Shown here piece after piece: positions 1 to 51,888 of a stretch of DNA of 51,888 bases (position 1 is its first letter; each line of letters opens with the position of its first letter). Position numbers and translations under genes: made by a program. Source of the stretch: Oscillospiraceae bacterium (GTDB lineage: Bacteria > Bacillota > Clostridia > Monoglobales > WRAG01); assembly GCA_009780345.1 (NCBI GenBank), contig WRAG01000013.1, positions 1-51,888 of the forward strand. Direction: 5' to 3'. The notes beneath the pieces were generated by a model. That model was not told the origin of the DNA. It made no database searches and worked only from the letters and a program-made list of their open reading frames with translations.

Positions 1-333
1 CACTCTACCAAAATAATATCTCGCGCTTTTAGGCGCGATACGACCTCTCGACTGAAACGGCGTTCTCTCACACTAATCTTTCCGCGAACGCGGTTCGCTA
101 ACCCAGTTTTTTCTGTCGCCGGCTTTGGCGCAAATCGCCGCCTTTTGGCGTTTGCGTCCATAGGCGACCGGGATTGACAAGGGCAGAGCCCTTGTCACCC
201 GTCCGGCAGGACATAAGCCTCTCGGGACGGTCCCGAATAATGGGTTTTTAGGGCAAAGCCCTAAAAGCCTGCGCCCGCAGGGCGCACATATGCGCTTGTC
301 AGCGCAAGACCGCCCGCCGCAGCGGCAAAAAAC
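1..333. repeat. Hairpin-dense intergenic region downstream of folC
   Basis: No convincing reading frame is present. The stretch is a chain of short perfect or near-perfect inverted repeats about every 25-30 bases: for example GACAAGGGC/GCCCTTGTC, CGGGAC/GTCCCG, TTTTAGGGC/GCCCTAAAA and GCGCCC/GGGCGC. Similar units occur again at 8150-8270. No long T-tract follows any of them, so they are not ordinary terminators. Confidence 0.6.
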
Positions 334-1617
334 CTACTCTAACCCACTTATCAAATAAAGCGAGCCGCAGACGCAGATTGCGCTGTTATCATCATCGCTG
401 TCCGCCGCGTAATCGTTCGCGAGTTCAATCGCTTCCCATTTGTCGGGGGCGATGACTACATTTTCGCAGTGTTCTCCCGCAATTGCGGCGATTGCGTCCG
501 CCGTTAGGGCGCGGGGATTGTCGGGCGTTGTGGCGATAAAAATGTCCGCGACTTGCGCGACTTTTTTTATGCACTCTTCGTATTCCTTGTCGCTGAGCAT
601 TCCCATGACGATAATTCGGTTGTAGTCGGCGAGGTATTCTTCCACGCCGTTGGCAAACATATTAACGCTGTCGACGTTATGCGCGCCGTCGATTATGGTG
701 AGCGGGTTATCGTTTATCACTTCAAATCGTCCGGCGAAAGCCGTCTGCTCGAGTCCGGCGTAAACCGCGTCGGGTGTGACGTCAACGCTCCAATGGTTGC
801 GAAGCGCCTCGATTGCGGCGATTGCGGTTGTCGCGTTATAGACTTGATGTTCGCCGAGGAGTCGGATTTTAAGATTTTTGTATCGGTCGTAGTCGAAAGT
901 TGTGCCGTAAATATCCATGTCGCGGATTTCGGGCTCATCGGGCAGGATAAATATCGCGTCCTTTTCCATGCAATCTTCCTCAAAAATTCGCGCGGATGTT
1001 GGGTTTTGCATAGGATAGCAAACCAAAATTCCGCCGGGTTTGATAATCCCGCAAACGGTAGATGTGATTTCCTCGATGGTATATCCTAAATGCTCCATAT
1101 GATCAAACGACATGCTTGTCGCAACAGAGACGTATGGCGCGTCAATCACATTCGTCGCGTCCAGGTTTCCGCCCATTCCGACTTCGAGAACAACGTAATC
1201 GCAGTTTTGCTCGAAAAAGTGCAAAAGTCCGATTGCGGTGACGATTTCGAACTCGGTCGGATGTTGCGTGTCCTCGTTGCCCTCTGCCATCATCTCGTCG
1301 ATTGCGGATTTCACCCGCGCGGTGCAAGCCGCGAGGTCGGCGGCGGAGATATTCTCGCGGTTGATTTGGATTCGCTCGTTAAATTCGTGCAAATACGGCG
1401 AGATAAACATTCCCACCGAAAAACCGGCGGACATTAGAATTTGCGTGATAAACGCGCAGGTTGAGCCTTTGCCGTTTGTACCGCCGACGTGTATGATTTT
1501 AAGTTGTTTTTGCGGGTTTCCGAGCCGTCCCATAAGCTCGCGGATATTGTCCAGCCCTAGAACCGAGCCGAATTTTAGGGTGGAATGAATATAGTCTATC
1601 GCTTGTTCGTATGTCAT
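334..1617 (-). CDS. folC: Bifunctional folylpolyglutamate synthase / dihydrofolate synthase
   Basis: This enzyme adds glutamate to folates, and in many bacteria also joins dihydropteroate to glutamate, using ATP in the cytoplasm. The 427-residue length is normal for FolC. Visible motifs are the P-loop GGTNGKGST (about residues 45-53), SFDHMEHLG near residue 170, which fits the Mur-ligase-type metal/ATP region, and DGAHN near residue 313 in the C-terminal Mur-ligase domain. The start codon overlaps the folT stop by four bases and has AAAAGGAG just upstream inside folT, so the two genes are translationally coupled. Both lie under the tetrahydrofolate riboswitch, which fits a folate uptake and retention operon. 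Whether it also has dihydrofolate synthase activity cannot be told from motifs alone. Confidence 0.95.
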   Translation of the reverse strand: MTYEQAIDYIHSTLKFGSVLGLDNIRELMGRLGNPQKQLKIIHVGGTNGKGSTCAFITQILMSAGFSVGMFISPYLHEFNERIQINRENISAADLAACTARVKSAIDEMMAEGNEDTQHPTEFEIVTAIGLLHFFEQNCDYVVLEVGMGGNLDATNVIDAPYVSVATSMSFDHMEHLGYTIEEITSTVCGIIKPGGILVCYPMQNPTSARIFEEDCMEKDAIFILPDEPEIRDMDIYGTTFDYDRYKNLKIRLLGEHQVYNATTAIAAIEALRNHWSVDVTPDAVYAGLEQTAFAGRFEVINDNPLTIIDGAHNVDSVNMFANGVEEYLADYNRIIVMGMLSDKEYEECIKKVAQVADIFIATTPDNPRALTADAIAAIAGEHCENVVIAPDKWEAIELANDYAADSDDDNSAICVCGSLYLISGLE

Positions 1618-2165
1618 AGTTTCTCCTTTTTGATATACTTTTCGTAAATTGTCAACAAAACAAACATCACGTTAATTTTTATAATTGAAAAAGCCAATGT
1701 GGGTATCAATCGAACAACATAAGCCGTCCAAAATACCGTCTCCGCGCCATCGGCTAAAAAATGAGGCGCGAATAATATAAGACCTAACAGGTTAAGCCCT
1801 GTATATATTGTATCGGTTATCAAAATTACAATTGCCAATTTTATGAAACGATTATTTATTTTTATTATGCGCCAAAGAATTCCGACTAATAATGCCGAGA
1901 TAATTGCCAACACCGTAAAATGCGGCATAAACACTCCGCCGCCTCTTAGAAAAAATCCAAGTATATCAATTATTGCGCCGGAAATCATACCAAGTAACGG
2001 GTTGAACAGTATAGGTATAAGCTGTGAAAAAATTGACGAAAAATTCACTCGTCCGAATATGGGGAGTATCGGTATGGGTAATGCCCTCAACATAACCGCC
2101 AACGCGATAAGTATCGAGACCTGGCAAAGTATTTTTACTGATTGACCTACTGATTTGTTTTGCAT
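1614..2165 (-). CDS. folT: ECF transporter S component, folate family
   Basis: This is the substrate-binding membrane subunit of an energy-coupling-factor importer, and it should work with shared EcfA/A'/T subunits encoded elsewhere. The 183-residue protein is almost entirely hydrophobic, with five to six predicted membrane segments and the short loops typical of S components. The N-terminal region contains an LPIPILPIFGRVNFS motif like those of FolT-type proteins. Folate specificity is supported strongly by context: a tetrahydrofolate riboswitch lies in its leader and folC overlaps its 3' end. The ATG follows AGAGAGGAGAAA, which can be masked by an upstream pyrimidine tract (see the leader entry). 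Confidence 0.92.
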   Translation of the reverse strand: MQNKSVGQSVKILCQVSILIALAVMLRALPIPILPIFGRVNFSSIFSQLIPILFNPLLGMISGAIIDILGFFLRGGGVFMPHFTVLAIISALLVGILWRIIKINNRFIKLAIVILITDTIYTGLNLLGLILFAPHFLADGAETVFWTAYVVRLIPTLAFSIIKINVMFVLLTIYEKYIKKEKL

Positions 2166-2171
2166 AAAAAA

Positions 2172-2236
2172 TTTCTCCTCTCTAAATTATCCACTGAATA
2201 GAAACATAGAAAAGAGAAATCTTATAATGTCTATGT
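2172..2236 (-). promoter_or_regulatory. Expression platform that can hide the folT ribosome-binding site
   Basis: Two competing helices can be drawn in the leader RNA. The folT Shine-Dalgarno tract (2172-2182) pairs over 11 consecutive positions, counting G-U pairs, with a pyrimidine tract at 2209-2219. The alternative helix pairs 2230-2236 (ACAUAGA) with 2204-2210 (UCUAUGU) and shares 2209-2210 with the first, so the two exclude each other. The second helix begins directly after riboswitch helix P1. This suggests control at translation initiation; which helix the ligand favours is inference. Confidence 0.65.
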
Positions 2237-2335
2237 AACAGCGGATGGGGCATTACACCGCAAGTTCGTAAGAACTTTTCGTTCGAGAACTATACTCCCG
2301 TTTCTCGACACTTAACGCGTAACACCGGCTCTGTT
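2237..2335 (-). promoter_or_regulatory. Tetrahydrofolate (THF) riboswitch
   Basis: The minus-strand RNA has the THF-I riboswitch layout. P1 is AACAG (2331-2335) with CUGUU (2237-2241). P2 is GGUGUUAC paired with GUAAUGCC over eight positions including wobbles. The conserved GCGUUAAGUGU segment follows, then a P3 hairpin with UCGAGAA/UUCUCGA around a loop containing GGGAGUA. A further short hairpin (AAGUUC/GAACUU) precedes the GCGGUGUAAUGCCCCAUCCGC 3' segment. It lies directly upstream of folT-folC, the expected target. The match was made from memory of the family consensus; a covariance-model search would confirm it. Confidence 0.93.
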
Positions 2336-2376
2336 TTCGTCGCAGCGGCAATATAACTTGCCGCTATACATTTTTT

Positions 2377-2445
2377 GTAGGGGCGGCATTCTGCCGCCCG
2401 TAAATAATATTCCTATACCGACGGGCGGCAAAATGCCGCCCCTAC
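2377..2445. repeat. Bow-tie palindromic repeat between valS and the folT riboswitch
   Basis: Two 25-base arms (2377-2401 and 2421-2445) are inverted copies with one mismatch, and each arm is itself a palindrome (GGGCGGCA/TGCCGCCC). The 19-base spacer is AT-rich. It looks like a dispersed REP-type or miniature element rather than a terminator, because no T-tract follows the stem, though it could still stabilise or end the valS transcript. Confidence 0.75.
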
Positions 2446-2454
2446 GAGTTTATT

Positions 2455-5085
2455 TTACCCCAATTTTTCGATGCTGTCAATAACTTTTTGCAGCATGTCT
2501 TTGTATTTTTCTAACTTCGCGCGTTCTTCGTCGATTACTGCGGCGGGAGCTTTGTCGGTGAAGCCTTTGTTTGACAATTTACCTTCCGCACGCTTGATTT
2601 CGCCTTCCAAACGTGATTTTTCCTTGTTTAGCCGCTCGGTTTCCTTTTCGCGGTCAACCAATTCGTCCTGCGGCAGGAATATCTCCGCTTGGTCGGCGAC
2701 GATTGACACCGCATTGTCGGGAATGTTTGATTTGTCAGCGCTTACGATGACTTCGGACGCGCCGGCGAGTTTTTGGAAAAACTTTTCGCCGTTCGCGAAT
2801 GTTTCGGTTTTGTCGGTTACGATATACAACGTCGCGCGCTTCGACGGCGGAACGTTCATCTCGGCGCGAACGTTGCGCACGGCGCGGATTGCTTCCATAA
2901 TCAGTCGCATTTCTTCGACCGCATCGGGGAATTCCAGTTCTTTATCGTACGACGGGAATTTGGAAACCATTATGCTGTCGCCGTCGTTGGGCAGAGTTTG
3001 CCAAATTTCTTCGGTGATAAACGGCATAAACGGGTGGAGCAGTTTCAGCGTGTTGGATAGTACGTAAACCAACGTTTGTTGCGCCGCGAGGTTGCTTGCG
3101 CTCTCCTCACCGAAGCGCGGTTTTACAAGTTCGATATACCAATCGCAGAAATCGTCCCAAATAAAGTCGTATAACTTTTGCACGGCGATTCCGAGCTCGT
3201 ATTTATCGATGTTTTGGTTCACTTCGCCGGCGAGTTCGTTGAACTTGTGCAAAATCCATTTGTCTTCCGTTTCAAGCGTGTCGAATTTCGGCGCGGCGTA
3301 TTCGATGTCATCGGATAGGTTCATCATTACGAAGCGTGACGCGTTCCAAATTTTGTTTGCGAAGTTGCGGCTCGCCTCGACGCGTTCGTTGTGGAATCGC
3401 ATGTCGTTTCCGGGTGAATTTCCGGTTGCGAGGGTGAAACGCAGGGCGTCGGCGCCGTATTGCGCGATAATTTCGAGCGGGTCGATACCGTTGCCCAGCG
3501 ATTTGCTCATTTTTCTCCCTTGCGAGTCGCGGACAATGCCGTGGATAAACACGTCGTTGAACGGAATTTCGTTCATGTGTTCAAGTCCCGAGAAAATCAT
3601 GCGCGCGACCCAAAAAAAGATGATGTCGTAGCCTGTGACCAGCACCGAAGTTGGATAGAAATAATCAAGTTCTTCGGTTTTATCGGGATAGCCAAGCGTC
3701 GAAAATGGCCACAACGCGGACGAGAACCAAGTGTCAAGCACGTCTTCGTCTTGCTTGACTTTGCCGCCGCATTTGGGGCATTCGGTGATGTCGGTTTTGG
3801 ACACAATCGTTTCGTCGCAATCTTGGCAGTAGAATGCAGGGATTCTGTGCCCCCACCAAAGTTGGCGGGAAATGCACCAATCGTGTACGTTTTCCATCCA
3901 GTTGAGGTAGATTTTTGAGAATCGTTCAGGAATAAATTCAATGGTTTTGTCTTTTACCACGTCAACCGCGGGTTTTGCGAGGGGTTCCATTTTAACGAAC
4001 CACTGTTTTGAAGTAATCGGTTCGAGCACTGTGGTGCAACGATAGCAGTTGCCGACATTTCTCGAATGATTTTCGATTTTCGCGAGCAGTCCGAGTTCTT
4101 CTAAGTCGGCGACAATCGCTTTGCGAGCGTCGTAGCGATCCATTCCCTCGTATTTTCCGCCGAATTTGTTGATTGTCGCGTCGTCGTTCATTACGCGGAT
4201 TTGCGGCAGGTTGTGGCGCAAGCCGATTTCGAAATCGTTCGGGTCGTGGGCGGGCGTGATTTTCACGCAGCCGGTTCCGAACTCTTTATCGACGTATTCG
4301 TCGGCGATTATCGGAATTTCACGGTTTAGCAATGGCAGCATCAGCGTTTTACCCACCAAATGAGCGTATCGCTCGTCGTCGGGGTTTACCGCGACGGCGG
4401 TATCGCCTAACATGGTTTCGGGGCGGGTTGTGGCGATGATTACGAACTCGTCGCTATCCTTGACAGGATATTTTATATGCCAGAAGTTGCCGTCCATCTC
4501 GCTGTATTCAACTTCCGCGTCGGATAGCGCGGTTACGCAGGAGGGGCACCAGTTGATAATGCGGTTTCCTTGGTATATCAAGCCTTTTTCGTATAAATTT
4601 ACGAAAACCTCACGCACCGCGCGGGAGCAACCCTCGTCCATTGTGAAGCGTTCCCGCTCCCAGTCGCAGGACGAGCCGAGCTTTTTAAGCTGATTCGTAA
4701 TTATATCACCATATTTGTCTTTCCACTCCCATACACGCTCAAGGAACTTCTCACGCCCTAAGTCATGCTTGGATAAGCCCTCTTCCTTACGCAACATTTC
4801 CTCAACTTTGATTTGCGTCGCGATTCCGGCGTGGTCGGTTCCGGGTTGCCAAAGCGTCGCGAAACCTTGCATACGTTTGGTTCGGATTAGGATATCCTGT
4901 ATTGTTTGGTCGAGCGCGTGTCCCATATGAAGCTGACCCGTCACGTTTGGCGGCGGGATTACGATGGTATACGGCTCTTTCGTTTTGTCTACCTCGGCGT
5001 GGAAGTAGCCGTTGTCTTGCCAAAATTTATAAAGCCGCTCTTCAACCGCCGCGGGTTCGTAGTGTTTATCCAGTTCTTTCCTCAT
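2455..5085 (-). CDS. valS: Valyl-tRNA synthetase
   Basis: A class I aminoacyl-tRNA synthetase that charges tRNA-Val with valine in the cytoplasm. The 876-residue length is normal for bacterial ValS. The nucleotide-binding signature appears as HMGH (residues 53-56, inside [14 protein letters not shown]) and the KMSKS loop as [11 protein letters not shown] around residue 525. Zinc-ribbon-like cysteine pairs (CQDCDE and CPKCGG) lie in the middle, and a Lys/Glu-rich coiled coil forms the C-terminus, as in other ValS. The start codon overlaps the tmk stop in a TAATG arrangement, so it is probably co-translated with tmk. Confidence 0.98.
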
Positions 5086-5705
5086 TAGTTCAAAACCTCC
5101 AGTACGATGTCTAAAGTTTCTTTTGCTATTGTTGCTATATCACGATTCGCGTCGATAATTTTGATGTTTTCACCTTGCAAGCGCGCGAATACATTGTGAA
5201 AATTATTTCTTATTTTTCGAGTGATATCAATATCTTTTTCGTAAAGTTCGGGATTTTCGCGGGTTTTCGCAATCCTATCCATACATTCTTCCGGATTAAC
5301 GTCGAAGAATATGCAAAGGTCGGGAGTAAGCATTGATTGCGCGTTCAAATTCATATTCATAACCCAATCCATATCCGCCGCGGTGCCTTGATAGGCGAAT
5401 GAGGAGTAGTAATATCTGTCGCAGATTACGGTGATTCCTTTATCCAGGTATGACTTGATTCCGTTCGTCGGATTTGTGACGTGATCGAGTCTGTCCGCTA
5501 GAAACAGCGCGCCTTGCAGGCACATATCCTTATTTTCGGAATTTTTGAGCATTTGTCTCAAGTACTTCCCAATATAGCCGTCGGTGGGCTCGTTGGTTAT
5601 GTGGACGGCGATTCCTATGTCGTAAAGCGAGGCGGCGAGGCGTTCGATTTGCGTGCCTTTGCCGCTTCCGTCTAAGCCTTCTATAACTATGAATTTACCG
5701 CTCAT
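5085..5705 (-). CDS. tmk: Thymidylate kinase
   Basis: Phosphorylates dTMP to dTDP with ATP, an essential step of dTTP synthesis. The P-loop [12 protein letters not shown] is at residues 8-19 and the [12 protein letters not shown] segment matches the family's DRY motif. I chose the ATG at 5705 (MSGKFIV) because GAGGAG sits seven bases upstream; the longer frame from 5720 has no such site. The result is 206 residues, the usual size. It still overlaps the upstream stalk-protein gene by 11 bases and joins valS through a TAATG junction, making a three-gene operon. Confidence 0.96.
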
Positions 5706-6720
5706 AGGTTTGCTCCTCAAATATATATACGTTGCGTCCGCGGGCGTCGATATTCAGCCCAAGCACAGCGCTGAAAAATTCGGCGGGAACGAAAGTTGTG
5801 TTATCCATAATAAACGGCGCGATTGGAAGGGAGTAATCCGAATAGTCTCTTAGGCAGAAAGCAAAATCCCAGCCGATTGTAAGCCTGTACATTCGTTCAT
5901 TCGGCAAAAACACTTCGACATAGCGTTCGTAGCCGTTCCAGCTAACTTCATATCCCAACGCCTCGGCAATCGCGCGAAGGGGGAGTATTAGAATACTGCC
6001 GGTTGCAGTAATCTGCCAAACCGGCGCGAACTCGCTTGGTAACGTCACTTCGTTTACCACGATTTCGCTTGTAAGCACGACGGCATCTTCCTCCGCATCG
6101 CCTAAAAGAACAAGGTCATATCCTTGCGCGAAAGTGATGGCGGGTGAATCAAGGATGGTATCTCTAAAACGCGCAATTTCGGCTTCGTTGTAAACTCTCA
6201 ATCCGAATTCCACTCTGTTGTTCATTGTATCCAAGCCGAACGAGGTGACGTTATTGACTACGTCGCAGTCGGGGTTGTCGCTCCACAAGGAGTTGAGAGA
6301 ATTTATGATTTCAAGCAAGTAGCTTTCGGGAAATTCGACGTATTTGATAATAATTTCGTCCATGTTTACGGCGTTCGATAATGCGGCGATTGCCTGTGCC
6401 CGCGCGGTGTCGTTGTCAACGATTTGTACGACTAAATTTCCGTCGTTGTTAAGGTATAATCCGCCCATAAAGTCGGGAAGAATTGTCATTCCGTAACGGT
6501 CGTCGGGAAACAGCGACCATATTATCTCGATATTCTCAAGAGCGCGATTGTGGTTGGTCCAAAACGCTTCGCCGAATTGGGATATTAAGTATTCTTCGAT
6601 GTTTATATCCATATCGGTTAATTCGTCTCGTTCAACTGAGCCGGTTGCGAAAACCGACCCTGCCGAAACGATCAGCAAAGCCGCGATTAGCAAAAACGAT
6701 AAGATTTTTTTGTTTTTCAT
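5695..6720 (-). CDS. Secreted protein with C-terminal stalk-type (copper amine oxidase N-like) domain
   Basis: The 341-residue product starts with a clear signal peptide (KILSFLLIAALLIVSA, then a VFA-type cleavage site). The last 90 or so residues, with LPLRAIAEALGYEVSW and FVPAEFFSAVLGLNI, resemble the 'copper amine oxidase N-terminal/stalk' domains common in Clostridia surface proteins. The central part is of unknown fold, and its valine- and glutamate-rich text resembles no enzyme I know. It is the first gene of the operon with tmk and valS and overlaps tmk; a functional link is not obvious. The role is probably extracytoplasmic and is otherwise unknown. Confidence 0.75.
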   Translation of the reverse strand: MKNKKILSFLLIAALLIVSAGSVFATGSVERDELTDMDINIEEYLISQFGEAFWTNHNRALENIEIIWSLFPDDRYGMTILPDFMGGLYLNNDGNLVVQIVDNDTARAQAIAALSNAVNMDEIIIKYVEFPESYLLEIINSLNSLWSDNPDCDVVNNVTSFGLDTMNNRVEFGLRVYNEAEIARFRDTILDSPAITFAQGYDLVLLGDAEEDAVVLTSEIVVNEVTLPSEFAPVWQITATGSILILPLRAIAEALGYEVSWNGYERYVEVFLPNERMYRLTIGWDFAFCLRDYSDYSLPIAPFIMDNTTFVPAEFFSAVLGLNIDARGRNVYIFEEQTYER

Positions 6721-6767
6721 TTATATTCCCTGCTTCCTTAAATATATTCTCCGCTTTTCATCTATCA

Positions 6768-6796
6768 AGTATATCAAATCGCCGCAACATTGTCAA
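6768..6796 (-). promoter_or_regulatory. Promoter for the stalk protein-tmk-valS operon
   Basis: TTGACA at 6791-6796 and TATACT at 6768-6773 on the minus strand are separated by exactly 17 bases, a standard housekeeping-sigma layout, about 45 bases upstream of the start codon. Confidence 0.7.
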
Positions 6797-6805
6797 GCGA
6801 AATGA

Positions 6806-6827
6806 AAAACCGCCTTTCGGCGGTTTT
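6806..6827 (-). terminator. Rho-independent terminator after the Arc-like gene
   Basis: A perfect nine-base-pair stem AAAACCGCC/GGCGGTTTT with a four-base loop. The minus-strand T-rich tail follows directly, three bases after the stop codon of the small gene at 6830. Confidence 0.85.
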
Positions 6828-6829
6828 CT

Positions 6830-7000
6830 CTATTCTTCTTTTTTTCTACCTTTTTTGCGGCGTTTCACACACTCGGTCAAAAGGAATTCAATTTGTCCGT
6901 TTATTGAGCGGAAATCGTCTTCCGCCCAGGCGGCGATTTCTTTCCAAAGCGTCGCAGACAAGCGAAGCGGGATTTGCTTTTTTTTATCTTCCATAGGCAT
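6830..7000 (-). CDS. Small Arc/MetJ-like ribbon-helix-helix protein
   Basis: This 56-residue frame starts [15 protein letters not shown] and continues with LWKEIAAWAEDDFRSINGQ, a pattern typical of Arc-family DNA-binding proteins: a short beta strand with alternating Q-I-P-L-R-L, then two helices with N-G-Q-I-E-F-L-L. It ends in a strongly basic tail (KRRKKGRKK). The start codon overlaps the stop of the SPFH gene by one base (TAATG), and a terminator follows at once, so it is the last gene of that operon. As I recall, such small Arc-like genes often accompany SPFH 'virion core' type genes. Binding of DNA is a family inference. Confidence 0.8.
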   Translation of the reverse strand: MPMEDKKKQIPLRLSATLWKEIAAWAEDDFRSINGQIEFLLTECVKRRKKGRKKEE

Positions 7001-8019
7001 TAGTAAATCGACCCGCTGTTAACAACCGGTTGAATATCTTTGTTTCCGCAGAGGACAACCAGCAAATTGCTGACCATTGCGGCTTTGCGCTCTTCGTCAA
7101 GATCGACGACATTGTTTGTGTTAAGTTTTTCAAGCGCCATCTCGACTATGCCGACCGCGCCGTCAACAATCGTTTGCTTCGCGTCCACAACCGCTGATGC
7201 CTGCTGGCGTTGTAGCATTGACGCCGCAATTTCTTCGGCATAGGACAGGTGTGTTATGCGCGCCTCAAGAATTTCAAGTCCTGCCGCGCCGACTTTAGAT
7301 TGTATTTCTGTTTTCAGCTTTTCCGCAACTTCCATGCTGCTTCCGCTAAGCGATTTCTCGTTATCGCTTCCGTATGAGTCATAAGGGTAAAGCCTGACGA
7401 TATTTCGCAGCGCGGAATCGCATTGGATTGACAAAAACTCTTTGTAATTATCGACATCGAACACCGCGCGCGCAGTATCTACAACTTTCCAAACTACAAC
7501 CGTTCCGATGATTATCGGATTTCCGATTTGGTCGTTGATTTTTTGCCGATCGTTTGATAGGGTCATTGCTTTTAGTGAAATTTTTCTGTTCACTCCTATG
7601 CCGAGCGCTTTGAGCGACTCTGCGGTTTCAGATACCGCCGTTTTTACCGGCGAGGCGGTTGCAAGGTTTATCTCGCCCGCCGCAGGGTTTACCGCCGTAC
7701 TGAACGGATTTACCCAGAAGAATCCTTCGCCTTTAAGGGTTCCCGAATATCGTCCGAACAACGTCAGAACAAGCGCCTCGTTCGGGTTTAGAACTTTGAT
7801 TCCCGCGAACAAAATCGGACCGATGATAAATCCGTACAAACTTCCGCCTATCGTAAGAATCCACGCTAGGATCGAGCCGCTTCCGTAGTTTACGAACATT
7901 ATAATGCCGTAGACAAACGCGCCAATTGCCGCAAGGGTTAGCAATATGTTGAGAACCAAAATTGCCATGCCGTTTTTTGCTTTAAGCACCACTTCTTGAT
8001 TATACTTTCTGTTTTCCAT
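7000..8019 (-). CDS. SPFH/Band 7 domain membrane protein
   Basis: The predicted product is 339 residues from the ATG at 8019. Two hydrophobic segments lie near the N-terminus (around residues 20-45 and 50-70). The SPFH core includes the phrase [25 protein letters not shown] and a later coiled-coil region with [19 protein letters not shown], as in stomatin/flotillin-like proteins. Members form membrane-associated oligomers; a more exact function is not known. The ATG at 8028 has AAAGG directly abutting it, so the second ATG at 8019, nine bases from that site, is preferred. It is followed by the overlapping Arc-like gene. Confidence 0.88.
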
Positions 8020-8060
8020 TTTAAACATCCTTTCTGTGATATTATTTTGATTTCATTTAT

Positions 8061-8089
8061 ATATTAAACTAATTCTTGAGATTTGTCAA
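8061..8089 (-). promoter_or_regulatory. Promoter for the SPFH gene
   Basis: TTGACA (8084-8089) and TAATAT (8061-8066) are 17 bases apart on the minus strand, about 40 bases upstream of the start codon. Confidence 0.7.
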
Positions 8090-8989
8090 TAGAATTTTTG
8101 AAATTTTTTCAAAAAATTTTAAAAAAGATCCAAAGATGTTTTTTGTTTCGCCCTGCATACGCGAGTTTCTAGGGATTTGCCCTAAAAGCCCTTTTTCAGA
8201 GCGAGGCTCTGGTGGCATTTGCGGCAGCTTCCGCATAGCGATAAGGGCTAGTCGTAGCCCTTATCAAGCCCCGGTAACGGCAGTCCGCGATTTAGCGCGT
8301 GGCATTACCTTATGCCGTTTCCTCGGCGGTTTTTGCCGAATCAATTTTTTAACAAAAAAATGATGAAACTCCTCGCACAAGACGCTTCGGAGGGCTAAAT
8401 TTCTAAGCAGTAAACTACTAAGAAATTTATGCCAAACTTGCGGCGGTGGTCAACCGCAACCATTCAAGCTACGGCAACAAACGCCTTGCTTTCACGGGCG
8501 GTTTCCCGACTCGCTTCGCTCGCTGGATAATTCGACTAAGCTTTTCAAAAGACGAAAAGCAAGTCTCATTTATCACAGGGGTGGCATTAGCCGGATTAAA
8601 AAACCAATCCGGATGCCACTCCCCAAACGCGCTATAGCGCTATCGTAAACGCGCCGCTAAAATAGTGCAAACAATCTACGTATCAGTCAAGTGTCTACGG
8701 CGGCAGTGGTCAACTGCGTCAAATCGAGTTTCGCCCAAAAACGACTCACTCTCTGCGGTAGACTTCAGCCAATCGAGCTGCGACAGAGTCGTCAACCGTA
8801 TCCAATCATGCTTCGTCAAAAAACGAGTCGTTTGTTGACGAAGTTTGATTGGTTGAAACCTACTGTAAAGGTGTTCGGTAATGGCGGTTGGCACAAAGTG
8901 CCAACAATTACCTTTCGCCATTCAAACGGCGCTTTTTGCCGTTCCAACACCTTTGACAAACAAAACTCGCGCCCTTTGGGCGCAAATAA
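8090..8989. repeat. 900-base hairpin-dense noncoding region
   Basis: No frame here has a ribosome site plus protein-like composition. The region is instead a near-continuous series of stems. Examples: GATAAGGGCTA/TAGCCCTTATC near 8240; an imperfect pair at 8578-8597 with 8606-8624; the palindrome GCGCTATAGCGC at 8629-8640; a long stem of 8802-8819 with 8835-8852; and a branched unit at 8867-8954 closed by AAAGGTGTT/AACACCTTT and containing GTTGGCAC/GTGCCAAC. Units near the left end resemble those in 1-333. It could be decayed mobile DNA, clustered REP-like repeats or a structured RNA. Confidence 0.6.
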
Positions 8990-9014
8990 AAAAAGAGCCG
9001 CGCAGGCTCTTTTT
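8990..9014 (-). terminator. Terminator after the GH94-type gene
   Basis: AAAAAGAGCC/GGCTCTTTTT, a ten-pair stem with a GCGCA loop and T-tracts on both sides. It lies two bases beyond the stop codon of the gene ending at 9016. Confidence 0.88.
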
Positions 9015-9015
9015 T

Positions 9016-11382
9016 TTACTTATCTAATACAATCACTATTTCTCCCGCCCAAACTTCGCGGAGATTGATTTTGTAAGGTTCGATTAGCCCTGTTTTGCGG
9101 TTTGGGTTGGCGATTCGAAGCTTGATTACGCCGCCGGCGGTAGTGTATTTTACGCTGTATTCTTCCCAGTCGGCGGTAACGCAAGGGTTAATAATCAGCG
9201 TGTCGGCGCGTTTGACGATTCCTAAGATATTCTCAATTCCGACGCGGTAATACCAGCCTGCCGCGCCGGTGTACCAACTCCAACCGCCGCGGCCGACGTG
9301 CGGCGGGACAGAATATACGTCCGCCGCCATAACATACGGCTCCGCCTTGTAGGTTGCGACTTCCAAGCCGGTGCGGGTATGATTGATCGGATTTAACATA
9401 TCGAATACGCGCATTGCCGTGTCGGCATTGCCCATCATTGCGAAGGCTTGCGCCGTCCAGCAGGCGGCGTGTGTATACTGCCCGCCGTTTTCGCGGATTC
9501 CGGGGACGTAACTTTTGATATATCCCGGTTCAAGCTCGCCTTCGTTGAACGCGGGGGTTAAAAGTTTGACGATTCCCGCTTCTTTGTTGATAAGGTTGAC
9601 TTCTAAATTGTGCATTGCGGTTTTGTTTCTTTCCACGTCAGCATTACCCGAAATCACCGCCCATGATTGGGATAGAGAGTCGATTTTGCACTCGCTGTTG
9701 ATATTCGAGCCCATTGGAGTTCCGTCGTCGAAGTATGCGCGGCGGTACCAGCTTCCGTCCCACGCGTTTTCGTTGATATTTTTCATCAGCGTCTTGGCAA
9801 GAGCCTCGTATTTCGCAGACATTTCGTCGTCGTTCATATGCTGAAAAATCGGCGCGAACTTTTGCGAAATATCAATTAAAAACCAACCGAGCCATACACT
9901 TTCACCTTTGCCCTTGTTGCCGACGGTGCTCATTCCGTCGTTCCAGTCGCCCGACCCCATAAGCGGCAAGCCTCGCTCGCCCAGCTTAGTTCGCTCTAAC
10001 GCGCGGATGCAGTGTTCGTAGAGGTTTGCGCTTTCGTTAGCTATATCGGGAACGAAATATTTCTCGTCGGTGTGCTCGTCCAATATTTCGCCGCAAATAA
10101 ATGGAATTTCCTCGTTTAATATGCCGAAATCGCCTGTAACCGCAATATATTCGGCGGTGACGTAGGGTAGCCACAGAAGATCGTCCGAAAACTTGGTGCG
10201 GATTCCTTTATCGCCTTTACCGGACGGGTTTTCGCCTACGTTGTGCCACCAATGTTGGACGTCGCCCTCCACAAATTGGTGCGCCGCGTGAAGTAAGATT
10301 TGCTCCCGCGCCATGTTCGGTAAGATTTGTAAAACCGACAGGACGTCCTGCAACTGGTCGCGGAAGCCGTATGCGCCGCCCGATTGATAGAACGCCGACC
10401 GCCCCATAATTCGGCAGGAAATCGACTGATAAAGCGCCCAACCGTTCAGCATAATATCCATCGCGCGGTTCGGCGTTTCGATTTCTATCGCCGATAGAAC
10501 GGATTTCCAATATTGCTGAACGTTGAAGAGTTCCCGCTCGGCGTTTTCGACGTTTGCGAAATGTGAAATCAGTTCTTCCGCTTCGGAATCGGATGTTGCC
10601 TGCCCCATTACGAATACGATTTTTGCGGTTTCGTTCGGTTTGAGTTCCGCCTCAAAGCGGCGGGCGATACATGAGTCGAAGCCTGCGCCTGTTCGATTAG
10701 AGAACGTCGTGCCGTCGAGCGGAGTTCGGAAAAACTCGCGTCTGTCGCAGGTGAAATCGGCGGCGGGAATACTTGCGGCGGCGAACATAACTCGGTCGGG
10801 AAATTCCTTGTTGAAGCTGTTTTTCACAAATATGCCGCCGTTTTGCTCGGTAAATGTTAAAAATCTGTCGCAGTCTTCGTTGCATACGCCCATAACGGGG
10901 CGCAAGTATTGGTAGAGATTCAATTTGCGCGCCTCGGACGACAAATTTTCAAGCTCTAATATGGTAATTTTCACGCTCGCCTCTTGCGCGACGAATACGG
11001 TTTGCGAAAGTTCGATATCGCACTCGGTGTGCTCGTATACTGTATAGCCGAAGCCGTGGCGGATAATGTATTCGCCGCGTCGTCGCACCTCGCCCTCACC
11101 GCTAATTTTGCAGGCAGTAAAGACGGCACCGCTTGTTTCGTCACGGATATAAATGATATCTTCCGTTCGGTCGCCGACGATATCGTTATTCCACGGCGTC
11201 AGACGATTTTCACGGCTATTCTCCGCCCATGTGAAGCCGCCGCCGGTTTCGGTAACGACCGTGCCGAAATTCGGATTGGACATCACGTTGGACCATGGCA
11301 TTGGCGTGGATTCGGTGCCGTCTTTAAGTTTGATAACATATTCATCGTCAGCGAAACCGCCGAAATCGTTGAAAAACAACAT
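9016..11382 (-). CDS. GH94-family catalytic protein (C-terminal part of a cyclic beta-1,2-glucan synthase)
   Basis: The product has 788 residues. It starts LLFFNDFGGF, then has a beta-sandwich region (to about residue 300) and an (alpha/alpha)6-barrel-like region. The sequence GSGDWNDGMSTVG carries the catalytic-acid Asp expected in GH94 phosphorylases, and GGWSWYTGAAGWYYRVG lies near the end, as in the family. In known cyclic beta-1,2-glucan synthases this part is fused to a glycosyltransferase; here it is a separate protein. Its start codon overlaps the upstream stop (TAATG), and GGAGGTG precedes it inside the upstream gene, so re-initiation is expected. It could trim or set the size of the glucan made by its partner, or act alone as a 1,2-beta-oligoglucan phosphorylase. 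Confidence 0.88.
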   Translation of the reverse strand: MLFFNDFGGFADDEYVIKLKDGTESTPMPWSNVMSNPNFGTVVTETGGGFTWAENSRENRLTPWNNDIVGDRTEDIIYIRDETSGAVFTACKISGEGEVRRRGEYIIRHGFGYTVYEHTECDIELSQTVFVAQEASVKITILELENLSSEARKLNLYQYLRPVMGVCNEDCDRFLTFTEQNGGIFVKNSFNKEFPDRVMFAAASIPAADFTCDRREFFRTPLDGTTFSNRTGAGFDSCIARRFEAELKPNETAKIVFVMGQATSDSEAEELISHFANVENAERELFNVQQYWKSVLSAIEIETPNRAMDIMLNGWALYQSISCRIMGRSAFYQSGGAYGFRDQLQDVLSVLQILPNMAREQILLHAAHQFVEGDVQHWWHNVGENPSGKGDKGIRTKFSDDLLWLPYVTAEYIAVTGDFGILNEEIPFICGEILDEHTDEKYFVPDIANESANLYEHCIRALERTKLGERGLPLMGSGDWNDGMSTVGNKGKGESVWLGWFLIDISQKFAPIFQHMNDDEMSAKYEALAKTLMKNINENAWDGSWYRRAYFDDGTPMGSNINSECKIDSLSQSWAVISGNADVERNKTAMHNLEVNLINKEAGIVKLLTPAFNEGELEPGYIKSYVPGIRENGGQYTHAACWTAQAFAMMGNADTAMRVFDMLNPINHTRTGLEVATYKAEPYVMAADVYSVPPHVGRGGWSWYTGAAGWYYRVGIENILGIVKRADTLIINPCVTADWEEYSVKYTTAGGVIKLRIANPNRKTGLIEPYKINLREVWAGEIVIVLDK

Positions 11383-14300
11383 TATTTTTCACCTCCTGAA
11401 CCTAACTGCTTTTTGAGGTCTTTTTCCTTATCGTTTAGGATAATTGACGACGACGCAAACAGCAAATTCCGCTCGTCGTTTGAGATATTTTTCATGTTAA
11501 GCAAAAACACGCCGCCGGGCAAGTTCAAAAGTTCGCGGGCGTGAGAAATTGTCACAATTTCGTACACCGCTTGCGACACGGGCTGAATATAACTTCCGTC
11601 CGTTTCGCTTATGATGACCAAATCCACCGCGATTCCTTTCACTCGGAAAAACTCGTGCGCATTGAGCGTTTGACGGATGATGTCGAGGTTTTTGCCCTCC
11701 ACAACCAGCGTTATAATCGGATTGTCGCCTGAAATTCCGAATCTCCACAAATTTTCAAGCCCCAACTTGTTCGCAAGGATATACTTTTCCAACCTCTCGC
11801 GATATTTTGTCGGCAACAGTATGTGGGAGAGCATATTCAGATAATTTTCCTGCTCGCGCGCCTCAAATCCGAGGTATTTGCTTTCGGTTTTGCTTCGCAT
11901 ATGCGCAAGCTCGATTGCGCGGGTGATTGCGCCTTGCGTAGTATAGCGTTCAACCGCCATAAGCGCGTCGGCGCGGCTGAAACTCGCAGAGGTCGCGAAC
12001 GCGACGCGGGCGGTTTGCCCCGCCTCGATTGCGACACGCGCACGGACGGAAAAACAAGGATCAAGCACCGCGCCTACGGTTTTCGACATACCGAACTCCA
12101 TTGCGGCGGGGTTTGCGGTGGTTCGGTTTCGTCCGATAAACTTTACGCGGTCTGTTTCGTATTCTACTTCGCCCAAAAGTTCGCAATCCGCCGACACGGC
12201 GTGCGCCGCGTAAAGGGTTTCGCTCCCGGCGTGACGCGGGCGGCGGTTGGCGATAAGGGCGTTATGCTCTTTGTCGAACTCGGTTCGGACGAAAAGGTTG
12301 GAAAACGCCGGGTGCGCAAGATCGGACGCGTGGGGCGTCAGCGTTATCTCGCTGTAGCTTGTAACGTCGATCATTATATCTTCGTCGGTACGGTTTGTAA
12401 TGCTTACGTTATAAATAGAGCAGTCGCATTCGGCGGAGACGATAACTTCGGTGTGGGTTTCGATATCGCTGCCAAGAATACTTGCATGTCTGATAAACTC
12501 CGCCATATGCGGCTTAAATGTGGTTTTGTGCGGCTCTGTCGCGAGCCATGTTTCGCCGGAATTCACGTTCGAGAGATAGATAAACATGCCGTAGTTTCCG
12601 TTGATTGCGTCGTATCGGAAGCGGGTGATATTGTTGTCCAAAAGTTTGCTGTATCCCAACCCGCTGTCGGTTATCACCGTGCTGAATCGACCGTTTGACA
12701 GGACATGAACTTGCGGCTCGTCGAGGCGAATATCGTCGATGTTGCGCACGACTTCTTCAAAGTTCGCCTCTATCGGTTCAAGGGGCAGAACCTCTTCTTT
12801 ATTATCTTTCGTGATGATAACTCGTGTCGGTATGCGCTCTTCAAGCAGTTCTTCCGCTGCTTTAACGTTGACGTTTGCGTGGAATCTCTTTTGCATGATG
12901 TTATCGTTCAGCACGTTATCGACGGCGAGCAGACTCATGCCCAAATGGTGCGCCATGTAGGATTGCACAACGCCGAAATCGCTACCGTACGGCACACGTT
13001 CTGGGGTGAAATCCACCGCCTCGAAAAAGCCATATTTCCCGAACATTCCCATTTTTTCCATTCGGCGCAAGTTATGCAATGCCGCTTGGGGATTGACCTG
13101 CAACGCCATCAATGTCGCGTACGGCGCGACAACCATATCGGTGACAAGTCCGCGCTTCAGCCCAAGTTCGGGCACGCCGAACGCTTTGTATTGATAGTTT
13201 AGATTAATGTCGAACGCATTAAACCCCGACTCGCTTGCGCCCCACGGAACGCTTCGCTGCCGCCCGTATTTTCGCTGACAGTATAGAATAAACTGATACG
13301 TCTCGTCTAACAGCGTATTCGGCACGTTTTTCATGACGAGTAGCGGCATAAGATATTCGAACATCGTTCCCGTCCATGATACAAGCCCGCGGAACTTGTC
13401 CGACGTCGTGAGGGTTCGCCCAAGCTCGAACCAATGATCGCGGTCGATTTCGCCGTTCGCGATTGAGATAAAACTTACTTGCCTCGCCTCACTTCCCAGC
13501 AAGTCGTAGTACGAACGAGTCAGCTTTTCCTCCTCAATGTTATAGCCGATCGTAAAAAGTTTCCGCTTTTTATCGTAAAGATAGCCGAACTTCGTTCCCT
13601 CAATCGTGTCGGTGAGAAATGCGATAACCTTATCAATCCGTCGCTTGTTCTCGCCCTCGCTTTCCTCTTGCAGGCGGAGCAAACCCTCTTTGAGCGTAAT
13701 CAAATAGACGATGTAATTTCCGTTGTCCACCGTTGAGATATACCGCGGATGTAAAAGTGACAAGTCGCGGGTGTTGTACCAGTTGTATAGGTGACCGTTC
13801 CATTTTTCGAGCCTTTTTATGGTTCCGATTGTCTTTTCGAGCTTGTCCAGCATTTTTTCAACCGAAATTAGTTCCAAATCGTACGCCGCAAGCGCCGAAA
13901 TCAAGTACATGCCGATGTTTGTCGGCGACGTTCTGTGGGCGATTCCGTTGGGCGGGTTTTCTTGAAAATTATCGGGCGGCAGGTGATGGTCCCGCGCGGT
14001 TACCAAATCGTCAAAATACCGCCACATTCGCGCGGCGTTCTCGCGCAGGAACTCTTTGTCGTCGTCTGACACTTGCGGAGTTGCGAGCTTTATGGGCAGG
14101 CTTATAAAATATGCGATCAGCGGCGCGAAAACCCACAAAAGTCCCAGCACATAAGCGAAAATCAGCATATACCGGGCGAAAAATATCAATATCAGTCCCG
14201 CGGCGATATTGAACCACATTTTGCCGAAATAGCTTGGAATTCCGTTTTTGTTAATGCGGTCGGATTGCTCTGCCGTCGTCCATTCGAGCATTTTGCGGCG

Positions 14301-17021
14301 GGAGATTAAACTTCGGAAAAGCACGCGGATTACGCTATCCACCGCAAGGTATGCCTTATGCGGCAGGAACATCAGCATGATTGCGACTTGATATAAAACG
14401 CCCTTGAATCCATAGATAATTGTGGAGTGATACATTACGCCGCTGTATTTATAGCCGCTTGACGCCACCCAGTCGATTGTCGAGATTAAAAGCGACGAAC
14501 TTAGCGCGACGAACGGCAATATGAGCAAGTAAACCGCCAAATTCGGCGGCGCGAAAAACGCCGCGGCAACCATAATTGTAAGCGCGACGTCGAGCATTGA
14601 CCGCCGCAGATTATCGAGTATTTTCCACTTCGATATGGATGATAAACTGTTTTTTATCCGCTTTCCTTTGGCGTTTTTCAGCCGCCAAAACAGCCAGCGG
14701 AATATCTGCCAATCTCCGCGCGTCCAACGGTGCGACCGCGCGGCGTAAGAGTTATACCGCCAAGGAAATCCATCGATAAACGCGACATCGCTTACCAAGC
14801 CGCAACGAACATAGCAACCTTCCAGCAAATCGTGGCTTAGCACGGTATTTTCGGGGATTAAATCGCTCATCACTTTGTCGAACACCGCAACGTCGTAAAT
14901 GCCCTTGCCGGTGTAGATTCCCTCGCCGAATAAATCTTGATAAACATCCGAAACTGTGTGAGAATAGGCGTCTATCCCACCTTGCCCGGCGAAAATTTTG
15001 GAAAATGCCGACATATTACTTGCTTGCAAGTCCATCGCGATTTTGGGCTGCAAAAGTCCGTAGCCGTCCACAACTCTACCCTTTTTCTCGTCAATTTCCG
15101 GCGCGTTGAGCGGGTGAAGCATTGCGCCGACCAAACGCCGTGCGCTGCCCAATGTTAGGCGGGTGTCGTTGTCCAACGTGATAACGTATTTCACGCCGAC
15201 GAGTTGGGTTTTGTTGCCTAAAATGCTGCAAAACGTGCCGTTCATCCCGCGCGCCAAGTAGGCGTTAAGCTCGCAAAGCGCGCCCCGCTTGCGCTCGTAG
15301 CCCATGTATTTTTTATCTCGCGCGCTGAAGCTTCGCTTGCGGTGGAAGAGATAAAAATTGCCGTACTTCTTGTTAAGCGCGACGATTTCTCGCTCCATTG
15401 CCGACAAGGCAAGTTCGTCTGCCTCGCTTAATTCATCAAAACTGTCGGGGAAATCGGAAAGTATACCGAAGCATAGATTTTTCTCGTTATTCGCCGCACG
15501 ATATACTTCCAACTTTTGCGCAAGCGCGGCGGCGTCTTTCGAACTCGTCAAAAGCGTGGAAATCACCACCAAAGTTTTGCCGCTTTCGGGAATTCCGTCG
15601 GCGAGTTCGAGTTTCGGTATCATTGTGACCTTAACACCGCGAGTGATTGCGTAATTTAAGATATTTATCACGATATCCGAAACGGGGATAAGGCTTATCA
15701 ACCCCACGGCGAAGCTTAGCCATATATTTCCGAACCACAAATGCGCAAGCCACGCGAACACGCCGCTGATTACTTTCGTCAAAGTTCCCGCCGCCAAAAT
15801 ATACCAAGCGGATTTTGCGGCGACGCTCGGTTCTTTCACCAAGTTCAGTTCTTGATTGATTAGATAATAGCCGACGTGTTTCTTTTTCTCGTTATCGCCT
15901 TCGTATTCGCTTGCAAGCGACACGGCGCACTTCGCGACTTCGACTTCGGCGATGGAATGTTTTTTCGCGATTCGCTCGACAGATCGGCGATAGTAGTTTT
16001 TGCTTGTTTTATCCATTTTCGGATAGCTGCCTTGCGGATCGGTGCTTAAAATTTGCTCGACCACGCTTAAATTTTCGAAAATTTCGGTAAAGTCGAGATT
16101 TAGGATAAAGCGCAGGCTTGTCACGGCGTTTCCAAGCGAAATATGGCACATCGCCTGCTTTTGGTGCTCGATTTGCACTATAGAATCGGACGACATGTTT
16201 ATGCTTCCCAATCGCTTGTCAAGCGCGGCGAAGATGAGTCTGCAATCGCCGAATTTTCTCAAAATTTTAACAAGCGCCTCGAAAAAATTCGAACGATTAA
16301 CGTCAAATCTCCGCAAATGGTCGGCAACGATTTCTTTGATTTTTTCTTTGTCGTCCCGCACCGCGTACAACTGCGCCGCCACCGATTCTGCTAGCGAATA
16401 TTGCGATTGCGTCTTCGTAATCCGCTCGCAAATTCGGCGAATATTTTGCAAAAGCGCGAGGCGTATCATGGTTTCAAGCGACCAGATTTCCGCGTCGGAT
16501 AGTTTTAGCAGTTTTTGATATTCGGTTATAAATTCAATCAAAACGTCTTGCTCGACCACGCTATCCGAATGGCTGACAAGCTCGTGCACTAACGCGAACA
16601 CGCGAGGATATCCGCGGTATGCGCCGCTTTTTATAATCGGCAAATGACGGAAATACTTCCGCTGAATAGACAGGCGCAGCTCTTTCGTCTGTTTTTCGAT
16701 AATGTAGAAATTATCGAGCAGCCACTCCGCCGCGTCGGGAATACGATTTTTTCGATTCACATGTGAACTCAGGCGTTTGTAGGCGGACGCGATATATTTA
16801 TAGTTCTCCTCCATTCGGGAGAGCAGGAAGTTGATGGAATAGTATCCGCTTTGAATTTCGTGCTTTTTCGCGATTCGCGCGGCATGTTCGATAAGATTTT
16901 GACGCGTCAAAGTTGGGCTGTCCTTATGCACAACCTCTCGCCTCGTGCGTTTCAGCGTGGAATATAAGTGTACGATTAGTATAAATAGCAATAAAAAAAA
17001 GATAACCTGTACGTACAGCAT
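11382..17021 (-). CDS. Cyclic beta-1,2-glucan synthase, glycosyltransferase (GT84) part
   Basis: A very large membrane protein of 1879 residues (numbering from TTG 17039 adds six). In order: an N-terminal membrane segment; a soluble region; membrane segments around 410-470; a GT84-type transferase with LDNDTRL near residue 622, HDLLEGCYVRCG near 735 and RWTRGDWQ near 775; further membrane segments around 810-990; a glucoamylase-like region about 1000-1330; and a GH94-like N-terminal part from about 1500. Such enzymes build beta-1,2-glucan from UDP-glucose and cyclise it. I prefer the ATG at 17021 because GGAGGTAA lies about ten bases before it. The usual C-terminal GH94 catalytic part is encoded by the overlapping next gene. 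Confidence 0.88.
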   Translation of the reverse strand: MLYVQVIFFLLLFILIVHLYSTLKRTRREVVHKDSPTLTRQNLIEHAARIAKKHEIQSGYYSINFLLSRMEENYKYIASAYKRLSSHVNRKNRIPDAAEWLLDNFYIIEKQTKELRLSIQRKYFRHLPIIKSGAYRGYPRVFALVHELVSHSDSVVEQDVLIEFITEYQKLLKLSDAEIWSLETMIRLALLQNIRRICERITKTQSQYSLAESVAAQLYAVRDDKEKIKEIVADHLRRFDVNRSNFFEALVKILRKFGDCRLIFAALDKRLGSINMSSDSIVQIEHQKQAMCHISLGNAVTSLRFILNLDFTEIFENLSVVEQILSTDPQGSYPKMDKTSKNYYRRSVERIAKKHSIAEVEVAKCAVSLASEYEGDNEKKKHVGYYLINQELNLVKEPSVAAKSAWYILAAGTLTKVISGVFAWLAHLWFGNIWLSFAVGLISLIPVSDIVINILNYAITRGVKVTMIPKLELADGIPESGKTLVVISTLLTSSKDAAALAQKLEVYRAANNEKNLCFGILSDFPDSFDELSEADELALSAMEREIVALNKKYGNFYLFHRKRSFSARDKKYMGYERKRGALCELNAYLARGMNGTFCSILGNKTQLVGVKYVITLDNDTRLTLGSARRLVGAMLHPLNAPEIDEKKGRVVDGYGLLQPKIAMDLQASNMSAFSKIFAGQGGIDAYSHTVSDVYQDLFGEGIYTGKGIYDVAVFDKVMSDLIPENTVLSHDLLEGCYVRCGLVSDVAFIDGFPWRYNSYAARSHRWTRGDWQIFRWLFWRLKNAKGKRIKNSLSSISKWKILDNLRRSMLDVALTIMVAAAFFAPPNLAVYLLILPFVALSSSLLISTIDWVASSGYKYSGVMYHSTIIYGFKGVLYQVAIMLMFLPHKAYLAVDSVIRVLFRSLISRRKMLEWTTAEQSDRINKNGIPSYFGKMWFNIAAGLILIFFARYMLIFAYVLGLLWVFAPLIAYFISLPIKLATPQVSDDDKEFLRENAARMWRYFDDLVTARDHHLPPDNFQENPPNGIAHRTSPTNIGMYLISALAAYDLELISVEKMLDKLEKTIGTIKRLEKWNGHLYNWYNTRDLSLLHPRYISTVDNGNYIVYLITLKEGLLRLQEESEGENKRRIDKVIAFLTDTIEGTKFGYLYDKKRKLFTIGYNIEEEKLTRSYYDLLGSEARQVSFISIANGEIDRDHWFELGRTLTTSDKFRGLVSWTGTMFEYLMPLLVMKNVPNTLLDETYQFILYCQRKYGRQRSVPWGASESGFNAFDINLNYQYKAFGVPELGLKRGLVTDMVVAPYATLMALQVNPQAALHNLRRMEKMGMFGKYGFFEAVDFTPERVPYGSDFGVVQSYMAHHLGMSLLAVDNVLNDNIMQKRFHANVNVKAAEELLEERIPTRVIITKDNKEEVLPLEPIEANFEEVVRNIDDIRLDEPQVHVLSNGRFSTVITDSGLGYSKLLDNNITRFRYDAINGNYGMFIYLSNVNSGETWLATEPHKTTFKPHMAEFIRHASILGSDIETHTEVIVSAECDCSIYNVSITNRTDEDIMIDVTSYSEITLTPHASDLAHPAFSNLFVRTEFDKEHNALIANRRPRHAGSETLYAAHAVSADCELLGEVEYETDRVKFIGRNRTTANPAAMEFGMSKTVGAVLDPCFSVRARVAIEAGQTARVAFATSASFSRADALMAVERYTTQGAITRAIELAHMRSKTESKYLGFEAREQENYLNMLSHILLPTKYRERLEKYILANKLGLENLWRFGISGDNPIITLVVEGKNLDIIRQTLNAHEFFRVKGIAVDLVIISETDGSYIQPVSQAVYEIVTISHARELLNLPGGVFLLNMKNISNDERNLLFASSSIILNDKEKDLKKQLGSGGEK

Positions 17022-17102
17022 AAACCGAATTACCTCCAAACTAAGTAATCAATGCTAATTAAGGTTATCTTTCCCAATTTATTCAATTTTTAGTACAAAA
17101 TG

Positions 17103-17966
17103 TTAGTCGAACTCGCGAAACACGCAAGCGATTGTCGCGCGGGCGTTCGCGTCGAACGCGGCGCGAGGTTGGATTGAGAGAAGCGTTTCGCTTCCGTATT
17201 TTCGGAAGAATAATTCCAGTTTTTCGTCGTCGCTTAGTCCTTTTTCACGCATATCCAAAATAAAGTCGCGGCATTCGATGATTAACTCCATCGCTTGGTT
17301 GAAGTAGCTCGCTGCGGTTTCGCTGTCCACAATTCCTTGGTGGGAGAGCGATAAATGTTTAAACGGATATTTGCGGCACCTCTCTATCGCGTCGATTGAG
17401 GTTTGGAATCCGGTAAGATACGATGGATACATACTTCCGTCGGGGAGTATCGTTCCGGTCGTCTCGCTTAAAATAAGAAGTTCAAGTTCGGGAATATAAA
17501 AGCTTAAACTATCGCGCGTGTGTCCGGGGGTTTCGATAACTTCGACCGAAATTCCGCCGAGGTCGATTCTATCGCCCGCTTTCACAATTACGTCCGCGCG
17601 GAACGCGTCGTCGCTATACGCACCGTCAAATTTCACGCCGTAATCGCGCGCCGCCGTTTCGGATAGCTCGCGAATCACTCTTCTCGGCGTGCCTTTAACC
17701 AAAACCGCCGCTCCGACATCGGACGTTACAAGCTGAACGTCGGGAAACGCTTGCCTGAAAAACGGAAGCGCGCCGATATGGTCGTAGTGCGTGTGTGTCG
17801 CAAAAATATAGTCTAATTTTCTGCCGTCAAGCGTAGATTTCACTTTTTCAATCGTCTCGTTCGCGCAAAGCTGCATACCACAGTCGAAAAGCGCGGTTGC
17901 GTTATCGCCGATCAGAAGGTTTCCCTCGCTTGATACGTGTGCGATACAATTTATAAACCTATCCAT
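17103..17966 (-). CDS. MBL-fold metallo-hydrolase
   Basis: The 287-residue protein carries the zinc signature H58-x-H60-x-D62-H63 (THTHYDHIG), a further His in TPGHTRDSL near residue 147 and one in LSHQG near residue 207. The place where many family members have a bridging Asp reads LILSETTG, with Glu instead. The overall pattern is that of hydrolases of thioesters, phosphodiesters or lactones, and the substrate cannot be deduced. It starts 19 bases after the histidine kinase stop with AAAGGGG upstream, so the two are probably one operon. A lactonase-type role in signal turnover would suit the neighbourhood but is speculation. Confidence 0.85.
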   Translation of the reverse strand: MDRFINCIAHVSSEGNLLIGDNATALFDCGMQLCANETIEKVKSTLDGRKLDYIFATHTHYDHIGALPFFRQAFPDVQLVTSDVGAAVLVKGTPRRVIRELSETAARDYGVKFDGAYSDDAFRADVIVKAGDRIDLGGISVEVIETPGHTRDSLSFYIPELELLILSETTGTILPDGSMYPSYLTGFQTSIDAIERCRKYPFKHLSLSHQGIVDSETAASYFNQAMELIIECRDFILDMREKGLSDDEKLELFFRKYGSETLLSIQPRAAFDANARATIACVFREFD

Positions 17967-17985
17967 ACGTTTTTCCCCTTTCGTT

Positions 17986-19392
17986 TTACATGTCTATTGT
18001 AGCGGAGTTTTTCGATTTTTTCAAGGGTTTATTTTTGTAGAATTTTGCGGCGGATTTCACATTGTCTAAATTAAACTGTATCATTATATGCTTATACGTC
18101 TCGCTCATAAGCGGCTCGAAGTCAACTTCGCCGGCATATTCTTCGACCGTTTCCTTGATACTGTAAAGTCCGAGTCCGGTTCCGCCCGACGCTTTTTCGG
18201 ATGTGTTATATTTCTCGCCGATTTTCGCGTAAACTTGCTCGTCCATAGGCGCGCCGCTGTCGTGGAACATCATGATTACATTATCATTCGCAATCCGTGA
18301 TTCGACAAAGATTTTTCGTTCCTCGTCGGGCGATTGCTTCATACAAGCGCGGCGGCTATTATCCAAAATATTCAGAAATAATGCTGTAAGCTTGTCTTCC
18401 GAAACGCCGGCGCGAATAAGCGGCTTGAGCGAACTTCCCATTATTCCGAATTCGATATTATCCGCGCGGCACAAAAGCCAAAACTCGCGCAATAATTTGT
18501 CTAATTTATCGATTGAAAGTTCCATGAGGCACGCATCGTCTTGCACAGAGTCATATTTTTCTGCGGCGGCGGCAAGTTGCTTGCGCAGTTCTTGTTTTTC
18601 GTCGTGTCTGCGAACTTCGTTGCGCACCGATTTAAACGCCGCACGATAGATCATAAATCCGCCGAACAATGTCAGCAAAAACGCCGGAAGTAAGAATATC
18701 GCCTCGCCGTGAATTTCGAACCCGCTAAAAAACAGATATGAAAAACTGATCGTTGAAAGCACAACGAAAGTTATAATTGATATTCGATTTGTACGAATAT
18801 ATGTAGGATGATTTAACAAGTTGTAGGTTCCTCTTTTGACAGTTTTGTTTCTGCTAAACGCAAGATATATCAGCCATAACAGCAAAACGTTGATTATCAT
18901 TGCTAAAAGAATAAACATCCCAACCGTATCCATATTTTCTCCAAGTATTACCCAAATAATATCAGGAATTATAGTGCTTACCGTTCTAGCGATTATGTAT
19001 GGAAACGCGATAAAAGCAAATCGTGGCAAAAATTTTCTAAAGTTTGTTTTAAATATTTTTTCAAATTCATCGTTAGCATTAACGGATTTAAAAATCAGAA
19101 TTATTAAAAATATAAATACCCACTCTGTTACATAGCTGACAAGTTCCATAGGTGCGCCGTAAAAATTGAATCTATCAATAAGAAGCCTAAATATCGCGGG
19201 CATAACTTCATTTGGGATTCTGGTTAACACTCCGAGAATAATAATTTTCCACCAATCCGATTTTTCAAATCGCTTTCCGGTCATCAGTATATCGTACATC
19301 AAATAAAAATAAGCTCCTCTTACGAGAAAGTTAAAAATAACGTATGATAAAACCGCCCAAAAACCAAATTGAAATGTTAGCTGTATTTGCAT
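17986..19392 (-). CDS. AgrC-like sensor histidine kinase
   Basis: A membrane sensor kinase of about 468 residues. The N-terminal half has about seven membrane segments and no extracellular domain. A cytoplasmic part follows with a likely phospho-acceptor in VRRHDEKQE (His263), the N-box LNILDNSRRACM, the G1 box HDSGAP and the G2 box GGTGLGLYSI. This layout matches the HPK10/AgrC-type kinases that sense peptides. The open frame extends to 19440, but the promoter at 19431-19459 would start the RNA near 19424, and AAAGGA lies nine bases before the ATG at 19392, so that start is preferred (19398 is an alternative). Nearby are a 27-residue peptide gene and a Spo0A-like regulator. Confidence 0.85.
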   Translation of the reverse strand: MQIQLTFQFGFWAVLSYVIFNFLVRGAYFYLMYDILMTGKRFEKSDWWKIIILGVLTRIPNEVMPAIFRLLIDRFNFYGAPMELVSYVTEWVFIFLIILIFKSVNANDEFEKIFKTNFRKFLPRFAFIAFPYIIARTVSTIIPDIIWVILGENMDTVGMFILLAMIINVLLLWLIYLAFSRNKTVKRGTYNLLNHPTYIRTNRISIITFVVLSTISFSYLFFSGFEIHGEAIFLLPAFLLTLFGGFMIYRAAFKSVRNEVRRHDEKQELRKQLAAAAEKYDSVQDDACLMELSIDKLDKLLREFWLLCRADNIEFGIMGSSLKPLIRAGVSEDKLTALFLNILDNSRRACMKQSPDEERKIFVESRIANDNVIMMFHDSGAPMDEQVYAKIGEKYNTSEKASGGTGLGLYSIKETVEEYAGEVDFEPLMSETYKHIMIQFNLDNVKSAAKFYKNKPLKKSKNSATIDM

Positions 19393-19430
19393 TTTCATCC
19401 ATCCTTTTCCCACATTTCGAACTTTATCGA

Positions 19431-19459
19431 AGTGTATCACATTGTGTGAGAAATGTCAA
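19431..19459 (-). promoter_or_regulatory. Promoter for the histidine kinase-MBL operon
   Basis: TTGACA (19454-19459) and TACACT (19431-19436) lie 17 bases apart on the minus strand, directly after a terminator. This argues that the kinase is transcribed separately from the upstream peptide gene. Confidence 0.7.
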
Positions 19460-19463
19460 ACGA

Positions 19464-19490
19464 CAAAAAAAGTACACCGATAGGTGTACT
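19464..19490 (-). terminator. Terminator between the peptide gene and the kinase gene
   Basis: AGTACACC/GGTGTACT stem with a four-base loop and a run of seven Ts on the minus strand, about 45 bases after the peptide stop codon. Confidence 0.88.
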
Positions 19491-19535
19491 ATAATGTTTA
19501 TTAGGAAAAAATTATTGAAATCATATTAATTGACT

Positions 19536-19619
19536 TTATCTAGCCCATATCCTTGATATCCAGAAAAACGCCATTGTTGTTGGTACCACATATTTCGCAT
19601 ATTTGTAAAACTTAGCCAT
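19536..19619 (-). CDS. Small 27-residue hydrophobic/basic peptide, possible signal
   Basis: A short frame with an excellent ribosome site: AGGAGG seven bases before ATG. The product begins MAKFYKYAKYVVPTT and ends FFWISRIWAR. It is rich in aromatic residues, net basic, with a hydrophobic core, and has no Cys or acidic residue. It has its own terminator downstream and another terminator upstream, so it is an independent transcription unit between a response regulator and an AgrC-like kinase. The position suggests a signal peptide for that kinase. No AgrB-like protease is nearby and no thiolactone Cys is present, so it is not a standard AgrD. A small membrane toxin or a regulatory membrane peptide are alternatives. 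Confidence 0.65.
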   Translation of the reverse strand: MAKFYKYAKYVVPTTMAFFWISRIWAR

Positions 19620-19785
19620 TATCTCTCCTCCTTTTATATTGTTTTTCCCTTAATGGAAAAATAACATAAAAAGTAAGAGGAATCACCAAAAGCACAACTT
19701 GAAATTCATGTGTATTTAATGCATTGTTTCTATGTATTTTTAGATGTGACGAACAAATATGTGGACTTTCATGAAATTTAATGAC

Positions 19786-19820
19786 AAAAAAAGAGCAAAG
19801 ATACAAATCTTTGCTCTTTT
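19786..19820 (-). terminator. Terminator after the Spo0A-like regulator gene
   Basis: A perfect 13-pair stem (19789-19801 with 19808-19820) with a six-base loop and a T-tract on the minus strand, 18 bases beyond the stop codon. Confidence 0.9.
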
Positions 19821-19837
19821 CTTTAAATTAATTTTGT

Positions 19838-20683
19838 TTAATCCAGCGCGCCTCTGAAAATTTCGCAATAATATCCTATTAGGCTGTACGGCGTTCTGTA
19901 TTTCTCTTCTCTTAAAAACGGTGTGTCCGGCGAATCATACGTGTGACCGGTAACATAGTCGTAAGCCCTGTGTATTGCGGTGGAAACATTTCTTGACACT
20001 CGCATTTGAGTTGTGTTATGCCTTTGCGCGACGATTCTTTCGTTTTCTACCAATTTATAGCTTACGCCAATGCCGCCGTTCTGGACGGCAAGAACAATTA
20101 AATCGATGAGATATTTTTTTCCCGACGCTCTGCCTGTAATCATTCCGTCTTTTTCAAGTCGCGCGCTTATGGCGTCTTCAAGCCTTCTTATCTTTTCAAT
20201 ATGCGATTCGGGACGAGCGCGCTCTAAGACGAGTCCGCCGTCCGGCATGTTTACTCCCACTTTTTGAACAATTTCGTAAGTTCTTCTGATTATATTTACT
20301 ATATCCGTTCCTCCGAAAGTGGGGTTTTTAATGGAATATGTGTCTACACCTTTAAATCCGGTATAAAAAGTGTATAAATTTTTATTTCCGTTGTCTGTAA
20401 ACACCGCTATCCCCGGTTGATGCACCGAATTCCCCAAATTTCTGATATCCTTCAAAACGTGATCTCCATGTCCACCCGCGCCAAGCATTAAATCCAAAAC
20501 TACAATATCGGGCGCATACTGCTTAATAAGCTCTACCGCGTCAGCGGCGTCGCCGGTTTGCATTATCAATTTAATATCACTCGTTTTTTCTATCGCTCGT
20601 TTCGCTTCTTCACAAAGAATTTGGTCATCTTCGACCATAATAACTTGAATTACTTTCGTTTCATCGACATTTTTGACCTTCAC
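19838..20683 (-). CDS. Spo0A-like response regulator
   Basis: The 281-residue product has a receiver domain with acidic pair D19/D20, phosphorylation site D64 (VVLDLML), a Thr in IAVFTDN and Lys in YSIKNP. After a linker, the C-terminal domain has RHNTTQMRVSRNVSTAIHRA, which closely follows the DNA-recognition region of Spo0A (NTT...RV...AI.HA), and a final helix similar in placement. I chose the GTG at 20683 because AGGAGGTGA lies seven bases before it, within the longer frame. The N-terminus and parts of the effector domain differ from classical Spo0A, so it is probably a paralogue paired with the local kinase rather than the master sporulation regulator. Confidence 0.82.
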   Translation of the reverse strand: MKVKNVDETKVIQVIMVEDDQILCEEAKRAIEKTSDIKLIMQTGDAADAVELIKQYAPDIVVLDLMLGAGGHGDHVLKDIRNLGNSVHQPGIAVFTDNGNKNLYTFYTGFKGVDTYSIKNPTFGGTDIVNIIRRTYEIVQKVGVNMPDGGLVLERARPESHIEKIRRLEDAISARLEKDGMITGRASGKKYLIDLIVLAVQNGGIGVSYKLVENERIVAQRHNTTQMRVSRNVSTAIHRAYDYVTGHTYDSPDTPFLREEKYRTPYSLIGYYCEIFRGALD

Positions 20684-20740
20684 GGCTTCACCTCCTAAAA
20701 TTACTACCATATACAAGCTTCTAACATTCCATATATTAAT

Positions 20741-20769
20741 ATATTAACCTAAACAAAAGCAAATGTCAA
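20741..20769 (-). promoter_or_regulatory. Promoter for the Spo0A-like gene
   Basis: TTGACA (20764-20769) and TAATAT (20741-20746) on the minus strand with 17-base spacing, giving a leader of about 50 bases before the GTG start. Confidence 0.7.
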
Positions 20770-20852
20770 TACATTTCATTAAACTTCAAGCATATTTAAG
20801 CATATTTGAAATTTGTTAGTATTATTACAGCGTTTCCGGGCACAAAAAAATA

Positions 20853-20881
20853 TTGTAAATTTTTTTCACATGTGTTACAAT
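20853..20881 (+). promoter_or_regulatory. Promoter for the SGNH hydrolase gene
   Basis: TTGTAA (20853-20858) and TACAAT (20876-20881), 17 bases apart. The predicted RNA start falls near 20886-20888, just before GAGGTG at 20889, so the leader would be only about 14 bases long. Confidence 0.65.
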
Positions 20882-20901
20882 GACCGTCGAGGTGAATTTT
20901 G

Positions 20902-21528
20902 ATGTTGATTAAAGACGGAATGACAGTATTGTTTATAGGAGACAGTATAACCGATTGCGGGCGGCGCGAAGACCCGAACGAAATGGGAAACGGTTACGCC
21001 ATGCGAATTGCAAGCAATTTCATGGCACGATATCCGCATTTAAACGTGAAATTTATGAATCGCGGAATCGGCGGAGATACGGTTCGAATGTTATCGGACC
21101 GTTGGAATGAGGATTGTTTAGCTCTCAAGCCGGATATTGTTTCTATTCTAATAGGAATAAACGACACATGGCGGCGATACGAGGGCGTGATGGAGCATAC
21201 CACAACCGAAAGTTTCAAATCTACATATCACGACATTCTAACGCAAGTAAAAGAAAAAACCACCGCGCAACTTGTGATTTTGGAGCCGTTTTTACTTCAC
21301 TATCCAAAAGAGCGGGCAAAGTTTCGCGAGGATTTGGATCCGAAAATTCAAGCTGTACGTGAGTTGGCGCGCGAATTCGGCGCGATTTATATTCCGCTTG
21401 ACGGAATGTTCGCCGCGGCGGCAACGCAGAAACCAAGCGAAGAATGGGCTGATGACGGCGTTCATCCAACGCAGGCGGGGCACGCGCTCATCGCCGACGC
21501 TTGGCTTGACAGCATTCAAAAGTTTTAA
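20902..21528 (+). CDS. SGNH/GDSL-family hydrolase (esterase or lipase-like)
   Basis: The 208-residue protein has all four blocks of the SGNH family: GDS with nucleophile Ser15 (FIGDSITD), a Gly in GIGGDT, Asn in IGINDTW, and Asp185/His188 in DDGVHPTQAGH. Members remove acyl or acetyl groups from lipids or carbohydrates. There is no signal peptide, so it acts inside the cell unless exported otherwise. The ATG at 20902, with GAGGTGA upstream, is preferred to the TTG three bases earlier. The substrate is unknown; acetyl-sugar esterases are a common assignment for proteins of this size. Confidence 0.9.
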   Translation: MLIKDGMTVLFIGDSITDCGRREDPNEMGNGYAMRIASNFMARYPHLNVKFMNRGIGGDTVRMLSDRWNEDCLALKPDIVSILIGINDTWRRYEGVMEHTTTESFKSTYHDILTQVKEKTTAQLVILEPFLLHYPKERAKFREDLDPKIQAVRELAREFGAIYIPLDGMFAAAATQKPSEEWADDGVHPTQAGHALIADAWLDSIQKF

Positions 21529-21668
21529 TTGTGAAAGATAATTTTGGAAAATCCGAAAAAATGTCGAACAACTATTGACTTTTTTTGTGTGAATTGATTA
21601 GACGAGTGCCGCGTTTTGTGCGGCAACTTCAATGCTCGTCGCAACGAATGCGGTCAAGCGATTTTTGC

Positions 21669-21697
21669 TTGACATTTCCTTTCGCATTTGTTATAAT
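21669..21697 (+). promoter_or_regulatory. Strong promoter for the liv operon
   Basis: A perfect consensus: TTGACA (21669-21674), 17 bases, TATAAT (21692-21697). The predicted start near 21704 leaves a leader of about 100 bases. Confidence 0.88.
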
Positions 21698-21726
21698 GGT
21701 TCGATATAATGCTTATACAGTGATAA

Positions 21727-21766
21727 ACGCATGTTAAAAACAGCTGATTTATCCGCTGTTTTGCGT
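21727..21766 (+). promoter_or_regulatory. Leader hairpin upstream of the substrate-binding protein gene
   Basis: AAAACAGC (21737-21744) pairs with GCTGTTTT (21755-21762), extended outward across a six-base bulge by ACGC/GCGT. No T-tract follows, so it is not a terminator. No T-box motif or known amino-acid riboswitch is recognisable. It may stabilise the mRNA or bind a regulator. Confidence 0.45.
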
Positions 21767-21805
21767 AAATTTAAAATTTATTAAATTTTTAAGGAGGAGT
21801 TAAAA

Positions 21806-22990
21806 ATGAAAAAGTTACGAATTTTGTGTCTGGTTGTTGCTATGCTTATGGTAATCGGTCTTCTCGCCGGATGCGGCGGCGGTGGAGGCGGAAATGGGGA
21901 CGCTGACGCTGATGTAATCACGATTGGTGTGTTGGCGCCGCTTACCGGCGGCGTTGCACAGTTTGGCACGTCTGTGTATCGCGGACTTAACCTTTACATC
22001 GATCAGTTTAACGCAAGAGGCGGCCTGCAAATCGAAACCATTACGTTTGACGAAGAAGGAAACGCGTCATTGGCGGTTACAGGCTATAACAGCTTGTTTG
22101 ACCAAAATGTTACCGCTATTATCGGCGCGGTAACAAGCGGTCCGACTATGGCAGTTGTTCCGTTCGCGTTCGAAGATAATATGCCGATGATTACGGCAAG
22201 CGCAACGCACGCAGGCGTAACGGTTGCAGACGACGGAACCGTATTTACAAACATGTTCAGATCTTGCTTTATCGACCCATTCCAAGGACAAAAAATGGCT
22301 GAATTCGCGGTAGAAGTTTTAGAAGCGCGAACGGCGGCGATTTTGTTTAGTAATGAAATCGATTATTCAATCGGTTTAAGAGACGCGTTTGAAGAGAAAG
22401 CGCGCGAATTGGGACTTGAAGTTGTGGTTGTTGAAAACTTCCCGGATGACGCGGTTGATTTCAGAGGTCAGCTTACGAACATCGCGCAACACAATCCTGA
22501 CGTTCTTTTCGTTCCGGCTTATGTTCGGCATATCGCTCTAATCGGACCGCAAAGCGCGGAAGTTGGTCTTGAAGGCACTACTCTTCTTGGCGCGGACGGT
22601 TGGGCAGGAACGGTTGCGTTTATGGAAGATGTAAGTAGTATTGAAGGCGCGTATTTCCTAACAGGATTTTCGCCTGACGTAGATGATCCGATGGTTCAAC
22701 AGTTTATCAGAGATTATCAAGCTCGTCACGGAAGTATTCCTGACATGTTCGCGGCGCAAGCTTTTGACGCTGCTATGATCCTTATTGACGCTATCGAACG
22801 CACTTTGGCGGCAACTGATTACAATCCGGCTTCTGAAGAGTTCAGAATCGCGTTGATTGCCAATATGGCGAGAACTAATTTGACCGGCGTTACGGGTCAC
22901 ATCGCGTTTGACGAGTTCAATAATCCGCAAAAAACAGCGGTTATATTGAATGTTGCAGATGGCGTTGAAGTGTTCTGGGGATATTTCTAA
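21806..22990 (+). CDS. livK: Branched-chain amino-acid type ABC transporter, substrate-binding lipoprotein
   Basis: The 394-residue precursor has a lipoprotein signal peptide with lipobox LAGC (Cys23) followed by a glycine-rich linker. It then has a two-lobed periplasmic-binding fold of the Peripla_BP_6 type: VITIGVLAPLTGGVAQFG at the start of the mature domain and IIGAVTSGPTMAVVPFAF further on. Lipid-anchored to the outer face of the membrane, it would deliver substrate to the LivHM permease. AAGGAGGAG precedes the ATG. Leucine, isoleucine or valine are typical ligands, but related proteins bind other amino acids, amides or urea, so the ligand is an inference from operon type. Confidence 0.93.
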   Translation: MKKLRILCLVVAMLMVIGLLAGCGGGGGGNGDADADVITIGVLAPLTGGVAQFGTSVYRGLNLYIDQFNARGGLQIETITFDEEGNASLAVTGYNSLFDQNVTAIIGAVTSGPTMAVVPFAFEDNMPMITASATHAGVTVADDGTVFTNMFRSCFIDPFQGQKMAEFAVEVLEARTAAILFSNEIDYSIGLRDAFEEKARELGLEVVVVENFPDDAVDFRGQLTNIAQHNPDVLFVPAYVRHIALIGPQSAEVGLEGTTLLGADGWAGTVAFMEDVSSIEGAYFLTGFSPDVDDPMVQQFIRDYQARHGSIPDMFAAQAFDAAMILIDAIERTLAATDYNPASEEFRIALIANMARTNLTGVTGHIAFDEFNNPQKTAVILNVADGVEVFWGYF

Positions 22991-23016
22991 ACAATAATAA
23001 TATAATTAGGATTGCA

Positions 23017-23227
23017 TGAAATCACGCAATCTTCCGCCGAAAACGCGAGGTCGGGTATCTTTATACACGCTCCCTCGCGTTTTCAGCGAAACCTTACGCA
23101 ATTTGATGCAATCTTTCTGAAATAGATTTAACTATGCTATCTCTAAATCAAACCATAATTCGCTTTGTGATTTGATTTAGAAATAGTTTACAAATAAAAA
23201 TTCAAGTTTGCGTGATTTCACGCAAAC
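23017..23227 (+). repeat. Structured intercistronic region between livK and livH
   Basis: Three stems lie in the 257-base gap: a 12-pair hairpin of 23039-23050 with 23073-23084 (GAAAACGCGAGG), an AT-rich stem around CTAAATCAAA/TTTGATTTAG, and a perfect palindrome GTTTGCGTGA/TCACGCAAAC at 23206-23227. The left flank TGAAATCACGCAA (23017-23029) can instead pair with 23208-23220 and close the whole region. None is followed by a T-tract. Likely effects are protection of livK mRNA or lowered permease expression. Confidence 0.65.
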
Positions 23228-23247
23228 CCTTAAAGAGGGAGTACACT

Positions 23248-24135
23248 ATGTTTTTTGTTTCTCACTTAGTTAATGGGTTACAGCTAGGGTCTATCTATGC
23301 GCTGGTTGCGCTTGGATACACAATGGTTTACGGTATCATTAAATTGCTTAACTTTGCGCACGGTGATTTTATCATGGTGGGCGGATATATCGCTTTGTTT
23401 TCACTTTCCACAACCTTCTTCGGTTTACCTCCCGCGGTTGCGGTAGTTCTTACAATCGTCGGATGTATGCTTTTGGCGGTGGTTGTTGAAAAATTAGCGT
23501 ATCGTCCACTTCGAAACGCGCCGCGAATTTCGGTTCTTATCACCGCAATTGGCGTATCCTTGTTATTGCAAAATTTGGCGCAGTATTTCTTTGGCGCGAC
23601 TCCTATGAATTTTCCGACGCATTTATTGATTCCGGCAGGCGGAATTACCATGGGCGACGTATTCGTGGCTTACACGCCGCTGATTACAATTATTGCCGCA
23701 TTGATTTCTATGGTTATACTTACGTATTTGGTTCAGCGAACGAAACTTGGCAAAGCAATGCGCGCGGTTAGTGAGGATACCGAGGCGGCGCAACTTATGG
23801 GAATTAACGTGAATACAATTATAACATTCACTTTCGCGGTGGGCGCGGGCTTGGCGGGAATCGGCGCTTTGCTATACGGCGCCGGATATCCGCGAATCGA
23901 GCATACGTTGGGCGTTATGCTTGGACTTATGGCGTTTGTCGCGGCGGTTGTCGGCGGAATTGGTTCAATTCCCGGCGCGATGATCGGCGGATTCGCGATT
24001 GGATTGGTTGAAGCGTTGGTTACCGCTCTCGGATTTTCCGAATGGCGTATCGGCGCGGTGTTCTTGATTTTGATTATCGTACTTATGGTGCGCCCCACAG
24101 GAATTATGGGACGCAGCATGATGGAAAAAGTATAA
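23248..24135 (+). CDS. livH: Branched-chain amino-acid type ABC transporter permease LivH
   Basis: An integral membrane permease of 295 residues with about eight membrane helices. The opening NGLQLGSIYALVALGYTMVYG and LLNFAHGDFIMVGGYI are hallmarks of LivH, and GIGSIPGAMIGGF is the conserved ABC-contact region near the end. The ATG at 23248 is chosen because AGAGGGAG lies upstream; the longer frame would begin with GTG inside a palindrome. It forms a heterodimer with LivM and receives substrate from the binding protein. Confidence 0.95.
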   Translation: MFFVSHLVNGLQLGSIYALVALGYTMVYGIIKLLNFAHGDFIMVGGYIALFSLSTTFFGLPPAVAVVLTIVGCMLLAVVVEKLAYRPLRNAPRISVLITAIGVSLLLQNLAQYFFGATPMNFPTHLLIPAGGITMGDVFVAYTPLITIIAALISMVILTYLVQRTKLGKAMRAVSEDTEAAQLMGINVNTIITFTFAVGAGLAGIGALLYGAGYPRIEHTLGVMLGLMAFVAAVVGGIGSIPGAMIGGFAIGLVEALVTALGFSEWRIGAVFLILIIVLMVRPTGIMGRSMMEKV

Positions 24136-24296
24136 GGCAGTGCGGACATAAGTTGAAACGCTCGCTTTTTGGCGGATTTTCCGCCTAATTGCGTTAAATT
24201 TCCTTGCAATACACAAAGTATTACTGCGAAAATTTGCCTTATTAGACAAAAAATTCGCTCAAAAATCGTTCATTCCAACTCATGCCCACACTACCT
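24135..24296. repeat. 162-base imperfect palindromic element between livH and livM
   Basis: The outer 26 bases (24135-24160) are the inverse of 24271-24296 at 20 of 26 positions. All six differences are transitions that give G-U pairs in minus-strand RNA but A-C mismatches in plus-strand RNA. Similarity continues inward for about 35 bases. The core contains smaller hairpins (GGCGGA/TCCGCC; GCAATAC/GTATT). It starts on the last base of the livH stop and ends just before the livM ribosome site, as expected for an inserted miniature element. Confidence 0.7.
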
Positions 24297-24314
24297 GAGA
24301 GGAGAAAATCACGC

Positions 24315-25814
24315 ATGACAAATTTGAATCGGCATAAAACAATTCCTACTCCTATACGATATTTGATTAACACCGGATTGCTTATCGCACTTATCGTTGT
24401 AGGACACATAATTACAGAGGGCGGACTTTTCCAAATCGGCAGAGCGCAGCAGCGTATTATCGTCGAAATCGGAATTTTCATTATTTTGGCAGTTTCGTTG
24501 AACCTTGTTACAGGTTATTTGGGGCAGTTGCCCCTTGGACACGCCGGATTTATGGCTGTCGGCGCGTATACCGCGGGGATTTTTTGGACTTCCGGGTTTA
24601 TGCCTGACGGCGCGTCTATGGTTGTCGGACTTATACTTGCAGGGATTGTTGCGGCGATTTTCGGTATTATAATCGGAATTCCGGCGCTTCGGCTTCGCGG
24701 AGACTATCTCGCCATTATCACATTAGGTTTCGGTGAGATTATTCGCATACTGATCACCAATCTTAGCGGTATTACAGGCGGCGCGCAAGGTTTGCAAGGT
24801 ATTCCGCGTCATTCAAACTTTATATTAGTCTACATTTGCGTGATTATCGCGTGTACTTTGATTCATATGCTTATGAAAAGTCGGCACGGGCGGGCGATTT
24901 TGTCTATACGTGAGAACGAAATCGCCGCCGAGAGTTGCGGAATCAAGACGACGTATTACAAAGTTATGGCGTTTACCGTTTCCGCGTTTTTGGCGGGTGT
25001 CGCGGGCGCGCTTTTCGCGGGGAATCTGGGGATTTTGGAGCCCGCGAGCTTCGGATTTATGCAAAGTATTGATATTCTTATGATTGTTGTGCTTGGCGGC
25101 ATGGGGTCTATGGCAGGCGCGGTAATTTCAGCCGCGATTTTGACAAGTTTGCCGCTGTTTATGCAAGGGCTTAACCAATATCGTTTGGTTATCTTCGCGC
25201 TTATGCTTATCGTTGTCATGATATTCAAACCGAGCGGATTGCTCGGCACTTACGACTTCTCGCTTTCAAGAAGTTTAGAGCGGTTGATTAACCGCGATTA
25301 TAAAGTGAAAAATTTCGTGAGAAAATTGGCGATTCCGCTCAAACGTTTGGTAATACCAAACGCGCCGGGAAGAAACTTTTTAAAGTTTACCGGCATATTA
25401 TACGCGGTGGTTTCTTTATCCATTATCGCCGGCTCTATCATAGGAATGTTTAACATCGGTCCTTTGCTCGGTGTTCTTCCGAGTCGTTATCCGGGCGCGT
25501 GGCAATTCTTCTTCATTTTGAACATTATCACCGGCGCGTACGGACTTATTGTAGGAACTTTGGGCATGTTGTTCCGCAAAGACGTTGGGAAAGCAAAATT
25601 ATTACGCGTGCTTGCGATATTGAGCATTTGGCTGTTGGCTTTCAAGTATTTAGTGATTTTAGACGGAGCCGGATTATTGGTTGTGCTTATCGCTTTGCCG
25701 ATTGAACTCGTTTTACCTATTTTATTTAAAACAGGAGCCGAAAAAAATCAATCGGCGCATATAACTAGCATTTCGGAAGCTCCCGGAAAGGATGGTGGAA
25801 ACCATGGTGAATAA
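24315..25814 (+). CDS. livM: ABC transporter permease LivM with an unusual C-terminal membrane extension
   Basis: The first 320 residues or so match LivM: LVTGYLGQLPLGHAGFMAVGAYTAG near the start, ALRLRGDYLAIITLGFGEIIR in the middle, and GGMGSMAGAVISAAIL before the usual end at KPSGLLG. About 175 further residues follow, with a basic stretch and four additional hydrophobic segments (FTGILYAVVSLSIIAGSIIG, FFFILNIITGAYGLIVG, LLRVLAILSIWLLAFKY, LLVVLIALPIELVLPIL). Ordinary LivM proteins end near residue 320-360. The start at 24315 has GAGAGGAG about ten bases upstream. The stop overlaps livG. Confidence 0.93.
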   Translation: MTNLNRHKTIPTPIRYLINTGLLIALIVVGHIITEGGLFQIGRAQQRIIVEIGIFIILAVSLNLVTGYLGQLPLGHAGFMAVGAYTAGIFWTSGFMPDGASMVVGLILAGIVAAIFGIIIGIPALRLRGDYLAIITLGFGEIIRILITNLSGITGGAQGLQGIPRHSNFILVYICVIIACTLIHMLMKSRHGRAILSIRENEIAAESCGIKTTYYKVMAFTVSAFLAGVAGALFAGNLGILEPASFGFMQSIDILMIVVLGGMGSMAGAVISAAILTSLPLFMQGLNQYRLVIFALMLIVVMIFKPSGLLGTYDFSLSRSLERLINRDYKVKNFVRKLAIPLKRLVIPNAPGRNFLKFTGILYAVVSLSIIAGSIIGMFNIGPLLGVLPSRYPGAWQFFFILNIITGAYGLIVGTLGMLFRKDVGKAKLLRVLAILSIWLLAFKYLVILDGAGLLVVLIALPIELVLPILFKTGAEKNQSAHITSISEAPGKDGGNHGE

Positions 25815-26634
25815 TGATCCTAAAGCGCCACTTCTTCCCGAGCGAGATAAAGAACGAAATCCGGTTTTGGAATGTGTCGGGCTTGGAATTGACTTCGGCG
25901 GACTTACCGCTGTTGACGATTTCAACATCACAATCGGCGCGACCGAAATTTGCGGACTTATCGGACCGAACGGCGCGGGGAAAACAACGGTTTTCAACTT
26001 GCTTACAAAGGTTTATCAGCCGACGCGCGGTTCTATCTATCTTGACGGCAAAGATACCAAACATATGAACACCGTTCGCGCCAACAAAGCGGGAATCGCG
26101 CGAACGTTCCAAAACATTCGGCTTTTTAAAGGTTTGACGGTTATGGAAAATGTTCTTATCGGATTGCACAATGAAATGGATTATCGTTTGGGCGGCGCGC
26201 TGTTTCGCTTGCCGAATTATTGGAAAGCCGAGCGTATCGCGCGCGAGCGCGCGCTTGAATTGCTCTCAATTTTTGATATGCAAGACTTTGCCGAGCATAA
26301 ATCGGGCAGTTTGCCGTATGGTTCGCAAAGACGACTTGAAATCGTGCGCGCTTTGGCGACAAATCCGACCTTACTTTTGCTGGACGAGCCCGCGGCGGGG
26401 ATGAATCCTGCCGAAACCGATGATCTTATGTCCAACATTAAAAAGATTCAGGAAACATTCCAAATCGCCATTTTGCTTATTGAGCACGATATGAGTTTGG
26501 TTATGGGAGTTTGTGAAGGAATCGCGGTGCTTAACTATGGAAAACTTATCGCCAAAGGCACACCGGCAGAAATTCAGAATAATCCAAAGGTTATTGAAGC
26601 TTACTTAGGCGCGGGAGGTGGCGACGATGCTTAA
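25804..26634 (+). CDS. livG: ABC transporter ATP-binding protein LivG
   Basis: An ATPase subunit of 276 residues. Walker A is GPNGAGKTT (residues 54-62), followed by a LivG-type insert with ARTFQNIRLFKGLTVMENV. The signature region here reads SGSLPYGSQRRLEIVRAL, and Walker B is LLLLDEPAAGMNP. A non-conserved 20-residue lead precedes the domain. The start at 25804 is favoured over 25792 because GGTGG lies five bases upstream. It overlaps livM by 11 bases and livF by 8. Confidence 0.95.
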   Translation: MVNNDPKAPLLPERDKERNPVLECVGLGIDFGGLTAVDDFNITIGATEICGLIGPNGAGKTTVFNLLTKVYQPTRGSIYLDGKDTKHMNTVRANKAGIARTFQNIRLFKGLTVMENVLIGLHNEMDYRLGGALFRLPNYWKAERIARERALELLSIFDMQDFAEHKSGSLPYGSQRRLEIVRALATNPTLLLLDEPAAGMNPAETDDLMSNIKKIQETFQIAILLIEHDMSLVMGVCEGIAVLNYGKLIAKGTPAEIQNNPKVIEAYLGAGGGDDA

Positions 26635-27328
26635 AATTTCGGATATGAACGTTTATTATGGCAGTATTTACGCGATTAAAGGCGTGGATTTTGAAGTAAA
26701 CGAGGGCGAAATCGTTACCCTTATCGGCGCGAACGGCGCGGGGAAAAGTACGATTCTTAAGACTATTTCCGGGCTTCTTAGAAGTAAAACCGGCTCAATT
26801 GAATTTGACGGCGAAGCAATCGGTAATACGGCGTCGCACACTATCGTAAAACGCGGTTTGGCGCATGTTCCGGAAGGGCGGCGCGTGTTTTTGCAAATGT
26901 CGGTTCAGGAAAACTTGGAAATGGGGAATTATACCCAGTCAAACAAAACGATGAACCAACGAATTGAGCAGGTATTCGAGCGGTTTCCTCGTCTTTTGGA
27001 GCGGCGGAAACAGGTTGCAGGAACGCTTTCCGGCGGCGAGCAACAGATGCTTGCAATGGGGCGCGCGTTGATGTCGCGGCCGAAGCTTCTTATGTTGGAC
27101 GAGCCGTCTATGGGGCTTGCTCCGCTTTTGGTAGAGCAGATTTTTGATATTATCCGCGAGTTGAATAAGGCGGGTGTTACAATTTTATTGGTTGAGCAAA
27201 ACGCGAACATGGCGCTTAACATCGCCGACAGAGGTTATGTATTGGAGACCGGGAAAATCGTTCTAACCGACAGCGCGAAGGCGTTGCAGGCAAACGACGC
27301 GGTGCGAAAGGCATACTTAGGCGGGTAG
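26627..27328 (+). CDS. livF: ABC transporter ATP-binding protein LivF
   Basis: The second ATPase subunit of the importer, 233 residues. Walker A is GANGAGKST, the signature is TLSGGEQQMLAMGRAL, Walker B is LLMLDEPSMGLAPLL, and the final strand region has LLVEQNANMALNIADRGYVLE, typical of LivF. GGAGGTG lies six bases before the ATG at 26627, inside livG, so translation is coupled. Together livK, H, M, G and F make a complete import system. Confidence 0.96.
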   Translation: MLKISDMNVYYGSIYAIKGVDFEVNEGEIVTLIGANGAGKSTILKTISGLLRSKTGSIEFDGEAIGNTASHTIVKRGLAHVPEGRRVFLQMSVQENLEMGNYTQSNKTMNQRIEQVFERFPRLLERRKQVAGTLSGGEQQMLAMGRALMSRPKLLMLDEPSMGLAPLLVEQIFDIIRELNKAGVTILLVEQNANMALNIADRGYVLETGKIVLTDSAKALQANDAVRKAYLGG

Positions 27329-27365
27329 AAAACAATTAATAATTAATAATTAATAATTTTAGTGA

Positions 27366-27413
27366 GAGTTTGCGACAAAAATCGTCGCAAACTCCTATTT
27401 ATACAATAGGAGT
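27366..27413 (+). promoter_or_regulatory. Two mutually exclusive hairpins ahead of the DUF554 gene
   Basis: The first hairpin pairs GAGTTTGCGAC (27366-27376) with GTCGCAAACTC (27384-27394). The second pairs ACTCCTATT (27391-27399) with AATAGGAGT (27405-27413). They share bases 27391-27394 and cannot form together. The second masks AGGAG at 27408-27412, the ribosome site of the next gene. This looks like a small translational switch; the first hairpin may also help end liv transcription. Confidence 0.5.
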
Positions 27414-27421
27414 TGGACATT

Positions 27422-28117
27422 GTGGGTATAACAGGTGCGGCGATTAACGCAGGCGCGATTGTATTGGGCGGCAGCGTTGGACTTTTGCTAAAAGGGCGAA
27501 TTAAAAAGGATTTTTCCAAAAATTTGATGCGCATTTTAGGGCTTTGCACTATTATTATCGGTATTTCCGGCGCGCTTGGCGGATATGAGCATATTATACC
27601 GTTGGTTATCATTTTGGCGCTTGGAACGTTTGCCGGAGAACTTTTGCGTATCGACGACGGTTTGAACAAACTTGGAATGTTTATGCAAAGTAAGTTCAGC
27701 CGCGACGGAGATTCGTCCACTTTTGCACGGGGATTTGTTGAGCCGACTTTGTTGTTTTGCGTCGGCGCGTTGGCGATTTTAGGCTCGCTTGAAAGCGGCG
27801 TAAGCGGTGATCGTAGTATTATATTCACAAAATCCATCATCGACGGAGTCGCGGCAATGATGTTCGCGTCTTACCTTGGCGTTGGCGTTCTGTTTTCGGC
27901 GGCTTCTGTGCTTATTTATCAAGGCAGCATCGAGTTTTTCGCCGGATTTTTTTACAATGTTTTTACACCACCGCTTATTATGATGATTTCCGCGGCGGGC
28001 GGCGTTATGGTGTTGGGAATCGGACTTAATATGGTTGTGGATTCTAAGATAAAAATTGCCAACTTTCTACCCGGATTTTTGTTTGCCGCGGCGTATTATT
28101 ATTTTTTTCTTCGGTAA
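27422..28117 (+). CDS. DUF554 family membrane protein
   Basis: A 231-residue integral membrane protein with about seven membrane segments. It opens with AINAGAIVLGGSVGLLLKGRI and contains GALGGYEHIIPLVIILALG and GALAILGSLESGVSGDRSI, which match the DUF554 (YdfK/YqgA-like) family. The biochemical role is unknown; a transport or channel function has been suggested by its topology only. GTG at 27422 with AGGAG nine bases upstream is the better start; TTG at 27413 directly abuts that site. It may be transcribed with the liv operon. Confidence 0.9.
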   Translation: MGITGAAINAGAIVLGGSVGLLLKGRIKKDFSKNLMRILGLCTIIIGISGALGGYEHIIPLVIILALGTFAGELLRIDDGLNKLGMFMQSKFSRDGDSSTFARGFVEPTLLFCVGALAILGSLESGVSGDRSIIFTKSIIDGVAAMMFASYLGVGVLFSAASVLIYQGSIEFFAGFFYNVFTPPLIMMISAAGGVMVLGIGLNMVVDSKIKIANFLPGFLFAAAYYYFFLR

Positions 28118-28120
28118 ATG

Positions 28121-28149
28121 TTGACAAAGCGTATTAGCTGTTGTATAAT
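28121..28149 (+). promoter_or_regulatory. Promoter for tRNA-Pro
   Basis: Perfect TTGACA (28121-28126), 17 bases, TATAAT (28144-28149). The precursor would have about 93 bases before the mature tRNA, including a GATTTTCGC/GCGGAAATC hairpin and AT-rich TTAATTATTAATT repeats. Confidence 0.85.
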
Positions 28150-28248
28150 TGCATAGTTGTAAAAAATTAAATAGGATTTTCGCGTTTTTGGCGGAAATCT
28201 CACAATAATTATTAATTGTACATTATTAATTATTAATTGCTTTTATAT

Positions 28249-28325
28249 CGGGGTGTGGCGAAGCTTGGTATCGCGCTTGGTTCGGGACCAAGAGGCCGGA
28301 GGTTCGAATCCTCTCACTCCGACCA
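28249..28325 (+). tRNA. tRNA-Pro (anticodon CGG)
   Basis: A 77-base cloverleaf with acceptor CGGGGTG/CACTCCG, anticodon stem CTTGG/CCAAG around loop TTCGGGA (anticodon CGG, reading CCG), T-arm GGAGGTTCGAATCCTC and an encoded CCA end. The C1-G72 first pair is typical of bacterial tRNA-Pro. Confidence 0.97.
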
Positions 28326-28328
28326 GTT

Positions 28329-28442
28329 GGGGTGTTTTTACAGCATTTGAGATAAATGAAACTTAATTTTGCTGATTTTTGCAAAATTGTAGTTGAATTA
28401 TCCAGCGGCATAGCCGTCGGACAAATGCCGTAAAAACACTCC
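28329..28442. repeat. 114-base inverted-repeat element abutting tRNA-Pro
   Basis: Arms of 21 bases (28329-28349 and 28422-28442) match at 19 positions. Between them are a perfect AATTTTGC/GCAAAATT hairpin and a small CGGC/GCCG hairpin, giving a branched fold. The element begins four bases after the tRNA CCA. TTTTATTT follows the right arm, so it may also serve as a transcription end. Confidence 0.65.
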
Positions 28443-28532
28443 TTTTATTTATGTAATTACACCGTAAGTTTAGCGGGTAGATAACTTGTTACAACTTTCT
28501 CTTATGTTGCGTTGTCGCCGGAAACGCTAAAA

Positions 28533-30779
28533 TCAAAACTCTATATTTGTAACAATATCAAACACCGGCGCCATATAATTGTTCCAAAACAACAGCTTAA
28601 AATCACCGAAAGGTAAAGTGACGTTATATCTCATATAACCATCTTCAAAAATTCCAACGGAAGATGCGATATAGACAACTCTGCCTTCGATAAAATGGGC
28701 GATGAACAAGTTATATCTGCTTAAATCTACATTCGTGCCGTCCAAAACGCTAACGCTTAGCGTTATATCATTTCCGTCCTGTTCCAAAGACACCTCGAGT
28801 TTATCAATATATTTATCTGTTAATGTCAAATTAAAATCCAACTCTTCATTTATCACGTTTACAGTCAAGTGGTAGTCATTGGTGTTCCAATTAGCCGTCA
28901 AGAATTGCGCAGCAACTCGAATATAATATGTCCCGGCGGCGAGAAAGCCGATATAACTGCTTCCTCCATAGGAACGCATAATCTCTCTTGCTTCGCTGTC
29001 GAATAAGGTAAGACGGTGAGTTATGTTTCCTTGTGTGAAGTCTATAGAAACGCGTCCGTCTATCGGTAATGTGAAACTATGATAATTCACTGTGTCCCGT
29101 GTTTCAAGACGGTCAGTTATTTGTAGCATTACAACTGAATTATCTTGATTGTTTGAAATTCGCGTTCTCGAATTACTTGGGCGTGGTCGGGTGCAACAGT
29201 CGTTTCCCTGTGTACACCACGGCACCACTACGCCGTTTTCGCGATGAAATTCGCGGAAAAACGGACAGTTGTTTTTATCGATGATTGGAAATGAACTGCT
29301 TGCGGAGAACGACCATCCTCCTCCCAAGCTTAATGATAACACAGCTCCAATCTCAAGGTACGAGTGTATAGTCCAATGCTCACAGAAAGGCAGATTATAC
29401 TCAATATTGACTTTTAGCCCCGCTCTTGCATAAATATTGCCTTTAAAGATTCCTTCTTCAATACCCCAAGATATTCTCACGCCAATAGAAGCGCTAACCC
29501 GCGCGGAAAGTTCAAAGCCTTTCGACTCAAAACTTCTGACACGGCGCAAGCCGCTGCCGACAGTATATTCCCATCCTGTTTCAAACCCGGCAGTATACGT
29601 TAATGCCAAGCTTCCGCTTGCGGAAAGCTCTAAGGAGAGGTTGATAGGTCCTAACTTTGTCGGAATTGTTCCAAGCCTTATGGTTTCTGAAAGAGATATT
29701 TCCAATAATGTACCCGTAATTTTGACATTCCCCGCAAGACCGATAAAAGCAGACTGCCTTGTCGGGTTAATTTCGTATCTATACAAAATAGAAATGTCGG
29801 AAATCCGAACTTGTATTCCGTTAATTCTTGGTGATGTTAAAGTAAGTCCTCCGACTCTAACTTCGTCAGAAGTTCTGCCGGTTAAGGCGCTGAATGCGGC
29901 GCCTTCGGCTTCATCATCAAATATAATAACCGTATCATCATACGGGATGATAGATGCCAAATCAATATCAATGATACCTTGCGCGTCCGCAGCTATAATA
30001 AAATCGTTAATGTCTTGTGATACGGTTGTGATAATTGTATAATACCAATCGTATATGGTTACCGATTTAGCGGTGTAGGCAAACGGAAGCCCGTCAAAAT
30101 ACACAACAAAAGTTTGCCCGATGTTAATCATCCTTGCAATTTGGGAATCGAAAATTGTTAAAACACCGTTCTCATCCTTTGACACATCAGTTCCGTTCGG
30201 AATTTCAATAACACCTAATTCTAACTCAAACATATTAATATGATTGGGATTTATTTCCGTCCACGACAATACTTCGGCGGCATCGGCAAGCATTATATTC
30301 TTCTCAGCTTCAGTGATGTTCTGCTGCGGCATAAACTGCCCGCTTGACAATGCGAACCAGTTCCGCTCTGTAGCGATGTGGTAAGCGTATTTTTCAAAGG
30401 GATATTGCTCGCCGTCTGTCGGCTGAAAACCAAGGGCAAAATTCAAAGTGCGCGCTGCGAAATCTCGTGTAACAGGGTCATTCGGCCTGAATAAAAAGTT
30501 ACCTTCAACCGCGTCGATGTCTATGGCAAAATCAATAACGCCAAATTCCGCCGCCATCATAACTTCGCGATAAAACTGATGTGTTATATTAAAGTCATAG
30601 AAATAATCATCCGGCATATTGCTTTCATCTTCTACAGTCATATCAAACAACTCTACCAACTCGCGAATCCACTCCGCTCTGGTAATCGGATTAGAGGAGT
30701 ATGCGGGCATACTTCCAATGGGAATTAGTGTTATCAGTAAAGCCATTACCATTATCAAGCTTAAAAGTTGTTTTTTCAT
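28533..30779 (-). CDS. Secreted protein with SLH-like N-terminus and pre-peptidase-like C-terminus
   Basis: The 748-residue precursor has a signal peptide (LLSLIMVMALLITLIPI). It is followed by about 150 residues that read like diverged SLH repeats (ITRAEWIRELVELFDM, GNFLFRPNDPVTRDFAART, QFMPQQNITEAEKNIM), which would attach it to the cell wall. The middle is beta-rich with a short Cys-rich stretch (NNCPFFREFH, CTQGNDCC). A region near residues 540-640 resembles the bacterial pre-peptidase C-terminal fold (YHSFTLPIDGRVSIDF; GTYYIRVAA). The end (FKLLFWNNYMAPVFDI) is like those of other secreted proteins in this window. No catalytic motif is seen, so a structural or adhesive surface role is likely. 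Confidence 0.7.
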   Translation of the reverse strand: MKKQLLSLIMVMALLITLIPIGSMPAYSSNPITRAEWIRELVELFDMTVEDESNMPDDYFYDFNITHQFYREVMMAAEFGVIDFAIDIDAVEGNFLFRPNDPVTRDFAARTLNFALGFQPTDGEQYPFEKYAYHIATERNWFALSSGQFMPQQNITEAEKNIMLADAAEVLSWTEINPNHINMFELELGVIEIPNGTDVSKDENGVLTIFDSQIARMINIGQTFVVYFDGLPFAYTAKSVTIYDWYYTIITTVSQDINDFIIAADAQGIIDIDLASIIPYDDTVIIFDDEAEGAAFSALTGRTSDEVRVGGLTLTSPRINGIQVRISDISILYRYEINPTRQSAFIGLAGNVKITGTLLEISLSETIRLGTIPTKLGPINLSLELSASGSLALTYTAGFETGWEYTVGSGLRRVRSFESKGFELSARVSASIGVRISWGIEEGIFKGNIYARAGLKVNIEYNLPFCEHWTIHSYLEIGAVLSLSLGGGWSFSASSSFPIIDKNNCPFFREFHRENGVVVPWCTQGNDCCTRPRPSNSRTRISNNQDNSVVMLQITDRLETRDTVNYHSFTLPIDGRVSIDFTQGNITHRLTLFDSEAREIMRSYGGSSYIGFLAAGTYYIRVAAQFLTANWNTNDYHLTVNVINEELDFNLTLTDKYIDKLEVSLEQDGNDITLSVSVLDGTNVDLSRYNLFIAHFIEGRVVYIASSVGIFEDGYMRYNVTLPFGDFKLLFWNNYMAPVFDIVTNIEF

Positions 30780-30822
30780 TTTTTATCAAACTCCCCCAAA
30801 AAAATTTACAATCATTTCACAC

Positions 30823-30851
30823 ATTTTACCATACTTCAAAACAAAATGCAA
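30823..30851 (-). promoter_or_regulatory. Promoter for the SLH-like secreted protein gene
   Basis: TTGCAT (30846-30851) and TAAAAT (30823-30828) with 17-base spacing on the minus strand. The same two hexamers and spacing occur ahead of the gene at 33436. Confidence 0.6.
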
Positions 30852-30919
30852 GCTTGTTTGGATGTTTTACATTATGTATAAATACCTCCAAGTTTTTTGT
30901 GGTATTATCATGTAACTTA

Positions 30920-30956
30920 GCATAAATAAAAGCACGACAAATTTATTATTTGTCGT
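30920..30956 (-). terminator. Probable terminator of the sigma-anti-sigma-stalk operon
   Basis: ACGACAAAT/ATTTGTCGT stem (30934-30942 with 30948-30956), followed on the minus strand by GCTTTTATTT, about 110 bases beyond the stalk-gene stop. Nothing else is recognised between 30957 and 31068. Confidence 0.6.
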
Positions 30957-31068
30957 ACTAATATTTAAAATTCAGATTTCATACGAGTCCGTATAGTTAC
31001 AGCACTTTCCTAACGGACCCTTGCAATTTAGTCAATAACCACTCTTGCTATTTAAAAACCCATAAGCC

Positions 31069-31686
31069 TTAAAGTTCATATCTCCTACCCGTATCAATAA
31101 TAATTCTGCCGTCCCAATCAACAAAAAAGTTAAGAGCGGCGGCAACATCACGAAGTTTAATAAAATTATTTCCACCGAAGTCATACGCCGTAAAAGTGAT
31201 TTCCTCGCCGTCTAACATAAAATTCCAATCGCTCGGACGCGCCGCGGATGTTACCAAGTTAATGCCGCTTTCGTAAAAGCCTCTATGGTTGTTCAACATT
31301 TCACCGCCAACAATGGTATAAGGTTGACCGCTTGCAAGAGATACAGTATTAGTTCCAACATCAAAGCCTATTTCAAACTGAGCTTGCGTTCCGTTTAAGA
31401 TGTACGCCAAATCACGAAGTTTGAAGTAGTTATTCTCACGGATTGCAAATGCGTCAAATTCAAATTCCACACCGTCTACAATTACAGAAGCGACAACCGC
31501 TATTCCCATCGTTAGTTGATTATATTCCTCGTCAAATGCTATACTACCCCTAATCGCCTGCGCCCTTTCGTCACCGTTGTTTTCTATTATGCTGTCCCAA
31601 CTACCAAATGTAGTTGCAAAAGCACTTGTAACAGATACCACTAACGTGATTACCACCAAAGATAAACTAATTATTTTTTTTAACAT
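31069..31686 (-). CDS. Secreted protein with two stalk-type domains
   Basis: The 205-residue precursor has a signal peptide (KKIISLSLVVITLVVSV, cleavage after SAFA). Two motifs of the stalk/copper amine oxidase N-like type follow: NNYFKLRDLAYILNGT and NNFIKLRDVAAALNFFVDWD, each preceded by a short beta-rich segment. Such domains often act as wall or sugar-binding modules, but activity is unproven. AAGGAG lies eight bases before the ATG at 31686, so the longer frame is rejected. It sits 29 bases after the anti-sigma gene and is likely the operon's third gene, perhaps a target or a cell-surface sensor partner. Confidence 0.75.
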   Translation of the reverse strand: MLKKIISLSLVVITLVVSVTSAFATTFGSWDSIIENNGDERAQAIRGSIAFDEEYNQLTMGIAVVASVIVDGVEFEFDAFAIRENNYFKLRDLAYILNGTQAQFEIGFDVGTNTVSLASGQPYTIVGGEMLNNHRGFYESGINLVTSAARPSDWNFMLDGEEITFTAYDFGGNNFIKLRDVAAALNFFVDWDGRIIIDTGRRYEL

Positions 31687-31715
31687 TTGAAAAACTCCTT
31701 TTTTTAATAAATTTT

Positions 31716-32492
31716 TTAGTAAAGTTCTAAATCGATTACCATCGAGGGATTCCATAAGACTCCATACCCTTCTCGCCGCTCGTCCGGCGTTACCTCGGTT
31801 GCGATGTTAATCGAACCTCTGCCCGACAAATCAATCACAGCCGTTTGTTCATAGGTTTCGCCGTCATTGAATATTACATTAGCACGGATTTCTATACTTT
31901 CGGGAATATTATCAATGTTAACATCATTGCTACCCCAAAATAACAGTATGTCATCGTCCATAGCACTACCAAAGGTTATAGCATTTCCGACAACATAAAA
32001 CTCTGTACCAAACATCATCAGTTGACTATCTAAACCCATATAAGTGTGTGGCACGGACTCTGTGTGTGCTAAACTTCTGATACGTTGCGTTGCGAAAAAT
32101 CCCTCGTTAGTAGAGAACTCAACATTTTGAATGTTATTCCCCTTGTATCTTAGACCAACACTGACAAAAAAATTATCGCCGTCAAAATGTCCTGCCCAAA
32201 ATTCGTTTGTCATAAGGTCAATTTCACGCAATCCAAACGTGCCGTCCTCTTGTACTTCCATAGCAAAGGCTTGTAGCGAAAAAGTGTTGTTCACATCGGG
32301 AGCAAAAAACCTAACTCCAAATACAGCGAACATCAGCACTGCCGCCGTTGTTGCGAGTGAAATAGCGGTGCGGAAAACAGGGCGTTTTTTATTGCGTTGT
32401 TGCTTTTGCTTTATTTTTTCAAGTATGCGCTTGTCAGCAGCAGCATTTAGCCGAATTGTATCAAGAGCATCAATTATTTTTTTATTCTTCAT
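31716..32492 (-). CDS. Membrane-anchored anti-sigma factor-like protein
   Basis: The 258-residue product begins MKNKKIIDALDTIRLNA, a cytoplasmic segment rich in Lys/Gln. One membrane helix follows (AISLATTAAVLMFAVFGV) at about residues 44-62, then an extracytoplasmic beta-rich part. This topology and its 11-base overlap with an ECF sigma gene mark it as the cognate anti-sigma factor of the DUF4179-like class. The ATG at 32492 lies within the end of the sigma gene. The extended frame upstream to 32603 merely reads through the sigma-gene tail and is rejected. The inducing signal is unknown. Confidence 0.8.
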   Translation of the reverse strand: MKNKKIIDALDTIRLNAAADKRILEKIKQKQQRNKKRPVFRTAISLATTAAVLMFAVFGVRFFAPDVNNTFSLQAFAMEVQEDGTFGLREIDLMTNEFWAGHFDGDNFFVSVGLRYKGNNIQNVEFSTNEGFFATQRIRSLAHTESVPHTYMGLDSQLMMFGTEFYVVGNAITFGSAMDDDILLFWGSNDVNIDNIPESIEIRANVIFNDGETYEQTAVIDLSGRGSINIATEVTPDERREGYGVLWNPSMVIDLELY

Positions 32493-33123
32493 TTTCCAAC
32501 ACCCCTTTCTCGTCACAACAAACTTCACTTTGCTCGTTTTCGGACAAAGGGCGTCCGAAAAGCTCACACGTTTTGTTATTGCTCCTCTTTCCCACAAAGT
32601 CACAAACCGACTTGGCGGGAGCCCTATCTTCTGCGAGAATATCTCGCAGAAGGAACCTTGCCTCTCGCATATGATAACGAACGGTGGAGTGCGGTTTTTT
32701 GAGTATTTGAGCGACTTCTGCGGTTGAGTACCCCTCGTAATAGTAAAGATACATTACATCTTTATAGCGTTCGGGCAAATTCAAAATAATTTTTAACACT
32801 TCATTTTCTTGGAATGGATTTGCGGTTTCCAAATTTTCATAATCATCTATATTCGCACGACTACGCCACCAATGTTTGAAAAAATCTTTACATTTATTTA
32901 TTGAAGTTCGCAAAAACCACGCTTTTTCGTGTTCAGCACTCTTAAAGGTTGTGCCGTCTTTTAGCAGTTTTGCGAATATATCAGCAACCACATCTTCTGC
33001 GTCTGCCGCATTTTTCATATATGCAAAGCAAACTCGATATATCATAGCAGATTGTCGCTTGTAGATTTCCTCAAAAGTACCTGATGTGTATTCTTCGCCG
33101 CGCGCAAGCGAGAAAATAATCAT
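32482..33123 (-). CDS. ECF-type RNA polymerase sigma factor
   Basis: A 213-residue sigma factor. Region 2 shows YRVCFAYMKNAADAEDVVADIF and region 4 shows LPERYKDVMYLYYYEGYSTAEVAQ followed by STVRYHMREARFLLRD. Family members normally end soon after that helix; here a tail of about 47 residues continues with a Cys-containing stretch (KTCELFGRPLSENEQSEVCC). That part of the gene is full of inverted repeats. AAAGGGGG precedes the start. The overlapping downstream gene is its likely anti-sigma factor, and its targets may include the neighbouring surface genes. Confidence 0.9.
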   Translation of the reverse strand: MIIFSLARGEEYTSGTFEEIYKRQSAMIYRVCFAYMKNAADAEDVVADIFAKLLKDGTTFKSAEHEKAWFLRTSINKCKDFFKHWWRSRANIDDYENLETANPFQENEVLKIILNLPERYKDVMYLYYYEGYSTAEVAQILKKPHSTVRYHMREARFLLRDILAEDRAPAKSVCDFVGKRSNNKTCELFGRPLSENEQSEVCCDEKGVLENEE

Positions 33124-33253
33124 CAGTCACAACCCCCTTTCACCACTAATACGATTTTGAATATCGAAATGTTGGGTAAAATTTCGAAAAATTTTTTCTG
33201 CTAATAATTATAGCATAAATATCACCCAAAATATACAATAGCATAAATTTGAA

Positions 33254-33287
33254 AAAACGCTACAAATATATAAATTTGTAGTGTTTT
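33254..33287. terminator. Isolated terminator-like hairpin between divergent genes
   Basis: AAAACGCTACAAAT (33254-33267) pairs along its whole length, with one G-U, with ATTTGTAGTGTTTT (33274-33287). A T-rich tail follows on the plus strand, and on the minus strand a T-run also follows with one mismatch in the stem. No gene obviously ends here. Confidence 0.55.
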
Positions 33288-33306
33288 TATTTTTCAATTT
33301 TGGATA

Positions 33307-33335
33307 TTGCATAATTAACTGCTTTATGTTAAAAT
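33307..33335 (+). promoter_or_regulatory. Promoter for the secreted repeat/propeller protein gene
   Basis: TTGCAT (33307-33312), 17 bases, TAAAAT (33330-33335), giving a leader of about 95 bases. A second, weaker candidate (TTGTAA-17-TATAAA) lies directly ahead of the ribosome site. Confidence 0.55.
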
Positions 33336-33435
33336 GCTATTAAATTGGTCTTCGCCATAGGTTCAGTTAGTGTAATATAATTATTAAAAATGTTGTAATT
33401 CTGTACAAGGTTTTATATAAAGGAGAGAGGAAAGA

Positions 33436-36186
33436 GTGAAAAAAATTCAATGCAGAAAACTTTTCGGAATATTGGTTATATTGGCAATATTGGCGTCGAT
33501 ATTTGCATTTCCGTCGACATCGGTGTCTGCCGATAACACGATAGAGGTATCTTTCCGAAACAACGACGGATCTCTTATCGAACCGTCACTCCTTGTGTAT
33601 CCGGGAACGATTATCCCTTCGTTCAGTCGAATTAACTTCGCGCCGGCAGGGCAAGGCCTTGTCGGTTGGAGCACCGCGCCGAACGGCGGCGGACTTATTT
33701 TCCGCGTCGGAACTTTGATTACTGTCGGATATTCAAATATGGACCTTTTTCCGGTGTTCGGAGCGCATAACGAGGGGCGCACAATAAACGGGCGTTCGGT
33801 TGCGCTAATCCCCGGAACCGCCGGACAATCGGCAGATGTATTCGGCGTTGCGATTGACTCGGGCGGAAATCCGTTCGTATCAAAAGGCACAGACGGACGT
33901 ATAATTAGGTTTAATTACAGGGAGCCTATGACAACTTTTCCACCAAACTGGGCTGCGTTAAACCTTATAGGTAATGTCAGAGGAGGTAATGTTCAGGTTG
34001 TAATTATTCCGTTTATTGCTCAAAACACCTTTGTTCCGCTTGTTAACTTAGGCGTAAACTCGGGTACGGGGGGCGACGTGTCGTTCGGCATGACATTTGA
34101 CGCGTTTGATAATTTGTATATCCCAATGCCGGGCGGAGCGGCGGGCGGTTCGATATTGCAAGTTACAAGAACCGGTTACGACGCAAACGGCGCGCCGATA
34201 TTTGCGGCGGCAAGCGAGGTGAATAGGGTTGTAGAAGGGTTCGCTAACGTTATTTCGATACATATCGACGGTGATGGCAACCTTTGGGCGGCAAACAGCG
34301 GCGGTATTTTACGCAGATATGCAAGAACAAGCGCGATTAACGCCGTCATTCCGACATTTAGCGGTCAGCATACACAATGGACAATTGGCGGACAGATTCG
34401 CGGAATTACAAGTGACAGCGAAGGAAATATTTGGGTTTCAAGCCGCAGCGGCGGAATTTTTAGGCTTGTAAGAACCGGCGCTGACACTTTCTCTGCGCCT
34501 GTATCGCTTGTACCGTCAGCCTCGGAGTTTATTCCCGGAGCGTTTGGCGTTGCGAGAATTCCTGACCCGAACGGCATAGCGTATTGCCGAATTGATAATT
34601 TGATTTACGTTGCGATATTAGGAGAATACGGTCTTGCGGCGATTGACCTTCATACAGATACCGTTTATATGCATATATTCGGCGACGGCGGTTCAGGAAA
34701 TCACCCGCCGGATGATATATATACTCCGTTTACCCCCGGTTCGGAGACTCCTGTTGTGCGGCTTCCGAGAACGATGTCGGTTTCGACCACTCCGTTCGGC
34801 GAGGCAATCGTGGGAAGAACTAACGCCATCAACCTTATAACAAGCCGCGTTCGCATAACCTTTGATGACGGTGGGCGCGATCTTTCGGGCGGCTCTTTGC
34901 CCGCTCCGATACCGATTACAAGACCCGGATTCAGGGTTAACATTCCTGCCGGCAACCTGCAATCTGACGGAGCTGTATTTAGAGGTTGGGCATTGCCTGA
35001 CGGTACGTTAGTTGAGTCGGGAATTTGGACAGTTCCGGCGTCGAGAGCGGATATCGTACTTTCCGCGCAGTGGGAAGTTCCGCTTGCGCCGGCAACTACA
35101 CCGTTACCACCAGCTATAACCGATGATATGATAAGCATGCCGGCAACAACAGCGTTTCACGTAAGGGGTACTACTTTTGCGTCCAATCACGCGACATACG
35201 GCGCAAGCGGCTGGAATAACCTTTTGTCAGGAAGATTGAACAACGACAGATATGCGGAAACGTATGTAGTGTTTGATTTCAGCGATGACCCCGACACATT
35301 GGCAAATATTAAAGAGGTTCTTGAAAACACAGACGACAGAATTGAATTTGCGGTGGGCGCATACGGAAACGGCGGAACAGGCAATCAGCGTGATGTTATT
35401 TTGTCGGTTCATCTAATGCCCCAAGCCCAATTCGCGACTTTGCCGGCAATTGCGGCAAACGGCATGCCGGAAACGCCGTTTACCGCGCTTGACGCGATTG
35501 CAACGAACGGAGCAGGATTTAGAATTTCAAACAGAGCTTCTGTAAACCCTATTTATACAAACGCTACGTTTGTCGGCGCGCAATTAGTTCCTGGAATCAC
35601 TACCGAAGCGAGTGTTGCAGACGCTCCCAATGTTGTAATGTGTTTAAGAGACGCACTTACAGCTATGTTTGAGGCAACGCCGGACGCAACAGGTTTTGCT
35701 CTTACTATTTCGGGTGTTCCGGCTAACACTTCCGCTGAGAACCTTGCTCACGTTGACTTTGCGCGAGTGCAAATGCGGCCTCCCGCTTTCTCTGACGCAA
35801 ATCCGAGAGCATATCGGCCGTCAATCAGGTTTACTAAAGCGGCTAATGTTATTGAACCGATTGAGATAACGTGGGTTGAACCGATTTTTCTTGCTTGGGA
35901 CGACCAAACTCTTATCAATCGTTGGTTTGTAGAGGTAAAAGTAAATCGTCCGCTTATAAATGACGAACGGTTGATTATTTCGGTTTTTGACGAAAACAAT
36001 GTGCTTGTTTTTTTGGATATGCCTAATCCTGCTGAATATGTTGATGAATTTGGTGATTTTCGATATCGCTCTGCCTTTTTGCCGGAGAGATTTGACGAAA
36101 ATTTTGGTTTCGGAACATATACAATTCGTGCGTTTGTATGGGAGGATATGCGGACAATGAACCCTCTTGCGTGGGCGCGTTGGTGA
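33436..36186 (+). CDS. Large secreted protein with InlB-type repeats and a beta-propeller-like region
   Basis: The 916-residue precursor has a signal peptide (LFGILVILAILASIFAF). An InlB B-repeat/Listeria-Bacteroides type domain follows at about residues 34-110 (QGLVGWSTAPNGGG, DLFPVFG). Then comes a region of NHL/SMP-30-like blades (GVAIDSGGNPFVSKGTDG, GMTFDAFDNLYIPMPGG, SIHIDGDGNLWAANSGG, GITSDSEGNIWVSSRSGG), a second repeat domain at about 470-550, and a beta-rich region with no clear family. The final 100 residues end TIRAFVWEDMRTMNPLA, shared in style with neighbouring proteins. It starts with GTG after AGGAGAG. A binding or scaffold role at the surface is most likely; no enzyme site is evident. 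Confidence 0.78.
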   Translation: MKKIQCRKLFGILVILAILASIFAFPSTSVSADNTIEVSFRNNDGSLIEPSLLVYPGTIIPSFSRINFAPAGQGLVGWSTAPNGGGLIFRVGTLITVGYSNMDLFPVFGAHNEGRTINGRSVALIPGTAGQSADVFGVAIDSGGNPFVSKGTDGRIIRFNYREPMTTFPPNWAALNLIGNVRGGNVQVVIIPFIAQNTFVPLVNLGVNSGTGGDVSFGMTFDAFDNLYIPMPGGAAGGSILQVTRTGYDANGAPIFAAASEVNRVVEGFANVISIHIDGDGNLWAANSGGILRRYARTSAINAVIPTFSGQHTQWTIGGQIRGITSDSEGNIWVSSRSGGIFRLVRTGADTFSAPVSLVPSASEFIPGAFGVARIPDPNGIAYCRIDNLIYVAILGEYGLAAIDLHTDTVYMHIFGDGGSGNHPPDDIYTPFTPGSETPVVRLPRTMSVSTTPFGEAIVGRTNAINLITSRVRITFDDGGRDLSGGSLPAPIPITRPGFRVNIPAGNLQSDGAVFRGWALPDGTLVESGIWTVPASRADIVLSAQWEVPLAPATTPLPPAITDDMISMPATTAFHVRGTTFASNHATYGASGWNNLLSGRLNNDRYAETYVVFDFSDDPDTLANIKEVLENTDDRIEFAVGAYGNGGTGNQRDVILSVHLMPQAQFATLPAIAANGMPETPFTALDAIATNGAGFRISNRASVNPIYTNATFVGAQLVPGITTEASVADAPNVVMCLRDALTAMFEATPDATGFALTISGVPANTSAENLAHVDFARVQMRPPAFSDANPRAYRPSIRFTKAANVIEPIEITWVEPIFLAWDDQTLINRWFVEVKVNRPLINDERLIISVFDENNVLVFLDMPNPAEYVDEFGDFRYRSAFLPERFDENFGFGTYTIRAFVWEDMRTMNPLAWARW

Positions 36187-36225
36187 GTTAGATTTAGATA
36201 TTAAACAGACATAGATAAACAAGCG

Positions 36226-36251
36226 AAAAGCGGAGCATTTGCTCCGCTTTT
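36226..36251. terminator. Bidirectional terminator between convergent genes
   Basis: A perfect 11-pair stem AAAAGCGGAGC/GCTCCGCTTTT with an ATTT loop, between the genes ending at 36186 (plus) and 36267 (minus). Confidence 0.92.
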
Positions 36252-36266
36252 TGGTTTCTGTAAAGC

Positions 36267-38171
36267 TTATTCCCAACCGGAACCGTTTCGCCTTAATGTT
36301 TTCGCCGCGCCTAACGGTCGGAGATTTTCAGCACTCCACAGCATTACTTTGATTGTATTTGCGCTTTCTAAGTTGTCGGAGGTGAATTCGTATACATTTC
36401 CGCTTGTTATTCGCGGATTAAAAGTTGCGTCTACCATTATAATTTCATTGTATACCGCGATTATCAAGAATTCGTTACGGAATATGGGGCGAGATGTTGT
36501 TACGGTTATGGTTTCGTCTTCGACAAACATTAGCCGAACTGTTGGAACATCGACGATTTCAAAAAACAATTCTTTGCCGGCGTAAAGGTTTTCGTCTATA
36601 AACTCTTTTCGGTTGATTACCGCGCCGGTAATAAAATCAATATCCTCAACTATGAAGTTCAATTCACCGCCGCCGGTCGCCGTAAGACGGATTGTGTAAG
36701 TATCAAAGACGGATGTGTATATATATATAATATTCGGGTCTATCATATCAGGAGCATTCGTGTCAAAGCCCGGAAGTGTGTAGATTCCATGATAATTTAT
36801 CGGCGAACCTGTCATAGCAGGAATATTGTCGGCGACAAGTTGATTTTGGCTGTTATAAACCCGCGCGTCAACCGAACCGTATATACGAATTCGCGTTAAA
36901 GGGGCGACTTTGTTATCGAGAGTTAAACTGAAATTGCCGTTTTGCTCGGTGTCTGCCAACGCCAACATCCATGCCCAATAATAGTTGTCGTCATGCGCCA
37001 AACCTCGGTCGCGCATAATATGGTCAGGATTCCCTCCTACCAAAAAGAGGAGAACAGCGGTCTGAAACGGATTCGGAAACATTAGCAAAGGAAAAATGTC
37101 CATTAGCAAATCTCCATCGCCCGACATTGCGGCGGCGATAAAGTTCATAAATTCTCTAACGGTTAAACTTCCCGAAAACTCAGGAAATTCCGGAATGTCG
37201 ATTATATGCTCTGTATTGTAAAAATCATATACAGTCGGCGCAAGTTCGTGTAACACTTCAGTCCAATGAACCAACGAAGCGTATCCTCCGCGGCGAAAGT
37301 GGGTATGGTTTGAAAACCATAATAAATGCTGATTTGTAAGCTGAATGAAATGCTCGCGCACCTTTTGGTTGTACATTGCCGCAACATCAGCGGGCACAAT
37401 GTTTCTCGTGGGAAACAAAAATGTCATACCATTCCGCCGATAGTTCCAACCGGAGCGAGAAAGCGGTATATAGGAAATAAGGTCCTCTGCGTTAATAAAA
37501 TTAAAAATATTCGGGTGGTTGCCATAGTCCGGTCGCCTCGTTACGTTGGGGGTTGCAAAGGTATAAGCATGCAAATTTTCCGAAAGTATAATATCGCGCC
37601 CACTTCTATTAAGGTCGGCGGCAAGCAGATTGGCAACCGCCGCGCCTCGGCTGTGTCCCGTGACAAGCATTATATTATCCTCAGCCTTAAAATGAGAAAT
37701 ACGACTTTCAAGGTCGGCGCGCAATCTCTCGGTCGCGCGTTTAAAGCCGTAATGGTCAAGCCCGTCGCCGATTTCAAAGTTACTATTCCACTCAGCGGCA
37801 TTCGTTCCGCGTATAGCGATAAAAATTAAGTTTCGATTAACGCCGTTGATTTCGATAGGTTTGTGCGCGATTGCGTATGCGACATAATGATCGTCAGTTC
37901 GCGGCGCGGTGTAACTTTCGGTAAAAATATTGCCGCCGGCAAACCCAAGCTCCAAAAGACGATTCCTTATCCAAGTGTCGGGCTGAGGAGCATATCTATT
38001 GTAGGCAAGCACGCTTAATTCCGCGGCGAGAACGCCCAAGTTGTGATTATATATATACGAATTTTGCGAGAACAGTTCGGTTAACGACATGTTTCCTTCC
38101 GTTCGTGCCGCTGTCGGCAAAAACGACAGCGCCATTATCGCTGATAACACAAAACTTATAATTTTTTTCAT
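36267..38171 (-). CDS. Secreted class 3-type lipase with C-terminal beta-sandwich
   Basis: The 634-residue precursor starts with a signal peptide (KKIISFVLSAIMALSFL). An alpha/beta-hydrolase lipase domain occupies about residues 40-330, with nucleophile Ser174 in VTGHSRGAA and preceding FIAIRGT, both as in class 3 lipases. NAEDLISYIPL probably supplies the catalytic Asp. A beta-rich part follows, then a last domain ending NTIKVMLWSAENLRPLG, similar to the ends of other exported proteins nearby. The ATG at 38171, with GGGGGAAG upstream, is used; the earlier ATG adds a non-signal lead. It probably hydrolyses acyl esters outside the cell. Confidence 0.85.
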   Translation of the reverse strand: MKKIISFVLSAIMALSFLPTAARTEGNMSLTELFSQNSYIYNHNLGVLAAELSVLAYNRYAPQPDTWIRNRLLELGFAGGNIFTESYTAPRTDDHYVAYAIAHKPIEINGVNRNLIFIAIRGTNAAEWNSNFEIGDGLDHYGFKRATERLRADLESRISHFKAEDNIMLVTGHSRGAAVANLLAADLNRSGRDIILSENLHAYTFATPNVTRRPDYGNHPNIFNFINAEDLISYIPLSRSGWNYRRNGMTFLFPTRNIVPADVAAMYNQKVREHFIQLTNQHLLWFSNHTHFRRGGYASLVHWTEVLHELAPTVYDFYNTEHIIDIPEFPEFSGSLTVREFMNFIAAAMSGDGDLLMDIFPLLMFPNPFQTAVLLFLVGGNPDHIMRDRGLAHDDNYYWAWMLALADTEQNGNFSLTLDNKVAPLTRIRIYGSVDARVYNSQNQLVADNIPAMTGSPINYHGIYTLPGFDTNAPDMIDPNIIYIYTSVFDTYTIRLTATGGGELNFIVEDIDFITGAVINRKEFIDENLYAGKELFFEIVDVPTVRLMFVEDETITVTTSRPIFRNEFLIIAVYNEIIMVDATFNPRITSGNVYEFTSDNLESANTIKVMLWSAENLRPLGAAKTLRRNGSGWE

Positions 38172-38225
38172 GCTTGCTTCCCCCTTTATTATTTTCCGAA
38201 CCAAACAGTTAGCATAGCATACAAC

Positions 38226-38254
38226 AGTATACAGCAGTTATACTCCCGAGTCAA
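38226..38254 (-). promoter_or_regulatory. Promoter for the lipase gene
   Basis: TTGACT (38249-38254) and TATACT (38226-38231), 17 bases apart on the minus strand, about 55 bases upstream of the start codon. Confidence 0.7.
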
Positions 38255-38368
38255 GTTTTTTCATTACTAAACTCACAATATCTTTAATAATGTAAAGGGA
38301 TATATTTCGAACATAAAAAACGCCTTACTTCCTATGTCAATTCTGACACAAACACTCAAAATTTATTG

Positions 38369-38397
38369 TTGATTTTTTATTGGAAATATGATATGTT
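38369..38397 (+). promoter_or_regulatory. Probable promoter for the SLH-rhodanese gene
   Basis: TTGATT (38369-38374) and TATGTT (38392-38397), 17 bases apart, about 35 bases upstream of the start codon. The -10 is weak. Confidence 0.5.
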
Positions 38398-38431
38398 ATA
38401 GTTAATTTTTTAATTGCAGGAGGTATAAACG

Positions 38432-39385
38432 ATGGCAAAAGCACATGTCAGAATTATTATATCTATGCTTTGCATTATTCTACTGTGTTCGGGACACCAA
38501 CAATCGCAGGCATTTTCCGGAGAAAGCACTTTTCCGGATACGAACGGGCATTGGGGCGAGATATATATCGCCGCGCTTGCGGAAAGGGGCATGGTAAACG
38601 GATTTGACGACGGCTTATTCCGTCCGGACGACTCTATTACTATCGCCGAGTTTCTTACCATAATTATATCTTATAAATATGAAGTGCCGCCGGCGACCGG
38701 AGGAAGCGCGTGGTTTACTCCTTATATAGATTTTGCTTTGTCATATAACATAATCGAAAATTATGATGTTTTCGTTGCCAATTATCCAATGGACCGTCAT
38801 ACCGCCGCCAGAATCAGTCACCTTTCATTACAAAACCTCTTTGGCGAAGATTATAATGACGATGTTTCCGCCGCGCAGCAGTTACGTGACTTGGACGAAT
38901 GCTTGGAATGCCGCCCTTATGTAGAGCAAAGTTTTGTCGGCGGAATATTTACAGGCAGGCAGGATAATTTATTTCAAGGCGAAGCGAATTTAACAAGAGC
39001 AGAGGCGAGCGTGATTGTAATGAGAATGATAGAACCCGCACGCAGGATTATGCCGCTTGAGTTCCCCGACGCAGTAGATGAAACTCGAATTTCTCCCGAG
39101 GATGCTATCCGACTACTGGAAACGGAGGAAAATGCGGTTTTATTGGATGTACGACCGCGAGAAGCTCATGACGCATTCCGTATACCCGGCAGTATTTCGT
39201 TGCCTCTTGATGTTTTGTTGGATTCGGACGTGGAACAGCTGTTTACGCATGATTCGATAATTATAATTTACTGCCAAACCGGTTATCGTAGCAGACGGGC
39301 GCAGGAAAACCTTGCAAACCTTGGATTTATCGCGTATGACGTTGGAAGTATAGAACAATGGCCCTTCGCAATTGAAGTTAATTAA
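38432..39385 (+). CDS. Cell-surface SLH-domain protein fused to a rhodanese domain
   Basis: The 317-residue precursor has a signal peptide (VRIIISMLCIILLCSG). About two to three SLH repeats follow at roughly residues 35-205 (FPDTNGHWGEIYIAALAERG, NGFDDGLFRPDDSITIAEFL, NLFQGEANLTRAEASVIVMR). A complete rhodanese domain makes up residues 215-317, with LLDVRPREAHDAFRIPGSIS and the active-site loop YCQTGYRSR containing Cys281. Rhodaneses carry sulfur as a cysteine persulfide or act on related thiol chemistry. Here SLH repeats would hold the enzyme on the outer wall. GCAGGAGGTA precedes the ATG. The partner substrate outside the cell is unknown. Confidence 0.88.
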   Translation: MAKAHVRIIISMLCIILLCSGHQQSQAFSGESTFPDTNGHWGEIYIAALAERGMVNGFDDGLFRPDDSITIAEFLTIIISYKYEVPPATGGSAWFTPYIDFALSYNIIENYDVFVANYPMDRHTAARISHLSLQNLFGEDYNDDVSAAQQLRDLDECLECRPYVEQSFVGGIFTGRQDNLFQGEANLTRAEASVIVMRMIEPARRIMPLEFPDAVDETRISPEDAIRLLETEENAVLLDVRPREAHDAFRIPGSISLPLDVLLDSDVEQLFTHDSIIIIYCQTGYRSRRAQENLANLGFIAYDVGSIEQWPFAIEVN

Positions 39386-39444
39386 ATATAGAGCTAAAAG
39401 TTAATATAAATTTTCATTATATATTATATAAGGGAGAGTTGTTT

Positions 39445-42400
39445 ATGAAAAAATGTTTACTAAGCATGTTGACACTTTGTTTGACGTTCGTTATTGCACT
39501 TCCGACGATCGGTTTTCTTCAACCGGTCATCGTAAATGCTGATTTCATCAGCGAAGCGGAGGTCACCAACATATCAGATGTATTACAAAATAGTCCGGCG
39601 CGGTTTAGGACAGTTCGTTATTGGGAGGGCGACACTATCTGGGCATCTCATGCCAGTCACGGTTTTGACCTTAACCGAAACGCCGCCACCAAATGGCATG
39701 CGGTTGATTTTCTAACAGGTCGAACAATTACGCGTGTTGTTATAACCTTAGGAGGCGTTACCGGCACGCCAAGTTTCAGGCTTGACAGATATGAATACGG
39801 CGCTAGTCGCGCGCAAGATGAATGGATTACATTCCATCCGACGACGACGGTTCCCGGCAGCGGCGCAACGCGCACATTCACAGTTTATCTTGATCAACCG
39901 GTCGAAACTTCCAAATTCCGCGTATTTCTTACAAACGCGGCGGGAGTATATGTGGGATACGACCAAAATCGGGTAAGGGCGTTTAACGATTCTCCGTTTG
40001 TAACCGCTCCTCAGCATTTCGATATTAAAACAAGCGCAGGCGTGCCGCCGATTCTGCCTAACTGGTTTAACATACCACAACAAAACGGCGGGCGTGTGTT
40101 GATGCCTATTTCCTGGCCGTATCAAGGACTTGGTGACAGGTCGTTGGCAAATTCGCCGGGCACATATCAGGTAACCGGAACTTGGACTGCCGGCGGCGAA
40201 AGCGGTACGGTTGTCGCCAACGTGACGGTAAGAGCGGACGCCAATCTCGCGCCTATGCCTGTGCCTTATATGGGTTGGAATAACTGGTACCATTCAATGA
40301 GCTCTATTACTCAGGCAGGCGCGATGGAACAGGTTGAAGCTTTGATAAACCTAGGTTTGCACGAACTGGGCGACTGGGGGCATAATCAAGGTTATAACCT
40401 TATATGGATTGACGATTTTTGGTGGGGCGCTCGCTTTAACGCCGGAAGCAACAGTTACGGCGACGGTAATCCCAACGCTACTCGCACCGGAGACCAAGGT
40501 CCCGTGCGTTTCCGCGACATTAACGGCGACATTCTCACTCGCCATAACTTCAATTACGATTTCGGTCAATGGGTGCAGTGGTTGCATGCTCAAGGATTAC
40601 GAGCGGGCATTTATACCGACACGGGTGCGTGGGGCTGCGGACAGGGAATCGGCAGCGGCGGCAATAATTGGTTTGAAAATTATAGGCGCGATGTGCAGCG
40701 GTTCGTAGACTGGGGCGTTGACGCGCTGAAACTTGACCATTGCGGCGGACATAACAACAAATGCGAGATTTGCCAATACAATCCGCCGGGAAACCCCACA
40801 AGACGCGATGTTGCTTGCATATGCCCGGGCAGACATCTCGGTCTTGATTATAACTTCGATGTTTATGCCGCATTTTATCAAGCAATGCAGGAGATAATGG
40901 GCGATAATCAAACGATTATATTAAATATGTGCGAGTGGGGGCAAGACGGCCCGACAGAATGGGCGCATAAAATCGCTAACACCTGGCGTACCGAATATGA
41001 TTTAGGCAGTTTCTTGCGCCGTCCTGACCGTGACCCGTGGGAAGGCGTGCTTGCCGCGTTCGATAGCAACTTAGCGCCGGCGGCAAATCGCCCGAACACG
41101 GTTAACGACCCGGATTATATAATATTCGGTTATATGGGGCATGGAGACCCCGCATCTTTGCTGACTGATTTCCAAACCCGCTCATACTTTACCATGTGGG
41201 CTATGATGGCGGCACCGCTTATCCTTTCGACTGATTTGACGAGATTGACGAGAGAGTGCTTTAACTTCCAAACGATTACTAATCTTGACATGATTTCAAT
41301 CAACCAGGATCCGTTGGTGAAGCAATGTTATCTCGTGCGTGAAGACGAGCCCGGTTTGCAAGTTTGGGCGAAACCGCTTTACACCGAAACGCAGGGCAGG
41401 CAGCGTTATGCAGTAATGCTGCTCAACCGCAACCGCGTATCCGGCGGAATCGGCTTTAATTGGAGTGATATAGGGCTTGAAAATGTTGAAACGGCACGCA
41501 TTGTTTGGGATTACAAATATGCTGACGTTTCAGGAACAGACAGTTATGTTACATTCTTGGAAGCATTTGAAGCGTATGTGCTTATCGTCGAAGGTGATAA
41601 AGTCAATCGCACAAGCGGCTTCCCGACAAATGACTTTGCTCGCGGTATTGAAGTTGAAGCTCTGGCAAACAGCGCGTCTCGCCCGTTGGGGATGGCTCCG
41701 GCACGCCCGAACAATGCGCAAAGAGCTTTGGACGGCAGATTAAACACCGCATGGCAACCGCTTAACAGAACTCTTGATGACTCATACTGGTGGCAAGTTG
41801 ATCTTGGACAGCCGCGCAGTTTTGACAGAATTGTTATGAATTTGGACTTCGCGCGGCGAATTGATACCCCTCCTCGCCCGCTTTTAGGAGAAACAGCTCC
41901 GCCGCCCGTTCAAGATTCGGACTTTTTCGATTCGCGTTTAGAGTATTTCGACGGAAATGACTGGCAGTTATTGGCCACTATATCCGCTGCCCAGAAACAA
42001 CGGGGCGATAACGTAATTAATTTTAGTTATGTTACCGCACAAAGGCTGCGTTGGTATATTTCTGACGCAGATTGGTCGGTACAGCCGCGTCTTATCAGTT
42101 TTTCGGTTTTCGATTCAAGTAATATCACGAATGCCGATTTTGAATCATTGGCAACCGCTCCTAACATGGGCGAAAACATAGCAAGACACGGCAATGTTTT
42201 GGTTACCGCGAATTCAGACCGTCCGACAACACATCCTGCCTCGGCGGTTATCGACGGTAACGACAATACCCGCTGGAACGTAGCGGGTGGCGAGATAAAT
42301 TCGTGGATTATGCTGGATTTCGGCGAACCTACCGAAACTGCTCGAATGGAAATCGTAACACAGTATCCCGACGCAAGGTTTGATAACGTGGACATTCAAT

Positions 42401-43602
42401 ATAGTAATAATAACGTAGATTGGAATACATTGGCGCAGATACGAAGATCTCCATCCGGTAGTCAAATAGAGCCGGCAAGTTTTATGGAAATCATTTACCA
42501 GCCGGTAACCGCCAGATATTATCGTATCCATTTCACGCATCCTTCGGATTCGCCGCGACAAGCGACTGTAACACACTGGCGCGTCTTTGATAAGATGCCG
42601 CCACCACCGGTAACCTACAACGTCACTTTTGAAGGAAACATTGCGGCGGATTCAATCGTGGTGCGTAACGCTATGGGAGTGGTTATGCAACCTGAAAGCC
42701 CGGGAGTGTTCCGTTTAGAGCGCGGTTTGTATACATTTACGGCGTCGCGTAGCAATTATGCTGATGCGACCGGCTTTTTCCGAGTAAGAAATGATAATAT
42801 GGTGGTGCCTTTCGAATTCACCCGAATATTGAACAGGAATTTGGCTTTGCAAGCGACGGCAAGTGCGTCGTCACAATGGGATGCTAACCATGCCGCTTCG
42901 CGAGTTAATGACGGTAACATCGCAACTCGCTGGAACGACCGTGATTGGAGCGCAGATAACCCATCTTGGCTTGCTTTGGATTTCGGAGCGCCCACAAGAA
43001 CTGTCGGCATGGAAATATATTTCGGTCAATTTGCCGCAAGGCACGCAAGGGCTACTATTTATTGGAGCAACGACAATTCAAATTGGAATAGTCTGGCGGT
43101 AATTGCGCTGGACCCCGCTCCGGGCGAATTCCAAGTGGAACGCACAACGCGGATTTCATATCCAGCGGTTACGGCAAGATACTATAGGATAGTATTTTAC
43201 GAAGTTGTGCCGTACTTAGGACCTACGCCTGCTGCAACATTGCATGAATGGCGCGTATTCGGATCTAACACCGTGAAAATTTTTGATGACGCGGGGAATG
43301 AGATTGTAAACAATGATACGATTCCTGCGACGGGCGGGTTGACCTTAAATACGGTCTTTTTCAACGGCAGAAACGAATCTTCACAGGTAATTGTTTTTGC
43401 GGCGGCGCGCAACCGTAACGGCAGGCTTGTAAGTATATCGACTGAACAAATCATAATTCCCGTCCATTCAAATGGTCACGCAAATATTATTCTACCGCTG
43501 CCCGAAGACAGGGAAAACATACAAAACGTTAGGGTAATTGCGCTCGAACGCAATTATCTCGCTCCACTCGATGAGTTTTTTGAACTGACTTTCTCGCGAT
43601 AA
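39445..43602 (+). CDS. Secreted multidomain GH27 glycosidase (alpha-galactosidase-like)
   Basis: The 1385-residue precursor carries a signal peptide (LLSMLTLCLTFVIALPTIG), an N-terminal discoidin-like domain and an Ig-like segment. The GH27 barrel starts at YMGWNNWYHSMSSI (about residue 275), with nucleophile Asp431 in DALKLDHCGG and a likely acid/base Asp557 in DPDYIIFG. After the barrel's C-terminal beta domain come further discoidin/F5-8 type modules (WQVDLGQPRSFDRIVMNL, WIMLDFGEPTETARMEI, WLALDFGAPTRTVGMEIYF) and a last beta-sandwich ending NVRVIALERNYLAPL. It probably releases terminal alpha-galactose or beta-L-arabinopyranose from plant or host glycans. An unusual Cys cluster (CGGHNNKCEICQ, ACICPG) directly follows the nucleophile. 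Confidence 0.9.
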   Translation: MKKCLLSMLTLCLTFVIALPTIGFLQPVIVNADFISEAEVTNISDVLQNSPARFRTVRYWEGDTIWASHASHGFDLNRNAATKWHAVDFLTGRTITRVVITLGGVTGTPSFRLDRYEYGASRAQDEWITFHPTTTVPGSGATRTFTVYLDQPVETSKFRVFLTNAAGVYVGYDQNRVRAFNDSPFVTAPQHFDIKTSAGVPPILPNWFNIPQQNGGRVLMPISWPYQGLGDRSLANSPGTYQVTGTWTAGGESGTVVANVTVRADANLAPMPVPYMGWNNWYHSMSSITQAGAMEQVEALINLGLHELGDWGHNQGYNLIWIDDFWWGARFNAGSNSYGDGNPNATRTGDQGPVRFRDINGDILTRHNFNYDFGQWVQWLHAQGLRAGIYTDTGAWGCGQGIGSGGNNWFENYRRDVQRFVDWGVDALKLDHCGGHNNKCEICQYNPPGNPTRRDVACICPGRHLGLDYNFDVYAAFYQAMQEIMGDNQTIILNMCEWGQDGPTEWAHKIANTWRTEYDLGSFLRRPDRDPWEGVLAAFDSNLAPAANRPNTVNDPDYIIFGYMGHGDPASLLTDFQTRSYFTMWAMMAAPLILSTDLTRLTRECFNFQTITNLDMISINQDPLVKQCYLVREDEPGLQVWAKPLYTETQGRQRYAVMLLNRNRVSGGIGFNWSDIGLENVETARIVWDYKYADVSGTDSYVTFLEAFEAYVLIVEGDKVNRTSGFPTNDFARGIEVEALANSASRPLGMAPARPNNAQRALDGRLNTAWQPLNRTLDDSYWWQVDLGQPRSFDRIVMNLDFARRIDTPPRPLLGETAPPPVQDSDFFDSRLEYFDGNDWQLLATISAAQKQRGDNVINFSYVTAQRLRWYISDADWSVQPRLISFSVFDSSNITNADFESLATAPNMGENIARHGNVLVTANSDRPTTHPASAVIDGNDNTRWNVAGGEINSWIMLDFGEPTETARMEIVTQYPDARFDNVDIQYSNNNVDWNTLAQIRRSPSGSQIEPASFMEIIYQPVTARYYRIHFTHPSDSPRQATVTHWRVFDKMPPPPVTYNVTFEGNIAADSIVVRNAMGVVMQPESPGVFRLERGLYTFTASRSNYADATGFFRVRNDNMVVPFEFTRILNRNLALQATASASSQWDANHAASRVNDGNIATRWNDRDWSADNPSWLALDFGAPTRTVGMEIYFGQFAARHARATIYWSNDNSNWNSLAVIALDPAPGEFQVERTTRISYPAVTARYYRIVFYEVVPYLGPTPAATLHEWRVFGSNTVKIFDDAGNEIVNNDTIPATGGLTLNTVFFNGRNESSQVIVFAAARNRNGRLVSISTEQIIIPVHSNGHANIILPLPEDRENIQNVRVIALERNYLAPLDEFFELTFSR

Positions 43603-43634
43603 CAAGTTGTTATCTTAGCTGATTTTCAAAATAA

Positions 43635-43756
43635 GTAAAAAGGGCGCAATTAGGACACCTTCCATAAAGCAGGATATTGCGACACCGTGCAAATAATTTG
43701 CAACGACAGTCTAACTTGCCTGCGATATAAAAGGCGTGCCTTTGCACCCTTTTTGC
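43635..43756. repeat. 122-base imperfect palindrome between the GH27 and amidase genes
   Basis: The two ends (AAAAAGGG...GCAA and TTGC...CCCTTTTT) are inverted copies. Similarity runs inward through most of the element to a central TGCAAATAATTTGCA palindrome near 43688-43702. It separates two convergent genes and could end transcription from either side, though no simple stem with a T-tract is seen. Confidence 0.6.
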
Positions 43757-43779
43757 TTATGCTAATATTTTAAACCAGT

Positions 43780-44532
43780 TCACTCTCCCGTGATATATCT
43801 CACGACATTTCGTATCATGGTCGCAACCTCTGCGCGGGTTGCGGCGTCATTCGGTCGAAAGTTTCCGGTTTCGTCGCCGTTTACTATTCCGAACTCTCTG
43901 AGCTCGTTGATTTGCCTTTCCGCCCAATGACCTTGAACATCTTTAAACATAGCGCCTTCGCCTCCTTGATATGTAATTCCAAATTGTTCGCAAATGCCTT
44001 TTGCCACAGCTTCGGCAAGTTCAAATTGCCGATTGCGCAAAATATCGTTATCATTCATATTGTCGATAAAAGCTAACTCTACCAACACCGCCGGAGCTTT
44101 CGTGTTTCGCAAAACCGCAAAATTAGCCGTTTTCACTCCGCGGTCACGCAATCCGATTCCAACAAGTTGTCTATGAATGCGCGATGCTAATTCTTCCCTT
44201 TTTCCGCCTCTTGCGAATATATAGGTTTCGGTTCCGAACGCGCTACCATTAAAGGCATTACAATGAATTGAAACAAAATAGTCGGCGTTAAAACGGTTAC
44301 TTCCTTGCGTTCGAAGTTGTAAACTTTCCGAAACCGTTCTTCCGAGGATATCAGTTAGGTTCCAACGACTCATTCCGACTTCAACACCGTGAAATTCAAG
44401 CAATACACGAATTGTGTTCGCGACTTGAAATGTTACGTCTTGTTCGCGCAGACCAAACCCAACGGCGCCGGTATCGGGAGCTTTATAATTATGTCCCGCG
44501 TCCAGATAAACTCTCTTTTTTCTATTAAGCAT
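43780..44532 (-). CDS. N-acetylmuramoyl-L-alanine amidase (endolysin-like) with C-terminal SLH domain
   Basis: The 250-residue enzyme has an Amidase_3 domain with zinc ligands His14 (DAGHN), Glu30 (REQD) and His90 (SIHCN) and catalytic Glu152 (VLVELAF). It cuts the amide bond between muramic acid and L-alanine in peptidoglycan. One SLH repeat follows at about 195-248 (MFKDVQGHWAERQINELREF, FRPNDAATRAEVATMIRN). There is no signal peptide, so like phage endolysins it needs another route out; the holin-like gene lies 12 bases upstream. Endolysins usually bear other wall-binding modules, so an SLH anchor suggests adaptation to a host with secondary wall polymers. AGGAGGAAA precedes the ATG. Confidence 0.9.
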   Translation of the reverse strand: MLNRKKRVYLDAGHNYKAPDTGAVGFGLREQDVTFQVANTIRVLLEFHGVEVGMSRWNLTDILGRTVSESLQLRTQGSNRFNADYFVSIHCNAFNGSAFGTETYIFARGGKREELASRIHRQLVGIGLRDRGVKTANFAVLRNTKAPAVLVELAFIDNMNDNDILRNRQFELAEAVAKGICEQFGITYQGGEGAMFKDVQGHWAERQINELREFGIVNGDETGNFRPNDAATRAEVATMIRNVVRYITGE

Positions 44533-44544
44533 TAAAATTTCCTC

Positions 44545-44868
44545 CTAGTCTATTTTCGGACGTTCAGGAACCTCGAAACCGTGACTGTATATAAACTCTT
44601 GCAAAACTAAAATATACTGCCTGTCGTTTTCCATCTCTTTTCGTATATCTGCTATAATACGCTCGGCCGCCGCCAACTTTTCAAGTGTTGAAGTATATCG
44701 TTCGATAGCGATACTTTCTAAATTCATGGCATTTTTAACAGTTATGCTCTCAGTATCTACTTTAGTTTTCTTTCTGGTAAAAACACCTTGAATTAACGCG
44801 ACTAATCCGCCGCTTCCAACAACCGTTAATACAAGCCACCATATAACGCTTATATTTTCATGCTCCAT
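44545..44868 (-). CDS. Holin-like small membrane protein
   Basis: The predicted product is 107 residues: a short N-terminus, one strong membrane segment (ISVIWWLVLTVVGSGGLVALI), a basic patch (RKKTK) and a cytoplasmic coiled coil (LEKLAAAERIIADIRKEMEND). AGGAGG lies eight bases before the ATG at 44868; the longer frame to 44904 is less likely. Its position directly before an endolysin-type amidase is the usual place of a holin, but the single membrane segment and long coiled coil resemble only some phage holin-like or 'hemolysin XhlA'-type proteins. The function is inferred from context. Confidence 0.65.
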   Translation of the reverse strand: MEHENISVIWWLVLTVVGSGGLVALIQGVFTRKKTKVDTESITVKNAMNLESIAIERYTSTLEKLAAAERIIADIRKEMENDRQYILVLQEFIYSHGFEVPERPKID

Positions 44869-44924
44869 CGTTTCTGCCTCCTTGCTTTTCAGGTTAATAA
44901 TCAACTTTCATGAAATTATGAGAC

Positions 44925-44950
44925 AAAAAGGAGTCAAACGACTCCTTTTT
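44925..44950. terminator. Terminator separating the tail-fibre pair from the holin-amidase pair
   Basis: AAAAAGGAGT/ACTCCTTTTT, a ten-pair stem with a six-base loop and T-runs in both directions, about 60 bases downstream of the gene ending at 45012. Confidence 0.88.
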
Positions 44951-45011
44951 ATCTTTTCTATTCGTCTATTTGCACTTTAACTAAACTTTTTTAAGACTGC
45001 TTGTCCACAAT

Positions 45012-45350
45012 TTAGTTTTTTGCAAGCCATTCGTAGTATTCTTGCTCGGTTCCCTTATAAATTTCTCGAGCGGCATCGTAATCATCGAATTGCAACCCGT
45101 CAAACCATTCTTTTCCTGTTTGGTCGATAGGGGTGACAGTAGGGTTCAAAGCTCCAAGATATTCTATTTTAGCATCTCGTTCTTGGTCGTTTAGAGCTAC
45201 ATACACATTGGGAAGAAATTCAATCTTTCTGTGAGAAACGGGGCTTCCGTCTTCATCCCTGGTCCATGACAACTGCTCTACCGGCTCTCCCCATTCAAGA
45301 AGCCATCTACCTAAGTGTACTGTTCTGCCAATTCTTTTAAATCCAAACAT
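45012..45350 (-). CDS. Small protein of unknown function in the phage-like cassette
   Basis: A 112-residue soluble protein with no signal peptide or membrane helix. It opens MFGFKRIGRTVHLGRWLLEW, contains PVSHRKIEFLPNVYVALND and ends in an acidic aromatic stretch (FDDYDAAREIYKGTEQEYYE). I do not recognise a family. AAGGAGGAAA precedes the ATG, and it lies 36 bases after the tail-fibre-like gene, so the two are co-transcribed. A chaperone for the long repeat protein or a small tail component would fit the position, but neither is shown. Confidence 0.75.
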   Translation of the reverse strand: MFGFKRIGRTVHLGRWLLEWGEPVEQLSWTRDEDGSPVSHRKIEFLPNVYVALNDQERDAKIEYLGALNPTVTPIDQTGKEWFDGLQFDDYDAAREIYKGTEQEYYEWLAKN

Positions 45351-45386
45351 GTTATTTCCTCCTTAAATATTATAATAATTTTTAAT

Positions 45387-47600
45387 TTAAACATTGTGAC
45401 CTTGTCTAATATTTTGTACATTTGATTCTGAGATTTGAAAATCTGAATTCCAGGAACTATTTCCTATAACAATACCGCTTAGCACGTTTTCCAGCACAAC
45501 ATGAGAAGACCACGAAGAAAACGTATTTCCTTTAATATTGGCGTGGACTCTAGTGGAGCCTCCCCAGGTAGTGCCATTTACAGTAACTTGACTTATAAGG
45601 TTGTCGGTTATATTAAGTGAACCCGCAGCATTCTGAAACCTTATGTCGCCTGAGCTAAAACTGTTAGCTGAAATGTTTATATGCGCTGACCAATCAGGAT
45701 TTGTAATTATAACACCGGCTCCGTTCCAACCAAAGATATTATTGTGTATGTTTACAAATCGGCTTCCACTTGATAAGTTAATTGCTCCTGACTTAGCCTC
45801 GCAATTTTCTATGTTAAAGCGATGACACCAGGTCGAATTTACAAGCGTCCCCATATTTTCAATATGCAAATCTCTTAGTCCAAAATCAAAACTATTAACG
45901 TTAAATATGGTATTGCTGCTCCAACTAGTCAAGTAAGTGCTTCTTCCACCCATTCCTATAATTGTGCAAGGCCGATTTATATTAACAGGAGTATTTATTA
46001 AATAATTTCCGGTATGAATCAGAATTTTGCCGCCCTGCCATGATGGCAATGAATCGTGAGCCTGTTGAAGCATTGGGCCGAAGTCTCCTCCTTGATACCA
46101 GAAATCACCTTCGCCTTGAACAGTACTTATAACCACAGTAGCCGCACGTGTGCCGCTACTGTCACCACCACCGTTATTTGGAATTGCATTTACTTGCGCT
46201 TGCAATTTCCCGACGGCTGTAAGCACATTATCGTTTGCTAAAACTTGAGTAGGTGATTGAGTAGCCAACCCTGTAAGCGGAACTCTTCTTACAGATTCGG
46301 CAACTCGTTGAGGGGACCAAGAACGTACTGTTGCTGCTGAACCCGCTTGAGCTTCGGCTAATGTTGCTAAAGTCGGATTTGCCGACAATAAGGTAAACGA
46401 GCCCGAGGCATGCGTTCCTCTATATTCTATAAGATATACGCCTCCTACAAGAAACGTACCTACCGGAGTTGTTACCCCTGCCGTATTGTTGGTATTAGAC
46501 AAGAAAATACGCCGGTTGCCAAGATTGGCTCCTGTATTGTTGTTAATAACGGCAATACTAACTGATTCGGCAGTATTCGCCGCATGAATTCGAATAAAGA
46601 ATCGCATACCATCTTCATATTGCGTCACTACCGGATTTGGTCTTATTGTTAAAGCGTTTGCCGTGCCGGCGGTTACCCAGGTCTGCGGCATTGCGCTTCC
46701 GCCGCCAATGTTATCAGGCAAACGCGCCTCCGGTATTTTCCCATCGGCGTCCAATAGACGGTGACCATATACTTGTAATGTATTTGGATTGCTGTTTGTG
46801 CCTGTGCCAAGTTGAATTGCATTACTGAATGATCGTGCGTTAGCTCCTCCTGAAAAACCGGATTCGGCAATTGCGCCACTTCCAATCGCACCGCCGGATA
46901 TAGCATTAGCCCCAGCCCCGACTGCGCCTCCCCATCCCGCGTTAGCTCCAGCTCCAACCGCACCTCCTTCTGTAGTGAAAGTCGTATCTCCAACCGCGCC
47001 GCCGCCACCTGTTGATACCGCATCCCGGCCAACTGCGCCTCCTTGACTGGTTAAGGCACCTTCTCCAATGGCTCCGCCATCATCAGAAACAGCCCAATGA
47101 CCAACTGCGCCGCCGGCGGCGGCTGTGGCTCTAAAACCAACCGCTCCGCCGCCAAACTCCGCGTCTGCATTATAACCAACCGCTCCGCCTCCGAATTCCG
47201 CTATTGACATATGTCCAATCGCTCCGCTACCATCCCTTGCCATCGCATGTTGTCCAACCGCTCCGCTGCCAAATTCTGCTATCGCGTTGCTTCCAACCGC
47301 TCCGCCGTCCATTGTGCGGGCATCTTCTCCAATGGCTCCGCCATGGCGCGCTGTAGCTCTATTTCCTCCAGCATATCCTCTCCCTGTTAACTGCATTGGC
47401 TGGATTCCTGTCACGCCTTCTTCGCTTATGCCGGTTACCGTTGCTTGTGGATTGTCAATATCAACCCGATTTAGCCTCTCGACTCTTTTCTTTTTTCTTT
47501 CCATACTTGATTCCGCGCGCAATCTTTCAGAATATCTCTCACGTTCTTCAATATCACAAGCGCGGATCTTTTTTCTTTCTTCCCGTGTCATGTTTTCCAT
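45387..47600 (-). CDS. Tail-fibre-like protein with GGAVG repeat array and beta-helix domain
   Basis: A 737-residue protein without a signal peptide. Residues 1-45 are highly charged and helical. Residues about 75-260 hold some thirteen near-repeats of about 14 residues built on G-G-A-V/I-G-x-x-A, like the heads of trimeric adhesins (YadA/Hep_Hag style). Then comes GHRLLDADGKIPEARLP, a phrase common in phage tail proteins, a mixed beta region, and a C-terminal right-handed beta-helix (IEN, HNNIFG, ISANSFS and similar turns at about 510-720) as in tailspikes. It probably forms a trimeric surface-binding fibre. AAAGGAGG lies before the ATG, and a bipartite box lies about 80 bases upstream. Confidence 0.8.
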   Translation of the reverse strand: MENMTREERKKIRACDIEERERYSERLRAESSMERKKKRVERLNRVDIDNPQATVTGISEEGVTGIQPMQLTGRGYAGGNRATARHGGAIGEDARTMDGGAVGSNAIAEFGSGAVGQHAMARDGSGAIGHMSIAEFGGGAVGYNADAEFGGGAVGFRATAAAGGAVGHWAVSDDGGAIGEGALTSQGGAVGRDAVSTGGGGAVGDTTFTTEGGAVGAGANAGWGGAVGAGANAISGGAIGSGAIAESGFSGGANARSFSNAIQLGTGTNSNPNTLQVYGHRLLDADGKIPEARLPDNIGGGSAMPQTWVTAGTANALTIRPNPVVTQYEDGMRFFIRIHAANTAESVSIAVINNNTGANLGNRRIFLSNTNNTAGVTTPVGTFLVGGVYLIEYRGTHASGSFTLLSANPTLATLAEAQAGSAATVRSWSPQRVAESVRRVPLTGLATQSPTQVLANDNVLTAVGKLQAQVNAIPNNGGGDSSGTRAATVVISTVQGEGDFWYQGGDFGPMLQQAHDSLPSWQGGKILIHTGNYLINTPVNINRPCTIIGMGGRSTYLTSWSSNTIFNVNSFDFGLRDLHIENMGTLVNSTWCHRFNIENCEAKSGAINLSSGSRFVNIHNNIFGWNGAGVIITNPDWSAHINISANSFSSGDIRFQNAAGSLNITDNLISQVTVNGTTWGGSTRVHANIKGNTFSSWSSHVVLENVLSGIVIGNSSWNSDFQISESNVQNIRQGHNV

Positions 47601-47676
47601 AACTTTTTACCTCCTTTTTTGATATTATATTTGCTGCTTTTGTGTATCGCACCCCCTCCTGATTTATGCCCTCATA

Positions 47677-47711
47677 GTAAATAGGGATTCGTCGTTAATA
47701 AATATTAAACA
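47677..47711 (-). promoter_or_regulatory. Bipartite box upstream of the tail-fibre-like gene
   Basis: On the minus strand: TGTTTAA (47705-47711), 15 bases, AATCCCTATTTAC (47677-47689). Both halves and the spacing are identical to those at 48163-48197. The left half overlaps the last codons of the sigma-like gene. It may be a promoter for the sigma-like protein or an operator. Confidence 0.6.
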
Positions 47712-48142
47712 TTTTTTATATCTTTTTTTAATTTTTCAATTATTCTTTTAATTTGAATAGATATTGCGGCGGGAGACACTTCTAGCTTTTCAGAAGCTTC
47801 TTTTTGCGATAAACCTTTATAGAACAAAATAAACAAAATATCCTGCTGGTGTTTTGTTAGTCTATGTAATACGCGTTTCAACTTTATATTTTCCATATCT
47901 TCAATCCATTCGATCGGCGTGAGATATTCTTTGTGGAAAAACTCGAAGCATTCGCCATATTTGTTTATAGCGACAAGATATTCAAAAGTTTTGTCATTTT
48001 CAATTGCAAGTTCTACTGAAAATTCATATTTTTCAATTTCAGCCTGTTTTTTGTGGAAATTTAACTTTTCAAAACGCAGCCAAGCTCGGAAATATCTTTC
48101 CTTATCAATTATATCTTCTTTTTTTGTTCTTGGTCTTGGCAT
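47705..48142 (-). CDS. Sigma-70 region 4-like regulatory protein
   Basis: A 145-residue protein. The last 60 residues hold a sigma region 4-like helix-turn-helix: LTKHQQDILFILFYKGLSQK, then EASEKLEVSPAAISIQIKRI. The first 85 residues are charged and helical, with a short segment that might be a reduced region 2 (NKYGECFEFFHKEYLTPIEW). The size and arrangement recall small alternative sigma factors that control toxin or bacteriocin release genes in clostridia, and also phage late regulators. AAAGGGGGA precedes the ATG. The same bipartite DNA box lies before this gene and before the tail-fibre gene, suggesting self-control and control of the cassette. Which of the two classes it belongs to is uncertain. 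Confidence 0.75.
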   Translation of the reverse strand: MPRPRTKKEDIIDKERYFRAWLRFEKLNFHKKQAEIEKYEFSVELAIENDKTFEYLVAINKYGECFEFFHKEYLTPIEWIEDMENIKLKRVLHRLTKHQQDILFILFYKGLSQKEASEKLEVSPAAISIQIKRIIEKLKKDIKNV

Positions 48143-48162
48143 TTGTTAATTCCCCCTTTAAT

Positions 48163-48197
48163 GTAAATAGGGATTAAAATTAATAAAAAGTTAAACA
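48163..48197 (-). promoter_or_regulatory. Bipartite box upstream of the sigma-like gene
   Basis: TGTTTAA (48191-48197), 15 bases, AATCCCTATTTAC (48163-48175) on the minus strand, ending 21 bases before the start codon. It is identical in both halves and spacing to the box ahead of the tail-fibre-like gene. Confidence 0.6.
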
Positions 48198-48336
48198 GTA
48201 TAAAAAATTTAATTTAGTTGTTTTCAGACTAAATAAACATTTTTTGCTAATTAATGTTATTTATTGTCAATTTTTATCATAAATTTACCATAAAAGACAT
48301 TAATTGTAAATATTTGTAAATAATTTTCTTTGAATT
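48198..48336. other. AT-rich gap without recognisable gene
   Basis: Very AT-rich DNA upstream of the sigma-like gene. I see no reading frame, RNA or clear repeat; it may contain additional upstream control sequence. Confidence 0.5.
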
Positions 48337-48368
48337 AAAAAAAGAGCCAAGTCGTTTTCGACTTGGCT
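48337..48368 (-). terminator. Second terminator downstream of the S-layer gene
   Basis: AGCCAAGTCG/CGACTTGGCT, ten pairs with a TTTT loop and a run of seven Ts on the minus strand (with one G between). It lies 97 bases beyond the first terminator. Confidence 0.85.
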
Positions 48369-48464
48369 ATGTAGCTGAACACTATTTTTAAAATTTTAGT
48401 GATAAAAAAGAATTTGAAAATATTGAAAGTGAGTTAAATTAGAAAATTATAGGTGAAAAATAAA

Positions 48465-48490
48465 AAAAGAGCCGCTTTTGCGGCTCTTTT
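48465..48490 (-). terminator. Terminator of the S-layer type gene
   Basis: AAAAGAGCCGC/GCGGCTCTTTT, an 11-pair stem with a TTTT loop and T-rich tail on the minus strand, 26 bases after the stop codon. Confidence 0.92.
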
Positions 48491-48516
48491 CGGTTGTTTG
48501 TCTAAGTTTTTAAAGC

Positions 48517-51500
48517 TTATCTTAAAAATTCCAACGTTCTGTAGATGATTATCGCCATTTCGGCTCTCGTAATCGAATCGGTCGGATTAAAGTTTCCTGC
48601 CGGGTCGCCGCTTACGATTTCTAGCGCGCGGAACGTGTTTACCGCTTCAATCGCGTAATCGGCGATCGCCGCATAATCAACAAACGCCGCAGATGCCGTT
48701 GCTCCTGCAATTGCATCCATGTTTACCAGCATACGATAAAGCAACACAACCGCATCTTGACGAGAGATATTCAAGCCAACGCCGTAGTTTCCTGTGCCGT
48801 CGCCAAGCGAAATTCCGTGATCATACATCGTTGAAACCGCATTAAAGAACCAATCGCCCGGGTTCGCGTCTGCGAACGGAGCATCGCCATTAATTCGCTC
48901 AAGTTCGAACGCGTTAACGATGATTTGAGCCATTTGTTCGCGCGTCATTGAGTTGTTCGGCGCGAATCCGCCCGTTCCGTCTCCGCTAACTACGTTGCGG
49001 CTGTATAACCAAACGATTTGGTTAGACGCCCAGTGACCTGTTATATCGTTAAACGGAAGTTCAACCGGTTGATTATCCGGTGGCTGCGGGGTTACGTTGC
49101 TTATATTTCCAACATCCATTCCGCCGCCGGGACGGTTCCAGTTTCCTCCGCCGCCGGCACCACCGCCACCTCCGCCGCCTCCATTACCGTTACCTTGCTG
49201 CGGTGGAAGTGCTACAACCACTATCGGAATGACACCGGTTTGAGTTTCACCGTTAACAATAGCTGTGGCTGTCAGATTTATGGTTCTGTCAGTTATTTGC
49301 CTTGTAGGAGTTAAAGTAAAGCCATCTATCCTCGCTACGGATGGCGACGCTGAAGTCCATGAAGTTATAGCGTAACCTTCATGTTCTGTCGGCAATTCAA
49401 TCGGTCCTGTTATTCGAGCGGGCAATACAAGAGTTTCAAATATGTTTGTTTGACCCGGAGTGCCGTTATCTCCTCCCCCCATAGAATAGCCACCTATAAA
49501 GTTTACGCCTGTAACGCCTGCCGGGAACACAAAACGAACAAATCGCGCGCGAACCGCCGCAGACAACGTGATTAAGTTATGTCTGTCCGGCACCATTGCG
49601 CCTCCGGTATGTGCATGCGACCAAACCGAGCCGTCAGTAGAGCTATATATTCTTACTCCGCTAACATTCACGCCTTCATATACTATCGCAAACTCAGAGA
49701 AAACTGTGTCGCCAATTGTATCAAGCGTAATTGTTCTGTCGTTTTCAATTATAGACCATCGGGTGTTTACGTCATCATTTACCGCAAGCCTTTTAGTTCT
49801 GCCCGCGTTTTCGTCGACAACCGTCGCTGTTACAAAACGGTCACTTCCGGGAGTACGGATTATTGTGAAGTAGAAAGCTTGACTCACTTCTACTCCATCA
49901 TCGATAAACGCTGTAATTCTCGCGTTTACATCTCTGCCGTGCTGACGATTGATAATTACGTTTACATATCCGTCGCCCGCAGTTCCGATTCGGGTTATTG
50001 TCGGGTCTGCCGCAACCCAGCTGATGTTGGTTTGTTCAGCTATGGTCGGAAGAGTGAAGTTGCTTGTCGCAACCATTCTGTCAAATGTTAAATTGTTAAG
50101 TAACCATTCAAAATATCCCGCGTCAGAGCTTATTCCAAGCGCGATAACGTTTATCGTTTTCGTTTGTGACGCGCCGCCTGCCGTTACTGTCGCCGTAAGG
50201 GTTACGGGCGTATCGTTTTGCGGACGAGTAAGCGCGCCGGCCGCGTCGATAACATTCGGTTGGCTTGAAGTCCAGGCAATTACCGGATCAGTATATCTCC
50301 ATGAAGTGAACATGTCCAAATCTTCGCGGATACGTTCAACATTGCCTACATATATCGTTTCAGGAGATATATGGTTTATGGTTGACGCCAAAGCGTCGCT
50401 AAACGAAACGGCGATTATCGCGGGGCGCAAGTCAGAAGTGACCGTTGCCGCCGCGCCGTGGAATTCTGCAGTTGATACAATCGTAAAGGTTTGAGTTGAC
50501 GCACCATTAGCTAAAATCCCCGGTAATAGGTCGCCGACGTAAACGCTGCCGCTTTCATCGAGCAATCTTGTGACGCCGTTAACTGTAACGCTGTCTCCGG
50601 GCGTAAATTCGCCGTTAAGCGGAACCAATCTCAACCAAACCGAGTCTAAGTTGCTTACATTAGCCAAAGCCGCCGATAAATTGGCAGTCACCGTAGAAGT
50701 TCCGGTAAGAATTTCGCCTCCGCCCACTTCAACCGGGGTTGTAGCTGTCGCATGCGCGGGATTCGCGCGATTCGCAAGTACGGTCAAGTTAAATTCTCTT
50801 TGCAAAGAGTGGATGTGGTTCGGCCCGGTAAACGGATCATGGTGAGAGAAAGTCGCGGTCAGGGTAACATCTCTATCGCTTTCTCCGAATGCCGGTCTGT
50901 TTACAAATCCCGCCGCGTCGATTATACTGTTATCAGATGATTGCCAGCTTATAGAAACGCCGTTGGGGCGTGATGTCGGCAAGTTTAGGTTCTTTGATAT
51001 ATTTCTGTGATCTTCTGAAGAAATATATCCATAGTTAACTTCGTCAATCGCATCATTTACCCGGCTCATCGCGTCGGTTATAAGTCCGACTCTCATAATC
51101 GGCTCGCCCGGCAATCTTGACATTCCGGTTATTGTCATACCACCGCGGGGACCGCCCCATGGATTAGCAACACCGGGTGAGGTAAACACGGTATAAAACA
51201 ATGATAATCTAACAGTTACGCCGGTTTCGTCGGGATATCTTTCTAAGAATTCTCTAATGCTAAAATTGGCTTGTGGAGATGTTCTTTCCCACAAGTCGCC
51301 TGTAAGCAAAGGTCCGCGGGCGCTAGGCGAGAATCGACTGACAACATAACGCGCGTCAGTTCTCATCGAACTGTTTATTCCTCCGCCCGGTGTCGGCACT
51401 ACAACCGATACGCCGGGACCGTCTAATGTTCTGTAATCAAAATGAGCCAAATGCGGCGGCATTAAGTATACACCCGCCGGTTGTGCGCCCGTACCCATAA

Positions 51501-51822
51501 TATTCATTTTAATTCTAACTTCTTGAATATCAACTTCGTTATTTCTATATTGCGCCAGCAATTCTTCGCCAAACTCAAAGCGCAAAAAGATTTCTCTTAT
51601 CGCCGAACCACCGCCGCCATCAAAAACAAGCTGCGACCTTGTTCGCGGAGGACCCATTTCACGAGTATAACAGCCATACTCAAGACGTATTGTGTTCCAC
51701 AACCAAGCCTGGTTTTCCATGCTTGGAGTTTCGTCAGACATCATTGCCATTGCAGGCATACTAAATGGAATCAGAGCGAGAACCATGGTGAGAATTACAA
51801 TTAAAGCAAGAAATTTTTTCAT
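48517..51822 (-). CDS. Large S-layer type protein with Ig-like domains and three C-terminal SLH repeats
   Basis: The 1101-residue precursor has a signal peptide (FLALIVILTMVLALIPF, ending AMA). A beta-rich N-terminal region of about 220 residues follows, then several Ig-like segments of the 'atrophied' type (VSISWQSSDNSIIDAAGFVNRP; VIAWTSSQPNVIDAAGALTRP; ISWVAADPTITRIG; ITSWTSASPSVARIDG). A discoidin-like stretch lies around residues 660-780. A Gly-rich linker (GNGGGGGGGGAGGGG) leads to three SLH repeats from about residue 925: NDITGHWASNQIVWLYSR, DANPGDWFFNAVSTMYDHG and DYAAIADYAIEAVNTFRALE. The SLH repeats bind pyruvylated secondary wall polymer, so this is an anchored surface protein. TAAGGAGGGTATT precedes the start codon. 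Confidence 0.9.
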   Translation of the reverse strand: MKKFLALIVILTMVLALIPFSMPAMAMMSDETPSMENQAWLWNTIRLEYGCYTREMGPPRTRSQLVFDGGGGSAIREIFLRFEFGEELLAQYRNNEVDIQEVRIKMNIMGTGAQPAGVYLMPPHLAHFDYRTLDGPGVSVVVPTPGGGINSSMRTDARYVVSRFSPSARGPLLTGDLWERTSPQANFSIREFLERYPDETGVTVRLSLFYTVFTSPGVANPWGGPRGGMTITGMSRLPGEPIMRVGLITDAMSRVNDAIDEVNYGYISSEDHRNISKNLNLPTSRPNGVSISWQSSDNSIIDAAGFVNRPAFGESDRDVTLTATFSHHDPFTGPNHIHSLQREFNLTVLANRANPAHATATTPVEVGGGEILTGTSTVTANLSAALANVSNLDSVWLRLVPLNGEFTPGDSVTVNGVTRLLDESGSVYVGDLLPGILANGASTQTFTIVSTAEFHGAAATVTSDLRPAIIAVSFSDALASTINHISPETIYVGNVERIREDLDMFTSWRYTDPVIAWTSSQPNVIDAAGALTRPQNDTPVTLTATVTAGGASQTKTINVIALGISSDAGYFEWLLNNLTFDRMVATSNFTLPTIAEQTNISWVAADPTITRIGTAGDGYVNVIINRQHGRDVNARITAFIDDGVEVSQAFYFTIIRTPGSDRFVTATVVDENAGRTKRLAVNDDVNTRWSIIENDRTITLDTIGDTVFSEFAIVYEGVNVSGVRIYSSTDGSVWSHAHTGGAMVPDRHNLITLSAAVRARFVRFVFPAGVTGVNFIGGYSMGGGDNGTPGQTNIFETLVLPARITGPIELPTEHEGYAITSWTSASPSVARIDGFTLTPTRQITDRTINLTATAIVNGETQTGVIPIVVVALPPQQGNGNGGGGGGGGAGGGGNWNRPGGGMDVGNISNVTPQPPDNQPVELPFNDITGHWASNQIVWLYSRNVVSGDGTGGFAPNNSMTREQMAQIIVNAFELERINGDAPFADANPGDWFFNAVSTMYDHGISLGDGTGNYGVGLNISRQDAVVLLYRMLVNMDAIAGATASAAFVDYAAIADYAIEAVNTFRALEIVSGDPAGNFNPTDSITRAEMAIIIYRTLEFLR

Positions 51823-51888
51823 AATACCCTCCTTATTTTAAGGTTTACGCCAAATTACGCAATCTTGGGAGAGTTATCGAAATCTTGA

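Follow-up and report, generated by a model that had tools for sequence, protein, structure and literature searches.

A two-part DNA box before a sigma-like gene and the adjacent fibre-like gene: a candidate autoregulated switch in a small phage-derived cassette

The minus strand of the window, by which we mean the whole 51,888-nt stretch of DNA that was analysed, carries the two-part box TGTTTAA-N15-AATCCCTATTTAC exactly twice (48163-48197 and 47677-47711, 0 mismatches), once before the gene of a sigma-like regulator and once before the gene of a fibre-like protein. The two boxes are probably a genuine pair of control elements, of a type already known and confined to a single cassette. Our preferred reading, to which we give a probability of roughly 0.55, is an autoregulated switch in which the boxes are promoter or operator elements and the 145-aa regulator drives both itself and the fibre operon. 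Autoregulated control of this kind is a known and ordinary mechanism; here it is a proposal and not yet proven, and we infer direct binding, the positive sign of the control, the transcription starts, the autoregulation and the exact promoter geometry. The features on which the argument draws are these:

43780-44532, minus strand: N-acetylmuramoyl-L-alanine amidase, endolysin-like, with an S-layer homology domain, 250 aa (PF01520, 3.5e-41; PF00395, 1.5e-13)
44545-44904, minus strand: protein of 119 aa with one hydrophobic segment near the N-terminus and a charged tail, holin-like by position only
44925-44950, listed on the plus strand: terminator-like hairpin (GGAGTC/GACTCC, flanked by A/T runs) that falls between the genes of the 112-aa and 119-aa proteins
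45012-45350, minus strand: small protein, 112 aa (weakly similar, E 0.002, to a 128-aa protein adjoining the fibre gene of relative L051)
45387-47600, minus strand: fibre-like gene, 737 aa, with the GG-A-V/I-G-type head repeats common to the fibre-like proteins of relatives
47677-47711, minus strand: box F, exact match, 76 nt upstream of the fibre gene ATG at 47600
47705-48142, minus strand: sigma-like regulator gene, 145 aa (Pfam, PHROG sigma factors, Foldseek)
48163-48197, minus strand: box R, exact match, 20 nt upstream of the regulator ATG at 48142
48345-48491, minus strand: two terminator-like hairpins 3' of the neighbouring S-layer gene, upstream of the regulator

The regulator gene is situated between box R and box F, and the same site precedes both the regulator gene and its presumed target gene, as in an autoregulated circuit. 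All 20 defined bases are identical in the two boxes and the spacer is 15 nt long in each; the earlier note had described a bipartite box present twice, with 20 identical positions and equal spacing upstream of minus-strand genes, and the exact matches bear this out. Identity falls to 5/15 in the spacer itself and, when the flanks are aligned on the boxes, to 25/60 upstream and 29/70 downstream, the outer flanks being at about the level given by AT-rich DNA. The contrast between the spacer (5/15) and the boxes (20/20) has a Fisher p of 1.6e-5, which is a descriptive value because the boxes were defined by identity. The TGTTTAA half of box F (47705-47711) covers the regulator stop codon. That a box overlaps the end of the regulator gene had also been noted, and the overlap does extend over 7 bases including the stop codon, but the accompanying statement that the box is preserved despite coding constraint was overstated, since a single sequence and only its final codons are involved. 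An imperfect 25-nt inverted repeat (48249-48305, 84% complementary, 7-nt loop) lies, in addition, about 50 nt upstream of box R.

Searches beyond the window indicate that the box element is private to the cassette. In the assembly searched (2,047,034 bases in 59 contigs, completeness 96%), there is no third copy of the full box at up to 3 mismatches, and neither the 13-mer by itself (1 mismatch allowed) nor the shortened pattern TGTTTAA-N(12-20)-CCCTATT has a copy other than box R and box F. Many random copies elsewhere in the genome had been named as one observation that would speak against a regulatory role; since the boxes are absent from the rest of the 2.05-Mb assembly, the pair does not belong to a scatter of this sort. 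A relaxed box with flexible spacing, run over the window and contig C6 of the same genome, gave nothing better than 5/20 mismatches outside the two boxes, and its matches resemble those of a reversed control. The box is also absent from 50 other same-order genomes (up to 2 mismatches) and from viral contigs; among 391 same-class genomes, 13 others have a single 2-mismatch copy each, against about 9 for the reversed pattern, and these copies are chance-like. No related cassette carrying the same box was found in any of these three sets, so that comparative (phylogenetic) backing for the box is absent, while its statistical backing is modest.

The regulator has a region 4 domain of the -35-binding type, and its DNA binding is predicted from this domain. 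A sigma-70 region 4 helix-turn-helix occupies residues 88-140 approximately (PF08281, 3.2e-7; PF04545, 4.7e-7; both above cut-offs), the protein matches PHROG sigma factors (phage sigma families), and many sigma models match it below their cut-offs. In Foldseek the C-terminal domain finds sigma-4/-35 domains, with an rmsd of about 1 A over 53-59 columns in several matches, some of them to targets solved on -35 DNA, and no E-value below 0.001. The description of the protein as sigma-like therefore stands as far as region 4 is concerned, but no family match to region 2 was detected (Pfam), and when its profile was compared with that of the ECF sigma encoded in the window (32482-33123), region 4 alone aligned. 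The predicted structure is usable for the C-terminal domain alone, the N-terminal half having no confident fold in either model; because this half is so poorly resolved, it may still hold a strongly diverged region 2.

The regulator has no relatives in viral contigs or plasmids, one distant region 4 match in genome contigs (Aestuariibaculum) and three weak region 4 matches in phages. Its N-terminal part gave weak partial matches only in the 391 class genomes, and no convincing relative of this half emerged from any of the viral, genome, phage, plasmid and class-genome searches. The nearest full-length-like protein, of 167 aa and 30% identity, comes from a same-order genome (L060), where its gene adjoins an integrase-like gene. 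PADLOC reported nothing beyond helix-turn-helix matches. GC content is 30% in the regulator and 17% in its upstream DNA, compared with 46% in the window, and this AT-richness is consistent with the regulator and the boxes having arrived together. The segment 47705-48340 as a whole is much more AT-rich than its surroundings, which suggests an origin separate from that of the fibre and amidase genes.

In the switch that we postulate, TGTTTAA would occupy a -35-like position and be contacted by the sigma region 4-like domain; unaided or together with the holoenzyme of the host RNA polymerase, the regulator would initiate the transcripts of both genes immediately past AATCCCTATTTAC. A start 6-7 nt past TATTTA would make both leaders workable: that of the regulator would be at most about 20 nt long and would retain the AAAGGGGG ribosome site, and that of the fibre gene would be about 70 nt long. 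The parts of a standard -35/-10 pair are about 16-18 nt apart, whereas TGTTTAA and TATTTA are separated by 21 nt, a distance which looks too long for a standard pair. A -10 element within or around ATCCCTAT would suit the spacing, yet this stretch resembles no known -10. Because no region 2 was detected and the 21-nt spacing is nonstandard, it seems to us likelier that the regulator works as a region 4 activator or partial sigma, comparable to phage late activators, than that it is a complete one-chain sigma. It is tempting to speculate further, though we rate the idea as improbable, that a region 4-only partial sigma with a novel N-terminal half reads a private, oddly spaced two-part promoter, and that the bacterium uses this two-gene switch to activate a fibre and lysis cassette which it has domesticated, and perhaps also the capsid-fibre-amidase island that lies apart from it in the genome.

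Whether the boxes are more than a coincidence, in which two AT-rich spacers happened to share 13 + 7 bases, depends on the null that is chosen. The zero expectation of the first pattern scan was discarded as unfair, because the box pattern had been derived from the data themselves. When the 916-nt stretch 47601-48516 was simulated by a first-order Markov model, 27 of 20,000 copies held any exact 13+7 bipartite repeat with a spacing of 8-22, and with free block sizes the information score of the box pair, which is the top-scoring bipartite pair of the real stretch, was reached in 1 of 1,500 copies. The local chance of a comparable repeat in this AT-rich DNA is thus about 0.0007-0.0014, or one simulation in roughly 750 to 1500. 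When the window was simulated in its full length of 51.9 kb, by contrast, 13 of 60 Markov runs (about 1 in 5) held a comparable bipartite repeat somewhere, and the earlier reader, whose scan took in all 52 kb, could have met such a repeat by luck. Much of the weight is therefore borne by placement, both boxes lying just before the start codons of adjacent same-strand genes; this placement argues for meaning, and we regard coincidence as rather unlikely. In real DNA, of which about 249 kb from relatives' loci and contig C6 was scanned, close bipartite repeats fall in a few clusters, which were annotated in part, and those inspected look like within-gene repeats or duplicated stretches with matching spacers. 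The window itself has another exact bipartite repeat, at 25972 and 26735, which is probably the nucleotide-binding motif of two adjacent ATPase genes.

If the boxes are real elements, their reader could still be another protein. They might form a shared promoter or operator for a host alternative sigma factor, regulator or repressor, the 145-aa protein acting elsewhere, a view which would accommodate a box spacing ill-suited to a simple sigma -35/-10, the lack of a region 2 in the regulator and the fact that proximity alone ties the regulator to the boxes. However, it would be unusual for a host regulator to serve no more than two neighbouring sites in a genome of 2 Mb, and the cassette's sole DNA-binding gene sits between the boxes, so that we take a host reader to be unlikely, if worth keeping in mind. 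Far less probable is a recombination footprint, that is, a direct repeat left by insertion or duplication of the regulator and playing no part in control: the boxes do closely flank the regulator gene, and the AT-rich regulator segment looks foreign, but an insertion repeat would match throughout, which is at odds with the divergent spacer and flanks, and no integrase or transposase was noticed adjoining the cassette. A role of the second part of the box in RNA, with CCCU pairing to a downstream AGGG and hiding the regulator's ribosome site as a form of translational control, seems to us equally far-fetched. Such pairing to the AAAGGGGG ribosome site can indeed form in the regulator leader (fold -6.8 kcal/mol), but the fibre leader pairs differently and leaves the fibre ribosome site exposed, the constant distance of 15 nt from TGTTTAA suggests an element that works as DNA, and there is no Rfam match.

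The autoregulated switch, if it operates as proposed, may not extend to all of the genes around it. The hairpin at 44925-44950 probably works on the minus strand too, because its sequence is nearly symmetrical, and it splits the fibre operon from the genes for the 119-aa protein and the amidase; the fibre promoter may therefore miss the amidase, and the earlier suggestion that the sigma-like protein controls the whole cassette becomes doubtful. On the other side, the hairpins at 48345-48491 are predicted terminators that would shield the regulator from read-through. The cassette, consisting of fibre, small protein, membrane protein and amidase, is a small, phage-derived leftover, flanked on both sides by host-type surface and enzyme genes and with no DNA-level match to phages. 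Its 737-aa fibre-like protein has no Pfam or PHROG family above threshold, and by eye the C-terminal half resembles a beta-helix. The 112-aa protein is possibly a companion of the fibre, to judge from its counterpart beside a relative's fibre gene; no family was found for the 119-aa protein in domain-profile searches, and neither of these two has relatives in viral contigs. The 250-aa amidase matches PHROG endolysin (7e-58), and contig C6 of the same genome encodes a close relative (1.4e-79).

A small sigma-like protein in a phage-derived element, near fibre, membrane and amidase genes, is reminiscent of Xpf, the positive control factor of the Bacillus subtilis prophage PBSX, and of similar sigma-like late activators of phages. 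In keeping with the Xpf family, the regulator weakly matches the NCBIfam model NF005385, 'positive control sigma-like factor' (5.9e-5, 22.8 bits, below the cut-off of 136, C-terminal half alone). However, Xpf is listed with both sigma-2 and sigma-4 (PMC10141391), whereas the regulator here shows region 4 alone, and unlike in PBSX no tail-tube, sheath or head operon adjoins the cassette. Since neither the full-length family match of an Xpf-like late activator nor the region 2 of a complete one-chain sigma-70 factor was found, we would class the regulator by behaviour, as working like Xpf or sigma factors and not as one of them. TcdR of clostridia, for example, drives tcdA, tcdB and tcdR (PMC7438776), and the proposed circuit likewise has a sigma-like protein driving its own and neighbouring genes from shared promoters, but the target here is a fibre-like gene rather than a toxin, no region 2 is detected in the regulator, and no TcdR-specific sequence match to it was among the matches listed. 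SigO-RsoA of B. subtilis, listed as a two-chain sigma factor (PMC10141391), offers a likeness in that the sigma function is split and one chain lacks a region; in contrast, the cassette here holds no partner gene with region 2. The short region 4 protein of L060, from an integrative element, is of similar size and has a related W-I-E-x-x-E-N stretch before region 4, but the N-terminal parts align poorly and its gene adjoins the integrase-like gene and not a fibre gene.

Should the proposal prove true, the locus would offer a compact regulator and promoter pair that is private to one cassette and lends itself to study in a simple reporter system. One would also see how a fibre and lysis cassette of phage origin, left isolated once the remainder of the phage was lost, retains a switch of its own. 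In addition, the locus would add a promoter element for the sigma-like proteins of mobile elements, whose consensus sequences are mostly unknown; for instance, a start-site study of C. difficile states that those of the putative sigma factors on its mobile elements have yet to be identified (PMC7438776).

Other phage-like genes occur in the same genome and in its relatives. An island on contig C6 of this genome (G000), at about 42121-48536 (L054:2122-8537), encodes a major-head-like protein (PHROG 267, 4e-40), a virion structural protein, a fibre that shares the head repeats and the amidase close to the window's own; the box is absent from this island. The terminase, baseplate and other structural genes of a complete prophage or tailocin did not come to light, as judged by the two families tried, Baseplate_J and Terminase_6N, neither of which has a match in the 96% complete assembly. 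Six same-order loci (L046, L047, L049, L050, L051 and L052) have fibre-like genes with GG-A-V/I-G head repeats, and some of the same-order genes of this kind adjoin membrane and amidase genes. In L046 and L050 the gene that precedes the fibre-like one resembles elongation factor P; the fibre-like gene of L052 lies within a contractile-tail-like cluster.
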